From positions 186,001 to 250,000 of the forward strand of contig NZ_JAALJH010000002.1 of assembly GCF_011064615.1 (NCBI RefSeq): a DNA stretch of 64,000 bases, in the 5' to 3' direction. Origin of the DNA: Aquisphaera insulae (GTDB taxonomy: Bacteria; Planctomycetota; Planctomycetia; Isosphaerales; Isosphaeraceae). How positions within the stretch are numbered: position 1 is the stretch's first letter; each line of letters starts with the position of its first letter. Of this stretch, positions 1 to 64,000 are shown one piece after another. Made by a program: the position numbers and the translations under genes. The notes under the pieces are model-generated. The model did no database searches. It worked only from the letters and a program-made list of their open reading frames with translations, and was not told the origin of the DNA.

Positions 1-460
1 TGGTCCCGACGCTCACCAGGAAATTGTGCATCCCATACCCGGCCTGGGCCTGGGTGAGGTCGCCGTCGGTCGGGCAGAGGAACGAGCTGATGAAGATCCC
101 GCCCCCCGTCGTGTTGGCCGGGTCGGAGTCCGGGGCGAGGCTGAAGTTGAAGGCGTTGTAGACCTGGGCCTGCTCCATGTAGGGGATCACCTGGGCGTAA
201 GTCCCCCAGCAGTTCCCCCGGCCCGCGATGTGGGTGTTGATCCGCCCAGGCGGGAACCGGCCGATCGTCGACATGTAGTTATGAAGTCCGATCCCGATCT
301 GCTTCAGGTTGTTGACGCACTGGGCGCGCCGGGCGGCCTCGCGGGCCGACTGCACGGCCGGGAGGAGGAGCGCAATCAGGACGGCGATGATCGCGATGAC
401 CACCAGCAGCTCGATCAGGGTGAATCCCCGCTCGGATCGATCTCGACGGCGAAGTTCCAT
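1..460 (-). CDS. DUF1559 pseudopilin-like protein (3' part outside window)
   Basis: The reading frame starts at the ATG at 460 and stays open to the window edge, so only the first ~153 residues are seen. After [12 protein letters not shown] comes a type IV pilin/pseudopilin-like N-terminus ([12 protein letters not shown]) with a hydrophobic helix ending in [15 protein letters not shown], then CVNNLKQIG and a region containing FLCP. This is the standard DUF1559 (SBP_bac_10/H-X9-DG) architecture, expanded to many copies in planctomycetes. Such proteins are thought to be processed by a prepilin peptidase and exported; individual roles are unknown. The closest relative in the window is the protein at 34285-35340, whose N-terminal helix is nearly identical. 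Confident on family, no claim on function. Confidence 0.88.
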
Positions 461-672
461 GGAGCTCTCCCATGCCCGGCCGTCGTCGCGGCCGCTGGCA
501 GACCTGGCGCCTTCTCCTGGGGTCGGATCTTAACAGAACCTTGGTTCCCGATTCAATCCTGTCATCCAGTGACAGGATCGTGTCGATCGAGGGTCTTGCC
601 GCCGGGGAGCGGGCGCTGCTACCGTAGCGGGCGCGGGGGCCCTGGTTCGTGTCCTGTTGCGGGCGGACGGCG

Positions 673-1734
673 ATGCCGGTCGGACCTCACATCGAGAACT
701 CGTTGCGGGCGATGCGGCTGGGCCGGGGCTGGTCGCAGGAGGACGTCGCGCGCCGGTCCGGGTTGTCCCGCGCGGGCGTCAGCGCGATCGAGACGGATCG
801 GCTTGTCCCCTCGGCCGCGGCCGCCCTGGCGCTGGCGGGCGCCTTCGGCTGCCGCGTGGAGGATCTCTTCCGGCTGCCCACGCCCGGGCCGTCGGCGGTG
901 GCCTGGGCCTGGGAACCGCGGCGACAGCCGTCCCGGTTCTGGTGTGCCCGGATGGGTGAGCGGTCGCTCGCGTTTCCGGTCGAGGCCACGGACATCGGGG
1001 TGATCTCGCATGACGGCGTCTGCCGGGGCGGCGGGTTCGATCACTCGGGGCGATTCGACCCGGACCGGACGCTCGTCATGGCCTGCTGCGACCCGGCCGT
1101 CGGCCTGCTGGCGACGGAGCTGATGGCCGTTTTCGGCATCCGCCTGATCGCCGTGCCCCGGTCCAGCAAGTTGGCTCTGGCGCGGCTCGGCGAGGGCCTG
1201 ATCCACGTCGCGGGGATCCACCTGGCTCGCTCGGACGACGCCGACGGGAACGCGCGGGCCGTCCGCGAGCAGCTCGGCGCGGGCTATCGGCTCCTGCGGG
1301 TGACTGAATGGGACGAAGGGATCTCGGCCTCGCCGTCCCTGGGCCTCCGCTCGGTCCGCAAGGCCGTCGGCTCGAAGCTGCGATGGGTGGGACGGGAGGA
1401 CGGCTCCGGCGCCCGGGCGTGTCTGGACGAGCTCCTGGGCAATCGCCGCTTGCCCACCCCCGTGGCATCCGATCATCGCGGCGTGGCCGCGGCCATCCGC
1501 AACGGCTGGGCCGACCTGGGCGTCTGTCTTCGCCTGGTGAGCGAGGAGGCCGGCCTGGACTTCCTCAGCGTCCGGACGGAATCCTACGACCTCTGCTACC
1601 CGGAGCGCCTCAAGGGCGATCCGCGCATCGAGGCGCTGGTCTCCGTCGTCCGCTCCCCCTCCTATCGCCGCTCCGTTGGCGAGCTGCCGGGTTACGACAG
1701 TTCGCGGACCGGGGAGATGCAGCAGGTTGTCTGA
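673..1734 (+). CDS. XRE-type HTH regulator fused to periplasmic-binding-like domain
   Basis: About 353 residues. Residues ~8-62 form an XRE helix-turn-helix (LGRGWSQEDVARRSGLSRAGVSAIE). The rest resembles the PBP-like domain (PF12727 type) found in one-component molybdate/substrate-responsive regulators: a substrate-binding fold without signal peptide, including SGARACLDELL and a HRGVAAAIRNGWADLGV segment typical of that domain. Inferred role: cytoplasmic transcription factor that binds a small anion or metabolite. The start at 673 was preferred because the helix-turn-helix alignment begins a few residues later; a start at 649 would add eight residues (MSCCGRTA). It is transcribed alone; the neighbouring TIM-barrel gene begins 187 bases downstream. 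Ligand and targets cannot be read from the sequence. Confidence 0.8.
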   Translation: MPVGPHIENSLRAMRLGRGWSQEDVARRSGLSRAGVSAIETDRLVPSAAAALALAGAFGCRVEDLFRLPTPGPSAVAWAWEPRRQPSRFWCARMGERSLAFPVEATDIGVISHDGVCRGGGFDHSGRFDPDRTLVMACCDPAVGLLATELMAVFGIRLIAVPRSSKLALARLGEGLIHVAGIHLARSDDADGNARAVREQLGAGYRLLRVTEWDEGISASPSLGLRSVRKAVGSKLRWVGREDGSGARACLDELLGNRRLPTPVASDHRGVAAAIRNGWADLGVCLRLVSEEAGLDFLSVRTESYDLCYPERLKGDPRIEALVSVVRSPSYRRSVGELPGYDSSRTGEMQQVV

Positions 1735-1921
1735 GGGCTGCGACTACCGGGGATGATCCTTTGCACCGCGGGCATTTCACCGCGCCCCTGACGACTCGAG
1801 GCTACCGGTCGAATCCGGTCGCGCGGACTTGCCGACGACCGTTCCTGGCGAATTGCTCGCTTGCCCTTTCATGGCCTTCGAAATAGCCTTGAGGACCTTG
1901 ATCCCCATCCATTGAGGAGGC

Positions 1922-2872
1922 GTGATGATGTCGATGACCCGGCGTGGATTCCTGGAACTGGCGGCGATGGGGGGAATCGGGCCGACGGCGAGCATGGAGG
2001 CGGCCGCCGCGGCCGCGGACCACGCGGTCGGCCGGAAGCGAGGGAATTCGATCGGCGTGTCGACCTACTCGTTCTGGCAGTTTCGGGGCGAGCGGCTGGG
2101 GATGGCGGCGTGCCTGGAGAAGGCCGCGAGCATGGGCTTCGACGGCGTCGAGCTCCTCCACGTCCAGATGGAGGACGAATCGCCGGCCTTCGTGAACGGG
2201 CTCAAGAAGAAGGCGCATTCGCTGGGGCTGGCCCTGATGGGCTTCTCGACGCACCAGGGATTCGTCCATCCCGACGCCGATCTCCGGAGCACGAACGTCC
2301 AGAAGACGCTCTACCAGCTCGACCTCGCCTCCGACCTGGGCATCCCCACGATGCGGATCAACACCGGGCGCTGGGGGACGGTCAAGTCGTTCGACGACTT
2401 CATGGCGAAGAAGGGGATCGAGCCCCCGCTCGAGGGGCACACCGAGGACGAGGCCTTCGGCTGGGCGATCTCGTGCATCGAGAAGCTGCTTCCCCGCGCC
2501 GAGGCCCGCGGGGTGGTCCTCGGCCTGGAGAACCACTGGGGACTCGGCCGGACGGCCGCCGGCGTGCTGAGGATCGTCGAGCAGATCAGATCCCCGTGGC
2601 TCCAGATGACCGTCGATACGGGCAACTTCCTGGAAAACGGCCTCGAGCAGATCGAGAAAATGGCCTCGAGCGCCGTGCCGATCGCCCTCGTCCAGGCCAA
2701 GACCTACTACGGCGGCGGTCGCTGGTACGCCCTCGACCTCGACTACGCGAAGATCGCGGGGATCCTCAAGGCCCATCACTACAACGGCTGGATCTCCCTG
2801 GAATTCGAGGGCAACGAGGACGCCCAGACCGCCGTCCCCAAGAGCCTGGCGATGCTCCGCGAGCATTTCTGA
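1922..2872 (+). CDS. Tat-exported sugar phosphate isomerase/epimerase-like TIM barrel protein
   Basis: 316 residues. The N-terminus MMMSMTRRGFLELAAMGG carries a twin-arginine signal (TRRGFLEL), so export in folded form is likely. The mature part is an AP-endonuclease-2/xylose-isomerase-like TIM barrel: IGVSTYSFW near the start, MGFDGVELL, GLENHWG (metal-binding Glu), TVDTGNF (Asp) and SLEFEGNED near the end. This family in planctomycetes usually acts on sugars or inositol derivatives; the substrate is unknown. A strong ribosome site (gaggagg, 1914-1920) precedes two adjacent ATGs at 1922 and 1925. A terminator-like hairpin follows directly after the stop, which suggests a single-gene unit. 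Confidence 0.82.
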   Translation: MMMSMTRRGFLELAAMGGIGPTASMEAAAAAADHAVGRKRGNSIGVSTYSFWQFRGERLGMAACLEKAASMGFDGVELLHVQMEDESPAFVNGLKKKAHSLGLALMGFSTHQGFVHPDADLRSTNVQKTLYQLDLASDLGIPTMRINTGRWGTVKSFDDFMAKKGIEPPLEGHTEDEAFGWAISCIEKLLPRAEARGVVLGLENHWGLGRTAAGVLRIVEQIRSPWLQMTVDTGNFLENGLEQIEKMASSAVPIALVQAKTYYGGGRWYALDLDYAKIAGILKAHHYNGWISLEFEGNEDAQTAVPKSLAMLREHF

Positions 2873-2883
2873 AAGCCGCGGTG

Positions 2884-2910
2884 ATCCCGCCGCGGATGAA
2901 TCGGGATTTT
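2884..2910 (+). terminator. candidate intrinsic terminator after the isomerase-like gene
   Basis: ATCCCG (2884-2889) pairs with CGGGAT (2902-2907), and the T-run extends to 2910. A second perfect hexamer pair CCGCGG/CCGCGG overlaps this region, so alternative folds exist. The stem is short and the T-run is only four bases, so this is tentative. Confidence 0.4.
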
Positions 2911-2950
2911 AGCCACGGGTATACACCGATAAACACGGATAAGACAGACT
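2909..2950. repeat. fragment of an ACACGGATAA-type interspersed repeat
   Basis: The bases around atacaccgataaacacggat show two imperfect tandem copies of a 10-base unit (tacaccgata, aacacggata) followed by a weaker third. Similar 'ccacggataaacacggataag' strings recur as interspersed non-coding repeats in environmental bacterial genomes, from general knowledge. Only one occurrence is seen in this window. Confidence 0.4.
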
Positions 2951-3311
2951 TGAGAAGGACGATGCCGATGTCGACAATGTCGTTCGTCGCCAACCGACTG
3001 CTCCAGGGAAATTGAGATCGGTAGCACCTCAAATTCCCCCAATGGTCGAGCTTCCGCAAACTGCGGCGTCGATCTCCTTTGCTTCCCCCTCATCCCGTCA
3101 AAACCTGGCCAGGCTTTCGGAACCCAAGAGGCCGTGCTGGAACATCACGGAAACGCCCCGGCTTCGAGACAGAGTCTGGGCGTCGGCATACCGGCCCGCC
3201 GGGCCCGGGGCCCGGCCAGCTTTGTGGAATCCGGCATTACCAAACACCAGGTAATCGAGTATCTAGGGCTTTGAGTCGGTCAAGGATGACGGAAGCTCAG
3301 GGCTGCTGGTT

Positions 3312-5243
3312 ATGAGTGTATGGATGCGCAGGTCGGGCCGGGTCTGCATCCTGCTCGCGGGATTGTTCGCCGGTTGCCGGGCGGATGTCCCGGTGGAGGA
3401 GTTGCCCGACGTCGCGCGCACCCTGCAAGGGATCGGCAAGCGGCTCAGCGCCGAGTTGTCCGAGTCGCGGCTCACGGAGATAGCCGCTCGCGAGGCCTCG
3501 ATCGTGCCGATGCTCCGTCGTGACGAGCGGGATGTCCTGGGGCGGGGCTATCTCCGCTTCCGCGTGGATCGGCCCGTGGTCGTCTCGGTGGCGTCCCCGG
3601 CGGCCTCGGTCCCGTTCTGGGTGCATGATCGTGGATTCATGGCGACCTCGGACGCGCTCCGAATTGCCGGTGATCGCTGGGCTGTCTACCGAAAGGCGTT
3701 CCCGGCAGGCTGGATCGGGCTGGGGGTGAACGGGCTGGATCGGAGGGCCTCCGCCCACTACGTCGCGCTGATCCAGGACGCGAACGGCCCGGGATCGATG
3801 TCTCCCGAGGCGGTGGTGCTCGCGGGCGGGCCCGGGAACGACTGGAGGGTGGTCGAGGCTGCCCCCGGCGTCAGCTCGACCTCGGATCTCGTCCGGCCCG
3901 TGGAGACGATCTCGCCGGGCCTCGAGAAGGCCGTCCTCCTGCAACCGGCCCACGACCGTCGGCATTCGACCCTGCTGGCGACCGGCCGGGTCTGGAAGAC
4001 GCACGTGCCGTCGTCCTCGGCCCCGGACCAGGTCACGATCGCCTATGGGGCCGATCCCGCGCATGAGCTGGTCTGGAGCTGGAGGACGGCCCCCGACGCG
4101 GCGCGGTCGGTCCTGCGGCTGGTCCCCGCGCGGTTCGAGTCGGCCGAGCCCGACGAGGACCGCGACCCGGACCTTTCGGAAGCCCGGGTCGTGGAAGGAT
4201 CGTCGAGCCTCCTCGAATCGCCGAGTGTGCTCAATGATCCGGTTATCCGCCGCCACGTGGTCTCGGTCCCGGGGCTGGAGGAGGACACCGTCTACCTCTA
4301 TTCGCTCGGCAACGGCTCGACGAAGGGATGGGGGCCATGGCGGGCCGCCAAGACCGCCAGGGCCCGCCCCGGGCGGCTCGAGTTCCTCTACATGGGGGAT
4401 GCCCAGACGGGGCTGGAGGACTGGGGCAAGCGGCTCATGACCGCGCATCGCCGGCACCCGGGGATCGAGTTCGTCCTGCTGGCGGGAGACCTCGTGGACC
4501 GGGGCAACGAGCGGACGAACTGGGACCACTTCTTCCTCCGCTCCCGCGACCTGTTCGAACGCATCCCGGTCATGCCCTGCGCCGGGAATCACGAGTACCT
4601 GGACTGCGGCCCTCGCCTCTACCGGGCCAATTTCGCGCTGCCCCGCAACGGTCCGGCGGGGATGGATCCGGGCCTAGCGTACCATTTCGAGTCCGGGAGC
4701 GCCTTCGTCGCCGTCCTCGACAGCACGCTCGCCGTCTCCGACCGCGGCTCGGCCGAGCGCCAGTCGCGGTGGCTCGACGACGCCCTAGGGCGGACCCGGG
4801 CCGACTGGAAGATCGTCATGTTCCACCACCCGATCTATCCCTCCCACCCGTGGCGCGATTCGCCGTCGCTGCGCGAACACCTGGTCCCGATCCTCGATCG
4901 TCACCATGTCGACCTGGTCCTCCAGGGGCACGACCACGCCTACCTCAGGACCTACCCGATGCGCGCGAACCGTCGGGTCACCTCGGACGGGGAGGGGACC
5001 GTGTATGTCGTCTCGGTCGCCGGCGACAAGTTCGTCGACCAGCCGCCTCGCGACTACATCGAGGTCGGATTCACGGGGACCTCGACGTACCAGACGATCG
5101 AGATCGACGACGTGGATCATCGCCTGACTTACCGCTCGTGGACCGACGCGGGGGAGCAGGTCGACCGGATGGTGCTGTCCCACCCCCGCGGGGCTCTCAA
5201 GGCTCGTGACATCGCCCGCGGCGATCGGGCCATGCCGCGTTAG
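3312..5243 (+). CDS. calcineurin-like metallophosphoesterase lipoprotein
   Basis: 643 residues. A lipobox (LFAGC, Cys22) follows a short hydrophobic stretch, so the protein is probably a membrane-anchored lipoprotein. The middle part (about 220-345) resembles the beta-sandwich that precedes purple-acid-phosphatase-like domains. The catalytic domain has the ordered dimetal motifs: GDAQ (~364), GDLVDRG (~392), GNHE (~424), HHPIYPSH (~503) and GHDHAYLRT (~538). All expected metal ligands are present, so it should be an active phosphatase or phosphodiesterase acting outside the cytoplasmic membrane. It stands alone; the downstream gene is on the other strand. Substrate unknown. Confidence 0.88.
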   Translation: MSVWMRRSGRVCILLAGLFAGCRADVPVEELPDVARTLQGIGKRLSAELSESRLTEIAAREASIVPMLRRDERDVLGRGYLRFRVDRPVVVSVASPAASVPFWVHDRGFMATSDALRIAGDRWAVYRKAFPAGWIGLGVNGLDRRASAHYVALIQDANGPGSMSPEAVVLAGGPGNDWRVVEAAPGVSSTSDLVRPVETISPGLEKAVLLQPAHDRRHSTLLATGRVWKTHVPSSSAPDQVTIAYGADPAHELVWSWRTAPDAARSVLRLVPARFESAEPDEDRDPDLSEARVVEGSSSLLESPSVLNDPVIRRHVVSVPGLEEDTVYLYSLGNGSTKGWGPWRAAKTARARPGRLEFLYMGDAQTGLEDWGKRLMTAHRRHPGIEFVLLAGDLVDRGNERTNWDHFFLRSRDLFERIPVMPCAGNHEYLDCGPRLYRANFALPRNGPAGMDPGLAYHFESGSAFVAVLDSTLAVSDRGSAERQSRWLDDALGRTRADWKIVMFHHPIYPSHPWRDSPSLREHLVPILDRHHVDLVLQGHDHAYLRTYPMRANRRVTSDGEGTVYVVSVAGDKFVDQPPRDYIEVGFTGTSTYQTIEIDDVDHRLTYRSWTDAGEQVDRMVLSHPRGALKARDIARGDRAMPR

Positions 5244-5363
5244 GGCGCCCAACGCTACGAGTGACCACGGGTCGTCTCGCTGGCACGGCGCACGGAGCGT
5301 GCTTGCCGCCATCCGGAACGCCGTCGGCGGGCAGGCTGCGCCGGTGATGTCGCCTCGCCGCCC

Positions 5364-6149
5364 TCAGATCGACATCGGCCGGATCTTCTGGGTGGCACCG
5401 CCGTGGTCCACGAGGACCGCATCCCCCGATTCGAAGGACGGGTCGCCAGAGAACATGGCGAGCACGACCGCGGCGACGTCCTCAGGCCGGGTGGCGAGGC
5501 CGCTCGGGTTCATGTTGGCCAGCCTGTTCTTCGCCTCCTCCTCGTGATGCGCCAGGCGATCCATCATGGGCGTGTCGGTGAGCCAGGGGCAGACGGCGAA
5601 GACCTTGATGTTCTCCCCGGCGTAGCCGGTGGCGACCGACTGGGTCATGCTGATCACGCCCGCCTGGGTCGCGCCGAGGAGGACGGCGTCGGGGAAGGGG
5701 AGGACCGTCCCCACGAACGAGGAGGTATTGACGATGATCCCTCCCCCCTGGCGGCAGAATATGGGGAGGACCTCTTTCATGCAAAGGAAGACCCCCTTCA
5801 CGTTGACCGCCAGGACGTCGTCGATGATCTCCTCGTCGCTGGCCGAGATCGGGCCGAGGACGCCCTCGATGCCGGCGTTGTTGAAGAGGAGATCGAGCCC
5901 GCCGTAGATGTCGATGGCCTCCTCGAAGAGCGTGCCGATGGCGTTCTCGATCCTCACGTCCGTGCGGAGGAACTTCACGTCGTAACCCTGCTTCGCCAGG
6001 TCGGCGGCGGACGTCTTGCCGCGGATGTGGTCGCGGCCCGCCATCACGACCTTCGCTCCCCCGGCCGCCAGGCGGGTGGCCACGGCCTTGCCGATCCCGG
6101 TGGCACCACCGGTGATCACGGCGACCTTTCCAGCGAGGACATCGGCCAT
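5364..6149 (-). CDS. short-chain dehydrogenase/reductase family protein lacking the YxxxK pair
   Basis: 261 residues from the ATG at 6149. A classical SDR Rossmann fold: TGGATGIG nucleotide-binding turn near residue 12, NNAG, the catalytic Ser region (NTSSFVG) and a C-terminal LVDHGGAT. At the place of the universal Tyr-x-x-x-Lys the sequence reads LGATQAG, so Tyr is Leu and Lys is Gln. I checked this in the codons (ctc ggc gcg acc cag). The family normally reduces or oxidises carbonyls/alcohols with NAD(P). With both catalytic residues gone the protein may bind cofactor without classical catalysis, or use another chemistry. It ends 120 bases after the convergent phosphatase gene. Confidence 0.85.
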   Translation of the reverse strand: MADVLAGKVAVITGGATGIGKAVATRLAAGGAKVVMAGRDHIRGKTSAADLAKQGYDVKFLRTDVRIENAIGTLFEEAIDIYGGLDLLFNNAGIEGVLGPISASDEEIIDDVLAVNVKGVFLCMKEVLPIFCRQGGGIIVNTSSFVGTVLPFPDAVLLGATQAGVISMTQSVATGYAGENIKVFAVCPWLTDTPMMDRLAHHEEEAKNRLANMNPSGLATRPEDVAAVVLAMFSGDPSFESGDAVLVDHGGATQKIRPMSI

Positions 6150-6279
6150 GGGAGGCTCCTGTGCTTCCGCACCATGTTCGCATGTCGAGTCGGGACGCGT
6201 CATCGCGAGGTGCCGCTGTCGGCACGAGCCGGGCCGCCGGGCGTTCGTCGCCCGCGGGGCCCGGCGCCGCCGGGCGGCC

Positions 6280-7068
6280 TCAATCCTTGTCGAGTTCCTT
6301 GATGAAGATGTTCTTGTATTGTAGCAGGCTCGGGGGACCTGACCATTCCCCGTTCCGCTTCCCGCCGTGGTGCTGGAGCGCCAGCCGGCCGCGGGCCGGC
6401 AGGTCCGGGATGGCGACCGTCGGCACCACGAGGACCCCATTGAGCACGGTCGTGACCGTGTTCCCCTTCACCCGGATCTCGAACCGATTCCACTCGCCGA
6501 TGGGCCGGTCCGCCTGGTGCCGCGGCGTCACGGCGGCCCGCAGCGCCGGCGCGGTGCTCGGGTCGGTCCTGAGCCCGTACATCTCCCCGGAGCCGATCGG
6601 CCAGCACCAGATGTTGACCTGATGCCGGCCGGACCCGCGCAGGTAGACGCCCGAGTCCGCGTCCGGCAGCGCCAGCTTCATCTCCTTGCCGTGGATATCC
6701 TTCGCATGGGTGCCGTCGGGCAGGATGTAGGGGATGTTCTTGTTGATGTAAGGGGCCTCCTTGATCCGCCAGTCCAGCCGGAGCTCGAAGTCGACGAGCT
6801 CCCTGTCCAGCCAGAGGCTCTTCTCGCCGGATGCCTCGCTCTGCGCGTCGTAGTCGATCGCGCCGTCGACCACCTTCCAGTGCCCGTTGTCCCCTTCCGG
6901 CACCTTCCAGCCGGTCAGGTCGCGGCCGTTGAAGACCGACGCGAATCCCGGCGGCGGCGCCGCGTCTTCGGCCCGCGCGGCCGTCGTCGCCAGCAGGCCC
7001 ACCAGGGCGAGGCCGGTCGCCCAGCCGCTTCGACACTTGGTTCGCCGATCGCATCCAGTCTGATCCAC
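6280..7068 (-). CDS. secreted DUF1080 protein (3-keto-disaccharide hydrolase-like)
   Basis: About 262 residues from a GTG at 7068, chosen because aggag lies seven bases upstream; an ATG at 7110 would add 14 residues before the signal peptide. The N-terminus has a basic region then a hydrophobic stretch (LALVGLLATTAARA) with an AxA cleavage site. The mature domain is a DUF1080 concanavalin-like fold: FASVFNGRDLTGW, a central DSGVYLRG, WNRFEIRVKG, and LALQHHGG near the end. DUF1080 members occur in large numbers in planctomycetes and some hydrolyse 3-keto-glycosides. Exported carbohydrate-active role inferred. It lies 130 bases upstream of the SDR gene on the same strand. Confidence 0.85.
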   Translation of the reverse strand: MDQTGCDRRTKCRSGWATGLALVGLLATTAARAEDAAPPPGFASVFNGRDLTGWKVPEGDNGHWKVVDGAIDYDAQSEASGEKSLWLDRELVDFELRLDWRIKEAPYINKNIPYILPDGTHAKDIHGKEMKLALPDADSGVYLRGSGRHQVNIWCWPIGSGEMYGLRTDPSTAPALRAAVTPRHQADRPIGEWNRFEIRVKGNTVTTVLNGVLVVPTVAIPDLPARGRLALQHHGGKRNGEWSGPPSLLQYKNIFIKELDKD

Positions 7069-7314
7069 GGCCTCGCTCCTCTCGTCCCCGGTCCAGCATC
7101 TCGACCCCAACGGGCGTTAACGCCCATCGTAGCGCATCGATTCGGGCGCGGCAAGGAACGACCCGCACCGGGAGACATATCCCGCGGTGCTGATGGGAGT
7201 CGAACTTCGCGGGCGAGCGTCGGGCTCGCGGGAGCGTTCGCCGGGAATCCGGCCCCCGGGCTGACTTGCAGGTCGGTCAGGGAGCTTCGCCGGGCCCGGG
7301 CGTTCGGTGCGCAT

Positions 7315-8028
7315 TTAGAAGGGCCAGTCCGCGCCCAGGGCCTCACGCTGGAGCTGGCCCAGGCGGTCGATGCCGGATTCGGCCAGGTCCAGGAGCGACT
7401 GCAATTCGGCCCGGGAGAAGACGCCCCCCTCGCCGGTCCCCTGGACCTCGACGAGTCCCCCCTGGCCCAGGCGGACGACGTTCATGTCCACCTCGGCGCG
7501 GGAGTCCTCCGGATAGTTCAGGTCGAGCATGGGGACGCCGTCGATGATCCCCGCGCTGACGGCGGCGATGCTGTCCTTGAGGATCTCGCGGGCGCGGTCG
7601 CCGAACTGGCGGCGGACGGCGTCGGCCACGGCGACGAAGGCGCCGGTGATGGCCGCGGTCCGCGTGCCGCCGTCGGCGTTGATCACGTCGGCGTCCACGT
7701 GGATGGTGAATGGGCCGAGTGCCCGGGTATCCACGATCGCGCGGAGGCTGCGGCCGATGAGCCGCTGGATCTCCGTCGCCCGGCCGTCGGCGCCGCGACG
7801 CTTCCGACCCGGCGTGCTGCCGGGCAACATCGCGTACTCGGCCGTCAGCCAGCCGACCCCCTTGCCTTCGAGGAACGGCGGGACCGATTCCGAGACCTGC
7901 GCCGTGACGAGCACCGCGGTCGCGCCCGCCCGGATGAGGGCGCTGCCGGTGCTGTTGGCGACGAAGCCCCGCTCGATGGTCACCGGCCGGAGGTCCGCCG
8001 CCGCGCGGCCGTCGACTCGCGTGGACAT
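7315..8028 (-). CDS. rph: ribonuclease PH
   Basis: 237 residues from the ATG at 8028, with gagg nine bases upstream; a TTG at 8037 would add three residues. The phosphorolytic 3'-5' exoribonuclease trims tRNA 3' ends and makes nucleoside diphosphates. Family signatures are present: RPVTIERGF near the start, EYAMLPGST, the phosphate-binding arginines of EIQRLIGRSLRA, DADVINADGGTRTAAITGA and a C-terminal GTGEGGVFSR. Length matches the family. It follows argF by 25 bases on the same strand and may be read from the arginine transcript, although the functions are unrelated. Confidence 0.96.
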   Translation of the reverse strand: MSTRVDGRAAADLRPVTIERGFVANSTGSALIRAGATAVLVTAQVSESVPPFLEGKGVGWLTAEYAMLPGSTPGRKRRGADGRATEIQRLIGRSLRAIVDTRALGPFTIHVDADVINADGGTRTAAITGAFVAVADAVRRQFGDRAREILKDSIAAVSAGIIDGVPMLDLNYPEDSRAEVDMNVVRLGQGGLVEVQGTGEGGVFSRAELQSLLDLAESGIDRLGQLQREALGADWPF

Positions 8029-8053
8029 CAGAATCAACCTCGCTCTCGTGGGG

Positions 8054-9124
8054 TCACTTGCCGCGCTGCTCGAGGAGCCAGAGCAGGAGGGCCATCTGGA
8101 AGTGCATCCGGTTGGCCGCCTGGGGGATCACCCTGCTCCGCGGGTCGTCGAGGACCGCGGAGGTGACCTCCTCGCCGCGGTGCGCCGGCAGGCAATGGAG
8201 GAAGATCGCGTCGGGCTGGGCCTTCGCGAAGAGGGCCTCGTTCACCTGGTATGGAGCAAAGACCTCGCGACGCTCGTCGGCCTCCTGCTCCTGGCCCATG
8301 CTCGCCCAGACGTCGGAATAGACGACGTCCGCGCCCTTCACGGCCTTCGCGGGCTTGCGCTCGACGACCAGCGGATAGTCCGGGAACTTCGCCGCGAACC
8401 GCGCGACGAAGTCGGCGGGGAACTCGTAGCCCTTCGGCGCCGTGAGGACGAAGTCCGCCCCGAGGAGGGCGGAGGCCAGGGCGAGCGAGCGGGCGACGTT
8501 GTTGCCGTCGCCGACGAAGACGACCTTCTTGCCGGCCAGGTCGCCCCGCTCCTCCAGGATGGTGACCATGTCGGCCATCGCCTGGCAGGGGTGCGAGTAG
8601 TCCGACAGGGCGTTGATCACCGGGACCGAGGCGTGCCGCGCCAGCTCCTCGATGATCGACTGGGAGAAGGTACGGATCGCCAGGAAGTCGACGTACTGGC
8701 TGATGACCCGGGCGAAGTCCGCGACGCTCTCGCGGACGCCCAGGCCCACATCCTTGCCCCGGAGGAAGATCGACGAGCCGCCGAGCCTCGCCATGGCGGT
8801 CTCGAAGCTGACGCGGGTCCGGAGCGAGGGCTTTTCGAAGAGGAGCCCTAGCGTGCGGCCCTGCATCAGGGGCATCCGCGGGGGGCCGTGAGAGCCGGCC
8901 TTGAGCTTCACGGTCCGGTCGATCAGGCTCGCGGCCTCGTCCGGGTTGATGTCGAAGAGGGAGACGAAGTGGCGTGGCGGCCCCGCCGCTGCGGCCTCCC
9001 CGGCCGGTGCCCCGACATGCCGCGTGCCGGCCGCGAACCCATTCTTTCGCTTCGCATTCGCGCCCGATCCGGCCTTCGCCGCCGGGTCGGTCGGCCCGGG
9101 CGTCGCCTTGGCGTGCTGGCTCAT
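8054..9124 (-). CDS. argF: ornithine carbamoyltransferase
   Basis: 356 residues. It makes citrulline from ornithine and carbamoyl phosphate in arginine synthesis. The carbamoyl-phosphate motif reads SLRTR (usual SxRTR), followed by HPCQ, the ornithine-binding DVWASMGQE loop and [11 protein letters not shown]. The SMG loop argues for ornithine rather than an N-acylated substrate. The first ~50 residues form an Ala/Gly/Lys-rich extension (with [15 protein letters not shown]) not found in most family members; a start nearer the RHFVSLFDI segment is conceivable but no better start codon was seen. The start overlaps the argD stop by four bases (ATGA), implying translational coupling. Confidence 0.95.
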
Positions 9125-10335
9125 CGGGCCACCTCCCGGAGGACATCCGCGAGGATGTCGCAGCCCTCATCGATCTGGTCGTCGGTCAGGTTGAGGGCCG
9201 GCAGGAGTCGGACGATGTGGCCGTGGGTGGCGTTGATCAGCAGCCCTCGCTCGAGGCACGTCGAGACGACCCCGGTCGCGTCGAACGTGAGGTCCAGGCC
9301 GATCATCACGCCCCGGACGCGGATCGCCCTGATCCGGTCCGGCAGCTCCGCGCGGAGCGACTCGAAGCGGGCTCGGAAGCGTCCGCCGATGGCGAGCCCA
9401 CGCCCGAGGAGCCCCTCCTCCTCGATCGTCTCGATCGTGGCGAGCCCGGCCCGGCAGGCGATCGGATTTCCGCCGAAGGTGGACGCGTGCAGGCCGGGCT
9501 GGAGCACCTGCGCGATCTCCGGCTTCGCCATCATCACGCCCGCGGCGATCCCGCCGGCCAGGGCCTTGGCGCACGTGAGGATGTCGGGCTCGATGCCGAA
9601 GTGCTGGTAGGCGAACCAGCGGCCGGTGCGGCCCATGCCCGTCTGGACCTCGTCCAGGATCAGGAGCATGCCCTTCTCGTCGCAGAGCTTGCGCAGGCCG
9701 GGGAGGTAATTCTCGTCGGGGACGATCACCCCGCCCTCGCCCTGGATCGGCTCCACGAGGACCGCCGCGGTCTGGCCGTCGGCCGCCCTGGCGACGGCGC
9801 CCAGGTCGTCGTAGGGGACGTAGCTGAAGCCCGGCACGAGGGGCTGGAAGGGCTCCTGATACTTGGGCTGGGCCGTCGCGGTCAGGGCCGCGAAGGTCCG
9901 CCCGTGGAAGCCCCCCTCCGCCGTGATCAGCTTGAACCGGCCCTTCGAATGCCCCCAGACGCGGGCGAGCTTGATGGCCGCCTCGTTGGCCTCCGCGCCG
10001 CTGTTGCAGAAGAAGCTCTGTCCGCCGAAGGACCGCTCCGAGAGGGCCTTCGCGAAGGCACCCTGCGCCTCCATGTACCAGGTGTTCGGCACGTGGATGA
10101 GCTGGCCGACCTGATCGCGGACCGCCTCGACGACGCGTGGCGGACAGTGGCCCAGGAGGTTGCAGCCCCAGCCGGGGAAGAAGTCGAGATAGCGCCTCCC
10201 CTCGGCGTCCCAGACCCAGGATCCCTCGCCCCTGACCAGGCAGACCGGGTAGCGGCGGTAGTTGGGGATGACGTACCGCGAGAACTCCTCGATGGTCTCC
10301 GCGGAACCTTGCGGGGCGATATGGACGTCTGGCAA
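9121..10335 (-). CDS. argD: acetylornithine aminotransferase
   Basis: 404 residues, class III PLP-dependent aminotransferase that transfers an amino group from glutamate to N-acetylglutamate semialdehyde. Seen motifs: [19 protein letters not shown] (cofactor phosphate binding), [21 protein letters not shown] (Asp contacting PLP) and TCAKALAGG with the Schiff-base lysine. The start appears to be TTG at 10335, preceded by a ggag-type site. It lies between argB and argF on one strand and overlaps argF by four bases. Confidence 0.95.
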
Positions 10336-10428
10336 CGCAGGAAACTCCGGCAGCGGAAGGTGCGGGAAGCGGGGGCGGGCCCGCGGATGGATCTCATCAG
10401 GTTTGGATCGGGCGGGGTCGTGGGGGCC

Positions 10429-11373
10429 TCACCGGACCAGGACGGGCTTGCGGCCCGCGGGCGTGCGCTTGTCGATCGTGTCGGCGTTCTCGTTCTCGAT
10501 CTCGGTGCCGACCCCGCTGTCGGTGAAGATCTCCAGGAGGAGCGAGTGGCGGACTCGGCCGTCGATGATGTGGGTCTTGAGGACCCCGGCCTCCAGGGAG
10601 GTCAGGCAGGCTTCCACCTTGGGGATCATGCCCTTGTCGATGACCCCCTCGGCGATCAGCTCGCGGCACTCCGCCGGAGTCAGAGCCGAGATCAGGCTCG
10701 AAGGTTCGTTGCGATCGCGGAGAATCCCCGGCGTGTCGGTCAGGAAGACGAGCTTCTCGGCCTTCAGCGCCTGGGCCACGGCGGCGGCCGCCGTGTCGGC
10801 GTTCACGTTCAGGAGCTGCGTCTCGTCGTCCTCATCCTCCGCGAGCGACGGCAGGAGCGGGACGACGCCGGCCAGGCAGAGGTTCTCGATCGGCTCGATG
10901 TCTACCTCGGTGACCTCGCCGACGCGGCCGAGGTCCAGCTTCGTGCCGTCGGCCTCCTCGAGCATCAGCCTCCGCCCGTAGAGACATTGATGGGTCCTGT
11001 GGTGGAGGCCCGAGGCGCGGCCGCCGAACTTGCTGATGTGCCGCTCGATGTCGGTGTTGATGTCCTCGGCGAGCACCCGCGCGACGATCTCGAGCGTGGC
11101 GTCGTCGGTGTACCGCCGCCCTTTGACCCATCGCGGGACGATGCCGGCCTTCTCCATCGCCGCGGTGATCGCCTTGCCGCCGCCGTGGACGACCACGGGG
11201 CGCATGCCCACGGTCTGCATGAAGACGACGTCCACCAGGAGGGCGCGCAAGGACTCGGGATCTTCCATCACCGAGCCGCCGAGCTTGATGACCGTAAACC
11301 GGCCGTGAAACTTGCGGATGTATCCGAGCGCCGCGATCAGCACATCGGCCTTGCGAATCGCCTCCTCATGCAC
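10429..11373 (-). CDS. argB: acetylglutamate kinase
   Basis: 314 residues from a GTG at 11373 ([12 protein letters not shown]). It phosphorylates N-acetylglutamate, the second step of arginine synthesis. Amino-acid-kinase fold with [10 protein letters not shown] (ATP/phosphate binding), VVHGGGKAI, a glutamate-binding [11 protein letters not shown] and the LTDTPGI segment. The frame stays open upstream of 11373 but those codons do not look like the family. Compared with typical members there is a small insertion near EDEDDETQ. First gene of the argB-argD-argF cluster; argC and argJ are not in the window. Confidence 0.95.
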
Positions 11374-11598
11374 AGCGCGTCCCCCTCTGGCCCTCGCGGG
11401 CCCTCCGACCGATTCGCCAATCAGTAAACCATGATTGTCCCCCAGATCCGGCCACTTGTAAAGTCCGGACCGAGGGTCGAAATGGAGGCGCGGAGGCGTG
11501 CAGATCCTTGGCGTTCGGCCGGGCTTGATTCCGTCGCGGGCCTGGATTGGAATCGAAAGCCGCGGACGTTTACGACGAGCCGGCCGGCGGGGAAGCCG

Positions 11599-12189
11599 AT
11601 GAAGATGTCGATCCTGGAACGCCTCCTGTTCGCCCAGGGAAACCGCTGTTTCTTCTGTGACCAGCCCTTGAACCGGTCGGAGGCGACCGTCGAGCACCTC
11701 GTGGCCAGCTCCAACGGGGGCAGCAATGCCGAGGGGAACTGCGTGGCGTGCTGCCAGTCGCTGAACTATCTGCTGGGCAGCCTGTCGCTCAAGGAGAAGC
11801 TGCGGGTGGTTCTCAACCAGCGCGGGCGGTTCCGCTGCCCGGCCCGCCGAGGATCCGAAGCCTTGCCCCCTGCGATCGAGAGCAAGAATGAAGACGAGGA
11901 TGAGAATCAGAGCGAGACCTCGGCCGCGATCGACCACGGCGGCCCCGGCCCCGGCCGGGCCGAGAGTCTCTTCCAGGCCGCCGTCCTCAAGCTCGCCCCC
12001 CTGAAGACTCCGCCGCGGACGCTAACCACACTCCGCAACCACTTGAAGGCCCTGCTGCCGACGATGACGCCGGAGGAGCAAGATGCCCTGATCGAGGTGC
12101 TGAAAGCGTCGGGCAAGATCGTCGAGGCCGACCGGAAGATCGAATATCACCTGGAGGCGAGCGGAGGCGGCTCCGACGTCTCGCCTTGA
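11599..12189 (+). CDS. HNH-type nuclease domain protein
   Basis: 196 residues from the ATG at 11599. Residues ~9-50 contain CFFCDQPL, a [12 protein letters not shown] core and NCVACC, i.e. the paired cysteines and EH...N residues of a zinc-stabilised HNH fold. The C-terminal half is acidic and then helical with no recognised domain. HNH proteins of this size can be orphan nucleases; there is no restriction, phage or toxin context, so no specific role is proposed. It is divergent from argB. Confidence 0.75.
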
Positions 12190-12220
12190 CGGCTGTGCCT
12201 ACATCGCTCGACTCGGCCGT

Positions 12221-13072
12221 TCAGCTCCTCCGGCGTCGGCACCAGGCTCCGGCCGCAATCAAGAGCCCGCCGAGCGAGCCGCTCGTCAACGCCGCGGGCT
12301 CGGGGATGACGGAGGGGTTGCTTCCGGCGCTGGCGAGGTCGTTGATACGAAGCTCTCCCCCCGCGGCGGACGATACGGTGGACCTGTAAGTCAGGGCTCC
12401 GGTTGAAAGGTTGACGTCGTAAATGTCGCCGGTCGTGGTGTTCAGGCCGATCAGCGTGGACCCAGCGAAAGCCAGTTGAAGGTTAACCGGGAGCGAGGCG
12501 ATCGTGGTGACCGCGAAGGTCGTCAGGTCGATGCCGAAAAGCTCCTGTCCATTGTCGGTCACTCCGGCGCCGTAGATCGTGCTGCCCGAGAAGGCGATGT
12601 CGCCGAGTGCATAAGGCTTTACATCCCCGCTCATGGCGAACGCGGTGTCGGTGACAATCGACGTGCCCGAGCTCTCGAAGCCAACCTGGTGGATGAAGGG
12701 GCTGTTATTGGCGATGTACCAGTACGCTCCATCACCATAGGTACCGAAGGCGACGTTCCCGACGAGCCCCCCCGCGGCGACCGGGATACCACCCTCGGAC
12801 GCGAAGAGTGTGTCATTCGAGGTCAACCCAAAGGACGTATAATACAGGACCCCGTTGTCGCCTCGGGCCAGGCTGTTGCCGGAGTTGGCGCTGGAGCCGA
12901 GTGCGGCGGAGGACGTGCTCTCGACGAGGGTGGCGATCCCGGTATCGACGTCGATGGAGTAGATCCCGCCGCCGTACGCGACGGAGTTGATCCCGAGGAC
13001 GGACTCCGCCTTGGCCGGCGCAGCCAGGGCGCCGCAAAGGGCAATCAATGCGATCAGGTGACGCTTCGACAT
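12221..13072 (-). CDS. PEP-CTERM anchored extracellular protein
   Basis: 283 residues. A signal peptide (IALIALCGALAAPAKA) is followed by a low-complexity beta-rich domain with repeated strand patterns (YSIDVDTGIATLV, LYYTSFG, FGIDLTTFAVTTI), suggestive of a propeller-like fold, and a C-terminal PEP-CTERM tail: IPEPAAL, a hydrophobic helix, then CRRRRS. PEP-CTERM proteins are sorted by an exosortase, which is not in the window. Ligand or function unknown. It converges on the HNH gene, with stops 31 bases apart. Confidence 0.85.
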   Translation of the reverse strand: MSKRHLIALIALCGALAAPAKAESVLGINSVAYGGGIYSIDVDTGIATLVESTSSAALGSSANSGNSLARGDNGVLYYTSFGLTSNDTLFASEGGIPVAAGGLVGNVAFGTYGDGAYWYIANNSPFIHQVGFESSGTSIVTDTAFAMSGDVKPYALGDIAFSGSTIYGAGVTDNGQELFGIDLTTFAVTTIASLPVNLQLAFAGSTLIGLNTTTGDIYDVNLSTGALTYRSTVSSAAGGELRINDLASAGSNPSVIPEPAALTSGSLGGLLIAAGAWCRRRRS

Positions 13073-13284
13073 GGAAGAACCTCGCTACGGTGAATGTCCC
13101 GAATCGAATAGAACATCGCGGGGCCGCGGCGGGAGGGAGGGAGATGGTCGCGGCATCATGAGGCATCCATGCCCCGCAGGGCTTGAAGCGAGCGCTCGTC
13201 CTCCCGACCGGCTCGGGGGAACATCGTGAGGGCGCTGGACCGCCGAGGCGAGACCACGCCCCCCCCATCGAACTCGCTCGCGAT

Positions 13285-13884
13285 TCAACGGGGGCGCCGC
13301 CTCCTCCAGGCCAGGCCGAGTGCGGCCAGGGCCGACGCCGTGCCGCTGCCGACGAGGCTGGAGGGCTCGGGGACCGCGGCCGGGGAGAACTCGATATTGA
13401 AGGTCACCGACGCGGTGTCTTCCCCCCTGGGGATGTAGTAGTTACCGACGCCGATCGTGATCGAATCTGACGACACGGCGCTACGAGTAATCGCGATATG
13501 TCCAGACTCGTTCGCCTGCCTCTCCAGCCCGATGATCGAGGCACCCCCGGCGACCGGGAGGGACGTGAATGTAAACAGCCAGTTGTCATTCGGCGCGAGA
13601 ATGGCAATACCGCCGAGTTGGCTCGATACGAAGGAGATGGTGAGCGTGGTCTCGGTGAAGTCGGCATAGACCGTCTGGCTCGCATTGACAGGGTCGGTTC
13701 CGCTGAATTCCGGGGCGTCGGGCGAGAGGATCGCGGTGGAGTTGTTGAAGGCCTGGCTCTTGGGCGGATAGGAGACCTTGAGATTCCCATTCAACGACAT
13801 ACCCGGAATTAGGCCCGCCCGAACGGGCGAGCCGCTGCCGAACGTGACCCAGAGGGCAAGGAGTGCAATTCCGTACCTGGTCAT
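13285..13884 (-). CDS. PEP-CTERM anchored extracellular protein
   Basis: 199 residues from the ATG at 13884, preceded by ggaggt at six bases. Signal peptide (ALLALWVTFGSGSPVRA), a single beta-rich domain, and a C-terminal VPEPSSL, hydrophobic stretch, and WRRRRPR typical of PEP-CTERM sorting. No enzymatic motif. It shares the strand with the other PEP-CTERM gene at 12221 but the 212-base gap suggests separate transcription. A GTGTAAGG motif lies 255 bases upstream (see findings). Confidence 0.83.
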   Translation of the reverse strand: MTRYGIALLALWVTFGSGSPVRAGLIPGMSLNGNLKVSYPPKSQAFNNSTAILSPDAPEFSGTDPVNASQTVYADFTETTLTISFVSSQLGGIAILAPNDNWLFTFTSLPVAGGASIIGLERQANESGHIAITRSAVSSDSITIGVGNYYIPRGEDTASVTFNIEFSPAAVPEPSSLVGSGTASALAALGLAWRRRRPR

Positions 13885-14278
13885 GAGCGTACCTCCAATC
13901 GTCGAGAAGCGTACGGTGATGGTCGAGGGGAGCGACCTGTCGTTGATGGAGGCCCAGGGGCGGAGAGGAGGATCGAGCAGAAACCTGTCCCGGGGATGAT
14001 GGACGGGCAGAGAGGCGAGGTATGAGCCTCGTCTCGTCTTCCGCGTGCAGACAGACCTCTCGACCTCGTCACTCTCTGCTCGATGTCGTCGTACCGGCCG
14101 CGCTGGGTCCAGCAACTATTCAGGGCCGTGGGCGAGAACCTTACACGAGGCGAGAAAAAATCGGGCAATCGCCGCAAGGATCGACCTGATCCGCGACGGG
14201 GCGCGGTGCGAGGGAAGGATGTGCGGCTCAAGTTGAGGCCTGCGGTATCCGCGATCCCGAGCGCTCCGGGCCGGTCGC
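13885..14278. other. intergenic region upstream of a PEP-CTERM gene
   Basis: No protein-like frame. A poly-T tract and GTGTAAGG (minus strand; complement at 14139-14146) stand here, in a layout also found upstream of the PEP-CTERM gene at 21643. No terminator with a clear T-run was seen after the DUF1559 gene that ends at 14279. Confidence 0.4.
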
Positions 14279-15295
14279 TCAGTAGGATTCGGCGGAGAGG
14301 ATCTCGCCGCCGGATCGCGTCGCCAGGGCCTGGTAGACTCCGGGGCGAATGTCTGCGGGGAGCTGGAAGGGTTCGTCCTTGCCAGGATCCAGGCCGAGGG
14401 GGAGGCCCGTGGCCGGGTCATACGGCCAGGTGTCGATCGTCTCCCTGAGGAACCGGACCGAGCCGTCGGCGAAGGCGAAGTGGCAGCCCCCCGGGTGCCG
14501 GCTTGAGGCCCCCGCGATGTACGCGGAGTCTCTCACGTCGTACCGCCGGGCGTAGCCGTCGGCCGCCCTGGGACCCGGGTTCATCGGCCAGGCCGCGCAG
14601 AAGAGGGTGTCGCCGTAGTTGCCGGTCGTCCACCAGTGCCACCAGGATGCCCACGTGGGGTCGAGCAACCCGTGGTCGCGCTCTCCGATCAGGAACGTGT
14701 TCGAGAATCCGTCGGTGACCTGAGCGGGGCAGATCGAGCCGACCATCTGGAAGAGGCCGTTCATCCGCGTCTGGGGCACCGGGTCCTGCATACCCCAGAG
14801 CTGCCAGATCCCGGAGTTTCCGGCGTAGCTGCTGAGCGAGACGCGAGCCGTCATCCCCTCGGAAAGGAGCGTCGATTTGACGATGGAGGGATCGCTCGGG
14901 CACCAGAGGACCGAGAGCGAATGCGTCATCACCGTCCGATTCACGACGTCGCGAATGTTCACGTCGAAATTCAACGCCGAGAAGACCGGCGACTGCTCGA
15001 GCTGGGGGAGCATCGCGATGAACAGGCTGTGGTTCGTCCTGACCGAGGAGATCCCGACATCGAACTGGAGAGGCATCCCGATCGGCAGGGCGCCCCAGAC
15101 GCCCGCGTATCCGTGAGTCGCGAGGGCGATCTGCTTCAGGTTGCTGGCGCACTGGATGCGACGGGCAGCCTCTCTCGCGCGCTGGACGGCCGGCAGCAAC
15201 AGGGCCAGGAGCACCCCGAGGATCGCGATGACGGTCAGGAGCTCGATCAGCGTAAAGCCCGATCGCCGACGATCGTGACGGTCGCGATCGCTCAT
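14279..15295 (-). CDS. DUF1559 pseudopilin-like protein
   Basis: 338 residues. Prepilin-like N-terminus with charged leader then [15 protein letters not shown] and a helix ending in LLLPAVQRAREAARR, followed by CASNLKQIA, WCPSDPS and a C-terminal HPGGCHFAFADGSVRF (the H-x-GG...DGS signature of DUF1559). Its sequence beyond the helix differs from the other two family members in the window. Role unknown; the family is linked to the planctomycete cell surface by its pseudopilin N-terminus. It is 184 bases downstream of the kinase gene's end on the other side, not obviously an operon. Confidence 0.9.
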   Translation of the reverse strand: MSDRDRHDRRRSGFTLIELLTVIAILGVLLALLLPAVQRAREAARRIQCASNLKQIALATHGYAGVWGALPIGMPLQFDVGISSVRTNHSLFIAMLPQLEQSPVFSALNFDVNIRDVVNRTVMTHSLSVLWCPSDPSIVKSTLLSEGMTARVSLSSYAGNSGIWQLWGMQDPVPQTRMNGLFQMVGSICPAQVTDGFSNTFLIGERDHGLLDPTWASWWHWWTTGNYGDTLFCAAWPMNPGPRAADGYARRYDVRDSAYIAGASSRHPGGCHFAFADGSVRFLRETIDTWPYDPATGLPLGLDPGKDEPFQLPADIRPGVYQALATRSGGEILSAESY

Positions 15296-15478
15296 CGTGG
15301 CCTCGCGTTCCTACGGGCTTTCGAAGAGGCCATGGACACCTGTCTTCGAGAGAGGCGGCAAGACAGTTGTACCGGTGGTGATTGAAAAGATCCACAGCAT
15401 TCCCGCGGGAATGTGGCCGTTCTTCGTTCCCACGATACGGGAGTCGATCCTCTCATCCACATCCTCGCGTCGTCGCGG

Positions 15479-18400
15479 CTATGGCAGAGTTCGGGCGACC
15501 CGGAAGCCCACCTGGAGGTCGCGGACGGAGGGGCGATAGGGGAAGCTGTGGGCGGACCGGAGCCCCTCGACGGCGTAGTGCAGCGAGCCGCCGCGGACCT
15601 CCAGCGGCAGGTTGTCCGTCACGGCCGCGTCGGCGAAGCGATCAGGAATAGGCTCGACGGCTCCGGTCGCCTCGGTCACGAACGGCGTGGTCGTCCATTC
15701 GACGGCATTCCCGAGCATGTCGAAGAGGCCGAAGTCATTCGGCTTCAGCCGGCCGATCGGCTGGAGCAGGCCGCCGGAGTTCTTCCGGTGCCAGACATAA
15801 CCGTCCAGCCATCGCTCGTCGGCCCCGAACGGCCGGCTCGAGGCCGCCCCCGCGCGGCAGGCAAACTCCCATTCGGCATTCGTGGCCATCCGGTATCCCG
15901 TCCGCGCGAGGTTTGCCGCGCGGAGGGTCATGTCGGGCTGAGCAGGATCGGGATAAAACCACTCTTCCTTCGGGATGCCCTCGGCCCGGCTCAGCCAGTT
16001 GCAATACCGGGCGGCCTCATACCATTCGATGGCGGTCATCGGCCGGTCGTCCGAGGGGAGCGCAGCCCGGACCGCCGGGATATTCAGGATATCGGGCGTG
16101 CGCGGGTCCTCGCCCAGGAACCGGCGGTACTGGCCGACCGTGACCTCGTCGGCCGCGATGGCGAAGGTGCGATCGATCCGCCGGCGGAGCGGCGTCTCGT
16201 TCGGGAGCCTGCCGGGCTCGTCGGTCGGGGATCCCATCCGGAATTCGACCGGGCCGCGGAGGATGACGAACGTCGACCCGTGATGGTCCACGTACCAACG
16301 ACGGTCCCTTGAGATCCTCTCGCCCGCCAGCTCCTGGTCGATGGCGTCGAGCTCCGGGGCCCGTCCCCGTCCCCGGCGCCGGCGGAGCAGCCAATCGACG
16401 GCGCCATGGATGCCGGGGTCCGGGTCGTTGCGATACCAATCGACCAGAGTGCCCGCGATGGCGTCGAGTCCCGCGGCGGCCGTGTCCTCGGACGGGCCTT
16501 CGCCGAGGCCGAGGATCAGGGCACGCCGGGCGAAGACGTTCGACTCGACGGGCAACCGCTCGCAGATCGCCCGCGGGGCCACTCCCAGCCCTCGCCAGGC
16601 GTGGATCCATTCCGCCCTCCCGCCATGGTTCGCGGGCTCGCCCAGAAACCGCCAGGCCCACCGAGGATGGCCCAGCCGGAGGAGCGAGATGACGACCTGG
16701 CAGGCCCGGTGGGACGGGACTTCTCCGGGATCGACGGGCCCCTCGACGTGCCGCTCCAGCGCCGCGATCGCCGCGTCCCGCTCCTCGGCTGGCAGCGAGC
16801 CGACTTGCGAGATGATGTCGTCGAACGGCCCCGGCTCGGCGTCCGGCAGGATCTCGGCGAGGTCGACGGCGCGGTCCGCGTTCGACGGCCGGTTCGCATA
16901 ATCGAGCAGGATGCTGAAGGCGAGCGCCCGAGCCTCGACCCTGTCGCGATCGCCGAGGATCGTCCGAAGGGGCACCTTCAGTACGCCCGCAATCGGCTCG
17001 AAAGCCCTCCCCCACGCTCCGATCAGGAGGGGGTTCTGGCGAGTCAGCCCCTCCGCCACGCGAGGGGCGAGCGCCTGCCACCGCCCGTCCTCGGGGGAGA
17101 GGAGCGAGAGGACCGCCGCGGCCCGCAGAGGCTCGTCCGTCAGGTTCGGGTCCGCCTCCGAGACGAGCCCCCAGAGTTCGGGCAGCCATGACGGGCGATC
17201 CTCATCGCCTCCCAGGGTCTCCCGGATGATGATGAGTTGATCGGGGCCCGTCCGCGGGCTCAGGAGCCGGCGGCGGAGGAAGGCGCGGCGATCGGCATCG
17301 ATAGGGCGGAGCGCGAGCGCGGCGTGCAGCCTGGCGTCGGAGCCCTCCGGCCGGTCGCGATACATCGCGAGCAAGGGCTGCTCCGCCCATCGGCGGTAGC
17401 GTTGCAACTGGCCCGCGATCTGGGGGACGTTCCGCGTGTCGGCCGTCTCGAGCGCCGCGACGAGGGCCCGTGCCGTGGAGGAATCGACACGGATCTGCCC
17501 CCAGACCAGGCTCGCGGCGAGGATCGCGAGGGGCATCGCGGATGTGGCCGAGGCGACAATCACACGGTGCCGTCGCGCCCAGCGAAGGGCACGATCGATC
17601 CGGGGATCGGGATAGGCCGAGACCGGCTCCCCGGCGAGCCACTTCTCCATGTCCGCGGCCAGGCCAGCGGGCGAGGGATACCGGTCGGCGGGCCGGAGCG
17701 ACATCGCCTTCAGGCAGATCGCCTCGAGGCGAGGATCCATGTCGTACCGGACGGCCCGGGGGCGCGGGAAGTCGCCCCGGCTCGCCTTCTCGAGGACCTC
17801 GGCAGAGTCGCTCCCTCGCACCGGCGATCGGCCGGTCAGGATTGCGTAGAGGGTGGCGCCCAGGCTATACGTGTCGCTCGCCGGTCCGACCTCTCCGTGT
17901 CTGCCCCATGCCTGCTCCGGGCTCATGAAGGCGGGCGTGCCGATTCGGTCGTCCGCCCTGGTCAGCTCGGGCTCGGTCTGCGGGGCCATCTCGTCCGGTC
18001 GTGACTCCCCGTGCGGTCGCGGCGGGCCGGGGCGATCATCCGGGGACTTGGCGAGGCCCCAGTCAACCACCAGGGTCTCTCCGAACGGCCCCAGCATGAT
18101 GTTGCCCGGCTTCACGTCCCGATGGACGACCCCGCGGCTGTGTGCGTATGCCAGCGTGTTGCAGGCGTCGATGAGCTTCCTCAGCAGCGAGCGGAAGGCC
18201 AGGTTCCGGGCCGCGGGGTCGTCCTCCCCGGCACCCTGATGGAAATCCCGGATCGCCTGCTCGAGACTCGTGCCTCGGATCAGGCGCATCGCGTAGTAGG
18301 GCCGGCCGCGCGCGTCCGTCCCCCGCCCGTAGACGGGCACGATCCCCGGATGCTCGAGCCCGCCCGTTATCTCCGCCTCCCGGAGGAATCGGGCCCTCAG

Positions 18401-18847
18401 GGCCGCCTGGTTGGCGGCCTCCTCCCGGATCTGCTTGAGGACGACCTCACGAGGGACCTCGCGGTCGCGCGCCAGGTAAAGCTCGCCGAGTCCGCCCCGG
18501 TTCTCCAGGCGGATGACCTCGTAGCGTTCTCCCGGACCAGAGGGCCGGGCCTCATCCTGCCGGGCTCCGTCTCGGGGCGGATTCGCCGCCGAAGTCGCCG
18601 CGATCGCCGGAGGTCGTTCTCCCAGCTCCGCGAGGAACGCGAGCTCTCCCCGGATCTCGTCGGTCTGCGAGGTGCGGAGTCGATCCAGCAGCGGATCGAT
18701 CGGTTCGAGGTCCGCCAGGACGTGGTCGAGCCGCTCCCAACAAGCCGCGCAGCTCTCGACGTGTGCCTCGACCTCGGCCAGCTCCGTGTCAATGAGCTCG
18801 CCGTTCACCCAGGCGGCCAGGGATTGCGCGGAGGGGCATCGGTTCAT
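15479..18847 (-). CDS. Ser/Thr protein kinase with N-terminal zinc-finger-like motif and C-terminal SUMF1-like domain
   Basis: 1,122 residues from the ATG at 18847. Residues ~28-40 hold HVESCAACW, the HxxxCxxC motif of anti-sigma zinc fingers. The kinase domain (~105-420) is complete: RGGLGELYL loop, catalytic Lys in VVLKQI, HRDVKPGNIM, VDWGLAK and GTPAFMSPEQ. One transmembrane segment (~440-460) follows, then a long helical region with HEAT-like character, and from ~870 a sulfatase-modifying-factor/formylglycine-like domain (FRMGSPTDE, WYEAARYCNW, GYRMATNAEWEFACR, GNAVEWT, RGGS, VGFRVAR). The catalytic Cys pair of true FGE was not seen. It starts five bases after the ECF sigma gene, so the pair is cotranscribed. 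Confidence 0.92.
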   Translation of the reverse strand: MNRCPSAQSLAAWVNGELIDTELAEVEAHVESCAACWERLDHVLADLEPIDPLLDRLRTSQTDEIRGELAFLAELGERPPAIAATSAANPPRDGARQDEARPSGPGERYEVIRLENRGGLGELYLARDREVPREVVLKQIREEAANQAALRARFLREAEITGGLEHPGIVPVYGRGTDARGRPYYAMRLIRGTSLEQAIRDFHQGAGEDDPAARNLAFRSLLRKLIDACNTLAYAHSRGVVHRDVKPGNIMLGPFGETLVVDWGLAKSPDDRPGPPRPHGESRPDEMAPQTEPELTRADDRIGTPAFMSPEQAWGRHGEVGPASDTYSLGATLYAILTGRSPVRGSDSAEVLEKASRGDFPRPRAVRYDMDPRLEAICLKAMSLRPADRYPSPAGLAADMEKWLAGEPVSAYPDPRIDRALRWARRHRVIVASATSAMPLAILAASLVWGQIRVDSSTARALVAALETADTRNVPQIAGQLQRYRRWAEQPLLAMYRDRPEGSDARLHAALALRPIDADRRAFLRRRLLSPRTGPDQLIIIRETLGGDEDRPSWLPELWGLVSEADPNLTDEPLRAAAVLSLLSPEDGRWQALAPRVAEGLTRQNPLLIGAWGRAFEPIAGVLKVPLRTILGDRDRVEARALAFSILLDYANRPSNADRAVDLAEILPDAEPGPFDDIISQVGSLPAEERDAAIAALERHVEGPVDPGEVPSHRACQVVISLLRLGHPRWAWRFLGEPANHGGRAEWIHAWRGLGVAPRAICERLPVESNVFARRALILGLGEGPSEDTAAAGLDAIAGTLVDWYRNDPDPGIHGAVDWLLRRRRGRGRAPELDAIDQELAGERISRDRRWYVDHHGSTFVILRGPVEFRMGSPTDEPGRLPNETPLRRRIDRTFAIAADEVTVGQYRRFLGEDPRTPDILNIPAVRAALPSDDRPMTAIEWYEAARYCNWLSRAEGIPKEEWFYPDPAQPDMTLRAANLARTGYRMATNAEWEFACRAGAASSRPFGADERWLDGYVWHRKNSGGLLQPIGRLKPNDFGLFDMLGNAVEWTTTPFVTEATGAVEPIPDRFADAAVTDNLPLEVRGGSLHYAVEGLRSAHSFPYRPSVRDLQVGFRVARTLP

Positions 18848-18852
18848 GACGA

Positions 18853-19467
18853 TCAATCGGGATCCAGGACGCGGATCTCGTCGCGCAGCATCTTCTGAAC
18901 ACGGCACTTGGCCACGAATACCGAGGACACGGTGAGGCCCAATTGCAGCGCCGCCTGGGAGCCGGAGACCCCATCGACGGCCAGGAGCCGGAACGCCTCG
19001 AACGTCTGCGCACCGACCCGTCTCGAGACGCGATCCATGGCCAGGGATAGCAGATGACGCTCGTGGGCTTCTTCCAGGCGATGGATCAGGTCATCCCGCG
19101 CCTCGATGGAATCCAGCGCAGCGATGGAGGTGAAGTGCTCGGCGACGGCGTGCGGAATGCCTCGCCCCCTGACGAGGTCACACCAGGCGTAGTACGTCGT
19201 GGTCTTGAGGTAAGCGCGGAAGCTCCGGGACGGGTCGTAACGGAACCGATCCATGCGTTCGAAGAGGCGAAGGAGCACATCCTGCGTGGCATCGCGCGCA
19301 TCCGCCTCCTGCAAGCCCCATCGCCGGCTCCAGTTGTAGATCCTCGGCCCGTAGAGAGTGACGATGGCCTGCCAGGCCTCCGGATTGCCGGGATCTTCCC
19401 GAAGCCGATGGAGCAGAGATGCGGGGGTTTCGTCGGCTCGGGAGGGCTTCGTAACCTCTTCTTGCAT
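18853..19467 (-). CDS. ECF-type RNA polymerase sigma factor
   Basis: 204 residues from the ATG at 19467. Region 2 reads GPRIYNWSRRWGLQEADARDATQ with the conserved DATQDVLLRLF, and region 4 is a helix-turn-helix around GSQAALQLGLTVSSVFVAKCRVQ. It matches the planctomycete ECF groups that sit next to large Ser/Thr kinases. The downstream kinase begins after five bases and carries an anti-sigma-like zinc-finger motif, so it may hold the sigma factor inactive and release it on phosphorylation; this is inference from the family. No recognised autoregulatory promoter was found. Confidence 0.9.
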   Translation of the reverse strand: MQEEVTKPSRADETPASLLHRLREDPGNPEAWQAIVTLYGPRIYNWSRRWGLQEADARDATQDVLLRLFERMDRFRYDPSRSFRAYLKTTTYYAWCDLVRGRGIPHAVAEHFTSIAALDSIEARDDLIHRLEEAHERHLLSLAMDRVSRRVGAQTFEAFRLLAVDGVSGSQAALQLGLTVSSVFVAKCRVQKMLRDEIRVLDPD

Positions 19468-20128
19468 CGATCGGATTCCGCAACGACCACCGTCTCTTCG
19501 TAGGGGACGCCGTCTTCCGGGGCTCGATGCGAGGGACGTCCCGAACGCTGAATCCAGGGCAAGATCAAGCGTCGGATCACCGAGGCCGGCTGTCGGCCGC
19601 TTGGTTGGAGAAGTCCTCGCACGTGAGTGCAGGTGCGGGAGTGCGACGACAGCCATCGTACTCCGTGACGGCGGCGTTTTCCAGCATCCAATTCCTGGAT
19701 GGGTATCACATTCGTTGGTGGGACGGGCGTCCGGACTGGGCAGGAAGTCTCGCGCCGCTTCGCCGACAGTGTGGTCGCAGTCGTGGCTCCTTCGATGGAG
19801 GGTCATTTCGGGGTATGGGGACCTTCGTCAGGGACGGGATGAGCTTCGACGCCCTCCTGGACGGAACGGATGGATCTTGCCCGACACCCAGGCCGTACGT
19901 CCTCGCCCTCACCGGCACGCCGAGGCCGAGAGCAGACCGATGAAGAAAACGGCCAGCCCCGATCGACTCCGTCGCGTCGGGTTCTTTTGATGAAGCCCTT
20001 GCATCGCGGATGGACACCTCCAAGGATTCGCACCGCTCGGGACGCGCGGGCTCAAATCCACGGCATCTCAGCGGAGTGAAGGTGGAGTTTGGATCCCCGC
20101 CGCATTCCCGTCAACGGTGGAGGGATGA
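19468..20128. other. intergenic region between sigma factor and IS66 element
   Basis: About 660 bases. Open frames occur on both strands because of the high GC content, but none resembles a protein family, has a convincing ribosome site or shows third-position bias I could trust. No tRNA, terminator or repeat recognised. It should contain the sigma-gene promoter. Confidence 0.4.
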
Positions 20129-20136
20129 GGTTGAAG
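20129..20136. repeat. target site duplication, left copy
   Basis: GGTTGAAG stands directly outside the left end of the IS and is repeated exactly at 21628-21635. Eight bases is the usual duplication made by IS66-family elements. Confidence 0.93.
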
Positions 20137-21627
20137 GTAATTGATTAGCGACCCGGGAGGGCTCAGGCGAGCCGGGGGGCGGCGGGATGGATGAGCTGGA
20201 CGACGGCGTCGAGCAGCTCCGGCCCCGCGAGGGTCCGCGACAGGGTCGCCAGGACGCTCGTCCAGGCCTCGAAGGCGGCGGTGCCTCGCGCGGTCTTCGT
20301 GCAGTGCGACACCTTCCGCGCGATCACCGCCGGCCGCAGCGCCCGCTCGGCCCGGTTGTTCGTCGGCTCGATCGACGGGTCGTCCAGGAACCGCACCAGC
20401 GACCCCGCGTCGTTGCACCGGCCCAGGCCGTCGAGCAGCCGCTGATTGTCGCGGTCGGCCAGCCGCCGATCCCTCAGGTGCCAGGTGATGTCGAACTTCG
20501 TCCGCCGCACCCGCTCGGCGTATCCCTCGATCGGCGGCCCGGCCCGCCGCTCGTGCCACAGCCCAAGCGCCCGCCTCAGCAACGCCTTCAACTCCGACCC
20601 GAACCACCTCGTCCGGCCCGCCTTCGCCTCGGTCACCTCGGAGATCGACCGCAGCACGTGGGCCAGGCAGACCTGCCGCCTGATCGCGGAGAGCTCGGCC
20701 GCGTCGTAGGTCGTGCCGCGGTCGGTGATCATCGTGCCGGCGTAGTCGGCCGGGAGCCGCTCGCGGACCTCCTCGTTGCGGTGCCGCTCGCGGACCTGGT
20801 AGACCGTCGCGGTGTCGGTCACGAAGGCCATCAGCCACCGCGACGAGCCGCCCTGGCGCCAGCCGGTGTCGTCGGTGTGGCACCAGGCCGAGTGGCGGAC
20901 CGAGTCGCAGAGCCCGGCGTACCTCGCCCCGATAGCCCCGGCGGCCTTCTTGAGGGCATCGAGGGTGATCGCCCCCTGCGTGAAGGCCGCCCCGGTCAGG
21001 GTCCGGAGCAGCTCCGGCAGCTTGCGGACCGGGACGCCCAGGCGATAGTGCGCGTGATGAGCGGCGGCCAGCAGCCGCGGTCCCAGCCGATGGGCCGTGG
21101 CCCCACGCTGATCGGAGGCCAGATCGGGATGCCGGCCGCGGGCCGTGGCCCCGCAGCCCTTGCAGCGATGGACGGCGACGCGGAAGAGCCGGACCCGAGG
21201 CCTGATGGCCTCGGGGAGGTCGGTGATCGAGGCCTCCTCGACATGATCGAAGGCCAGCTCGCCGCCGCAGGCCGGGCATGCCGGCCGCTCGACGGGGACA
21301 TCGATGGGGGGCTCGGAGAGCTGCTCCGGCGTCGGTGCCTCGCGATGCTTGAACATCCCCTGCCCGGGCTTGCGGCCGGGGCGCTTCGGGTCCCTGGCGC
21401 GCACCCCTTTGGAGAAGGGCGCCGCCTGCCGCCTGCCCTGACGCGTCAGCTCCTCGACCTTGGCCTGCAGCGCCGCGATCGCGGCGGCCTGCTGCTCAAG
21501 CAGCGCGGCCTGCTTGAGGATCAGGGCCACCAGCTCGTCGCGTCCCAGCTTGGCGAGGTCGGATTCCGTCATGGCGGCAATCTAAGGAATTCGCGACCAC
21601 GGAGGCAAGGGGTCGCTAATCAATTAC
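20137..21627. mobile_element. complete IS66-family insertion sequence, 1,491 bp
   Basis: Both ends are visible: 17-bp perfect inverted repeats, GTAATTGATTAGCGACC at 20137-20153 and its complement at 21611-21627. They begin with the GTAA typical of IS66 ends. A single transposase gene fills the interior; the accessory tnpA/tnpB genes of classical IS66 are absent, as in the ISBst12-like subgroup. Exact 8-bp duplications flank it. It landed seven bases beyond the stop codon of the PEP-CTERM gene at 21643, so no coding sequence was broken. Intact ends and duplication suggest a fairly recent insertion. Confidence 0.95.
20163..21572 (-). CDS. IS66-family transposase
   Basis: 469 residues, full length. 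An N-terminal coiled coil (LLEQQAAAIAALQAKVEEL), a basic linker (KRPGRKPGQG), a zinc-binding region (CPACGGEL and CKGCG) and a DDE catalytic core: HTDDTGW (first Asp), ITDRGTTYD (second Asp) and EPTNNRAERALR (Glu). All catalytic residues present, no frameshift, so transposition competence is plausible. It lies wholly within the IS boundaries listed. Confidence 0.96.
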   Translation of the reverse strand: MTESDLAKLGRDELVALILKQAALLEQQAAAIAALQAKVEELTRQGRRQAAPFSKGVRARDPKRPGRKPGQGMFKHREAPTPEQLSEPPIDVPVERPACPACGGELAFDHVEEASITDLPEAIRPRVRLFRVAVHRCKGCGATARGRHPDLASDQRGATAHRLGPRLLAAAHHAHYRLGVPVRKLPELLRTLTGAAFTQGAITLDALKKAAGAIGARYAGLCDSVRHSAWCHTDDTGWRQGGSSRWLMAFVTDTATVYQVRERHRNEEVRERLPADYAGTMITDRGTTYDAAELSAIRRQVCLAHVLRSISEVTEAKAGRTRWFGSELKALLRRALGLWHERRAGPPIEGYAERVRRTKFDITWHLRDRRLADRDNQRLLDGLGRCNDAGSLVRFLDDPSIEPTNNRAERALRPAVIARKVSHCTKTARGTAAFEAWTSVLATLSRTLAGPELLDAVVQLIHPAAPRLA

Positions 21628-21635
21628 GGTTGAAG
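21628..21635. repeat. target site duplication, right copy
   Basis: GGTTGAAG, identical to 20129-20136, immediately outside the right terminal repeat. Confidence 0.93.
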
Positions 21636-21642
21636 CGATTGG

Positions 21643-22341
21643 TCAATTCAGGCCCTTGCGTCGTAGGAACACGCCACCCAGGCATCCTCCGCCGAGCACG
21701 ACCAGGGCCAGCGACGACGGCTCGGGCACGGCGGTGCTGATCGGCTCGCCGTTGAGCTGGAACTGGAACGAACTGGGGAGAGGAGGGCTGATGTCCTTCC
21801 ACGAAGCCCCGCCGTCGTCGCTCAGGAGCATCGCATTGTCCCCGGGGATCGACGCGCCGGGGAGGCCGCCTGGGTCCTCGCCGCCCGCCGTCTCGTTCCA
21901 GGAAAGTAAATGGCCATTAGCGGCATCGATCCAGCGAAGCACCAGCCAGTAGGAATGCCCTGGCGAGAGGACCGGAGACGCGCCCGCTGTGAACGTATTG
22001 TGGGAGAAGGTTGGGTAGTCATTGGGCACGGACGCGGTGCCGAGATCGGCCACAAGGCTGCCAGGTCCGCCGCCGGAATCGTCGTACAACTCCAGGCCGG
22101 CCAGGATGGGACCGGCGTCGGCAAGGGCCGACAAATTCAGCACCACGGACGTGAGTGTGTGGGATTGGAACGCGTCGTCCAGGTCGAATCGGGCGGCCAG
22201 GCGAATGTTATCGTTGTAAATCACATCGAAATTGATGGACTCCTGCCCGAGATTGCCGACGATCATTTCGCCGTGGGTGGCGGGGGCGATCGACAGGAGT
22301 ACACTGCCCAGGGCTACAATCCACTTCGTCGCCACTCGCAT
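21643..22341 (-). CDS. PEP-CTERM protein with choice-of-anchor R-like domain
   Basis: 232 residues. Signal peptide (WIVALGSVLLSIAPATHG), then a beta-sandwich resembling the 'choice-of-anchor R' family: AARFDLDDAFQSHTLTSVVLNLSAL, GLELYDDSGGGPGSLVADL and SYWLVLRWID. It ends with VPEPSSL, a glycine-rich hydrophobic helix and RRKG, the PEP-CTERM sorting tail. Probably a surface-displayed protein; no enzymatic motif. The IS66 element begins seven bases past its stop, which may have separated it from its own terminator. A GTGTAAGG motif lies about 204 bases upstream of the start. Confidence 0.85.
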   Translation of the reverse strand: MRVATKWIVALGSVLLSIAPATHGEMIVGNLGQESINFDVIYNDNIRLAARFDLDDAFQSHTLTSVVLNLSALADAGPILAGLELYDDSGGGPGSLVADLGTASVPNDYPTFSHNTFTAGASPVLSPGHSYWLVLRWIDAANGHLLSWNETAGGEDPGGLPGASIPGDNAMLLSDDGGASWKDISPPLPSSFQFQLNGEPISTAVPEPSSLALVVLGGGCLGGVFLRRKGLN

Positions 22342-22752
22342 CGATCGTCTCCTTCGGGTGGTGAGGCATCCCAGGAATCTCGCTATGGAGCTGGCTCAGA
22401 ATCAGGCATTGGCTCTGGCTCCGAGCCGGTCGTCGCCCTGCAACCCGACCGCTCCGATTCCGGCCCAGGCCAGCGTCGATGGCCCGGCCACCGTGTACTG
22501 GGGGCGTCGCGGCTCCAAAAATAAGTCAGGCCGAAATCGCCTTTCCTTACACCGACCTGGTTTTTCCTTGACCGTCACCGAGGAGACCGTCCCCCATCGG
22601 GACGGCGGCTCTCGATACGCCTCGCCGCCACGCCGAGCTTCCGGGTGGCCGTGGGGGAACACCATGGGCCGCCGCGGCCTGGGAGCAAAGTCCGTCTGGC
22701 GCAACAGCTTGCCTCGCAAGGTCCGGATATCGTGCGCGGTCGAGTGGGCGAG
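22342..22752. other. intergenic region upstream of a PEP-CTERM gene
   Basis: No protein-like frame. On the minus strand an A5 tract, then GTGTAAGG (complement at 22545-22552), echoes the region upstream of the PEP-CTERM gene at 13285. It also holds the 3' end flank of the glycosidase-like gene; no clear terminator seen. Confidence 0.4.
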
Positions 22753-24185
22753 TCAGATCCCCTCCACCACCAGAACCCAGTCACCGAAGCCGTCCTCGTG
22801 ATCGCCGGGCGGGTAGGGGATCAAGCGGCTGGGATTCCTCGGCTCGGAATCTGAGATGACCGTGTAGCTCCCCTTCGTCGGATCGTACCAGCGGAGCCGG
22901 ATCTTCTCCCCGCGGACGATCGTCGTGGTATCGACGGTCACTTCGCGGCGGGTCGGGAAATAGACGATCGCCGCGGAGGAGGAGCAGCCCGACGCGGCCC
23001 TGTCGTCGCCCGTGCCGAGGCCGGTCTTCAGGAACTTCCCGTCGTCGGGCTTCCAGGTGGTGTCGCGGACGAAGGCGTCGAAAAGCGTCCAGGCGTGGCG
23101 GGCACATTGCTGGGGAGGCTGGCCGAGGATATCGAGCCAGCCCGGGCCGCCGTCGAACAGCCCGGTGACGCCGAACGGCCACCACTTCTCGTGGCCGATG
23201 TTGATCCCGGCGCCGCCGCGGAGGAAGGTCGCGTAGTTCCGCTCACGGAGCTCCTGGTCCTGCTGGCCCTTGTAGTGGGGCGCGTTGACGTAAGGGGGCT
23301 CGATGTCCACGACCGGATAGGGCGTGGCGCCGGCCCGGTTGTAGACGGCGTCGAACTGATCGACCGAGTTGCTGCAGTACTGATACACCGTGTCGGCGTC
23401 CTGCCGGAACCAACGATAGCCCTTCTCGCCCTCCTGCGCAATGAACTGATCGAACGAGGTCGATCCGTTTTCGGTTCGGCCAGGACCAGCCGCCGTGGCG
23501 CCCCTTCCGCCTCCTTGAGGCCGCGGAAAAGGGCGTCGACCTCCCTCGCCGGGGCATCGGGGTAAGACCAGCGGAAATCGCCCATCACGTGCCAGATGAT
23601 GTTGGGATAGTCGGCGTAGCGGGTCGCCACGGCCTTGCCGAACTCGCGGGCATTGTCCGGCCCGGCCCTGACCAGATCCGGCACGGTGCCGGTGTCTCCC
23701 CAGCTCAAGAAAAAGGAGAAGACCACGGTCATCTCGAGCCGGGTGGATTCGGCCATGATCCGGTCCATCGACGACCACGCCGGACCGAGCGGGGACGCCA
23801 TTGGTGCGCCCTCAAAGAAGCGCTGTCCGGCCCGATTTCGATATCGATCGCCGAAGCTCTCGTTCATGTGGACGCCGAACGGCGAGACCATCACCGCGTT
23901 GAAGCCGAGTGCCTTCAGCCCCTCCAGTGCCTTCCTGATTTCGGCATCGGTACAGTTCTGGGCCATGGCCCAGGAGGACATGGCGCGGAGCAGGTAAACC
24001 TTTCCGTTCTGATCGAGGAACCGGCGACCCTCGGCGCCGACGCTTACCGGCCGGGCGAAGGTTGGAGCTCCCGCCACGGGAGGTTGCGCGGACGATCCCG
24101 ACAGGGCCGCCATCAAGAGTGAGGTCATCCCCAGGATCAGACCTGCTCGGAGCGCGAACTGAGGTGCCAATGATGGACGCGTCAT
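22753..24185 (-). pseudogene. secreted DUF4038/apiosidase-like glycosidase, frameshifted
   Basis: The start ATG is at 24185 and the first frame gives a signal peptide (LILGMTSLLMAALSGSSAQ), then FLDQNGKVYLLRAM, GFNAVMVSPFG and WHVMGDFRW, as in the DUF4038 TIM-barrel proteins (GH140-like). After LAEPK the frame is lost at a 4-base homopolymer (T-run 23468-23471 on the plus strand). The protein resumes in another frame with NGSTSFDQFIAQ, continues through GWLDILGQ and ends with the beta-domain that accompanies DUF4038 (GCSSSAAIVYFP, IRLRWYDPTKGSY). One extra base in the run would restore a ~478-residue protein. Either a real inactivation or a base-calling error. Confidence 0.75.
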
Positions 24186-24321
24186 GGAGTCTCCCTTCGA
24201 AATCAGGGGGCGGCGGGCTCTCGCCGACGGATTCGCACCAACGACAACTCGCGGTCCGGGGAGAATCCAACGCGCCCCCCTCGATGATGTCGGTCCCGGC
24301 GGCACCCGGCAACAGCGACGG

Positions 24322-24349
24322 TTGACACTCCTTGTACGACATTTGTAAT
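24322..24349 (+). promoter_or_regulatory. sigma-70-type promoter with BlaI/MecI-like operator
   Basis: TTGACA (24322-24327), 16 bases, TGTAAT (24344-24349). Across the -10 lies TACGACATTTGTAATG (24335-24350), which fits the BlaI/MecI operator pattern TACTACATATGTAGTA at 12 of 16 positions including the ACA-N2-TGT core. It reads towards the membrane protein whose GTG is at 24390, and makes an ATG at 24348 impossible as the start. BlaI-type repressors are abundant in planctomycetes; none is encoded here. Confidence 0.55.
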
Positions 24350-24389
24350 GTACGTCGGTTCGAGGTGCCTCGGAACGAGGGAGGCAGAC

Positions 24390-24980
24390 GTGGGCAAATC
24401 GTCGCGAAAGCGCCGACGCGAGCAGCGCGGCGGCCTGGGGCGGGTGATGGTGATCGTGGCCCTGGCGGCGGTCGGGCTGGCGACGACGAGAGGGCTGGGC
24501 CCGATGTACCTGGGGGCGTTCGGGCCGCTCGTCGGGATCCTGCTCTGGTTCCTCTACACGGGTATGATCGAAGGGCGGCGGCTCGAGGGCTTCCACTACG
24601 CGACGGCGGTCGTCACCGTCCCGGCCTCCGGCTTCCTGGCGCGGCAGATCGCGCTGGGGGACTTCAGGCCGCTCGGCCCGGTCGCCTTCCGTTCGCAGGC
24701 CACGACTCTGGTCGCGCACCTGATCGGGGCCGCACTCAGCCTGATGCTGGGGCTCGCGGCGGGCCTTGCGGTCCGACGACTCGAGCAGGCCCGCGGCTGG
24801 GACCTTGCCACGTTCTTTCGAGGCGCCCTGGTCGGATCCTTCCTGGCGATCCCGATCCTGCTGGTCGTCTTCAATCAGGAATCCCTGGTGAACCTGGACA
24901 CTCGCGACCGCCTGACCGCCCTGGCCGTACTCGGTGCCGGGTTTGCGATCGGGGGTATCGTCGAGGCCCTCCGGGCGTGA
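24390..24980 (+). CDS. small integral membrane protein, unknown function
   Basis: 196 residues from the GTG at 24390, chosen because ggagg stands five to six bases upstream and because the alternative ATG at 24348 falls inside the promoter -10. After a basic cytoplasmic start (GKSSRKRRREQRGG) there are about five hydrophobic segments: VMVIVALAAVGLA, GAFGPLVGILLWFLY, ATAVVTVPASGFL, LVAHLIGAALSLMLGLAAGLA and GSFLAIPILLVVF, plus a final LTALAVLGAGFAIGG. No family recognised. Single gene. Confidence 0.65.
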   Translation: MGKSSRKRRREQRGGLGRVMVIVALAAVGLATTRGLGPMYLGAFGPLVGILLWFLYTGMIEGRRLEGFHYATAVVTVPASGFLARQIALGDFRPLGPVAFRSQATTLVAHLIGAALSLMLGLAAGLAVRRLEQARGWDLATFFRGALVGSFLAIPILLVVFNQESLVNLDTRDRLTALAVLGAGFAIGGIVEALRA

Positions 24981-25690
24981 CTGCTGCAGGGCAAGCGGAG
25001 ACGTCGATTTCAAAGCCGGCCCCGAGATGCACACGCGGGGCAGCCGCGTAGCCTGCCGGGAGGATGGGATGCAATTGTTGAACGAGGACCGCCGGCCACA
25101 TCCCGTGCAACTCGTCCCACGAGTGCTCCAGCTCGACCGGGGGCCGGGCGTGATCTCGGGTCGGCATGACCGAACTTCGAGAAAATTCCGAGAAGGATGA
25201 AACTCGGCGGCGAATTTTCGGGATTATATCTCTCAGAGGATCTCAGAGAGAGTGCGCGCGGCGAATGACTCTTGGGGAGAAACGAGCGAGGGATGATGCC
25301 TGCATCGGTCGGCGCGAGCCGATCGCCAGGATCGAGAGAAAGAGAGAGGAAGACGAGAACCCATTCTGCACGAAATCGACCATCAAAGCCAATCGCTTTT
25401 TTGAGTTTAAATCACAATGTGGCAAGCATTTATGTCAAGAAGGGTGGTTACGCCGGCGCGCGATCGAAGCCAATTTCGGCCCGGCGGACCGGCCGTCGAT
25501 GGGGCGGCGTCTCGGGGCGGATAATCCGGATGGATGGGTTTTTGAGGTTGAAGACGCTTCACGATCGAAGCGAGATCGATTAGACTGGGAAGTTCTCACC
25601 AACCAGCCAGACCTCTGCCGTAGCTCCCCGCTCCGAGGCCGATCACAACGTGGTGCCCGGCGGCGAGCGAGGGGGACGACGAGAACCGCG
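24981..25690. other. intergenic region upstream of aroF
   Basis: About 710 bases without a convincing gene. An AT-richer stretch (about 25360-25440) and a direct repeat of ATCTC/CAGAG elements (about 25228-25255) stand out from the GC-rich background. The frame of aroF is open through much of it, but the residues do not resemble the family. The promoter of aroF-tpiA is expected in its last 150 bases; no match to consensus was good enough to list. Confidence 0.4.
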
Positions 25691-26728
25691 ATGATCATTG
25701 TGCTCAAGCCGCATCCGACGCCCGACGTGGTGCAGCATGTCCTGGAACGTATCGAGGCCCTCGGCCTGACGCCGCATCTGAGCCAGGGGGTGGCTCGGAC
25801 GATCATCGGCGTGATCGGCGACGAGGAGAAGCTGCAGGTCCAGCCCCTGCAGGCGATCCCCGGCGTGGAGCAGGTCGTGCCGATCCTCAAGCCGTTCAAG
25901 CTCGCCAGCCGCGAGTTCCACGCGGAGGACACGGTCATCGAGGTGAAGGGCGTGCGGATCGGCGGCGGCCATCTCGCCATGATCGCCGGCCCGTGTGCGA
26001 TCGAGAGCGAGGCGATCCTGATGGAGATCGCCGCCGGCGTCAAGGCGGCCGGGGCGAACATCCTCCGGGGCGGCGCGTTCAAGCCGAGGACCAGCCCATA
26101 CAGCTTCCAGGGCCTGGGCGAGGAGGGGCTGCGGATCCTCCGCGCGGCCGGCGACACCTACGGGATGCCCGTGATCACCGAGGTCATGGACCCGCGCCAG
26201 GTGGACCTGGTCGAGCGGTACACCGATCTCTTCCAGGTCGGCGCGCGGAACATGCAGAACTTCGACCTCCTCAAGGAGGTGGGCCGGACCCGCACCCCCG
26301 TGCTCCTGAAGCGGGGGATGAGTGCGACCGTGAAGGACCTCCTGATGTCGGCCGAGTACATCCTCGCCGAGGGGAATCGCGAGGTGATCCTCTGCGAGCG
26401 CGGGATCCGGACCTTCGAGGATTCGACCCGCAACACGATGGACCTCTCGGCCGTGCCGGTCGCCCAGGGGCTCTCCCACCTGCCGATCATCGCGGATCCG
26501 AGCCACGCCACGGGCAAGCCGGACCTGATCCCGGCGATGGCCCGTGCGGCGGTCGCCGCCGGCAGCGACGGGGTCCACATCGAGGTCCATTCCTGCCCCG
26601 AGAAGGCCCTGTCGGACGGCCCCCAGGCGCTCCTGCCTGAGCAGTACGCCCGCCTGATGGAAGACCTTCGCCAGCTCGCCGAGCTGATGGGCAAGTCCAT
26701 CGACGTCTGCGAAGGAGTATCGGTCTGA
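25691..26728 (+). CDS. aroF: 3-deoxy-7-phosphoheptulonate synthase (DAHP synthase), type I-beta
   Basis: 345 residues from the ATG at 25691. It condenses phosphoenolpyruvate with erythrose 4-phosphate, the first step to aromatic amino acids. Residues 1-75 are the ferredoxin-like regulatory domain of the Thermotoga type ([21 protein letters not shown]). The barrel shows [68 protein letters not shown] and HIEVHSCPE, with the metal and PEP ligands in place. The stop overlaps the tpiA start by one base (TGATG). Confidence 0.96.
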
Positions 26729-27510
26729 TGCGCACGCTGTTGATCGCGGGAAACTGGAAGCTGAACCCGACCACCGCCGAGGCCGCCGTGGCCCTGGCGG
26801 AGGGGGTGAAGACGGGCCTCGGGACCGCGACCGATGTCCACGTGGCGGTCGCCCCGCCGTTCGTCTTCCTGAGCCAGGTGGACGGCGTGCTCGAGGGTTC
26901 GCCGATCGGCCTGTCCGCCCAGGACATGTACTGGGAGAACTCCGGGGCGTTCACCGGCGAGGTCTCCGGCTCCATGCTGGTGGACGTCGGCTGCACGCAC
27001 GTGATCCTCGGCCACAGCGAGCGCCGGCACGGCATGGGCGAGACCTCGGACATCGTCAACAGGAAGGTCAAGGCCGCGCTCGAGGCCAAGCTGATCCCGA
27101 TCGTCTGCATCGGCGAGACGAAGGAGGAGCGGCTGGGCGAGCGGACCGAGGCGGTGCTCCTGGAGCAGCTCTCGGGCTCGCTGGCCGGCCTGGCGCCGGA
27201 ACAGATGGCGGGCATCGTCCTGGCCTACGAGCCCGTCTGGGCGATCGGCACCGGGCTGACCGCCACGCCGGAGCAGGCCCAGGCGGCGCACGCGTTCATC
27301 CGCGACTGGCTGACGAAGGTCTTCGGCGAGGCGACGGCGGCCCGGGTCGTTGTCCAGTACGGGGGGAGCGTGAAGGCGGACAACGCCCTCCAGTTGCTCG
27401 GCTGTCCGGACATCGACGGCGCGCTCGTTGGCGGCGCGAGCCTGAAGGCCAGCGACTTCCTGGCGATCATCAAGGCGGGGCAGGAAGTGACCGCCGGCGG
27501 CAAGGCGTGA
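26728..27510 (+). CDS. tpiA: triosephosphate isomerase
   Basis: 260 residues, glycolytic interconversion of dihydroxyacetone phosphate and glyceraldehyde 3-phosphate. Motifs: AGNWKLN (catalytic Lys), VILGHSERR (His), AYEPVWAIGTG (catalytic Glu), and YGGSVKADNA phosphate binding. It starts within the stop of the DAHP synthase gene, so translation is coupled. A terminator-like hairpin with a T5 run follows. Confidence 0.97.
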   Translation: MRTLLIAGNWKLNPTTAEAAVALAEGVKTGLGTATDVHVAVAPPFVFLSQVDGVLEGSPIGLSAQDMYWENSGAFTGEVSGSMLVDVGCTHVILGHSERRHGMGETSDIVNRKVKAALEAKLIPIVCIGETKEERLGERTEAVLLEQLSGSLAGLAPEQMAGIVLAYEPVWAIGTGLTATPEQAQAAHAFIRDWLTKVFGEATAARVVVQYGGSVKADNALQLLGCPDIDGALVGGASLKASDFLAIIKAGQEVTAGGKA

Positions 27511-27556
27511 CGATTTGATCCGGGTATCGACCACGGCATCCCGGAGGCTCGTCGCG

Positions 27557-27581
27557 GCGGGCCCCCGGGGTTCCGCTTTTT
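27557..27581 (+). terminator. intrinsic terminator after tpiA
   Basis: GCGG (27557-27560) pairs with CCGC (27573-27576), with an inner CCCC/GGGG stem, followed by TTTTT (27577-27581). It separates aroF-tpiA from secG. Confidence 0.65.
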
Positions 27582-27719
27582 ATCCATCATCCCGCCGGGC
27601 GGACGTCACCCCAGTCTAGCCCGGCGAAGACCGATTCGACCCGGAGCGGACACCGGGCGAGCCCGGGGCCGTGGCTTGTCTCCGAAACCCCTGCAAGCGA
27701 TAGCGAGAGGACTCAACAC

Positions 27720-28175
27720 GTGGGCGTCCTGACGGCCATCTTCAACACGTTCATCATCGTCGCCTCGATCTTCCTGGTCTGCCTCATCCTGATCCAGCGG
27801 GGCAAGGGGGGCGGCCTCGCCGGCGCCTTCGGCGGCGTCGGCGGCTCCAGCGCCTTCGGCACCAAGGCCGGAGACACGTTCACAAGGATCACCGTGGTCA
27901 CCGCGGCCATCTGGATCCTGATGGCGATGATCCTCGTCGTCCTCACGAACCGCAGGACCGCGGTGACGTTCGAGCCCGCGGCTGCTGCCGCGTCCCGAGA
28001 CGCCGGATCGAAGGCCGGCGCCGGCAAGGCCGCGGACGCGACCGGGACCTCCGGCGCGGCCCCGGCCGAGGCCCCTGCGGCGGGCGGCCCTGCGGCGGCT
28101 ATCCCCTCGGACGCGAACTTCCCGGCGACGCCCGGCGAGTCGAGCCCGCCGGCGGAGAAGCCCGCGCCCCGTTGA
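27720..28175 (+). CDS. secG: preprotein translocase subunit SecG
   Basis: 151 residues, GTG start at 27720. Two transmembrane segments ([19 protein letters not shown] and [16 protein letters not shown]) flank the conserved cytoplasmic loop with [13 protein letters not shown] and [13 protein letters not shown]. This is the small non-essential subunit of the SecYEG channel. The last ~70 residues form an Ala/Pro-rich tail of low complexity, longer than in most SecG proteins. It follows tpiA, a common neighbour in several phyla. Confidence 0.93.
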
Positions 28176-28264
28176 GCCGGTCGTCGGACCGAGCGATTCG
28201 AACTGACTCGAAGCGGATCGACGACCGTCGATGTGCCCGGCCCAGGTGGTCGGGCGGTCGCCGC

Positions 28265-29185
28265 ATGACTCACCCGGCGAGGACCACCTTGTTGCTCAGC
28301 ATGACGGGCTTCGGCGACGCGCGGCACCAGGACCAGGCGTGGTCCATCGAGGTGGAGGTGCGGACGGTCAACAATCGCCACCTCAAGCTCTCGACCCGGA
28401 TCAGCGAGCCCTACTCGGCGCTCGAGGCGGACCTCGAGCACCTGGTCCGGCAGCGGATCCGTCGTGGTGCGGTCCAGCTCTCGCTCCGCGTGGACCGGCC
28501 GCGGCGGGCGGAGGATTACCGCCTCAACCTCGTCGCCCTGGCGAGCTACCGCGAGCAGCTTCGGGGGATCGCCGGAGTTGCCCAGGGGAAGGGAGCCCCC
28601 GGAGTCGAGGTCCCGCTGGGCGACCTCCTCGCCCTGCCGGGCGTGGTGGAAGAGAGCCGAGGGCCGGCCTGCGACCCCCAGCAAGACTGGCCGGCAATCG
28701 CCCGCGTGGTCGGCGAAGCCCTCGACAAGCTGGAAGGGGCCCGGGCGAGAGAAGGGGACGCGATGGCGGCCGAGCTCACCGCGATGGCACGCTCCGCCGA
28801 AGGGCTGCTCGGACGGATCGCCGACCGGGCCCCGCTGGTCGTCCAGGCCTATCAGGGACGGTTGACGGAGCGGATCGGCGGCCTGGTTCGCGACCACGGC
28901 GTGAGCATCGACGCCAGGGACCTGATCCGCGAGGTCGCGATCCTCGCCGATCGGAGCGACATCTCCGAGGAGATCGTCCGGCTCCGCGCCCACCTGGCAC
29001 AGTTCCAGGAGATCCTCGGTGAGAGGGAGAGCGCGGGGCGGAAGCTCGAATTCGTGGTCCAGGAGATGGGCCGCGAGGCGAACACGATCGGCTCCAAGGC
29101 GAGCGACGTGGAGATCAGCCGTCACGTCTTCGAAATCAAGGGGATCCTGGAGCGGATCCGGGAGCTGATCCAGAACGTGGAATAG
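28265..29185 (+). CDS. yicC: YicC family endoribonuclease-like protein
   Basis: 306 residues from the ATG at 28265; the family usually begins at SMTGFG, so a start at 28301 or a TTG near 28290 (after gagga) is possible. N-terminal SMTGFGDARHQ and VEVRTVNNRHLKLSTR, and the C-terminal DUF1732 region with GRKLEFVVQEMGREANTIGSKA and the final IKGILERIRELIQNVE are diagnostic. YicC/YloC proteins are RNA endonucleases or RNase adaptors. It is three bases ahead of gmk, the standard yicC-gmk-rpoZ order. Confidence 0.93.
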   Translation: MTHPARTTLLLSMTGFGDARHQDQAWSIEVEVRTVNNRHLKLSTRISEPYSALEADLEHLVRQRIRRGAVQLSLRVDRPRRAEDYRLNLVALASYREQLRGIAGVAQGKGAPGVEVPLGDLLALPGVVEESRGPACDPQQDWPAIARVVGEALDKLEGARAREGDAMAAELTAMARSAEGLLGRIADRAPLVVQAYQGRLTERIGGLVRDHGVSIDARDLIREVAILADRSDISEEIVRLRAHLAQFQEILGERESAGRKLEFVVQEMGREANTIGSKASDVEISRHVFEIKGILERIRELIQNVE

Positions 29186-29188
29186 CGC

Positions 29189-29812
29189 GTGCGAGGCACG
29201 CGAGGGGTGATCGTGGGGGACGTGGTGGACTGGTCATCGCTGCCGGGCCGGCTGGTGGTTCTTTCCGGGGCCTCGGGCTCGGGGAAGAGCACGCTGGTCC
29301 GTCGCCTGCTGGGGCGGCCGGACCTGAGGCTGGCGGTCTCCGTTTCGGCCACGACCCGGGAGCCGAGGGCCGGCGAGGTGCACGGCCGCGACTACACGTT
29401 CCTGTCGCCCGAGGCGTTCGAGGCGGGGCGCGACGACCTGCTGGAATCCGCGGAGGTGCACGGCTTCTCCTACGGGACCCCCGCGGCGCCCGTCCGCCGG
29501 GCCCTGGGGGAGGGGACATGCGTCATCCTGGTGATTGACGTCCAGGGGGGCATGCAGGTCCGGGCGAAGGTCCCGAGCGCCCTGCTCGTCTTCGTCCAGG
29601 TCCCGAGCCTTGATGAGCTGGAACGCCGGCTGCGAGACCGGGGTACCGACGACGAGCCGACCATCCTCCGCCGGCTGGCCAATGCCCGGCGCGAGCTGGA
29701 ACTGTCGGAATCGTATGATGTGCACGTTGTGAATGATGATCTGGATCGATGCGTTGACGAGCTGGCGGGCGTCCTGGTCCTGGCCGGTTGCGGAAGGGGG
29801 AATGAAGCATGA
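29189..29812 (+). CDS. gmk: guanylate kinase
   Basis: 207 residues; the GTG at 29189 lies three bases after the yicC stop. It phosphorylates GMP to [20 protein letters not shown] is the P-loop, [19 protein letters not shown] the GMP-binding region, and [10 protein letters not shown] and the RLRDRG lid segment follow. Starts slightly further in (GTGs near 29214) cannot be excluded. It overlaps rpoZ by four bases. Confidence 0.95.
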
Positions 29813-30081
29813 TCGACGAACTGAAGGAAGAAGAGATCGTGAACAAGGTCGGGGGGCGGTTCAAGCTCTCGACCCTGATCCAGAAGCGGATGATCGCCCT
29901 CAATCAGGGCGCGCGGGCGCTGGTGGACGGCCGGGGCATGGACAAGATGAGCATGGTGATCCAGGAGATCATGCAGGACAAGATCTACCTGGACATGTCC
30001 GGCCGCCTGCAGACCAACGAGGCGACCGAGGACATGGACGTGGACGGCGGCACGGTGGATCTTACCCAGTCCTCAGAATGA
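29809..30081 (+). CDS. rpoZ: RNA polymerase omega subunit
   Basis: 90 residues. [25 protein letters not shown] matches the omega fold that binds the beta-prime C-terminus, and it lies in the usual place directly after gmk (ATGA overlap at 29809-29812). The acidic C-terminal tail ([12 protein letters not shown]) is typical. Assists RNA polymerase assembly. Confidence 0.92.
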
Positions 30082-30242
30082 GCAGGCCCGCCCGGGCGGG
30101 TGGGTGAACGGAGTCAGCCCGTCGCAAGGCGGCGGTCGGCTCCGGCCGATCAAAGAGCGGCGGCCGTCGCGGCCGGGCCTTCCGTAGAAGGGGGCCGCGG
30201 CGCGCCTCGGGTGCTGCTTGCGCCCGCGCCTCGGGAGGTGAC

Positions 30243-32555
30243 ATGCCCGTTCGACAGCGTCTGATCCGCTCGGCGCCGGACCTGGCCTTCCTGCTCCTGA
30301 ATCTCTTCCTGGCCCTCAGCCTGGGGGGCTACGACCCCGCCGACGCGCCGGGCTCGGGGGCGGATCCGCCCAACGTCGCGCCCCATCTTTCCAACCCGTG
30401 TGGACCGGCCGGGGCGTGGCTGGCGCACGTCCTGTTCAGCGTGCTCGGATGGTCGTGCTGGCTCCTCCTGCTGGGGCTGGTCGCGCTCAACGTCCTGGTG
30501 ATGACGAGGCGGAAGGTCGTCGACCGGGCGAGCCCGGCGCTGGGGTTCAGCCTCTTCCTACTGGTGGCCGCCGGGATGATCCACAAGTTCGCACCGGGCC
30601 TGCGGCCCAGTCCCCCGGTCGGGGCGGGCGGTTATGCGGGCGCGCTGGTGGCCACGTTCCTGTTCGCGCATTTCGGCCCTTACGGGATGCTCCTCCTGAT
30701 GCTCGCCGCCGGGATCACTGGGGTGGCCCTCTGCCATGAGGTTATGTTTACCTGGCCGCTGCGCGAGGTCTCCGCCTGGGCTCGCGAGCGATTCGGCCGG
30801 CGTCGGCCGGCGCCGGCGGAGTACCTGCTCCCCGCGGCGGGCGGTGAGCGGGTGGTCCACTCGCTCCCCTCGGCGCCGCGGCCCGCGCTGGCGGCCGTGC
30901 CGGGGCTGGAGGCGCCGCGGCCCGCCGCGGTGGTCGCGGCCCGGACCGCGCCCGCCATGGCGGCGGCGGCGAGGTACGGGGCGCCTTCCATCCCGGTCCC
31001 TCTGGCGGATCCCTCGGCGGGGTATGTGGCGCCGCCGCTGGAGCTCCTCGAGCCGGCCTCGCCGGTCCAGGTTCACGACAACGAGTTGCACATCCAGCAG
31101 CGGGCGATGACGCTGGAGCGGACGCTGCTGGATTTCGGCTACATCTGCCGCGTGGTCCAGATCGACACCGGGCCGGTGATCACCCAGTTCGAGATCGAGA
31201 TGGAGAAGGGCCTGCGGGTCTCTCGGGTCATGAGCCTCGCGGACGACCTGGCGATCGCCCTGGCCGTGCCGAGTGTCCGGATCGTGGCACCGATCCCCGG
31301 CAAGTCGACGGTCGGAATCGAGGTCCCCAACGAGCGCCGCGGCATGGTCCGGCTCCGCGAGGTGATCGAGGGGGTCCAGGAGAAGAGCCGTCAGGCCCGG
31401 ATCCCCCTCTTCCTGGGCAAGGACGTGAAGGGCGTGCCGATGGCCTTCGACATGGCCGACATGCCCCACCTGCTGATCGCCGGCCGGACCGGTACGGGCA
31501 AGTCGGTCTGCCTCAACGCGATGATCATCTCGATCCTCATGACCCGCACGCCTGAAGAAGTGAAGATGATCCTCGTCGACCCCAAGATGGTCGAGCTCTC
31601 GCTCTTCAAGAAGATCCCCCACCTGATGCACCCCGTCGTCACGGACATGAAGAAGGCGGAATCGATCCTCGCCTGGGCCTGCGAGAAGATGGACGAGCGT
31701 TACACCTATCTCGCCCGCGCGGGGGTGAGGAACGTCCAGGCCTACAACAAGCTCGGGGCCGAGGAGATTTACGCCCGGCTGCGGCCGGAGGACGAGGCGG
31801 AGCAGAAGCGGATCCCGACGCACATGCCTTACGTCGTGATCGTGGCCGACGAGATGGCCGACCTGATGATGACCGCGGCCAAGGAAGTGGAGCAGCACAT
31901 CGTCCGCCTGGCCCAGAAGGCGCGGGCGGCGGGCATCCACCTGATCCTGGCGACCCAGCGGCCGACGGTGGACGTGATCACCGGCCTGATCAAGGCGAAC
32001 ATGCCCGCCCGGATCGGCTTCCAGGTGACCAGCCGGAACGACTCGCGGGTGATCCTGGACGAGATCGGCGCGGAGCGGCTGCTCGGCAACGGCGACATGC
32101 TCTTCCTCGTCCCGGGGACCTCGCACATCGTCCGCTCGCAGGGGACGTACGTCTCGGACGCCGAGGTCGCGCGGATCTGCCAGTACCTGGAGCAATTCCC
32201 GCAGGAGTTCAGCCGCGAGCTGATCCAGCTCCAGGTCAGCGGCGGCCTCGGGGGTAAGGACAAGGGGGGCGGACTCAAGGAGCGGGACGAGATGTACGAG
32301 CCGGCCATCGAGATCGTCATCCGCGAGGGCCGCGGCTCGACGTCGTTGCTCCAGCGGGCGCTCGGCATCGGCTACGGCCGCGCCGCCCGGCTGATCGACT
32401 ACATGGCGGAGGACGGCATCGTCGGCGAATACAAGAGCGGCTCCGCCCGCGAGGTCCTCTACTCGTGGGAAGACTGGGAGGCCCTCAAGAACGGCGGCGG
32501 CGGTCCCGGCTCCGGCGGGGAGGACGACGGCGGCGTCCCCGACGAAATCGATTGA
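30243..32555 (+). CDS. ftsK: DNA translocase FtsK/SpoIIIE
   Basis: 770 residues. Four predicted membrane segments lie in the first ~180 residues, then a short Pro/Ala-rich linker (~190-290) and the motor domain with AGRTGTGKSVCLNAMI (Walker A, ~415), ILVDPKMVELS, VIVADEMADLMM (Walker B) and LATQRPTVDVITGLIKAN. The C-terminal gamma winged helix is present (STSLLQRALGIGYGRAARLIDYME-like), expected to read polarity sequences. Works in chromosome dimer resolution and segregation at the septum. The 162-base gap after rpoZ holds GC-rich hairpins only. Its 3' end is overlapped antisense by a decayed glycosidase-like frame. Confidence 0.95.
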   Translation: MPVRQRLIRSAPDLAFLLLNLFLALSLGGYDPADAPGSGADPPNVAPHLSNPCGPAGAWLAHVLFSVLGWSCWLLLLGLVALNVLVMTRRKVVDRASPALGFSLFLLVAAGMIHKFAPGLRPSPPVGAGGYAGALVATFLFAHFGPYGMLLLMLAAGITGVALCHEVMFTWPLREVSAWARERFGRRRPAPAEYLLPAAGGERVVHSLPSAPRPALAAVPGLEAPRPAAVVAARTAPAMAAAARYGAPSIPVPLADPSAGYVAPPLELLEPASPVQVHDNELHIQQRAMTLERTLLDFGYICRVVQIDTGPVITQFEIEMEKGLRVSRVMSLADDLAIALAVPSVRIVAPIPGKSTVGIEVPNERRGMVRLREVIEGVQEKSRQARIPLFLGKDVKGVPMAFDMADMPHLLIAGRTGTGKSVCLNAMIISILMTRTPEEVKMILVDPKMVELSLFKKIPHLMHPVVTDMKKAESILAWACEKMDERYTYLARAGVRNVQAYNKLGAEEIYARLRPEDEAEQKRIPTHMPYVVIVADEMADLMMTAAKEVEQHIVRLAQKARAAGIHLILATQRPTVDVITGLIKANMPARIGFQVTSRNDSRVILDEIGAERLLGNGDMLFLVPGTSHIVRSQGTYVSDAEVARICQYLEQFPQEFSRELIQLQVSGGLGGKDKGGGLKERDEMYEPAIEIVIREGRGSTSLLQRALGIGYGRAARLIDYMAEDGIVGEYKSGSAREVLYSWEDWEALKNGGGGPGSGGEDDGGVPDEID

Positions 32556-32579
32556 AGTGCGTCTGCGGGTTCGTGATGT

Positions 32580-33618
32580 AGCGGCACGGGCGAGCACGGC
32601 CTTGCGGGCATTCTCGATCCAGCCCACGGACTTCGGGAATTCGGCGTAATCCTTGATCGGGGCCAGCAAGGGATCGTCGGGTCGAATTCCGGCGGAATGC
32701 AGGAGAGCGTAATCCTGGAGGCTCTCGGCAAAGACCTCCCAGCGGAGTGAATCGATCCGACCATCAGGACCGGGATAGACAACGAAGGCATCTTCCGCAT
32801 GAAATCCCAGGTCGGAGTCTTCTCGAGGAACGCGTCGAGCGGGCCGCCTCGCCAGTCGCCAAGATCGGGGCCTCGAGGATGGGAAGCTCTCGGCTGATGA
32901 ACTTGGAGTAGCAGATCCCGCGATCCCCGTAGACCAGCGCTCCGAGGACCTGAAGGCGCAACGAGGCCGGCGTGGGCTCGGCATAGGTCATGCGTGCGAC
33001 GCTGAGCGTGTTGGTCCAGAAAGGGAGTCGGTGACGAAGTGCCGCGATGCGAACCTGGGCGAGATTCGCCCAGTAGACATAAGAGTAGCGACCGTCCTGG
33101 CCGAGCGGGTAATTGTCTTCGCACAGGATCGTGGGGTGGCATTGCTTCACGAAGTCGTCCAGGAATCCGTCGTATCCTTCTCCCATCCCGGGCGTGAGAT
33201 TGATGTAGGGCCACTTTCCCGGCGCGAGCTTGCGGACTTCCGCCACGGCCTTGCCCAGCTCCGCGAATTGGTCCGGTCCGGGCTCGTCCTTGAGGTGATA
33301 GCCCATGACCGCGGGATGTCCGTTCACGCGTTTCACCAGTGCAGTCAGGGCGGCGATCGAGTCCGCGCTCCGGAAAGGTTGATCCCACCGGGCGGGGGTG
33401 ATCGCCGGATCATGCACGATCGCCTCGAGTGACAGCCGTTGGCAGATGTCGAGCGCGGTCTCCGGCACGAAGGCGACGCAGTTGATGCCGCACTCAGGTA
33501 TCGATCGAGGCGTCGGTTCGTCGTCGGCGTAGTCCCACCCCATGATCGGGAACGACGACGGCTTCAGGTCGTCGCCGACCGCCACACCCTCGACCAGGAT
33601 CCGAATCACGACGGACAA
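32580..33618 (-). pseudogene. glycosidase-like protein with DUF4091-type C-terminus, twice frameshifted
   Basis: The frame from 33618 (TTG) reads through FPIMGWDYADDEP, GYHLKDEPGPDQF and GDRGICYSKFISRELP, a beta-galactosidase-like TIM-barrel pattern. It breaks after APIL at a CC pair (32859-32860, plus strand), continues in a second frame as GDWRGGPLDAFLEKTPTWDF, and breaks again at AAA (32802-32804) to resume as HAEDAFVVYPGPDGRIDSLRWE, a DUF4091 signature. One added base at each run restores a continuous protein. No signal peptide is visible and no stop occurs before the ftsK 3' end, so both ends seem damaged; the left limit given is approximate. A real pseudogene or an assembly problem. Confidence 0.65.
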
Positions 33619-33715
33619 GATGATCAGACTGGCTTTGACATCCGTGTGGTGTCCGCCTGCGACGGGGTCGCACTCTTGGAGGGTCTCGGGGATTGGACCG
33701 TCGGGAGCACTCAGG

Positions 33716-34210
33716 TCAAGGCTTCTTGAGGTCGAAGTCGAGGACCGTGGCCCTGTCGCCGACTTCGCGATCGAACGTCTGAGAGACGGAGACCGGGCGG
33801 GTCTTGCGGGCGACGCGCTTGACCGAGTCGGCGGTGAGGTCGGCCTGCTTCTTCATCGCCGCCAGGGCCGCGGACTCGGAGAACTCCCCGGGTGCGTCGG
33901 GTGCTGCCCCGTCGGTTCCGTCCTGGATCGTCTTGGCGACCAGGACCGAGTATTTCCCCTTCGCCACGCCGGCCCTGCCGCGGTACATGATCGTGTAAGT
34001 TCCTTCCCTCCCCGTCATGTCCGAGCCCGGGGTGTCCGGACGGTTGCCCTGGGGAGTGAAGATGACCTTTGCCCCATCGAGCGGCTTGCCGTCGAGGGTC
34101 ACCGTCCCCGTGACGCGTGTCAAGGTATAGGATTCTGTCTCATCGCCGCTGCCACATCCCGCGACCAGGATGAACGACAGGGCGGCGCGTGTGAATCGCA
34201 GGACTCTCAC
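33716..34210 (-). CDS. small lipoprotein, carboxypeptidase-regulatory-like fold
   Basis: 164 residues from the GTG at 34210 with ggagg six bases upstream. The N-terminus has a short hydrophobic segment and lipobox (ILVAGC). The rest resembles the beta-sandwich proteins commonly found beside DUF1559 genes: VTGTVTLDGKPLDGAKVIFTP, DMTGREGTYTI and KGKYSVLV. Planctomycete genomes repeatedly pair such lipoproteins with DUF1559 pseudopilins, which precedes here by 74 bases on the same strand. Probable envelope component; no enzymatic motif. Confidence 0.78.
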   Translation of the reverse strand: MRVLRFTRAALSFILVAGCGSGDETESYTLTRVTGTVTLDGKPLDGAKVIFTPQGNRPDTPGSDMTGREGTYTIMYRGRAGVAKGKYSVLVAKTIQDGTDGAAPDAPGEFSESAALAAMKKQADLTADSVKRVARKTRPVSVSQTFDREVGDRATVLDFDLKKP

Positions 34211-34284
34211 GTCAATCCTCCGGATCAAGGTGGGCCGGCCGTGGCCGACCCAGTTGCCCTGGCTATCGGTCGGGTTGTGCCGGG

Positions 34285-35340
34285 TCAGAAGGAATCGGAG
34301 CTGATGATCTCGCCGCTCTTGATCGAGTGGATCGCCCACCAGGTCGCGCCGCTGATGGTGTTCTTGATGAACCGGACGCTGCCGTCGCCGAAGAGCATGT
34401 TCAGGCCTCCGGCATGCTTGCTGCCCATGGTGTAGGCATAGAGCAGCTTGTCGGGACACTTCCCGCCGCACTGGTACGTATTCGGCGGTGCGTTGGGGAG
34501 CATGGTCGTGTAGTCGCGCCACTCGGGGCCGAGGCCGACCTGGGCCGCGATCTGGCCCGCGACCGGCGGCAACGGGTAGGCCGCCCCTTCGGTGGACGTG
34601 AGCACGCCCGAGCCCCAGAAAGGGCCGAAGAGATTGAGCATGTGGATCTGGGGCGACTCGCCGATCATCACCGTGTTAGAAAGTCCATCCGTCACCTCGG
34701 GGATCCGCGTGCTGGTGTCGGCGAGGAACATCGAGCGGGTGCTCTGGACGAATCCGGGCAGGCTGCCCCCCCAGGCGTCGGGGTTGTAGTACTCCATCCA
34801 GAGGCCGACACAGAAGACGTAATTGCTACGTCGGGCATTGTTGACGTACCAGGAGTAGTCGCTGAGGTTCACGACCTCCGGTGGGATGTCCGAGGGACAG
34901 GCGAAGAGCGGCACGAGGGTCCCCACGACGGTGGTGTTCACGATCGCGTTGCCCATCAGCCTGGTATTGCCGCTGGAGATCGAATTGTTCGAGGGCTGGC
35001 TGTAGTTGTAGGCGTTGGCCAGCGCCGTCTGCTCGATGAACGGCAGTAGCATCGCGAAGCCGGTTGTGTTCAGGACCCCATTGATCTTGCCGTTGCTGCC
35101 GATCGCCGCCCCCGGCCAGATCTTCGACGGCGGATAGCCCGACATCGCGGACTCGTAGTTGGCCAGGCCCAGGCCGATCTGCTTGAGGTTGTTGACGCAT
35201 TGGGCGCGGCGAGCCGCTTCGCGAGCCGATTGGACCGCGGGGAGCAGCAGGGCGATCAGCACGGCGATGATCGCGATCACCACCAGCAGCTCGATGAGCG
35301 TGAATCCGGACGGGTGTCGGAGACATGAACGACGTTTCAT
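34285..35340 (-). CDS. DUF1559 pseudopilin-like protein
   Basis: 351 residues. Leader [11 protein letters not shown] then [14 protein letters not shown], a helix ending [38 protein letters not shown] and a C-terminal [18 protein letters not shown]; all DUF1559 hallmarks. It starts 149 bases downstream of a promoter whose spacer contains a copy of the palindrome that also lies at the ROK repressor promoter, so it probably belongs to that regulon. Together with the lipoprotein at 33716 it may form a surface structure for binding the same substrate; this is inference. Confidence 0.9.
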
Positions 35341-35495
35341 GACTCATCCTCGCGAAGAAAGGGGGCGATCGTACAAAGATGGTTGACCTGCGGAGATGCC
35401 GCGAGCGGTCCGCCAGGACGCGGCGGGGAGATCGTGTCCACCGGCGAAGGAGAGGTCGTCGCGTGGAGAGGACCCGAGTCGGGACGGCACCCGAG

Positions 35496-35525
35496 TTTAT
35501 ATTCCATTTTTGGAAGTAATGTCAA
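35496..35525 (-). promoter_or_regulatory. sigma-70-type promoter of the DUF1559/lipoprotein pair, operator in spacer
   Basis: On the minus strand TTGACA (35525-35520), 18-base spacer, TATAAA (35501-35496). The spacer contains the perfect palindrome TTCCA-N4-TGGAA at 35502-35515, so a bound regulator would block polymerase. Transcription would begin near 35489 towards the gene starting at 35340. Confidence 0.7.
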
Positions 35526-35623
35526 TGGTCAAGTTGGAGAATCCTCGTTTCGGGCTGCCGCGGGAGGGCGACTTCGGGCCGACCGGGGGGTGGGCGGCCG
35601 CCTTTGAGGCCGTGGTCGAGGGG

Positions 35624-35664
35624 TTGACACGACGTGGCCGGCCTGTTAAATTTCAGCAATGGAA
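35624..35664 (+). promoter_or_regulatory. sigma-70-type promoter of the ROK operon, operator at transcription start
   Basis: TTGACA (35624-35629), 17-base spacer, TAAATT (35647-35652). Directly overlapping the -10 and start point is TTTCA-N4-TGGAA at 35651-35664, a variant of the palindrome at 35502-35515. Placement suggests autorepression of the ROK gene and its operon. Confidence 0.7.
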
Positions 35665-35805
35665 ATAATTCGTCGAGTCCAACCTGCCGCCCAGGGGCTT
35701 GCCGCTTCGACCGCTAGGCCGGCCGGCACCGCGACGCTACATTCGCAGGGACGGACGGCCTCGGGGTGGGGCCGCCGTGTCGACACGAGTGCGGAGGTTG
35801 GTCCG

Positions 35806-37098
35806 ATGGGGCGGAAGTCGGCGGAGGTGGATGCGGGGGGCATCTGGTTCCCTACCGGTCGGAGGGTGACGAAGCCTCTGTACAATCGGCAACTGGTGTG
35901 CGCCTCGCTCTATCGCGACGGGGCGTCCTCTCGGGTGGCTCTGCATCAGGCCACCGGCATTCCGCTCTCGCGACTGTCGGGCCTCTGCGGCGAGCTCATC
36001 CGCGAGGGCCTGGTGCGCGAGGGTGTCGTGGCCCCGGCGGAGGGGAACGGCCGGGGACGGCCTCAGACCTTGCTCGAGATTGATCTGCGCAGCCTGGCGG
36101 TCGCGAGCGTCCGCCACGACCAGCGGTCGATCGAGGCGGCCGTGGGCGACCTGGCGGGCGACGTCCGGTGGCGGCGGCGGTGGGACAATTCCTTCCGGGA
36201 TCCGGACGACCGGCTTCGGCGACTGACCGCGGCGGCGCGACAGGCCGTGGCCGCGGCCGGCGCGGCGGGCCTCCGTGTGGCGGCGGTCGGCGCGGCCGAC
36301 CCGGGGACGGTCGACGTCGCCGCCGGGCGCTCGGTGCGCGCCGTCGCCCTCCCGGGGTGGAACAACGTGCCCGTGGTCGAGGGGCTGGCACGGGCCACCG
36401 GGCTGCGCGTCTTCATCGACCGCGAAGACGGCTGGCAGGCCCTTGGTGAGGTCACCTTCGGCGCCGGCCGCGGTGTGCGGAACGCGGTCTTCGCGACGCT
36501 CCTGGAAGGGATCGGCGGCGGCATCGTGGAGAGCGGCCGGCTCCTGGCCGGGCGCGACGGCTCGGCGGGTGAGCTCGGGCACACGCGAGTCTCCGACGAC
36601 GGGCCGCTCTGCGGCTGCGGCGGGAGGGGCTGCCTGGAAGCCCATCTGGCGCCCTCGAGGTTGACGGCGCTCTGGCGAGGCGAATCGCCCGGGGCCCCGC
36701 CTCGCGACGTCGATCGACGATTCACCGAGATGATCGTCGCCGCCCGGGGCGGCGACCCGAAGGCTCGCAGCGTCCTGGCCGAGGCGGCCGACCGGCTAGC
36801 CCGGGGCCTCGGCAATGTGGTCAGCCTGCTCAATCCGGAGCGGATCATCCTCGGCGGCCGGTTCGTCGAGGCCGGCGAGGCGATCCTCGACCCGCTCCGA
36901 GACAGGTTGCCGAGCTATGCCCTGCCGGAGCTGGTTCGCGGAGTTGACGTCCGGCTGGCCGAGTTGGGCGAGTCGTCCACGGCTCTCGGCATGGCGTCCT
37001 ACGTCCGCGAGAAGCTCTTCGCCGTCCCATCCGCGGCGGATCGCCCGACGGGCGACGATGAAGAGCGCCCTGCCAGGCACGGGGGAACACCTCAATGA
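35806..37098 (+). CDS. ROK-family transcriptional repressor
   Basis: 430 residues from the ATG at 35806, preceded by ggagg at eight bases; an ATG at 35659 lies inside the operator and at the likely transcription start, so it is rejected. An N-terminal winged helix (~20-80: NRQLVCASLYRDGASSRVALHQATGIPLSRLSG) is followed by the ROK sugar-kinase-like fold with the zinc motif CGCGGRGCLEAH and LNPERIILGG. The DxGxT phosphate-binding motif of ROK kinases is not present, which fits a regulator. The effector is probably a sugar. First gene of the operon; overlaps the next by four bases. Confidence 0.88.
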   Translation: MGRKSAEVDAGGIWFPTGRRVTKPLYNRQLVCASLYRDGASSRVALHQATGIPLSRLSGLCGELIREGLVREGVVAPAEGNGRGRPQTLLEIDLRSLAVASVRHDQRSIEAAVGDLAGDVRWRRRWDNSFRDPDDRLRRLTAAARQAVAAAGAAGLRVAAVGAADPGTVDVAAGRSVRAVALPGWNNVPVVEGLARATGLRVFIDREDGWQALGEVTFGAGRGVRNAVFATLLEGIGGGIVESGRLLAGRDGSAGELGHTRVSDDGPLCGCGGRGCLEAHLAPSRLTALWRGESPGAPPRDVDRRFTEMIVAARGGDPKARSVLAEAADRLARGLGNVVSLLNPERIILGGRFVEAGEAILDPLRDRLPSYALPELVRGVDVRLAELGESSTALGMASYVREKLFAVPSAADRPTGDDEERPARHGGTPQ

Positions 37099-38210
37099 GT
37101 ATCCGCATCCGATCCATCGAGGCCCGCATCGTCGATCATCCCGTCCGGTCCGACGGGGCGATCATCTCGTCGCTCGGCCGCCACGAGGCCTCGCACTATG
37201 CCACGGTCGTCGTGACCGATGTCGACGGCGCCAAGGGCTTCGGAGAGGCCACGACCGCGCCGATCTGGAGCGGCGAGACCGCCGAGACGGCCCGCTGGAT
37301 CATCGAGAACCTCCTGGCGCCGAAGCTCGTCGGCCCGGCGTTCGAGGACCCGGCAGAGGCGCTCGCCCTCATGGACGCCGTCCTCAACGCCAACTCCTTC
37401 GCCAAGGCGGCGATCGACGTCGCGCTGTGGGACCTCTCGGCCCGCAAGCGAGGACTCTCCGTGGCGAGCCTGATCGCCGATCGCGAGCCTCGTCCCTGGA
37501 TCCCCAGCCGCGTCAGCATCGGCGTCTATCCTCCCGAGGAGACCCTGCGCCTGGCCCGCGAGTTCCACGCCCGGGGAGTTCGGACGCTCAAGTTCAAGAC
37601 CGGCGTGCCCGGCCTCGATGACGTCGCCCGGCTACGGGCCGTCCGCGACGAGCTGGGACCGGATCCGGTCTTCACCATCGATGCCAATGGCGCCTACCCG
37701 ACGGCCGACGCCGCGGTCCGGGCGATCGAGGCCCTCCTCCCCTTCAACCTCGCCCTGGTCGAGCAGCCCACTCCCCGCGATCGCATCGGCATGCTTGCCG
37801 AGGTCCGCCGCCGAACCCCGGTGCCGATCCTCGTGGACGAGGCCGTCTTCACGCCCGGCCACCTGGAACAGGCCATCGATCAGGACGCCTTCGACGTGCT
37901 CTCGATTTATCCGGGCAAGAACGGGGGGTTCACCCACTCGCTGGCGATGAGCCGTCGCGCGCAGGAGGTCGGCAAGTGCTGCGCTATCGGGTCGAACCTG
38001 GAGACCGATCTGGGCCAGGCGGCGATGATCTGCCTGGCCTCCAGCCTGAGTGCGTTCCCGACCGAGACGCACGCCTGCGACCTGATGGCCGCCCTCTTCT
38101 ACGACCGTTCGGCGACGTCTCCCCCCATCCGATGGCGCGACGGCGGCGTGGAAGCTCCGGTCGGGCTGGGCTTCGGCGTCGTCCCCGCGGAGGGTATCCG
38201 GGATGATTGA
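37095..38210 (+). CDS. enolase-superfamily enzyme, muconate-lactonizing-enzyme subgroup
   Basis: 371 residues. The C-terminal barrel has the subgroup's residues in order: LKFKTG (KxK acid/base lysines), DANGAY (metal Asp), LVEQP (metal Glu), LVDEAV (metal Asp) and PGKNGG (second catalytic Lys). The N-terminal capping domain contains FGEATTAPIWSGET. The Lys/Lys pair points to cycloisomerase, epimerase or racemase chemistry and argues against the mandelate-racemase-type acid-sugar dehydratases, which use His. The start overlaps the repressor gene by four bases and the end overlaps the next gene by eight. Substrate unknown. Confidence 0.88.
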   Translation: MSIRIRSIEARIVDHPVRSDGAIISSLGRHEASHYATVVVTDVDGAKGFGEATTAPIWSGETAETARWIIENLLAPKLVGPAFEDPAEALALMDAVLNANSFAKAAIDVALWDLSARKRGLSVASLIADREPRPWIPSRVSIGVYPPEETLRLAREFHARGVRTLKFKTGVPGLDDVARLRAVRDELGPDPVFTIDANGAYPTADAAVRAIEALLPFNLALVEQPTPRDRIGMLAEVRRRTPVPILVDEAVFTPGHLEQAIDQDAFDVLSIYPGKNGGFTHSLAMSRRAQEVGKCCAIGSNLETDLGQAAMICLASSLSAFPTETHACDLMAALFYDRSATSPPIRWRDGGVEAPVGLGFGVVPAEGIRDD

Positions 38211-38928
38211 TTCGCACGCGATGCTCGGAGAGGAGACGTACCTCCGGCTCGGGCCGGCCGAGCTGCTCCGACGGATGGACGCGGCCGGGGTCGACGTCGC
38301 GATCACCCGGCCGATGGGCGCGGGCCTGGTGGTGGACCACCGCGCGGGGAATGACCTGGTCCTGAAGGCCGGCCCTCGCATCCGCGGCCTGGCCACCGTC
38401 AATCCCTGGTGGGGCCCGGACGCGCTCGATGAGCTGGCCCGCTCTCGCGACCTGGGCGCCGTCGGCCTCTTCCTCGACCCCGCGCGGCAGGGCTTCTTCC
38501 CGGACGAGCCGGTGGCGAGGCCCGTGATCGAGCGGGCCGTGGAGTATGGCTGGCCGGTCATGATGCGGACAGGCACGTATGTTTATGCCGACATCCTGGC
38601 CCTGGCCGAGGTGGCCCGCTCGTTCCCGGAGGCGACCTTCATCGCCGGCTTCGGCGGCTTCGCCGACATGTGGTTCGAGATGCCGATGGCCGTCCGGAAC
38701 GCGAGCAACCTCCTGATCGAGACCTCGATGATATGGGGGGCGGCCATCAAGCAGGTCGTCGAGACGCACGGGGCCGAGCGCGTGCTCTTCGGCGGGGCCG
38801 AGCCGAGGAATCGCTACGCGGTCGTCCTCAGGACGCTCGACCGGCTCGAGCTCGATCCGACCGTCCGTCGCGCAATCGTGCACGACAACGCAGCCCGCGT
38901 CTTCGGGATCGGGAGGGCAGCGCCGTGA
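38203..38928 (+). CDS. amidohydrolase-fold protein lacking metal ligands
   Basis: 241 residues, amidohydrolase-2-like TIM barrel. The expected metal and catalytic positions are all changed: N-terminal DxHxH reads DSHAM, the LFHxG segment reads MMRTG, the LAHxG segment reads AGFGG, and the FGxDxP segment reads LFGGAEP. I confirmed these codons. Length and remaining sequence are intact with the reading frame undisturbed, so the protein is maintained rather than decayed. It may be a structural partner of the intact amidohydrolase encoded next, whose GTG overlaps its stop. Catalysis of the usual type seems impossible. Confidence 0.82.
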   Translation: MIDSHAMLGEETYLRLGPAELLRRMDAAGVDVAITRPMGAGLVVDHRAGNDLVLKAGPRIRGLATVNPWWGPDALDELARSRDLGAVGLFLDPARQGFFPDEPVARPVIERAVEYGWPVMMRTGTYVYADILALAEVARSFPEATFIAGFGGFADMWFEMPMAVRNASNLLIETSMIWGAAIKQVVETHGAERVLFGGAEPRNRYAVVLRTLDRLELDPTVRRAIVHDNAARVFGIGRAAP

Positions 38929-39683
38929 GAATCCTCGACTTCCACACGCATCTCGACGACCGCTGGCTCCACAAGCCGATCCCGGACGTCTCCCGGATGA
39001 TCGCCGCGATGGATCGGCTGGGCGTGGAGCGTGCGTGCGTCTACACGATGATGGGGTTCTACGGCGACTGCCCCCGTCACAATGACCTGCTGCTGGAGCG
39101 GAGCCGGCGCTATCCGGATCGGCTTATCCCGTTCGTCACCGTCGATCCGAAGGAAGGGCCGGCGGCCGTCAACGAGCTGGAGCGCTGCCTGCAGCAGCCC
39201 GAGTTCCGCGGGATCAAGTTCCATCCGTGGCTCCAGGCGTTCGCGTCGAGCATGCTCGAGGAGACGATGACGGCGATCCTGGAGGTGGCCGCAAGGACCT
39301 CGACTCCGGTGCTCTTCCACGACGGGACGCCGCCGTATTCGACGACCTATCAGGTCGCCGACCTCGCCCGCTGGGTGCCCGCGGCAACGGTCTTCCTGGG
39401 CCATGCCGGCCTGGCCGATTATGTCGACCCGGCGGCCCGATTGATCCGCGACATCCCCAATCTGTACGGCTGCTTCTGCGGATCGAGGCCCGGCGACCTC
39501 GTCCACCTGGTGGCGACCGCGGGGAGCGACAAGATCACGTTTGGGTCCGACTTCGACCCTGGCTGCTGGGAGATGCTGGCCGAGCGGCTCGACAATACGA
39601 TCGAGGCCGGCCTCGCCCCCCAAGACCTGGAGGCCGTGCTATGGAGAAATGCGGAGCGAATCCTCCGACCGTCAAGGCCCTGA
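38925..39683 (+). CDS. amidohydrolase family protein (lactonase/decarboxylase type)
   Basis: 252 residues from the GTG at 38925, overlapping the previous stop by four bases. Canonical amidohydrolase-2 residues are present: DFHTH, GIKFHPW, LFHDGT, LGHAGL and TFGSDFD. Members of this branch hydrolyse sugar lactones or decarboxylate aromatic acids; within this operon a lactonase role is the more likely. Ends with NAERILRPSRP, the usual helix after the last strand. Confidence 0.87.
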   Translation: MRILDFHTHLDDRWLHKPIPDVSRMIAAMDRLGVERACVYTMMGFYGDCPRHNDLLLERSRRYPDRLIPFVTVDPKEGPAAVNELERCLQQPEFRGIKFHPWLQAFASSMLEETMTAILEVAARTSTPVLFHDGTPPYSTTYQVADLARWVPAATVFLGHAGLADYVDPAARLIRDIPNLYGCFCGSRPGDLVHLVATAGSDKITFGSDFDPGCWEMLAERLDNTIEAGLAPQDLEAVLWRNAERILRPSRP

Positions 39684-40174
39684 GCTCGAGACGCTTCAAC
39701 CCCTTCGACGAGGCCCTCGAACCCGAGCGGGCGACGATCTGGGAGATGCTCGTCGCGCGCGACAACGAGGCGTTCGTGTCCGAGGACTGGAGCCTCGTGG
39801 CCGGAGATTTCTGGGACGAGCGATTCGAGGGCATCTCGGCCAACGGCTCGACGGATCCGGCCGCCTGGACGCTCACCTATCCGACCCTGGATGCTTACCG
39901 TCGGGACTGGCTGAGGATGGCGGGTGAGTTCCTCCGGACTCCGCTGGTCGACGGCGACCACCTGGGGCTGCTCTATGCGATGACCACGCTCGACCGGTTC
40001 GAGTTCCGCGGCGATCGCCTGCTGGTCTGGAAGCGATTCCGGGCCGAGTCTCCTCTAGAGGGAGGCGGCGAGCTCTCGATCAGCCTGCAGTCGATCTTCC
40101 GGCTCCATCGCGACGGCGACCGCTGGCGGATCGTCGGGTTCATTGGCTATCTGCCCCTGGAGGCCGGCACATGA
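39641..40174 (+). CDS. NTF2/SnoaL-like hypothetical protein
   Basis: 177 residues from the ATG at 39641, which has ggagg seven bases upstream but lies 43 bases inside the preceding gene. An N-terminal helix (PFDEALEPERATIWEMLVARDNEAFVSEDW) and a following beta-sheet with LTYPTLDAYRRDWLRMAGEF and SLQSIFRLHRDGDRWRIVGFIGYLP resemble the NTF2-like cone fold. No catalytic motif can be assigned. Its stop overlaps the creatininase gene by four bases. Role in the operon unknown. Confidence 0.7.
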   Translation: MEKCGANPPTVKALSSRRFNPFDEALEPERATIWEMLVARDNEAFVSEDWSLVAGDFWDERFEGISANGSTDPAAWTLTYPTLDAYRRDWLRMAGEFLRTPLVDGDHLGLLYAMTTLDRFEFRGDRLLVWKRFRAESPLEGGGELSISLQSIFRLHRDGDRWRIVGFIGYLPLEAGT

Positions 40175-40977
40175 GGTGGGCCGATCTGAGCTCCAGGCGG
40201 CTCGCCGAGGTTTCGCGCCAGACGCCCTGCATTCTTGCGCTCGGCGCGATCGAGCAGCACGGGCCTCATCTCCCGGTCGACACCGACCGGCTGATCGCCG
40301 ATGCGCTGGCGAACCGTCTGGACGCCGCGTGCGATGGAGATCTCCTGATCCTTCCCGCGCCTCCGTTCGGTTGCAGCGACCACCACATGGGGTTCGCAGG
40401 GACCCTCTCGCTGGCGCACGAGACGTTCCTCGCGGTCGCGATGGAGGTGCTGGGATCGGCCACGCGGCATGGGTTCCGGCGGTTCCTGTTGCTGAACGCT
40501 CACGGGGAGAACCAGGCGATCGGCGGCGTGATCGCCGAGCGAGCGGGCCGGGATCTGGAGGGCATCGACGTGGTGCTGGCGACATGGTTCCGGCTCGCTG
40601 CCGACCGGCTGCGTCCGCTCGTGGAGGGGGGCCCCCCGGCGGTGGGGCATGCCTGCGAATTCGAGACCAGCCTCGTGCTGGCCCTCCGTCCCGATCTCGT
40701 CGACATGCCGGCGGCCGTGGATGACGGCGAGGAATCCGGCTCGCGGTATCTTCGCGGGGACATGCTCTCCGGCCCGCTCGCCTCGCGGCCCCGCCCGTTC
40801 GACCGCTTCACGAGTTCCGGCGTCTTCGGGAAGGCGACTCTCGCCACTCCGGCCAAAGGCCGCGCGATCCTGAAAATCGTCGTCGATTGCCTCCGGGAGC
40901 TCGTGGCCGATTGCTGGCCGGACGCTCCGGGCGTTGCAGGGGGCGAGGGTCAGCCATTGCCGGGAGGAACACCGTGA
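40171..40977 (+). CDS. creatininase family amidase/lactonase
   Basis: 268 residues. GAIEQHGPHLPVDTD (metal Glu, His, Asp), the DHHMGFAGT segment, NAHGEN and a GHACEFETS metal-binding Glu are all in place, so it should be an active dimetal hydrolase. Family members open creatinine, sugar lactams or related cyclic amides. In this operon it probably hydrolyses an amide or lactone intermediate. Overlaps both neighbours by four bases. Confidence 0.88.
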   Translation: MRWADLSSRRLAEVSRQTPCILALGAIEQHGPHLPVDTDRLIADALANRLDAACDGDLLILPAPPFGCSDHHMGFAGTLSLAHETFLAVAMEVLGSATRHGFRRFLLLNAHGENQAIGGVIAERAGRDLEGIDVVLATWFRLAADRLRPLVEGGPPAVGHACEFETSLVLALRPDLVDMPAAVDDGEESGSRYLRGDMLSGPLASRPRPFDRFTSSGVFGKATLATPAKGRAILKIVVDCLRELVADCWPDAPGVAGGEGQPLPGGTP

Positions 40978-41849
40978 TCATCGACGTCCATGCCCACTGC
41001 TGGCCGCGTGCCGATTGTTTCTCGCCGTCGTTCCAGGCCGATGCCCGGAGGATGCGACTCTCGCCGGTGAACCTGGTTACGGAATACGAGGCATATCGCG
41101 ACGGGACGGGAGGTGAGGACTTCGTCGCCCTCGTCTTCGGCGGTAAGGCCAGGTTGACTGGGGTCTGGATCGACGACCAGGACGTCGCGGACTACGTCGC
41201 GAGAGACCCGGACCGGATGATCGGTTTCATGTCACTCGATCCGACCCAGCACGGCTGGGAAGCCGAGATGCGCGACGGATTCGAGCGCCTGGGCCTCAGG
41301 GGGATCAAACTCCTGCCCATGTACGCGGGCTTCTATCCTCAGGATGATCGGCTCGAGCCGCTCTGGAAGTACGCCGCCGCGCATCGCCTGCCCGTGCTCC
41401 TACACTCCGGCACCACGTTCGTCTCGGGCGCCCCGATCGACTGCACGCTCCCTCGTCACCTAGACGCCGTCGCGATCAGGCATCCGGACGTCAAGATCAT
41501 CCTGGCCCATCTGGGGCACCCCTACGAGGGGGAGACGGTCGCCGTGATCCGCAAGCACCCCAACCTCTTCGCCGACATCAGCGCCCTGTTCTACCGCCCC
41601 TGGCAACTGTTCCATAGTCTGATGCTCGTGCATGAATACAACGTCTGGGAGAAAATCCTGTTCGGGACCGACTTCCCGGTGACGACGGTCGCCGAGACCG
41701 TGGCCGGCCTCCGGGGTCTGGGTCAGATCCGGATCGACCGGTTCCGACTCCCCGCCGAGGAGATCGAACGGATCATCCACCGCGATGCCCTGACGCTGCT
41801 GGGGCTGGCTCGCCCGGGCCCCGCGGCGAGGAAGGGGGGGCCGGCGTGA
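40974..41849 (+). CDS. amidohydrolase family protein
   Basis: 291 residues from the GTG at 40974 (ggagg six bases upstream; overlaps the creatininase stop). IDVHAHCW, LRGIKLLP, VLLHSGTT, IILAHLGHP and ILFGTDFP provide the full amidohydrolase-2 metal/catalytic set. It is the third amidohydrolase-fold protein in the operon and the second intact one, so two distinct ring-opening or decarboxylating steps are plausible. Overlaps the transporter gene by four bases. Confidence 0.87.
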   Translation: MIIDVHAHCWPRADCFSPSFQADARRMRLSPVNLVTEYEAYRDGTGGEDFVALVFGGKARLTGVWIDDQDVADYVARDPDRMIGFMSLDPTQHGWEAEMRDGFERLGLRGIKLLPMYAGFYPQDDRLEPLWKYAAAHRLPVLLHSGTTFVSGAPIDCTLPRHLDAVAIRHPDVKIILAHLGHPYEGETVAVIRKHPNLFADISALFYRPWQLFHSLMLVHEYNVWEKILFGTDFPVTTVAETVAGLRGLGQIRIDRFRLPAEEIERIIHRDALTLLGLARPGPAARKGGPA

Positions 41850-43753
41850 CGGAGGCATCGACGTTCCCGATCGCCGCGATCTCCGGATTGACGTTGGGCA
41901 TGGTGGACTGGCTCGTTGTCGCACTCTACTCGGCGGCGATGATCGGGCTGGGCTGGTTCTTCTCCAGGACCGCCACGAGGTCCACCGACGGCTTCTTGAT
42001 CGGCGAGCGCAGCCTCCCCTGGTGGGTGATCGGCTTTGCCAACGTGGCGAGCTATTCCGACTCCGGCGGCGGCTGGGTCTGGCTCTTCTATGTCGGCGGA
42101 TTCATGTACCTGAACCAGATCGCGTGGATCGCCTGGCCCATCTGGATGCCCCTGGTGGGGGTCTTCTGGGCGAAGATGTGGCGTCGGAGCGGCGTCGTCA
42201 CTACGGGAGAGCTGATCGAGCTGCGCTATTCGGGCCGAGGGGCGGCGGCTTTCCGGGGCTTCTATGGCGTTTACGCGTGCCTCGCGTGGGCGACTGTCTT
42301 CCTGGGCTATGGTACGGCGATCCTGGCGCAACTGCTCGCCCCGCTCATAGGCTGGTCGCCGACGACCATCGTCGTCGTGTTCGGGACTGTGACGCTCTCC
42401 TACACGGTCCTGGGCGGGCTGCTCGGAGCGGCCTACATCGACCTTCTCCAGTTCGGCATCTTCTTCTGCGCGGCGCTGGTCCTCTGGTATCTCGGCGTGG
42501 AGGAGCAGGGGGGCTACGCACCGATGCTCGCCAGGGCGACGGCGAGCCGCGGCCTCGACTTCTGGCAGATCTACCCGCCATCGTCGGGGGCCAACACGTA
42601 CGTTGACCCGGCGAGCCTGGCGATGCTCATGGTGCTGGGCCTCTTCCTGGCCGGGAGCCCCTGCGCCGGCGAGGGCTGGACCGCCCAGCGCTGCCTGGCG
42701 GCGAGGGACGAGCGGCATGCGGTGCTCGGACAGATGCTCAACTCGATCCTCAGCTTGGTCATCCGGATGATCCCGCTGTTGCCACTGGGAATCCTGGCGA
42801 TCGCGACCTATCCCGCGGCCGACCCGGGCGCCCATGCGATGCTGAGATTCCCCGACGGCACGACCGCCCCTTCGACGGGCGTATGGTCTCACCTGGTGAT
42901 TCGCCACGCCGGAAAGCTGCCGGGTTTCGGCGGCCTGATCATCGCGGCGGTGCTGGCGGGCTACATGGCGACGGTCGGCACCATGCTCCAGTGGGGCTCG
43001 TCGTTCGTCGTCAACGACCTCTATCGCCGCCATTTCAGGCCCACCGCCGCAAAGAATGAGCATATCCTGGTCGCGCGGCTGGTCATGGTCGCGATGATGG
43101 TCCTGGCGAGCTTCCTGGCCTTCTCGATCCGCGACATCGGCGCCTGGGTCTTCTACATCAACGCGGCGATGATCACGCCCGCCCTGCCACTGGCGTGGCT
43201 CCGTTGGTTCTGGTGGCGGCTGAACGTGTGGGGGGAGATTTTCGGGATTCTGTTGTCGGTGCCACTCTCGGCGTTCATCTGGTTCGGGCTGGGCTGGAGG
43301 GAGAGGCCCGTCTGGCAGCCGACGTTGCTGCTCCTGATGATGGGCTTCGTCGGCAGCACGCTCGTGTCGCTGGCGACGCCGGCCGAATCCCGCGAGACGC
43401 TCCGTCGGTTCTACCTGAGGATCCGGCCGCATGGGTTCTGGGGGCCCGTCCGCGATGGCCTGGAGGCCGATGGGCTGGCCGACTCCGGACGTCGCCGCCG
43501 AGAGCTGCGCTGGGACCTGCTCGCGGCCGGCTGCGGGATCGCGTTCTGCTTTACGATCACCTGGTCCTTCTTCACGGCCGTCATGCTGAGGTGGGCGGAG
43601 TTCGTCGGCTGGGCCGCCGCGGCGTCCGTCGCCGGATTCGCGTATTACACCTTCTGGATGCGTAGCCATGCCCTGGCGGTGGCGCCGGACGCGGACACGC
43701 GAAAGGCCACGGCCGACCCTGCGATCGTCGAACCCCGGGGGGCTCCCTCATGA
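41846..43753 (+). CDS. sodium:solute symporter family transporter
   Basis: 635 residues, GTG start overlapping the preceding gene by four bases. About 13-15 transmembrane segments; the SSS signature begins with the SRTATRSTDGFLIGERSLPWWVIGFANVASYSDSG-type region after the first helix (sodium-binding segment), followed by TTGELIELRYSGR and FGTVTLSYTVLGGLLGAAYIDLLQF. The C-terminal cytoplasmic loop contains an RRFYLRIRPHGFWGP element seen in sugar/sialate-type SSS proteins. Likely imports the compound degraded by this operon. Confidence 0.88.
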   Translation: MTEASTFPIAAISGLTLGMVDWLVVALYSAAMIGLGWFFSRTATRSTDGFLIGERSLPWWVIGFANVASYSDSGGGWVWLFYVGGFMYLNQIAWIAWPIWMPLVGVFWAKMWRRSGVVTTGELIELRYSGRGAAAFRGFYGVYACLAWATVFLGYGTAILAQLLAPLIGWSPTTIVVVFGTVTLSYTVLGGLLGAAYIDLLQFGIFFCAALVLWYLGVEEQGGYAPMLARATASRGLDFWQIYPPSSGANTYVDPASLAMLMVLGLFLAGSPCAGEGWTAQRCLAARDERHAVLGQMLNSILSLVIRMIPLLPLGILAIATYPAADPGAHAMLRFPDGTTAPSTGVWSHLVIRHAGKLPGFGGLIIAAVLAGYMATVGTMLQWGSSFVVNDLYRRHFRPTAAKNEHILVARLVMVAMMVLASFLAFSIRDIGAWVFYINAAMITPALPLAWLRWFWWRLNVWGEIFGILLSVPLSAFIWFGLGWRERPVWQPTLLLLMMGFVGSTLVSLATPAESRETLRRFYLRIRPHGFWGPVRDGLEADGLADSGRRRRELRWDLLAAGCGIAFCFTITWSFFTAVMLRWAEFVGWAAAASVAGFAYYTFWMRSHALAVAPDADTRKATADPAIVEPRGAPS

Positions 43754-44760
43754 TCCGGATCGGTCTGATTGGCTGCGGGGCGGTCGCGGAGTCGGGGCAT
43801 GTGCCTGCCCTGGTGCGTCGCCCGGACTTCAGGCCGGACGCGGTCTGCGACGTCCGTCCCGACCATGCGGCGCGACTGGCAGAGGTCGCGGGAGGTGTGC
43901 CGAGCTTCGCCGACTGGCGGGAGCTGCTCGACGGCCGGTCGCTCGACGCCGTCGTGCTGGCGCTCCCCCCGGAGGTGAGCCCATCCGTGGCCGTCGAGTG
44001 CCTCCGCCGTGGGCTGCCCGTCTTGGATGAGAAGCCTCTGGCATCGACGTTCGCCGATGGGTGCCGCGTGGCCGAGGCGGTCGCGAAATTCGGGGGCGTG
44101 TATCAGGTCGGATTCGTGCTCCGCTACGGCGACTGGGTCGGCGAGGTCGCTCGCCTGGCCCGCGCGATCGGGACGCCGTCGAGGACGCGCGTCGCGATCT
44201 TCGACGAGCGGCTCGATCGCGACGACATCGCCCACCTGGACCGGATCAAGGGATTCCTCGCGAGCAGCTCCGCGATGACCCACGAGGGGTCGCACGTCAT
44301 CGACTACGCCTCGATCTGGAATCCCTCGCCATGGACGAGCGTCCGGGCCGATGTTGAGAAAACCGAGCCGGACTTCCCGGGCCCGAACCACTGGAACGTC
44401 GCCTTCAGCCTCGGGGACGGTTCGACGCTGGAGGTCGAGGTCGGTTGGTTGCTTTCCGAGTCGCCACCGTCCTCCCTCTCCCTCGAGGGCCCGCGCGGTC
44501 GGTTGGAGCTGAATGTGGCCTCCGGTGAAGGTTGGTGGGAGGTCGCGGGCGACCGCGGCATCCTATCGCTTCCGCCTCTGGCCCCGGAATGGGATCGTCA
44601 GTACGACACCTTCGCCGCGGCGATCGAGCGAGGGGGCGCCGAGGTCTCGACGATCGACGACGGCCTGCGGGCCCTGGAAGCCACCCTGGCCGCGGAGGCG
44701 GCCGCTCGCACCGGGCGGGACGTCCACCGCCCCTTCCCTGAACGGCTCGACCCTGTCTGA
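43750..44760 (+). CDS. Gfo/Idh/MocA family oxidoreductase
   Basis: 336 residues, overlapping the transporter by four bases. N-terminal Rossmann fold GLIGCGAVAESGHVPAL, the DEKPLA motif (~97, with the catalytic-type Lys), and the alpha/beta C-terminal domain including SAMTHEGSHVIDYASIW (substrate-binding His). Family members oxidise sugars and inositols at a ring carbon with NAD(P). Here it would oxidise the imported sugar, consistent with a lactone-forming first step; inferred. Confidence 0.88.
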   Translation: MIRIGLIGCGAVAESGHVPALVRRPDFRPDAVCDVRPDHAARLAEVAGGVPSFADWRELLDGRSLDAVVLALPPEVSPSVAVECLRRGLPVLDEKPLASTFADGCRVAEAVAKFGGVYQVGFVLRYGDWVGEVARLARAIGTPSRTRVAIFDERLDRDDIAHLDRIKGFLASSSAMTHEGSHVIDYASIWNPSPWTSVRADVEKTEPDFPGPNHWNVAFSLGDGSTLEVEVGWLLSESPPSSLSLEGPRGRLELNVASGEGWWEVAGDRGILSLPPLAPEWDRQYDTFAAAIERGGAEVSTIDDGLRALEATLAAEAAARTGRDVHRPFPERLDPV

Positions 44761-44768
44761 GATCCATC

Positions 44769-45170
44769 ATGAAGCGTGATGACATCGAACCGATTCGAGG
44801 CCCCGGAGTGATTGCCAGCTCTCTGCCGTTCTCCACCGGGATTCGCGCGGGGGGCTTCGTGTTCGTCTCCGGGCTGGCCTCGGCTGACGAGAACGGCCGC
44901 CTGATCCCCGACACGTTCGAGAACGAGGCACGCCGCACATATGAGAACCTCGGCCGCGTCCTGGAGGCCGCGGGGCTCGACTACTCGCGGGTCGTCCAGG
45001 TGCGCTGTTACCTCTCCAGCAAGGACGACTGGGAGGCCCATAATCGGATCTACCGCGAGTTCTTCTCCGCACCGTTTCCCGCCCGGACGACCTTGATCGG
45101 GTGTCTGGGTGACCTGGTGAAATACGAAGTCGACGCGATCGCCTACGCGGGCGCGTCCGAGGAGGCCTGA
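44769..45170 (+). CDS. RidA family protein
   Basis: 133 residues. GFVFVSGLAS, NLGRVLEAAGLDYSRVVQVRCYL and the conserved Arg segment PARTT (usual contact for the carboxylate of the imine substrate) are present. RidA proteins hydrolyse reactive enamines/imines to ketoacids; operonic paralogues often act on pathway-specific intermediates. Lies eight bases after the dehydrogenase and three before the RraA-like gene. Suggests that an amino- or imino-group is handled in this pathway. Confidence 0.88.
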   Translation: MKRDDIEPIRGPGVIASSLPFSTGIRAGGFVFVSGLASADENGRLIPDTFENEARRTYENLGRVLEAAGLDYSRVVQVRCYLSSKDDWEAHNRIYREFFSAPFPARTTLIGCLGDLVKYEVDAIAYAGASEEA

Positions 45171-45172
45171 AC

Positions 45173-45859
45173 GTGCAAGACGTCCCCCCCTGTCCCGTCG
45201 ACGAAGCCGGCCGGCTGGCCTGGATCCGCGAGCATCTGTACGTCCCGGCCGTCTGCGACATCCTCGACGATCTGGGCCGTCGAGATCGGGCCATGCACCA
45301 GCGACTTCGCCCGCTCGACCCCGACGATTGCCAGATCGTCGGCCGGGCGCGGACGTTCCGTTGGATGGAGGTCGACTACGTCCCCGAGAGCGACCCCTAC
45401 GACCGCGAGATCGAGGTGATGGACTCGCTGGGGGTGGGCGACGTGGCCGTCCACTCCAGCGACCCGGGCTTCACCAACGCCCCCTGGGGCGAGCTGATGA
45501 GCACGCTGGCGAAGCGGAACGGGTCCGTCGGCTGCGTCTGCGACAGCATGGTTCGCGACTGCCGGAGAATCATGGCGATGCGATTCCCCGTCTTCGCAGC
45601 CGGCATCCGCCCGCTCGACAGCAAGGGCCGAGGCAAGGTCATGGCCTATGACGTGCCTATCCGTTGCGGTGGCGTGCTGGTCCGGCCTCGCGAGCTCGTC
45701 TTCGCCGACTACGACGGGATCGTCGTCATACCTCGGGAGCTCGAGGACGAGGTCCTGCGGCTGGCCGCCGACAAGGTTGGCAGGGAGAACGCCACCCGCC
45801 GCGAGCTCTTGAAGGGCCGAACGCTCCGCGACGTGTACGACGAGTTCGGCGTGCTCTGA
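45173..45859 (+). CDS. RraA/HMG-aldolase family protein
   Basis: 228 residues, GTG start three bases after the RidA gene. YVPAVCDILDDLGRR, GRARTFRWMEVDY, and VCDSMVRDCRRI, the D-x-x-x-R-D metal/substrate motif of the class II aldolases in this family, then GKVMAYDVPIRCGGVLVRP and FADYDGIVVIP. Catalytic members cleave 4-hydroxy-2-oxoacids to pyruvate and an aldehyde or oxoacid, which would be a sensible final step. An alternative is a non-catalytic RNase E regulator, less likely given context. Last gene of the run. Confidence 0.85.
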   Translation: MQDVPPCPVDEAGRLAWIREHLYVPAVCDILDDLGRRDRAMHQRLRPLDPDDCQIVGRARTFRWMEVDYVPESDPYDREIEVMDSLGVGDVAVHSSDPGFTNAPWGELMSTLAKRNGSVGCVCDSMVRDCRRIMAMRFPVFAAGIRPLDSKGRGKVMAYDVPIRCGGVLVRPRELVFADYDGIVVIPRELEDEVLRLAADKVGRENATRRELLKGRTLRDVYDEFGVL

Positions 45860-45941
45860 TCGATCGCGCCGCGAGCCCCTCGCAAGCCTCCGGAATCGAC
45901 TCGCGGAGGCCATGCGAGGTCTCGGATGGCCCGGGCCCGAA

Positions 45942-48332
45942 TCAGGGCTTGAGCTGCACCGGGTCTCCTGCCGGATGGGCAGTCCCATTGACGATCACCC
46001 GCTTCACGCCCGGGGAGGGTGGGACGTGGAGGACGACCTTCGCCGGCCTGTGCCGCCACCGGGGAGTGAAGGCGACCTCCAGGGCCTCGCCGTCGGGAGA
46101 GAGCCCGAAGGAGAGGTCGACGGGGCCGTACTCGGTGGGCATGTTCTCGAACCGTGTCCGACGCTCACGGGTCACCCAGGCCAGCGGCGTGAGCCGGAGC
46201 AAATGGACGGTGTCGGGCTCGAGCGCGTCATCCAGGACGGCGAGCCGCATCGCGTGGAACATCAGGGCTCCCGGCGAGGGGATGCTGGAGATGCCGTGGC
46301 GATGCTCGAAGCCGCTGAAGGTCTGCTGGGACATGCTCCCCGCCAGCAGCGCGTACATCCCTTCGAGGAAGCGGTCTCGGTCGCCGGCTTTCCAGGAGAC
46401 CAGGATATTGAAGCTGTAGCACGGTTCACAACTGGAGATCTCGCGCGTCAGCACCGGCCGCTGGTGCATGTGCCCGCGGGGGTCGTAGAGCTTGACGAAC
46501 GGGCCTTCGCGGAAGAAGGCGAGCAAGTCCTGCATGAGCGGGTCGTCGGGCTCCATCAGTCCCGCATAGGTGAGCACGAGCGGCCCGCCATCGAGGTAGA
46601 ACGGATGCGAGAGCAGGTTCGGGCCGGAGACACCATACGGGACGACCACCCGCGACCGCCCGCCCGAGTCGGTCCAGGTCTTCGACTTCGCGGCGGCCTC
46701 GCGGAAGGCCCTCAGGAACGCGTCCTTTGCCCCGTCCGCCTCGCGGGCGTACTCCTCGGCCGCCGGATGGTGAATCCGTCGCAGGAATCGGACCGCCGTC
46801 TCCAGCCCCTTGTAGTTCCAGGCGACGTTCCACGCCGACTGACCGGATACCTCCGTGTCGGTGCCCACGGCAGGCGGCAGCACGCCCTTCACACCATCGT
46901 GATTCGTCTGGGCTCGCGCCTCCTTCAGGAAGGCGCAGGCCTTCAGCACCGGCTCGGTCCAGCGGGCAATGAACGCCTCGTCGTCCGTCAGCAAGGCGTG
47001 CAGGGCGACAGAGTGGAGGATTGATCCGTGATCGGTCAGCCAATCGACGGAGTTGAGCTGCTTGGGCGCGGCGAGGTATCCGGGATGCAGTTGATAGGAT
47101 GCCCCCGGTGGCTTCGTCCTGCCCTGGTAGGTCCGGAAGATCTCCAGGTTCTCTGCCGTGAACTCGTGCCAGCCCAGCAGGTCGCTCAGCATGTGGATTC
47201 CCATGCAGACGGGCGTGGGCCAGAGCGTGTCGTAATTCCACGAACCGGTCAGCAAGGACCGATCGCCGTTCTCTGGGTTCATGTCGGAGACGACGCGGAA
47301 CAGCTCGACCATCCGCCGCACGGCGCGATTGACCTGGGGTTCGGGCGTGTCGACGACCGCGGCCGTGGCCGGGCGTCGACTCCAGAAGGCATCGGACTGG
47401 GCGAGCGCGCCGTCGTAGCCGAGATCGGCCTCGGCGCGCGTCTCGGCCGGATCGCCGGGGATCATCGGCAGCAAGAGGTCCACGTGATTTCCCTTCACGG
47501 CCGGCTGCGTGACGTTGAGGAAGTAGTCGCGGCTGCCGGACGAGCGCTCCGACAGCATAGCCGAACCCGAGGTCGTCATCGCGACCAGCCGGATCAGGCC
47601 GTCGGGCTCCACCAGGCGGCAATGCGACAGGCTCCCCTTCGCGTACGCATCCCGCGTCAGGGCCCGCGGGTAGGTGGAACGCTCGGGATGGACGGTCAAG
47701 TTGTCCTGCTGCCACATGCTGCGATCGATCATGTTCGACGCGCCAAGATGGACCATCATGGTGGCCTGCGAAGCGGCCTCCAGGGGATCGACGTGCTCGA
47801 TGACGAACCGGATCCAGAGGTAGATCGGTTCCTTTCCGGATCGGATGGGACCGCCGCCGGGCACGTGGGCAAACACGTCCTGACGGACGACGACCCCGGA
47901 GTTGCCCGTGAAGAACATCATCGGCCACCGAGTTTGAAGCACCGGGGCCGCGTGCGAGTCGTCCCAGGCCTGCATGCCCACGCCACCGTCGGGACGGCTG
48001 CTGAGTTGGTACGGATGATCGACGCGGGGCGGAAGGTTGCCGTCCGGCGCCGCCGTGATCGTGAGCTGGACCCCCTTGCCGGTGAAGGGATCGAGGTAGG
48101 TCTTGATCCGCCTGCCGTTGATCTCGCGCAGCGGATGCGGATCGGCTACGATCGTCCCGTTGTAGATCACGTCGAATCGCATGGGATGGTTCGGCAACCC
48201 GACCACCGTCCAGACGTTCCTCATGGGGGGGAGCCAGTGCTTCGCGGATTCGAAGCTCGGCTCGCCCCCCGCCGTCGCCTCGCGACCCGCCGCGGCCAGC
48301 AGCAGAGCCGCCGCCGCAAGGTTCCTGATCAT
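45942..48332 (-). CDS. secreted six-hairpin-glycosidase-like protein
   Basis: 796 residues from the ATG at 48332, preceded by ggagg. Signal peptide (AAAALLLAAAGREATA). The first ~330 residues form a beta-rich domain with KTYLDPFTGKGVQLT; the middle has the WNYDTLWPTPVCMG and SAWNVAWNYKGLETAVRF segments of an alpha/alpha-toroid glycosidase, and a C-terminal sheet follows. Probable substrate-degrading enzyme of the envelope or exterior; the exact GH family cannot be set from memory. It converges on the ROK operon and carries the same palindrome at its promoter region. Confidence 0.75.
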   Translation of the reverse strand: MIRNLAAAALLLAAAGREATAGGEPSFESAKHWLPPMRNVWTVVGLPNHPMRFDVIYNGTIVADPHPLREINGRRIKTYLDPFTGKGVQLTITAAPDGNLPPRVDHPYQLSSRPDGGVGMQAWDDSHAAPVLQTRWPMMFFTGNSGVVVRQDVFAHVPGGGPIRSGKEPIYLWIRFVIEHVDPLEAASQATMMVHLGASNMIDRSMWQQDNLTVHPERSTYPRALTRDAYAKGSLSHCRLVEPDGLIRLVAMTTSGSAMLSERSSGSRDYFLNVTQPAVKGNHVDLLLPMIPGDPAETRAEADLGYDGALAQSDAFWSRRPATAAVVDTPEPQVNRAVRRMVELFRVVSDMNPENGDRSLLTGSWNYDTLWPTPVCMGIHMLSDLLGWHEFTAENLEIFRTYQGRTKPPGASYQLHPGYLAAPKQLNSVDWLTDHGSILHSVALHALLTDDEAFIARWTEPVLKACAFLKEARAQTNHDGVKGVLPPAVGTDTEVSGQSAWNVAWNYKGLETAVRFLRRIHHPAAEEYAREADGAKDAFLRAFREAAAKSKTWTDSGGRSRVVVPYGVSGPNLLSHPFYLDGGPLVLTYAGLMEPDDPLMQDLLAFFREGPFVKLYDPRGHMHQRPVLTREISSCEPCYSFNILVSWKAGDRDRFLEGMYALLAGSMSQQTFSGFEHRHGISSIPSPGALMFHAMRLAVLDDALEPDTVHLLRLTPLAWVTRERRTRFENMPTEYGPVDLSFGLSPDGEALEVAFTPRWRHRPAKVVLHVPPSPGVKRVIVNGTAHPAGDPVQLKP

Positions 48333-48418
48333 GATGTTCCTCCGAGGTCGAGTTTCACAAGCGGCCTTACGACTCGACATCATGCTACGGCCTAAGGAAC
48401 AGCATCGCCAGATTTTAT

Positions 48419-48432
48419 TTTCAATTTCGGAA
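48419..48432. promoter_or_regulatory. third copy of the operator-like palindrome, upstream of the glycosidase gene
   Basis: TTTCA-ATTT-CGGAA (plus strand), i.e. TTCCG-N4-TGAAA towards the gene starting at 48332. It lies in an AT-rich stretch (48411-48440) unusual for this region, with a TAAAAT sequence just downstream on the minus strand that may be the -10. Similar position to the copies at 35502 and 35651. Confidence 0.6.
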
Positions 48433-48469
48433 TTTAATATCCGGGCGGTCCTGGGGCGGGGCGTATCGA

Positions 48470-49150
48470 TCAGGCCACCGGCCGATCGGGCGACGGCGCG
48501 ACGACCTCGTTGAGGCGGCGGGCCGTCCAGTGATTCCCGTCCCATCGGAGGTCGTTGATCGAGGCGAAGTCGATGGCGATCGAATCGAAGTCGGCCGGGG
48601 AGCGGTCGTGCAGGAGGCTCAGGAGCAGGACGCGGATCACGATCCCGTGGGCGATGACCGCGACGGCCTCGCCCTGGTGCCGGTCGCGGATCCGCTCGAT
48701 GATCGGCACGACCCGCGTGGCGATGGCCGCGAAGGACTCGCCCCCCTCGTGGGTCGCGTCCAGGTCGCCGGCGATCCAGCGGGCCTTCGTCTCGGCGTAG
48801 ACCTCCCAACCTTCCTCGCGGGCAAGGCCGGAGAGGGGGCCGATCTTCCGCTCGTGGAGCTCGGGGATGACGATCGGGTCGAGGCGGCAGGCCGCCGCGA
48901 CGGGCGTGGCGGTGGCGACGGCCCGGGCCATGGCCGAGCCGTAGACGGCGCGGAGGTCCTGGCCCTTGAGGTGCTCCCCGAGCCTGCGGGCCTGGTCCCG
49001 TCCCCGGTCGCTGAGGCCGATGTCGGACTCGGCGCCGTGGAAGACCTGCGGGGCGGACGTCTCTGCGTGGCGGATCAGCAACAGTCGAGTTTCTTGCAAA
49101 GCCTTGCTCCGGGCGGGGGGGGTAGGGGACAATGATGACGTACCTTTCAT
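48470..49150 (-). CDS. histidine phosphatase family protein
   Basis: 226 residues from the ATG at 49150. LLLIRHAETSAP is the catalytic RHxE motif, YGSAMARAVATA holds the second Arg region, ELHERKIGPLSG the phosphate-binding Glu, and VIAHGIVIRVLL the second catalytic His. Phosphoglycerate-mutase-like fold, probably a phosphatase of a sugar or nucleotide phosphate. Divergent from the adenylate kinase gene, 30 bases apart. Confidence 0.9.
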   Translation of the reverse strand: MKGTSSLSPTPPARSKALQETRLLLIRHAETSAPQVFHGAESDIGLSDRGRDQARRLGEHLKGQDLRAVYGSAMARAVATATPVAAACRLDPIVIPELHERKIGPLSGLAREEGWEVYAETKARWIAGDLDATHEGGESFAAIATRVVPIIERIRDRHQGEAVAVIAHGIVIRVLLLSLLHDRSPADFDSIAIDFASINDLRWDGNHWTARRLNEVVAPSPDRPVA

Positions 49151-49180
49151 GTCCCCTCTCCGAGTGTCGCAGGTGACCTC

Positions 49181-49852
49181 ATGAACGGACTGTCCGAGAA
49201 GCCCGACTGCCGGGACGAAAAAGCGACGCAGTATCGTGCCTATCTCCTGTTCGGCATGCCCGGCAGCGGCAAGGGGACTCAGGGAGCGGTCCTGGGTCAG
49301 CTCCCCTTGCTGGTGCACATCTCCATGGGGGACATCTTCCGGAAGATCCCGAAGTACGGGCGGCTCGGTCGGGAGATCGAACAGTATACCTCACAGGGGA
49401 ATATGGTCCCCGACGAGTTGACCGTGCGGATCTTCAAGCAGCATCTCCACATCCTGGAGCTGCAGGAGTTGCTCATCGAGGACCAGCACACGCTGATCCT
49501 GGACGGCCTGCCGCGATGCTACTCTCAGGCCGAGATGCTGGAGAGCGTGATCGACGTCGTCCAGATCTTCCACCTCAAGATCCAGGATACGAAGCTCGCG
49601 ATGGAGCGTCTCAAGGCTCGCGCGCTGCGGGAGAATCGCCTCGACGACATGAGCGATGAGGTGATCAAGAGGCGGCTCAACACCTACTACGAGGACACCT
49701 ACAAGACGCTCAGCTTCTATCCGCGGGAGCTGGTCTACGACATCGACGCGGGGCAGTGCATGATCGACGTCCTCCGGGACATCGTCAATCGCCTCTCCGA
49801 GGTGAAGACGCGGCCGATCCTCTCCTCCCGGTTGCAGGCGGTGACCTCCTGA
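49181..49852 (+). CDS. adk: adenylate kinase
   Basis: 223 residues. LLFGMPGSGKGTQ P-loop, HISMGDIFR, LDGLPRC (the usual DGFPR with Leu for Phe) and the short lid form RALRENRLDDMSDEVIKRRL. Transfers phosphate between ATP and AMP. An N-terminal extension of ~18 residues precedes the first strand. A short-lid enzyme without the zinc-binding insert. Confidence 0.9.
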   Translation: MNGLSEKPDCRDEKATQYRAYLLFGMPGSGKGTQGAVLGQLPLLVHISMGDIFRKIPKYGRLGREIEQYTSQGNMVPDELTVRIFKQHLHILELQELLIEDQHTLILDGLPRCYSQAEMLESVIDVVQIFHLKIQDTKLAMERLKARALRENRLDDMSDEVIKRRLNTYYEDTYKTLSFYPRELVYDIDAGQCMIDVLRDIVNRLSEVKTRPILSSRLQAVTS

Positions 49853-50004
49853 TCCGCCGGGCGTCGCGACGGCGGGGGCTTTGCGCGCGGCGGCGTGGGG
49901 ATTAAGGTACTTCGACCGCCTCGCGGCCGTCCGGGACGGGCCTCTCCGCTCCGTCCCGGGCCGGCCGGCCCGCACGATTTCCATGGCCAGGCACCCGCCC
50001 CTCG

Positions 50005-52266
50005 ATGGAGAGCTCCCGCAACATGGCCGCTTCGAACCTGCCAACCGCCGATGGCGATCCCAAGGATACGGCGTTCCGGCCCTATGTCCCGGCCGGCGCG
50101 GAGATCACCGAGCTGTCGCTCAAGGCCGTGGTCCTCGGCTCCCTGCTGGGGGTCGTCTTCGGTGCCTCCTCGCTCTACCTCTTCCTGAAGGTGGGGATGA
50201 CCGTCTCGGCGTCGATCCCCGTCGCCGTGCTGGCGATCACCATCTTCCGCGGCCTCTCGCGGGCGTTCGGGACGCGGCCGACCACGATCCTCGAGAACAA
50301 CATCGTCCAGACGGCCGGCTCCGCGGGCGAATCCATCGCGTTCGGCGTCGGCGCGGCGATGCCCGCCCTGATGCTCCTGGGCTATGAGCTCGAGTGGACC
50401 CGCGTGATGCTCGTCTCGGTGCTCGGCGGCCTGCTCGGCATCCTCATGATGATCCCGCTCCGCAAGGCGTTCATCGTCAACCAGCACAAGACCCTGCCCT
50501 ATCCGGAGGGGACCGCCTGCGCCAAGGTCCTGATCGTCGGCGAGCACGGCGGGTCTCACGCGCGGACGGTCTTCCTCGGCTTCGGGGTCGGCTTCGTCTA
50601 CCAGATCTTCATGAAGGGGCTGAAGCTCTGGTCGAGCGAGTGGGACAGGGCGATCACCGGGATCAAGGGCTACACCAAGGCGATCGTGGCGCTGGAGCCG
50701 GATCCCGTGCTCCTGGGCGTCGGCTACATCATCGGCCCGCGGATCGCCGCGGTCATGGTCGGCGGCGGGTTCCTCACGGCCCTGATGCTAACCCCCATGA
50801 TTGCCTATTTCGGCGACGGCGTACCGGGCGTGCTTCTCCCCGGCCAGAAACCGATCCACGACCTGAGCGCCGGCCAGATCTCGGGCCAGTACGTGCGCTA
50901 CATCGGGGCCGGCGCCGTGGCCGCGGGGGGCATCCTCAGCATGCTCAACGCCCTGCCCTTGATCGTCTCTTCGGTGATCGCCAGCTTCGGGTCGATCGGC
51001 GCGGGCCGGAAGGCGGGGGACGGCATCGACGGCGAGGCCGCCGCGCCGAGGACCGACAGGGACATCCCGATGCCGCTCGTCCTCCTCGGCTGCCTCGCCC
51101 TGGTGGCGGCGGTGGCCGCGTCGAACCTGATCCCCACAACCCTGTATGGTCGGATCCTCGGCGGCGCGATGATCGTCCTGTTCGGCTTCCTCTTCGTCAC
51201 GGTGAGCTCCCGAATTACGGGCGTGATCGGCTCGTCGTCGAACCCGATCTCGGGAATGACCATCGCCACGCTCCTGTTGACCTGCCTCATCTTCGTCCTG
51301 CTCGGCTGGGTGGGGCCGGAATACCGCCTGGCCGCGCTCTCGATCGCGGGGGTGGTCTGCATCGCGTCCTCGAACGGCGGCACGACCTCGCAGGACCTGA
51401 AGACCGGTTATCTTGTCGGCGCGACCCCGTGGAAGCAGCAGGTCGCGATCCTCGCCGGGGCGCTCGTCTCGGCCGTCGTCATGGGGGGCATCCTGCTCTG
51501 GCTCAATGACGCCTACTCGACGGTCACCGACCGGGCGGCCGACCTGCCCTCGATCAAGGCGAAGGTGGCCGACCTGAAGGACTCGGAGGTCGGCCCCGAC
51601 GGCCAGACGTACAAGATCTGGTGGGTTGTCAATCCGGAGCCGGGCGTCCTGCCGGGCAAGTATTTGGTTGATGAGTCCGGGCAGGCGAAGTACCTGAAGG
51701 ACCCGGGCATCGGCGGCCGGCTCAACTATTCGACGACCGGCGCCGACCTGAAGAAATTCAACCCCCCGCAGCCTCGGCTCTTCGCGACGATCATCGACGG
51801 GATCATGAAGGGCGACCTCCCCTGGGGGCTCGTGATCCTGGGGGCGGTCCTCGCGATCGTGATGCAGCTCGCGGGGGTCTCCGCGCTGGCCTTCGCCGTG
51901 GGCGTCTACCTGCCGCTCTCCACCACGCTACCGATCTTCGTCGGCGGTCTGATCCGCCTGGTCGTGGATAAGGCCCGCAGGTTCAACGCCGAGGAATCCG
52001 ACATGAGCCCCGGCACCATGATGTCCACGGGGCTCATCGCGGGGGGCTCGCTCGCCGGCATCATCATCGCCCTGCTGGTCGTCTTCGAGAAGCTGGGCGC
52101 GATGCTCGACATGTCCAGGAAGGTGGGCGAGGACGTCGAGTATTTGCTGCCGGCGATCGGGGCATTCGCCCTCATCGCCGCGACTCTCCTGGTCGTCGCC
52201 CTGACCGGCAAGCGGCCGGTCGTCGAGGACGCCAAGGACGCGGAGGCAATCGTGACGGAGATCTGA
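50005..52266 (+). CDS. OPT family oligopeptide transporter
   Basis: 753 residues with about 15 membrane segments. Family pattern: LSLKAVVLGSLLGVVFGASSLYLFLKVGMTVSASIPVAVLAI and NNIVQTAGSAGESIAFGV near the N-terminus, then KTLPYPEGTACAKVLI and SSNGGTTSQDLKTGYLVGATP, all typical of the OPT/YSL group. Probably proton-driven uptake of peptides or metal chelates. A second in-frame ATG at 50023 is preceded by ggaga and may be the true start. Contains a large soluble loop (~500-590). Confidence 0.92.
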   Translation: MESSRNMAASNLPTADGDPKDTAFRPYVPAGAEITELSLKAVVLGSLLGVVFGASSLYLFLKVGMTVSASIPVAVLAITIFRGLSRAFGTRPTTILENNIVQTAGSAGESIAFGVGAAMPALMLLGYELEWTRVMLVSVLGGLLGILMMIPLRKAFIVNQHKTLPYPEGTACAKVLIVGEHGGSHARTVFLGFGVGFVYQIFMKGLKLWSSEWDRAITGIKGYTKAIVALEPDPVLLGVGYIIGPRIAAVMVGGGFLTALMLTPMIAYFGDGVPGVLLPGQKPIHDLSAGQISGQYVRYIGAGAVAAGGILSMLNALPLIVSSVIASFGSIGAGRKAGDGIDGEAAAPRTDRDIPMPLVLLGCLALVAAVAASNLIPTTLYGRILGGAMIVLFGFLFVTVSSRITGVIGSSSNPISGMTIATLLLTCLIFVLLGWVGPEYRLAALSIAGVVCIASSNGGTTSQDLKTGYLVGATPWKQQVAILAGALVSAVVMGGILLWLNDAYSTVTDRAADLPSIKAKVADLKDSEVGPDGQTYKIWWVVNPEPGVLPGKYLVDESGQAKYLKDPGIGGRLNYSTTGADLKKFNPPQPRLFATIIDGIMKGDLPWGLVILGAVLAIVMQLAGVSALAFAVGVYLPLSTTLPIFVGGLIRLVVDKARRFNAEESDMSPGTMMSTGLIAGGSLAGIIIALLVVFEKLGAMLDMSRKVGEDVEYLLPAIGAFALIAATLLVVALTGKRPVVEDAKDAEAIVTEI

Positions 52267-52298
52267 TCCCGACGGACAACCGCCCGGGGGCGATCGTT

Positions 52299-53144
52299 TC
52301 ACTCGCCGCCGGAGACGTCCAGGCCCAGCAAGGTCCCGGCAAGGTTGGGCCGGCCCATCAGCATCGGCGTGGGATATGGCCGCGATGGGCGGCCCGGGGC
52401 GTAGGCGTCAGGGCTCGCCAGTCGGCCGACGGGAGCCGGCCGAGGCCCCGGGAGGAGCATCGTCCCCGGCCCTTCCAGGACGGGCCCCTCCAGCATCGGT
52501 GCCGGGGCCGGATAGACCGGCCGGCCGCTCTCGCGACGAAACGGAGAGGGAAGTGGAGGCACGCTCGAAGAGCCCGCCGCGGGGGCCTCGTCGATGGCCG
52601 GCGGCAGGGCCTCGACGCCCGACTCGATCGGCGGGCCCGACTCCATGACGGGTCCGTCCGGCACGATGATCTCGCCGGTGATGCCAGGCGGCGCCATCGA
52701 GCCCTCGCCGCAGACGGAGCAGGTCTCGACGCAGGTCTTGCCCAGAGTCTTTAGCGCCTTCTTCGCCCAGTGACGAGTCAGCATGCTCTTATCGCACTTC
52801 GCCGCCCGGTCGACGGCCTCGTGGACGCTCGGCAGGCACGGCTTCATCTTCGCCAACGACTCCGCCGCCTCCTTTCGAACGAGCAGGCAGTCGTCGTGCA
52901 GGACGGCCGCGGCGAGGGCGTCGGCCGCCTCCGGATGGCTCTTCCAGTCATACTTCCGAAGCGCCCGGGCCGCCTTCTTCCGGCCGATCCACCCCGACGC
53001 TTGCAGCCGGTCGATTTGCCGCTGCACCTCCGGATTCTCCACGCCGCACGCCGAGCACTCCCGGCGGACCTTGTCGTGCCCGCAGGGGATGGAGCCAGAT
53101 GACGTGACCAGGAAGACGACCGCGCCGACCACCGCTGTGATCAT
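52299..53144 (-). CDS. HEAT-repeat-like protein with proline-rich tail
   Basis: 281 residues. A short N-terminal hydrophobic segment is followed by CGHDKVRRECSACG, then helical repeats (WIGRKKAARALRKYDWKSHPEAADALAAAV and LLVRKEAAESLAKM) typical of HEAT/PBS-lyase-like domains, a second Cys pair (CVETCSVCG) and a long Pro/Gly/Ala-rich C-terminal tail. Such proteins in planctomycetes are probably secreted or envelope scaffolds. No enzymatic motif. Confidence 0.7.
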   Translation of the reverse strand: MITAVVGAVVFLVTSSGSIPCGHDKVRRECSACGVENPEVQRQIDRLQASGWIGRKKAARALRKYDWKSHPEAADALAAAVLHDDCLLVRKEAAESLAKMKPCLPSVHEAVDRAAKCDKSMLTRHWAKKALKTLGKTCVETCSVCGEGSMAPPGITGEIIVPDGPVMESGPPIESGVEALPPAIDEAPAAGSSSVPPLPSPFRRESGRPVYPAPAPMLEGPVLEGPGTMLLPGPRPAPVGRLASPDAYAPGRPSRPYPTPMLMGRPNLAGTLLGLDVSGGE

Positions 53145-53272
53145 CTCTGTCCTCTCAGCAAGACACCGGCCAAGATGTCGATTCCGAGGCTTATAGTGAC
53201 TCTGTCGCGCTCGCCGGGCGAGAACTCAAACTCGATCTAAAGCCCCTGTATTATCCAGCCGAAAGGCCAGCG

Positions 53273-54274
53273 ATGCTCCCCCAAAATGGGCCCTGGGCGA
53301 CTCTGATCGTGGGGGCCTTGTTGATCGTATCAGTCTTGCTGGTTGCGACCGGCTCGGCTGCGTCTCCTTGCTTCCTGTCGCTCGCGCTGGCGACGGGCGT
53401 TGCAACCTGGCATCGGGCGTGGCGAGCTTCGGCGGGGACGGCCCTGCGGGGGGCGCTCGTCTGGGGGGCGGTCGCGATCGGGCTGGCGCTGACGGTCCAG
53501 GTCGCGGCGATCGCGGAGGGGCCTCGGGGGGAAGGGCCGTGGACGGGGCGGCTTGCGTACCTCATGACCCTGGCCGTGCTCGCGGGCCTGGTCTCGGTCC
53601 TGGGGGCGAGGAACCCGGGTGGGGGGGCCTGGGCGATCCTGATGGTCCTCCTGGTGGTGGTCTTCCTGATCCCGTGGCTGGAAGGGGTCGGTCGGATTCG
53701 TCGCGGGCCGGGCGCGGCGGAGTTTCGGCTCCTCTCGCCGTGGACGATCTTCTACGGCCTCCTCGCGTGGGTTGGCGTGACGAACTACCTCCCGACGCGG
53801 TACGGTCCGGCGGCGGCGGCGCTGGGCCTGGGTTTGATGCTTGAGTACCTGGGACTGACCGACCCTGGCTGGTCGGCAGCGACGCGTCATCAGGTGTGGC
53901 TGGGCGTCACCTGGTTGGTGGCCCTTGCGTTGGGGCTCGCGGGATGGGCGGGCTCGAGGCGCCTCGTCGTGTGGGGCCGATTCGATCGGACCTGGCGATG
54001 GTTCCGCGATCGCTGGGGCGTCGTCTGGGCGCTCCGGGTCCAGGAGCGGTTCAACCGCTCGGCCGAGCTCGCCGCCTGGCCGGTCCGCCTGAACTGGTAT
54101 GGACTGGATTCGATCGGAGAAGATGACGTCGACGGCTGGCCCCCGGCGATCCCCGAGGCCGCCGAGGCGACCCTCCGTACCCTGATCCGACGATTCGTGA
54201 CGCCCGAGCGACTGGATGCCGCCGCGTACGACGGACATCCGGAGGCTTGCCACGACGACAGGCCGGCGGGATGA
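53273..54274 (+). CDS. polytopic membrane protein, unknown function
   Basis: 333 residues with about eight hydrophobic segments in the first ~235 residues (TLIVGALLIVSVLLVA, ALVWGAVAIGLALTVQV, LAYLMTLAVLAGLVSVL, AILMVLLVVVFLIPW, then three more). The remainder (WRWFRDRWGVVWALRVQERFNRSAEL...) is a soluble helical tail. No family identified. It precedes the AI-2E-type transporter gene by 75 bases on the same strand. Confidence 0.65.
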   Translation: MLPQNGPWATLIVGALLIVSVLLVATGSAASPCFLSLALATGVATWHRAWRASAGTALRGALVWGAVAIGLALTVQVAAIAEGPRGEGPWTGRLAYLMTLAVLAGLVSVLGARNPGGGAWAILMVLLVVVFLIPWLEGVGRIRRGPGAAEFRLLSPWTIFYGLLAWVGVTNYLPTRYGPAAAALGLGLMLEYLGLTDPGWSAATRHQVWLGVTWLVALALGLAGWAGSRRLVVWGRFDRTWRWFRDRWGVVWALRVQERFNRSAELAAWPVRLNWYGLDSIGEDDVDGWPPAIPEAAEATLRTLIRRFVTPERLDAAAYDGHPEACHDDRPAG

Positions 54275-54349
54275 TGAAGTGGCAGCGGACCACGTCTTCG
54301 GCATCCGACAACATGCCTCGCACCCGAACCTGCGAGAGGAGGGACAGCC

Positions 54350-55552
54350 TTGGAGCGACCGGGGAGATATGCCGCGTCCTCGCAGGTGGTGCTGGCCGTC
54401 CTGGCGATGATTGCGGCGCTCTACCTCATGCGAATCATCCTGATCCCCATCGCCCTGGCGCTGGTGCTCGCCTGCATGTTCTCGCCACTGGCTTCCTTCT
54501 GCCGGCGGTGGTTCCCCTTCGGTTCCTTCGGGGCCCTGACGCTCGTGCTCTTGCTGGTGGCGGGCGGTCTGTACGTCGCCAGCTTGACGGCGGAGAGCCT
54601 GATCCGGGGGACACAGACGATCCCCGCCGAGGTCGAGCGTCTGTCGGGACAGCTCAGCCGACGGATCAACGAGATCGTCCGGGCGCAGCCCTACCTCCGC
54701 GGGCTCCTTCCCGACCCGGGGACGATCGATCGGCTGGGCGACACCAACAGCGCGATCCTGATCGAGAAGATGAGCTACGGATTCTCCGACCTCTCGTTCT
54801 GGGCCGTGGAAGGGTTCATCGTGCTCGTGCTCGTGATCTTCATGCTGGTGGAAGGGCCGATGCTGACCCACAAGGTCATCCGGTTCGCCTCGCGGACCGT
54901 CGGCGAGGCCGAGGGCACCAGCCGGATGCTCGGCCAGGTCACTCGGAAGATCCGCGCCTATCTCGTGGCCAGGACGATCATCAACCTGGGGCTCGGGCTG
55001 GTCATCGCCGGGGGACTCTGGCTGATGAACATCCACTACGCCCTGGCGCTGGGGCTCTTCGCGGCGGCCACGAACTTCGTCCCTTACATCGGCCAGCTCC
55101 TGGGGGGCACCCTCCCGGCCGTGGTGGCGATGGGCCAGACGGGGTCGATCGGCGATGCCCTGATCGTGGCGGCGATGTACCTGGCGGCGGTCGGCGTGGA
55201 AGGATATGTCGTCACTCCAATGGTCCTCGGACGCTCGCTCGACCTCAACGGCACGACGGTCCTGATCGCCTGCCTCTTCTGGGGCTTCCTGTGGGGCCTG
55301 ATCGGACTGATCCTGGCGATGCCCATCACGGTCAGCCTGAAGCTCTTCTTCCAGTCGGTCCCGGAACTGAACCGGTGGGCCGAGCTGATGAGCGTGGACT
55401 GGCAATCGCCCGATCCGGAAGAGAATTTCGCGCTGGAGCAGACGTTGACCGAGACCATGCACGGCACGCCCTCGTCCGCCGCGACGATGGCGCCCCGTCC
55501 CGTGCCGATGGGGAAGGGACATTCCGCCGGTCCCCCACAGACTCGCGGTTGA
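54350..55552 (+). CDS. AI-2E family transporter (PerM-like)
   Basis: 400 residues. The start is a TTG at 54350 behind a strong gagaggaggg site. Membrane segments at the N-terminus (MIAALYLMRIILIPIALALVLACMFSPL) and in the C-terminal half, with the conserved FAAATNFVPYIGQLLGGTLPAVVAM and TPMVLGRSLDLN motif. Known members export autoinducer-2 or act as permeases; specificity unknown here. A possible signalling or stress exporter. Confidence 0.9.
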   Translation: MERPGRYAASSQVVLAVLAMIAALYLMRIILIPIALALVLACMFSPLASFCRRWFPFGSFGALTLVLLLVAGGLYVASLTAESLIRGTQTIPAEVERLSGQLSRRINEIVRAQPYLRGLLPDPGTIDRLGDTNSAILIEKMSYGFSDLSFWAVEGFIVLVLVIFMLVEGPMLTHKVIRFASRTVGEAEGTSRMLGQVTRKIRAYLVARTIINLGLGLVIAGGLWLMNIHYALALGLFAAATNFVPYIGQLLGGTLPAVVAMGQTGSIGDALIVAAMYLAAVGVEGYVVTPMVLGRSLDLNGTTVLIACLFWGFLWGLIGLILAMPITVSLKLFFQSVPELNRWAELMSVDWQSPDPEENFALEQTLTETMHGTPSSAATMAPRPVPMGKGHSAGPPQTRG

Positions 55553-55626
55553 CGGATCCCTTACAATGGTGGGAACAGCGAGGTGCGCATCTTGCCGCCT
55601 CGCATCCTCGATCTCGGGAGTCGATG

Positions 55627-55866
55627 ATGGACGTGACCCTGGAATACTGCGCGCTTTGAAACTACGAGCCCCAGGCCGTCAGTCTAACGGCCAAGCTGTT
55701 GCCGCGGTACAAGCGGCAGATCGGCCGATACTCGCTGATCCCGTCCAAGGGCGGGTGCTTCGAACTGACCGTGGGCGGGAAACGCCTCTACTCGAAGCTG
55801 GAGACGGGCAAGTTCCCCGACGAGGACGCGATCGTCGCCGCGGTCGGCAAGGCCCTGGGTGATTGA
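55627..55866 (+). CDS. SelW/Rdx-type selenoprotein with in-frame UGA (Sec)
   Basis: 79 residues when the TGA at 55657-55659 is read as selenocysteine. Translation gives MDVTLEYCALUNYEPQAVSL..., i.e. CxxU in the strand-loop-helix place of Rdx-family thioredoxin-fold proteins (SelW, SelT, SelH), followed by LTAKLLPRYKRQIGRYSLIPSKGGCFELTVGGKRLYSKL and ending with FPDEDAIVAAVGKALGD. The stop TGA (55864-55866) lies within the selD gene's start, eight bases overlapping. gggag stands six bases upstream of this ATG; an ATG at 55624 is also possible. A SECIS-like hairpin follows the UGA. Conventional gene finders would miss it. Confidence 0.85.
55674..55692 (+). promoter_or_regulatory. SECIS-like hairpin after the Sec codon
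   Basis: GGCCGT (55674-55679) pairs perfectly with ACGGCC (55687-55692) around the 7-base loop CAGTCTA, which contains the G-T-C-T series resembling the apical loop of bacterial SECIS elements. It begins 15 bases after the TGA, in the window expected for SelB-bound elements in bacteria. Confidence 0.75.
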
Positions 55867-56962
55867 TCCGCCTCGCCCTCCTGGAAAGGCCAGGGCAGAG
55901 ATCGTGAACCCCGGGACGCAGAAGCGGTTTATCGACTATGCCAACTGTGCCGGTTGTGCCGGCAAGATCCCCCCGCTGGGGATCGCGCAGTTGCTGAAAG
56001 GTCTGCCTGCGACGTTCAGGGACCCCAACGTCCTGGTCGCGACCGAGACCATGGACGATGCGGGCGTCTACCGCCTTTCGGACAACCTGGCGATGGTCCA
56101 GACCGTGGACTTCTTCCCGCCCGTGGTGGATGACCCGTTCGTCTTCGGCCAGATCGCGGCGGCCAATGCGCTCTCGGATGTCTATGCGATGAACGGCCGG
56201 CCGGTCACGGTGCTGAACATCGCCGGCTTCCCTGACGACGAGCTCCCGCTGGAGATCCTCGCACAGGTCCTCCGCGGCGCGGCCGATCGCGTGGCCCTTG
56301 CCGGGGCGACGACCCTGGGCGGTCACACGCTCCGGGACAAGGAGGTGAAGTTCGGGCTGAGCGTCACCGGCCTGATCGATCCGGCCGACCTGCTCACCAA
56401 CGCCGGAGCCCGGCCCGGCGACGTGCTCGTCCTGACCAAGCCGCTCGGGACCGGCTTCATCACCACGGCCGCCAAGCGAGAGTCCTGCCCGGCGGGCGTC
56501 CTGGAGCGAGCCGTCGCCTCGATGATCGAGCTCAACGCCGTCGGCCGCGATGCCCTCCGCGAGGCGGGCGGCGCCCACGCACTCACCGACGTGACGGGTT
56601 ACGGCCTCGCCGGCCATGCCTCCGAGATGGCCGACGGATCCGGGGTGACGATCGAGCTCGATGCGGGCACCCTGCCGGCGATCGAGGGGGTTGCGGAGCT
56701 CGCGATCCCGAAGTTCCACACCCGGGCGAGCCGGACGAACCGGGAGTTCCTCCGCGATAAGATGGAGGTCGCCGCCGAGGCGGATCCGCTGGGGGTCGAG
56801 CTCGTCTACGATCCGCAGACGTCCGGCGGCCTCTTGATCGCCGTCGATCAGCGATCGGTCGATCGACTCGTCGAGGCGCTTCGCCGTCGCGAAACTCAGG
56901 CCGCCGCGGTCGTCGGCAGGGTCGTCGAACGTAGCGGGACGACCTCGGTCCGGCTCCGCTGA
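55859..56962 (+). CDS. selD: selenide, water dikinase (selenophosphate synthetase)
   Basis: 367 residues from the GTG at 55859; a GTG at 55903 would also give a full-length protein. It makes selenophosphate from selenide and ATP for Sec-tRNA synthesis. The active loop reads NCAGCAGK: the essential Cys and Lys are kept, while a second cysteine found in the E. coli enzyme (CGCK) is Gly here. TVDFFPPVVDDP (ATP/Mg), ANALSDVYAMNGRP, TLGGHTL, and DPQTSGGLL complete the family pattern. The overlap with the selenoprotein gene indicates translational coupling and a functional selenium pathway. Confidence 0.95.
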   Translation: MIDPPRPPGKARAEIVNPGTQKRFIDYANCAGCAGKIPPLGIAQLLKGLPATFRDPNVLVATETMDDAGVYRLSDNLAMVQTVDFFPPVVDDPFVFGQIAAANALSDVYAMNGRPVTVLNIAGFPDDELPLEILAQVLRGAADRVALAGATTLGGHTLRDKEVKFGLSVTGLIDPADLLTNAGARPGDVLVLTKPLGTGFITTAAKRESCPAGVLERAVASMIELNAVGRDALREAGGAHALTDVTGYGLAGHASEMADGSGVTIELDAGTLPAIEGVAELAIPKFHTRASRTNREFLRDKMEVAAEADPLGVELVYDPQTSGGLLIAVDQRSVDRLVEALRRRETQAAAVVGRVVERSGTTSVRLR

Positions 56963-56987
56963 GTCGGCCGTCCGGAAATTGACGTCG

Positions 56988-57605
56988 ATGAAGACCATGA
57001 CGGGAATTCGGGAACTTCCCCGCCGGGCCGCTCTGGCCTTGCGACTCGCCGCGATGGCGGGACTGTGCGGCCTTGCCTTAATTGCCTGCTGGGCCATGTC
57101 CCGTTCGGGGGCATTCTGCTCGTCTCCCGCGACAGAGAGGCCGCGCCTCGAAACCTGCGAGCGCGCCCGGCAGCTCCTGGGGGATCGGAGGACGGACGAG
57201 GCGATTCAACTCCTCGAGGAATCCCTCCAACGCGGCGAGGACGCCGGCCTGCTCGAGCTGCTGGGCCTCGCGATCGAGCGTGAGGGGGACCTCGATGGTG
57301 CCGAACGGGCCTGGAGGCGTGCCCTGGCGGCTGAACCCGACCACCCCGAGACGCTGCTCGACCTGGGGCGGCTCTACCTCGGTCAACACCGGCTTGACGA
57401 GGCCGCGGAGATCCTCGAGCACGCGGTCCGCCGCTCGCCCACCTCGATCGATTCCGTCTACAGCCTGGCCCGCGCCTATCGGCTCCGGGGCGATCTGTCG
57501 AAGGCGGTTCCGCTGGAAGCCCGCGCGGCCGAGCTGCGGCTGAAGGAGCCCCCTCGGGGAGGGATGGGGGAGATGCCTCGGGCGGATCCGGCCGCGAATC
57601 GATAA
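56988..57605 (+). CDS. TPR repeat protein with signal anchor
   Basis: 205 residues from the ATG at 56988 (a TTG at 56979 is the alternative). A hydrophobic segment (LAAMAGLCGLALIACWAM) is followed by at least three tetratricopeptide repeats, e.g. LLELLGLAIEREGDLDGAERAWRRALAAEPDHPETLLDLGRLYLGQHRLDEAAEILEHAVRRSP. Probably membrane anchored with a periplasmic or cytoplasmic scaffold role. No partner indicated. Confidence 0.8.
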   Translation: MKTMTGIRELPRRAALALRLAAMAGLCGLALIACWAMSRSGAFCSSPATERPRLETCERARQLLGDRRTDEAIQLLEESLQRGEDAGLLELLGLAIEREGDLDGAERAWRRALAAEPDHPETLLDLGRLYLGQHRLDEAAEILEHAVRRSPTSIDSVYSLARAYRLRGDLSKAVPLEARAAELRLKEPPRGGMGEMPRADPAANR

Positions 57606-57617
57606 CGATCGAACGGC

Positions 57618-58790
57618 TCACGACTCGACGCACTCGCTCCGCGGGTACGAGCCCAGGATATCGAGCCGGTCGCACTTCTTGCGGATGGCCTCCAGGGCCT
57701 TCTGGACGGGGAGGTCGTTGACGTGCCCCTCAATGTCCAGGAAGAAGAGGTAGGCGGGATTCGTATCTTTGGGGGCGCCCGGGACGGGGAAGGATTCGAT
57801 CCAGGTCAGATTCACGCCGAACTTCTCGAAGGGAGCCAGGATCCGGTTGAGCGAGCCGACTTGATTGTGGAGCCGGAGCATCAGGGTCGTCTTGTCCTTG
57901 CCGGTCGGCTGCTCGGCGACCTCCGCGATGACGGCGAACCGCGTCACGTTATGGACCTGATCCTCGATGTTCTCCGCCAGGACGTTCAGCCGGTAGGCCG
58001 AGGCGGCGGCCCGGCTGGCGACCGCCGCGGCGAACTCCTCGCGCTGGGCCAGCTCGGCCGCCGCGGCGGTGGACACGACCTCCACCTTGGCCGACTGGGG
58101 CAGGTTCTTCCCCAGCCAGTTGCGGCATTGCGACAGCGCCTGGGACTTGCTGTACACCCGTCGGACCTGGCTCCACTCGCAGCGCCCCAGCAGATAATGG
58201 TGGATACGCAGGCGAACCTCTGCCCGGATCTTGAGGTTGGGCAGCTTGATGAACATGTCCAGCGTGTCGGCGATCCGTCCGTCGGTCGAGTTCTCCAGCG
58301 GGACGATCCCGAACTGGACGTGCCTCCGGTTCACTTCCTCGAAGACCGCGGCGATCGAGCCCACCGGAACATGGTCCACGGCTTCGCCAAACTTGGCGAC
58401 GGCCGCAAGATAGCTATAGCTGTACTTGGGGCCAAGGCAGGCCACCCGGAGGTTCCGTTGGAGCGACCTCGATCCGCTCATCAATTCGCGGAAGATCAGT
58501 CGCAGAGTCTCGTTGGGGAGGGGGCCGTGACTCGCCGAGACGGCCCGGGCGATCACTTCATCCTCGCGGGCGGCGGACCAGACCTCGAGCCCCTGTTTAT
58601 GCTTGAGCTGGCCAATCTGGGTCGCGATCTCGGCCCGCCGATTGAGCAGCGTGACGATGTCCAGGTCGAGCTGATCGATTTCCCCTCGCAAACTGCTCAG
58701 CGTCGGTGCCCGCTTGGCGTCGGGGGCCTCGCTCGGGACGGCCTTCCCTGTTGAGGGCGTTCGATTGCTGGGGGCGGACTTGCGGGCCAT
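57618..58790 (-). CDS. pheA: bifunctional chorismate mutase/prephenate dehydratase
   Basis: 390 residues from the ATG at 58790. Residues ~28-105 form the AroQ chorismate mutase helix bundle (LRGEIDQLDLDIVTLLNRRAEIATQIGQLKHKQG); ~110-290 the prephenate dehydratase domain (CLGPKYSYSYLAA, PLENSTDGRIADTL, VTRFAVIAE); ~295-390 the ACT domain (LHNQVGSLNRILAPFEKFGVNLTWIES) that binds phenylalanine for feedback. Complements the aroF gene at 25691 in aromatic synthesis but is not linked to it. Converges on the TPR gene. Confidence 0.93.
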   Translation of the reverse strand: MARKSAPSNRTPSTGKAVPSEAPDAKRAPTLSSLRGEIDQLDLDIVTLLNRRAEIATQIGQLKHKQGLEVWSAAREDEVIARAVSASHGPLPNETLRLIFRELMSGSRSLQRNLRVACLGPKYSYSYLAAVAKFGEAVDHVPVGSIAAVFEEVNRRHVQFGIVPLENSTDGRIADTLDMFIKLPNLKIRAEVRLRIHHYLLGRCEWSQVRRVYSKSQALSQCRNWLGKNLPQSAKVEVVSTAAAAELAQREEFAAAVASRAAASAYRLNVLAENIEDQVHNVTRFAVIAEVAEQPTGKDKTTLMLRLHNQVGSLNRILAPFEKFGVNLTWIESFPVPGAPKDTNPAYLFFLDIEGHVNDLPVQKALEAIRKKCDRLDILGSYPRSECVES

Positions 58791-59031
58791 CGGTCCACTC
58801 GGCGGGTCTCGGGACGTAGGCCATCCCGGGTAGGTTGAGACGCAAGGTTTGGAGCCATAAGTCATTAAAGGAAAAGCGGGGCCCTGTCAAGGGGCTCGCC
58901 CTGAACAAACTTAGGCCGAGTCCAGACGCATGGTGTCTGAGGCGTTCGAGAGACAGGATCAGGGCATCGAAATTGCAAAAGGCTGCGGAGGGCGATTTGC
59001 CCGAGTCCATCAGATAGTCCCGAGCGGTGTC

Positions 59032-60789
59032 ATGCGATATCTGGCCCTGGCCACGGATTATGATGGGACGCTCGCCCATGACGGGCGCGTCGACGAACCG
59101 ACTCTGAAGGCACTCCGTCGTCTCAAGGAGTCGGGCCGTAAGCTCATCCTCGTGACCGGGCGGGATCTCGACGAGCTGATCGACGTTTTCCCGGAGCTCG
59201 AGGTCTTCGACCGTGTCGTCGCCGAGAATGGGGCCCTGCTGTACTCGCCGAACGACCGATCGGAGAAGATTCTCGCGGAGCCCCCGCCCGCGGAGTTTCT
59301 GGCGCGGTTGAAGACGAAGGGGGTCGGGCCGATCGCGGTGGGTCGGGTGATCGTCGCGACCTGGGTGCCCCATCAGGGGGCCGTTTTGGAAGCGGTCCGG
59401 GAGATGGGTCTCGAGCTCCAGGTCATCTTCAACAAGGGGGCGGTGATGATCCTCCCCTCCGGCGTGAACAAGGCCACGGGCCTGGACGTGGCGCTCCGGG
59501 AGCTCTTGCTCTCCCCGCACAACGTCGTCGGGATCGGTGATGCCGAGAACGATCATGCGTTCCTCGGTTCAAGCGAATGTGCCGTGGCGGTCTCGAATGC
59601 GCTCGAGACGCTCAAGGAACGGGCCGACTGGACGACGACCGGTGACCACGGCAAGGGCGTGGTCGAGCTGATCGAGGCCCTCGAGGCGAACGACCTGCTC
59701 GAGCTGGAGCCGAGGCTGACTCGCCATCACATCCTCCTGGGGACGGACGACGACGGGGACGAGGTGAAGGTTGCCCCCTACGGCCGTCGCGTGATGGTGG
59801 CGGGCACGTCCGGGGGCGGCAAGTCGACGCTCACGACCGGGCTGCTCGAGCGGCTGGCCGAAGCCCAATACCAGTTCGTCATCATCGACCCGGAAGGGGA
59901 TTACACCGAGTTCGAACATACGGTGGCGATCGGCGACCCGAAGAATGCCCCCTCGGCCGACGCGGTCGTCGATCTCCTGGACAAGCCCGAGGCCCAGAAC
60001 GCGTCGGTCAACCTGCTGGGGATCCCGCTCGCGGATCGGCCGGCCTTCTCCGACGGGCTGATTCCTCGGCTCCAGGAGTTGCTGGCGAGGACCGGCAGGC
60101 CTCACTGGATCGTGGTCGATGAGGCCCATCACCTGATGCCCAGGGCCTGGACGCTCGCCCCGAGCGTCCTGCCCCAGCCGCTGGGAAGTTCCCTCTTCAT
60201 CACCGTCCACCCCGACAGCGTCTCCCCGGCGGTCCTCGAGTCCATCGACCTGCTCCTGGCCGTGGGCAAGGATCCCGACCAGACGATTCGCAAGTTCTGC
60301 TCAGCGTCCGGACGTCCCTTGCCGGCCGGCCTGGAACCCACCGTGCTCGAACGCGGGGAGACGCTCGCCTGGTTCGTCCACGAGGCCCGCTCGCCATTCC
60401 GCGTCAAGACGGTGGCCGGCAAGAGCGAGCTCCGCCGACACAGCCGGAAGTATGCCGAGGGGAACCTCGGGCCGGAACGGAGCTTCTATTTTCGAGGCCC
60501 CGACGCCGCGCTCAACCTCCGCGCACAGAACCTCTACCTCTTCCTCCAGCTCGCCGACGGCGTCGACGACGCGACCTGGCTCTACCACTTCCAGCAGGGA
60601 GACTACGCCCGATGGTTCCGCGACCAGGTCAAGAGCGATGAGCTCGCCGAGGAGGCGGAACGGATTGCCGCGGAGCCGGGCCTCTCCGCGGCCGAGTCCC
60701 GCGCGAGAATTCGCGCCGCCATCGAAGAGCGATACACGTTGCCCGCCGAGCCTTCGGGGTCGATCACCGATCCGTCCAAGTTCGGTTGA
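59032..60789 (+). CDS. HAD-IIB phosphatase fused to DUF87-type P-loop ATPase
   Basis: 585 residues. Residues 1-230 are a complete HAD-superfamily phosphatase: DYDGTLA (nucleophile Asp), VTGRDLDEL, a cap domain, and GIGDAENDHAF. Residues ~250-470 are an ATPase of the HerA/DUF87 kind: GTSGGGKSTLTTGLL (Walker A), VIIDPEGDYTEFE, and HWIVVDEAHHLMPRAW (Walker B). A helical C-terminal part follows. Both halves retain their catalytic residues. The joint function is unknown. Single gene; an ATG at 59032 was chosen because the HAD fold begins immediately after it. Confidence 0.85.
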   Translation: MRYLALATDYDGTLAHDGRVDEPTLKALRRLKESGRKLILVTGRDLDELIDVFPELEVFDRVVAENGALLYSPNDRSEKILAEPPPAEFLARLKTKGVGPIAVGRVIVATWVPHQGAVLEAVREMGLELQVIFNKGAVMILPSGVNKATGLDVALRELLLSPHNVVGIGDAENDHAFLGSSECAVAVSNALETLKERADWTTTGDHGKGVVELIEALEANDLLELEPRLTRHHILLGTDDDGDEVKVAPYGRRVMVAGTSGGGKSTLTTGLLERLAEAQYQFVIIDPEGDYTEFEHTVAIGDPKNAPSADAVVDLLDKPEAQNASVNLLGIPLADRPAFSDGLIPRLQELLARTGRPHWIVVDEAHHLMPRAWTLAPSVLPQPLGSSLFITVHPDSVSPAVLESIDLLLAVGKDPDQTIRKFCSASGRPLPAGLEPTVLERGETLAWFVHEARSPFRVKTVAGKSELRRHSRKYAEGNLGPERSFYFRGPDAALNLRAQNLYLFLQLADGVDDATWLYHFQQGDYARWFRDQVKSDELAEEAERIAAEPGLSAAESRARIRAAIEERYTLPAEPSGSITDPSKFG

Positions 60790-60798
60790 GCGATGACT

Positions 60799-61854
60799 TC
60801 AGCGATTGGTCGCGGTAGCCTCCGCCCGCTTGCGATAGTAGGCCAGCCAGTCTCGGCCCGTCTCGGTCGTGAGGTCGACGAAGGCGGCATCGATCTCGGA
60901 TCGATCCGGAGTCCCTGCTTTCTCTCGCTCGAGGCCGCGCTCCACCAGGGTTTCCGTCCGCCCCTTCCAGTCATGGGTGGCGAGTCCGCGGGAGAGTGCG
61001 GCGAAGTACCAGACCCGGGCGTCATCCGGAGAGGTCCGCGTTAGCTCCTCGAAGTACTTGCCAGCCTCGGCGTACTTACCAGATCGAAAGAGGGCCGCAC
61101 CGGCGTCGAGCGTCGGATGGCCGGAGCCCGAACCGGAGGCGCGGGCGAGCTCGCCGTCGTGCGTTGCCGGCGGGCTCGAAGGCTTGGTCGCGGACTTGGC
61201 CTCGGACTGGAGGGCCATGAGCTGCGCGCGGAGGCCTTCCACGTCCGCCGTCAGGCTCGCGACCTTTTTCGCCTGCTCGTCGATCCGCGGCGGCACGGCG
61301 CCCGCGTGTTCTTCGAGGGCCTGGAGTTTGACGGGCAGGCTCTCAAGAGTGGCGACCCGTTCATTGAGGGCCCCGAGGTCCGGTGCGGGGGTCCGCGGGA
61401 GCTTCGCCATGCGATCCCGCAATTCGTCGACCTGCGAAGCGACTTCCTTGACCCGGTCATCAAGCCCGGGACGCGAAGCATCCGCCGCGGAGGCGCTTCC
61501 CCCGGCGGACCGAGACGCCGGCTTGGTCGTGGATCGGTCCAGCAGCCGTTCATACCCCCAGGCTCCGAGTCCTCCCATCACCAGGGCGAGTGCCCCCGAA
61601 GCCATGACGGTGGTCATGCCCGAGAGGGCCGGAGCATCGTCTCGAGACGTCCGGATGATGGGCATGGGGGGACGGCCGTCTGTCGCCCCCGGCCGATGAT
61701 GGGCCTCGGCGGCGGATGCCGAGGTTTCGGAGGAGTTGGGAGCGGTCCCGGCCGATGAGCGGGCCCGCGTGACGTTCCCGCCTCCCGACCCGACGACCGG
61801 GGGTGTAGCCGAATCGCCCGGGTTTACAAACACAGGATCTTCTCGAGATGACAT
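60799..61854 (-). CDS. single-pass membrane protein with coiled coil and TPR-like end
   Basis: 351 residues. A disordered, Ser/Ala/Pro-rich first ~75 residues, one transmembrane segment (MTTVMASGALALVMGGLGAWGY), a coiled-coil region (~130-215: LDDRVKEVASQVDELRDRMAKL and IDEQAKKVASLTADVEGLRAQLMALQSEAK) and a C-terminal helical part with LDAGAALFRSGKYAEAGKYFEELTRTSPDDARVWYFAAL, one to two TPR-like repeats. Convergent with the HAD-ATPase gene. Function unknown. Confidence 0.7.
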   Translation of the reverse strand: MSSREDPVFVNPGDSATPPVVGSGGGNVTRARSSAGTAPNSSETSASAAEAHHRPGATDGRPPMPIIRTSRDDAPALSGMTTVMASGALALVMGGLGAWGYERLLDRSTTKPASRSAGGSASAADASRPGLDDRVKEVASQVDELRDRMAKLPRTPAPDLGALNERVATLESLPVKLQALEEHAGAVPPRIDEQAKKVASLTADVEGLRAQLMALQSEAKSATKPSSPPATHDGELARASGSGSGHPTLDAGAALFRSGKYAEAGKYFEELTRTSPDDARVWYFAALSRGLATHDWKGRTETLVERGLEREKAGTPDRSEIDAAFVDLTTETGRDWLAYYRKRAEATATNR

Positions 61855-61893
61855 GGCGTTTCTCCTTGTTAATGCGGGGAGGACCGGGGGCTC

Positions 61894-62640
61894 TCACGGC
61901 CCGGGAGAGACCTTCTTCGTGGTGCGTTCTTTCTCCTTGCCGGGGGAGACATCGGGGCCGCCCACCGGCCGCAGGACGCGAATCCGGGTGGCGTGATGCC
62001 GCTGGTCCTCGAGGCGGGAATCGACCTCGACCCAGAGCCCGGGCTTGAGTTCCATGGGCTCGAGGGCCCTGGCTTTCGGCCCGCGGACCTCCTCTGCCCC
62101 CTTGCTGGTGGCGTCGTCTCGGTGTGGCCGTCGATCGGCGTCCGGACGGTCTGCCGCCTCCTCGAGGGCGGCCGCCCCGTCCGCGGTCGGGGCGCCGTCG
62201 CTGATCGAGTCGGTCGAGGATCGATATCGGACGGTGATCTCGGTCTGACGGTCGACTTCGAATGCGGTCACCAGCGGTTTGCTCTGGGGATGGCCCTCCG
62301 CGGCGACCGAGGCCTTGCCCTTCTCCGCGGCCTTCGCCACCCCGGTCCGTGCGGCCTTTTGCGTCCCGGTTGCCTGGTCGCGGACGAAGTCACGCCAGAC
62401 GACGTCGGTATTGACCGTCAAGCGCCAGGCCCCGCCCCGCGAGGGGGGAGTCTCGCCGACCGGCTCTGCTCGGAGGATCACCCCGGAGACCATGCCCCGG
62501 CCCGACGCGGGGGCGCGAGGGGACTCGACCCGAGGCTCGTTCCGCTCCTGTCCCTTCAGCTCGGGTGGGGAATAGACGGCGACGACGAGGCCGCCCATCA
62601 GCGCCGCATGGACGGCACGACTGCCTGGTTGTATCCGCAT
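61894..62640 (-). CDS. hypothetical exported protein
   Basis: 248 residues from the ATG at 62640 (gaggg upstream). N-terminal hydrophobic stretch (AVHAALMGGLVVAVYS), then Ala/Arg/Glu-rich low-complexity sequence with two better ordered segments: GMVSGVILRAEPVGE...GAWRLTVNTDVVWRDFVRDQA and ALEPMELKPGLWVEVDSRLEDQRHHATRIRVLRPV. The last resembles a small beta-barrel of the type seen in DUF5666-like or OB-type domains, uncertain. It lies 40 bases upstream of the coiled-coil membrane protein gene and may be cotranscribed with it. Confidence 0.6.
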   Translation of the reverse strand: MRIQPGSRAVHAALMGGLVVAVYSPPELKGQERNEPRVESPRAPASGRGMVSGVILRAEPVGETPPSRGGAWRLTVNTDVVWRDFVRDQATGTQKAARTGVAKAAEKGKASVAAEGHPQSKPLVTAFEVDRQTEITVRYRSSTDSISDGAPTADGAAALEEAADRPDADRRPHRDDATSKGAEEVRGPKARALEPMELKPGLWVEVDSRLEDQRHHATRIRVLRPVGGPDVSPGKEKERTTKKVSPGP

Positions 62641-62849
62641 GTGGAATCCCTCTCGAATGCAGCCGAGTGGCCTTGGAGTGGGCGCGAGATGACGATCCGC
62701 CAGGTTATCGTCGATGGGATCTGCAACTGCGGTGCCGTCTTGCGGGACGAGGCCCGGGGCGCATGGGGTTACGTGGGTTGGCTCCTGGCCTGTAGAGTGG
62801 TGCATGTCGGGGAGCTGAGGCGGACTTACTGAGCGAGCGGAGCGTGGCG

Positions 62850-64000
62850 ATGGGGCGAGTGCGAGGGATCTGGTGGCTGGCGGCTCTGACCATCTCCACG
62901 GGCAATCCGGGCGCTCTCGCGGCGGCCGACGGGATCTACTCGCGGCAGGCGGTGGTCTCGCAGGAGTCGCATGCGTCGGAGGCCGGTGTGGAAGCCCTCC
63001 GCCACGGCGGAAACGCGGTGGACGCGGCGATCGCGACGGCCTTTGCGCTGGCCGTGACGCTGCCAGAGGCGGGCAATCTGGGGGGAGGCGGCTTCATCGT
63101 CGCCTTCCTTGCGGATCGCCACGAGGTGGTGACCGTGGATTTCCGCGAGAAGGCGCCGCTCTCGTCCTCGCCCACCATGTACCTGGACGCCTCCGGCAAC
63201 CTGCTCCCCCAGCACCGGCTGGGGGCGAGGGCCGCGGGGGTTCCGGGGACCGTCCGCGGGCTTGCGTTGGCCCATGCGAAATGGGCCAAGCTCCCCTGGG
63301 CGGAACTCGTCCGTCCGGCGGCCCGCCTGGCTCGCGAGGGCTTCTCGATCTCCGCGGAGCTCGCTGGGGCCTTGAACTCGCAGCTCGCCCCGCGGAAGGC
63401 CGAGTCGGGTCCTGGTCGCGGCGCATATGGTCGGCTGGCCGACATTCCCTCGTCGGTCGCCGTCTTCTCCAGGCCGGACGGCAGGCCCTGGCAGGAGGGA
63501 GACCGATTGATCCAGCCGGACCTCGGCGCGACCCTGGAACGGATCGCCGAGCACGGACCGGACGACTTTTACAGGGGGAAGACCGCCGAGCTGATCGTGG
63601 CTTACATGGAGGCCAATCGCGGAGAGATCCGTGCGCAGGATCTGGCCGCCTACGAGGCGAAAATCCGGCCGCCGGTCCATACAACCTTCCGGGGCCGCGA
63701 CGTTTACGGCATGGGGCCGCCCTCTTCCGGCGGCATCGTCCTCTGCCAGATGCTCAATATCCTCGAGCGGTTCGACCTGAAGGCCGACGGCCGCGACTCG
63801 GTCCGGACGGTCCACCGCGTGACCGAGGCTCAACGGCGTGCCTTCTTCGCCAGGGCGACCCGACTGGCCGACCCCGATTTCGTCGATGTTCCGGCCGCGG
63901 AGCTGACCTCGAAGCCGACCGCCGAGGCGCTCGCACGGACGATCGGCGACCGGGCCACGCCGAGCGCCTCGCTGGCGCCGTTTCCGATCCTCCCCGCCGA
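62850..64000 (+). CDS. ggt: gamma-glutamyltransferase, partial at 3' end
   Basis: The ATG at 62850 begins a frame that remains open to the window edge (383 residues seen). Signal peptide (WWLAALTISTGNPGALAAA), then HASEAGVEALRHGGNAVDAAIATAFALAVT, GNLGGGGFIVAF, DFREKAP, GVPGTVRG, and YGMGPPSSGGIVLCQML, all typical of the large subunit of the periplasmic gamma-glutamyltransferase precursor. The autocatalytic Thr lies beyond the window. Cleaves glutathione and related gamma-glutamyl compounds. Confidence 0.95.
   Translation, partial: MGRVRGIWWLAALTISTGNPGALAAADGIYSRQAVVSQESHASEAGVEALRHGGNAVDAAIATAFALAVTLPEAGNLGGGGFIVAFLADRHEVVTVDFREKAPLSSSPTMYLDASGNLLPQHRLGARAAGVPGTVRGLALAHAKWAKLPWAELVRPAARLAREGFSISAELAGALNSQLAPRKAESGPGRGAYGRLADIPSSVAVFSRPDGRPWQEGDRLIQPDLGATLERIAEHGPDDFYRGKTAELIVAYMEANRGEIRAQDLAAYEAKIRPPVHTTFRGRDVYGMGPPSSGGIVLCQMLNILERFDLKADGRDSVRTVHRVTEAQRRAFFARATRLADPDFVDVPAAELTSKPTAEALARTIGDRATPSASLAPFPILPA

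Follow-up and report, generated by a model that had tools for sequence, protein, structure and literature searches.

A predicted SelW-like selenoprotein gene with an in-frame UGA beside selD in Aquisphaera insulae

SelW-like proteins of bacteria and the gene of the Rdx family

SelW-like proteins of the CxxU type are listed among the most abundant selenoproteins of prokaryotes in marine surveys, 48 genes being reported from the Sargasso Sea (PMC1088965) and 427 from GOS (PMC2398784). Their function was called unclear, with a redox role suggested (PMC1088965). In a 2026 review, SELENOW-like proteins are assigned to PF10262 and described by the motif CxxU with one selenocysteine (Sec) (PMC13188914). 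Features shared by bacterial SelW-like proteins (PF10262/TIGR02174) are the CxxU motif, a length of ~80 residues, nearly full-length Rdx homology and a SECIS element directly past the UGA. Such proteins have long been known in bacteria (since 2005), so this kind of protein is not new; their genes were missed completely in epsilonproteobacterial annotations (PMC4607533). Planctomycetota are not named as a host phylum in the cited literature on the family. The gene described here differs from the known bacterial SelW-like genes in its adjacency to selD and in its host phylum, and is otherwise ordinary.

The window, i.e., the whole analysed stretch of 64,000 nucleotides of Aquisphaera insulae DNA, contains this gene on the forward strand at positions 55627–55866, with an internal TGA at 55657–55659 and a terminal TGA stop at 55864–55866. 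Translation with the internal TGA read as U gives a protein of 79 residues, MDVTLEYCALUNYEPQAVSLTAKLLPRYKRQIGRYSLIPSKGGCFELTVGGKRLYSKLETGKFPDEDAIVAAVGKALGD, in which the redox motif is C8-A-L-U11; the boundaries, the length of the read-through product and CALU at the redox position, as given in the earlier note, are correct on translation. The run GGGAG at 55616–55620 of the same strand, 6 nt 5' of ATG 55627, is the likely ribosome-binding site, as judged from reading the sequence. An in-frame ATG at 55624, one codon upstream, is a possible alternative start, with poorer spacing to GGGAG. Elsewhere in the window, an ordinary gene of an OPT-family oligopeptide transporter (Pfam OPT) is located at 50005–52266.

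Profile and structure comparisons confirm that 55627–55866 is a real gene for a protein of the SelW type (Rdx family). The Pfam model Rdx (PF10262, cut-off 22.6 bits) matches residues 3–73 of the read-through product with 64.2 bits and an E value of 1.3e-17, and the NCBIfam model TIGR02174 'CXXU_selWTH' matches residues 3–74 with 60 bits, above its curated cut-off of 34.2 bits. The homology extends across the UGA, from the 5' segment to far past it. The best single model is NF041051 (SelTWH_Campy, SelT/SelW/SelH family (seleno)protein), with 73.1 bits over residues 3–73; this score is below the curated equivalog cut-off of 88 bits, and the product is accordingly not an equivalog of that subfamily. 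Eight distinct PDB sequences are matched, including Atu0228 (2fa8), 2obk and mouse selenoprotein W (2npb), and in the two best of these alignments the position of U is occupied by Cys (YCTQCNW and YCTQCQW). The Cys-type Rdx proteins Atu0228 (2fa8) and 2obk belong to the same family, their YCxxC being aligned with YCALU of the window product, but they have Cys instead of Sec, are about 105 residues long compared with 79, and are devoid of the segment NYEPQAVSLT.

Long spurious open reading frames are common in GC-rich DNA, and a frame of this size could arise beside selD by chance; the strength of the Rdx match, together with homologues at E 1e-24 or better in 19 genomes of the host family, refutes this explanation, to which we assign practically no probability.

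Conservation of the UGA codon among relatives

The product was compared with 45 genomes of the host family, its own genome included. A close match was found in 19 of them (the window's own counted), each with an E value of 1e-24 or lower; all 19 matches contain exactly one TGA, which codon extraction places at residue 11. Beyond these, the family contains a single match, to a paralogue (L037) with 36% identity, which has TGC at the position of residue 11. A second scan, with one genome per species and with peptide patterns omitting residue 11 and thus blind to its codon, yielded 64 loci, and TGA is present at the codon of residue 11 in all 64. About ten of these loci belong to the same organisms as those of the family search, and both sets combined comprise 73 distinct TGA-bearing sequences, mostly from Planctomycetota, with single or few representatives labelled in their records as Verrucomicrobia, Poribacteria, Chloroflexi, one strain of Bacillota and others. 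Matches to TIGR02174 were found in 110 of 294 Planctomycetota genomes; among the matches listed, all but eight carry one TGA, and the two of these eight exceptions that were read have the CxxC form (YCTQCRW in L102 and YCFKCKW in L103).

The segment 3' of the TGA is conserved together with the TGA itself. Between the window and the copy from the same genus (G001), 4, 2 and 12 differences after the TGA were found at the first, second and third codon positions, respectively, and of the 15 changed codons, 11 are synonymous and 4 non-synonymous. Since protein-level conservation of this segment extends over dozens of genomes and the differences are mostly at third positions, the pattern is more than chance and points to protein constraint downstream of the TGA. 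The earlier note had proposed a SelW/Rdx-type selenoprotein and suggested that the read-through product be searched for Rdx homology after the TGA, for conservation in relatives beyond it and for homologues with Cys at its position; all of these were found, the last in L037, L102, L103 and the PDB relatives.

A single base change converts TGY to TGA, and the gene could accordingly be a SelW pseudogene in decay, its internal stop having arisen from a Cys codon (TGC or TGT) by mutation or by sequencing error; the slightly weakened hairpin of the window copy, described below, would agree with such decay. This origin is refuted by the occurrence of the same TGA in dozens of independent genomes within and outside the phylum and by the strong conservation and protein constraint of the segment after it, and all family genomes with the gene also have selA. 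A pseudogene is therefore considered highly improbable.

Two loci from Centralia MAGs of Planctomycetota (L088:3001–3240 and L090:3001–3240) encode a SelW-like protein with TGA at both positions of the motif, RY-U-AM-U-GYEPQAVSL. The two UGA codons of this UxxU form are nine bases apart and share a single hairpin, and the gene is located beside a selD that also contains TGA. For SELENOW-like proteins, the CxxU form with a single Sec is the sole one given in the 2026 review (PMC13188914). No further UxxU SelW was found in 392 Planctomycetota genomes with an exact, strict DNA pattern.

Predicted SECIS hairpin and genes of selenocysteine incorporation

A bacterial SECIS hairpin is predicted at 55675–55691 of the forward strand, with arms 55675–55681 and 55685–55691 and the loop GUC at 55682–55684, on the basis of covariation, RNAalifold and a codon control. 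The hairpin starts 16 nt past the UGA; with the first UGA base numbered 0, bases 18–24 pair with bases 28–34 around a three-base loop. Its consensus is GCCGUCA-GUY-UGACGGC, and the first loop base, G (55682 in the window), is invariant across homologues. This agrees with the short SECIS elements with an apical loop and an invariant G of other bacteria (PMC4607533).

In the covariation set, which comprises 71 distinct homologues, pairing is present in 87.3% of cells, and double-sided changes occur in four of the seven pairs, with 15 double-sided change cells observed versus 1.8 in shuffles. Every covariation measure falls when the partner is shifted by 1–3 columns. Compensation is seen, for example, in GCCAUC...GAUGGC (L034), GCUGUC...GACAGC (L052) and GCCGUUA...UAACG (L073 and L078). 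RNAalifold alone recovers the inner five pairs. At 65 of 73 loci, AGT is the Ser codon spanning the loop; in six neighbouring genes of the window, by contrast, only 3 of 138 Ser codons are AGT. Over all loci, the mean stability of the hairpin is -9.3 kcal/mol, compared with -5.1 kcal/mol in synonymous-codon controls (mean z -1.7).

The window copy is imperfect because A is present at 55686 where relatives have G, which places a mismatch, C55680 x A55686, in the upper stem. By itself, the window hairpin is no better than its synonymous-codon controls (P 0.26–0.39), and the minimum-energy fold of the window UGA with the next 48 nt is a structure different from the SECIS hairpin. The covariation across homologues is of the kind expected of a bacterial SECIS, of which the window copy is a predicted, imperfect representative.

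The genes selA, selB, selC and selD are all present in the host genome, including the first three, on which the earlier note had made its proposal depend. The genes selB (362.8 bits) and selA (491.2 bits) are adjacent on one contig, and tRNA-Sec (79 bits, anticodon TCA, i.e., UCA) was found on a contig other than that of the window; the window itself gave no match from Rfam at the gathering threshold, nor from ARAGORN. The assembly consists of 309 contigs with an estimated contamination of 5.09%, so that a foreign origin of the machinery genes located on other contigs is conceivable in principle; this is countered by the presence of over-cut-off selA in 30 of the 45 family genomes. All 19 carriers of the SelW gene belong to these 30, and the gene is found in none of the 15 genomes without over-cut-off selA (Fisher P 2.3e-5, a guide only, because the family genomes share ancestry). 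Full Sec machinery has been described in planctomycete genomes, including Isosphaera pallida (PMC4807772).

The formate dehydrogenase alpha gene FdhA of the host genome (G000), on contig C39 (L112), contains TGA in the usual Sec motif, CNRTUHAPSVAGL. A further match to positions 1–52 of the FdhA model is located ~2.6 kb downstream on this contig. No Sec peroxiredoxin was seen among the 47 matches to PF00578 in the host genome, none of which has an internal stop. Very probably, Sec is used by the host in SelW and FdhA at the least, FdhA being the second selenoprotein of this genome.

The residue inserted at a UGA is not deducible from sequence alone, and general recoding or suppression could place Trp or Cys there instead of Sec. 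Such decoding is rejected in view of the complete Sec system of the genome, the SECIS-like hairpin after the UGA, the presence in distant homologues of Cys, the usual partner of Sec, at residue 11, and the use of UGA as a stop elsewhere, e.g., at the ends of selW and of selD (56960–56962); it is rated as very unlikely, if slightly less so than the pseudogene.

The reading of the locus as a SelW-like selenoprotein gene is, in our assessment, almost certainly correct. Ribosomes would insert Sec at UGA 55657 using tRNA-Sec(UCA) and SelB, guided by the short SECIS hairpin about 16–32 nt downstream of the UGA, and SelD, encoded by the adjacent gene, would supply selenophosphate. The product would be a 79-residue protein of the thioredoxin-fold type, in which the pair C8-A-L-U11 most likely acts as a thiol/selenol redox centre, as suggested by the motif and by the literature.

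Association with selD and its meaning

The gene selD, encoding selenide, water dikinase (TIGR00476, 354.5 bits, E 4.8e-106), is located directly downstream of selW on the same strand, in accordance with the adjacency proposed earlier. Its longest reading, 55859–56962, begins with GTG 55859, in which case the two genes would overlap at the SelW stop; relatives begin near GTG 55904, which is the more likely start. In 15 of the 19 family loci, selW is found just upstream of selD, on the same strand and within about 300 nt. The active site of SelD is encoded with TGA (CAG-TGA-AGK) in 13 of these 15 paired loci and with Cys (CAGCAGK) in two, the window and L024. The same-genus SelD (G001) has TGA where the window SelD has Cys, and a recent Sec-to-Cys exchange in the window SelD, while SelW kept Sec, appears likely from this comparison.

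The arrangement suggests that selW and selD may be co-transcribed. It would go considerably further to regard the pair as a conserved co-transcribed unit of Planctomycetota in which the CxxU protein, instead of being a general antioxidant, works directly for SelD, perhaps as a reductant or carrier of selenium species or as a link between the output of SelD and the availability of Sec; this combined proposal is considered rather unlikely, and a direct functional tie between SelW and SelD should be read as a lead and not as an established result.

The value of the finding lies mainly in a corrected annotation, genes of this kind being often missed by gene finders. Because standard gene finders break the gene at the UGA, the SelW gene and many of its relatives have probably been missed or truncated in planctomycete annotations. 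As a mild addition, the frequent adjacency of selW and selD offers a testable lead on the role of bacterial SelW proteins, which are obscure in function.
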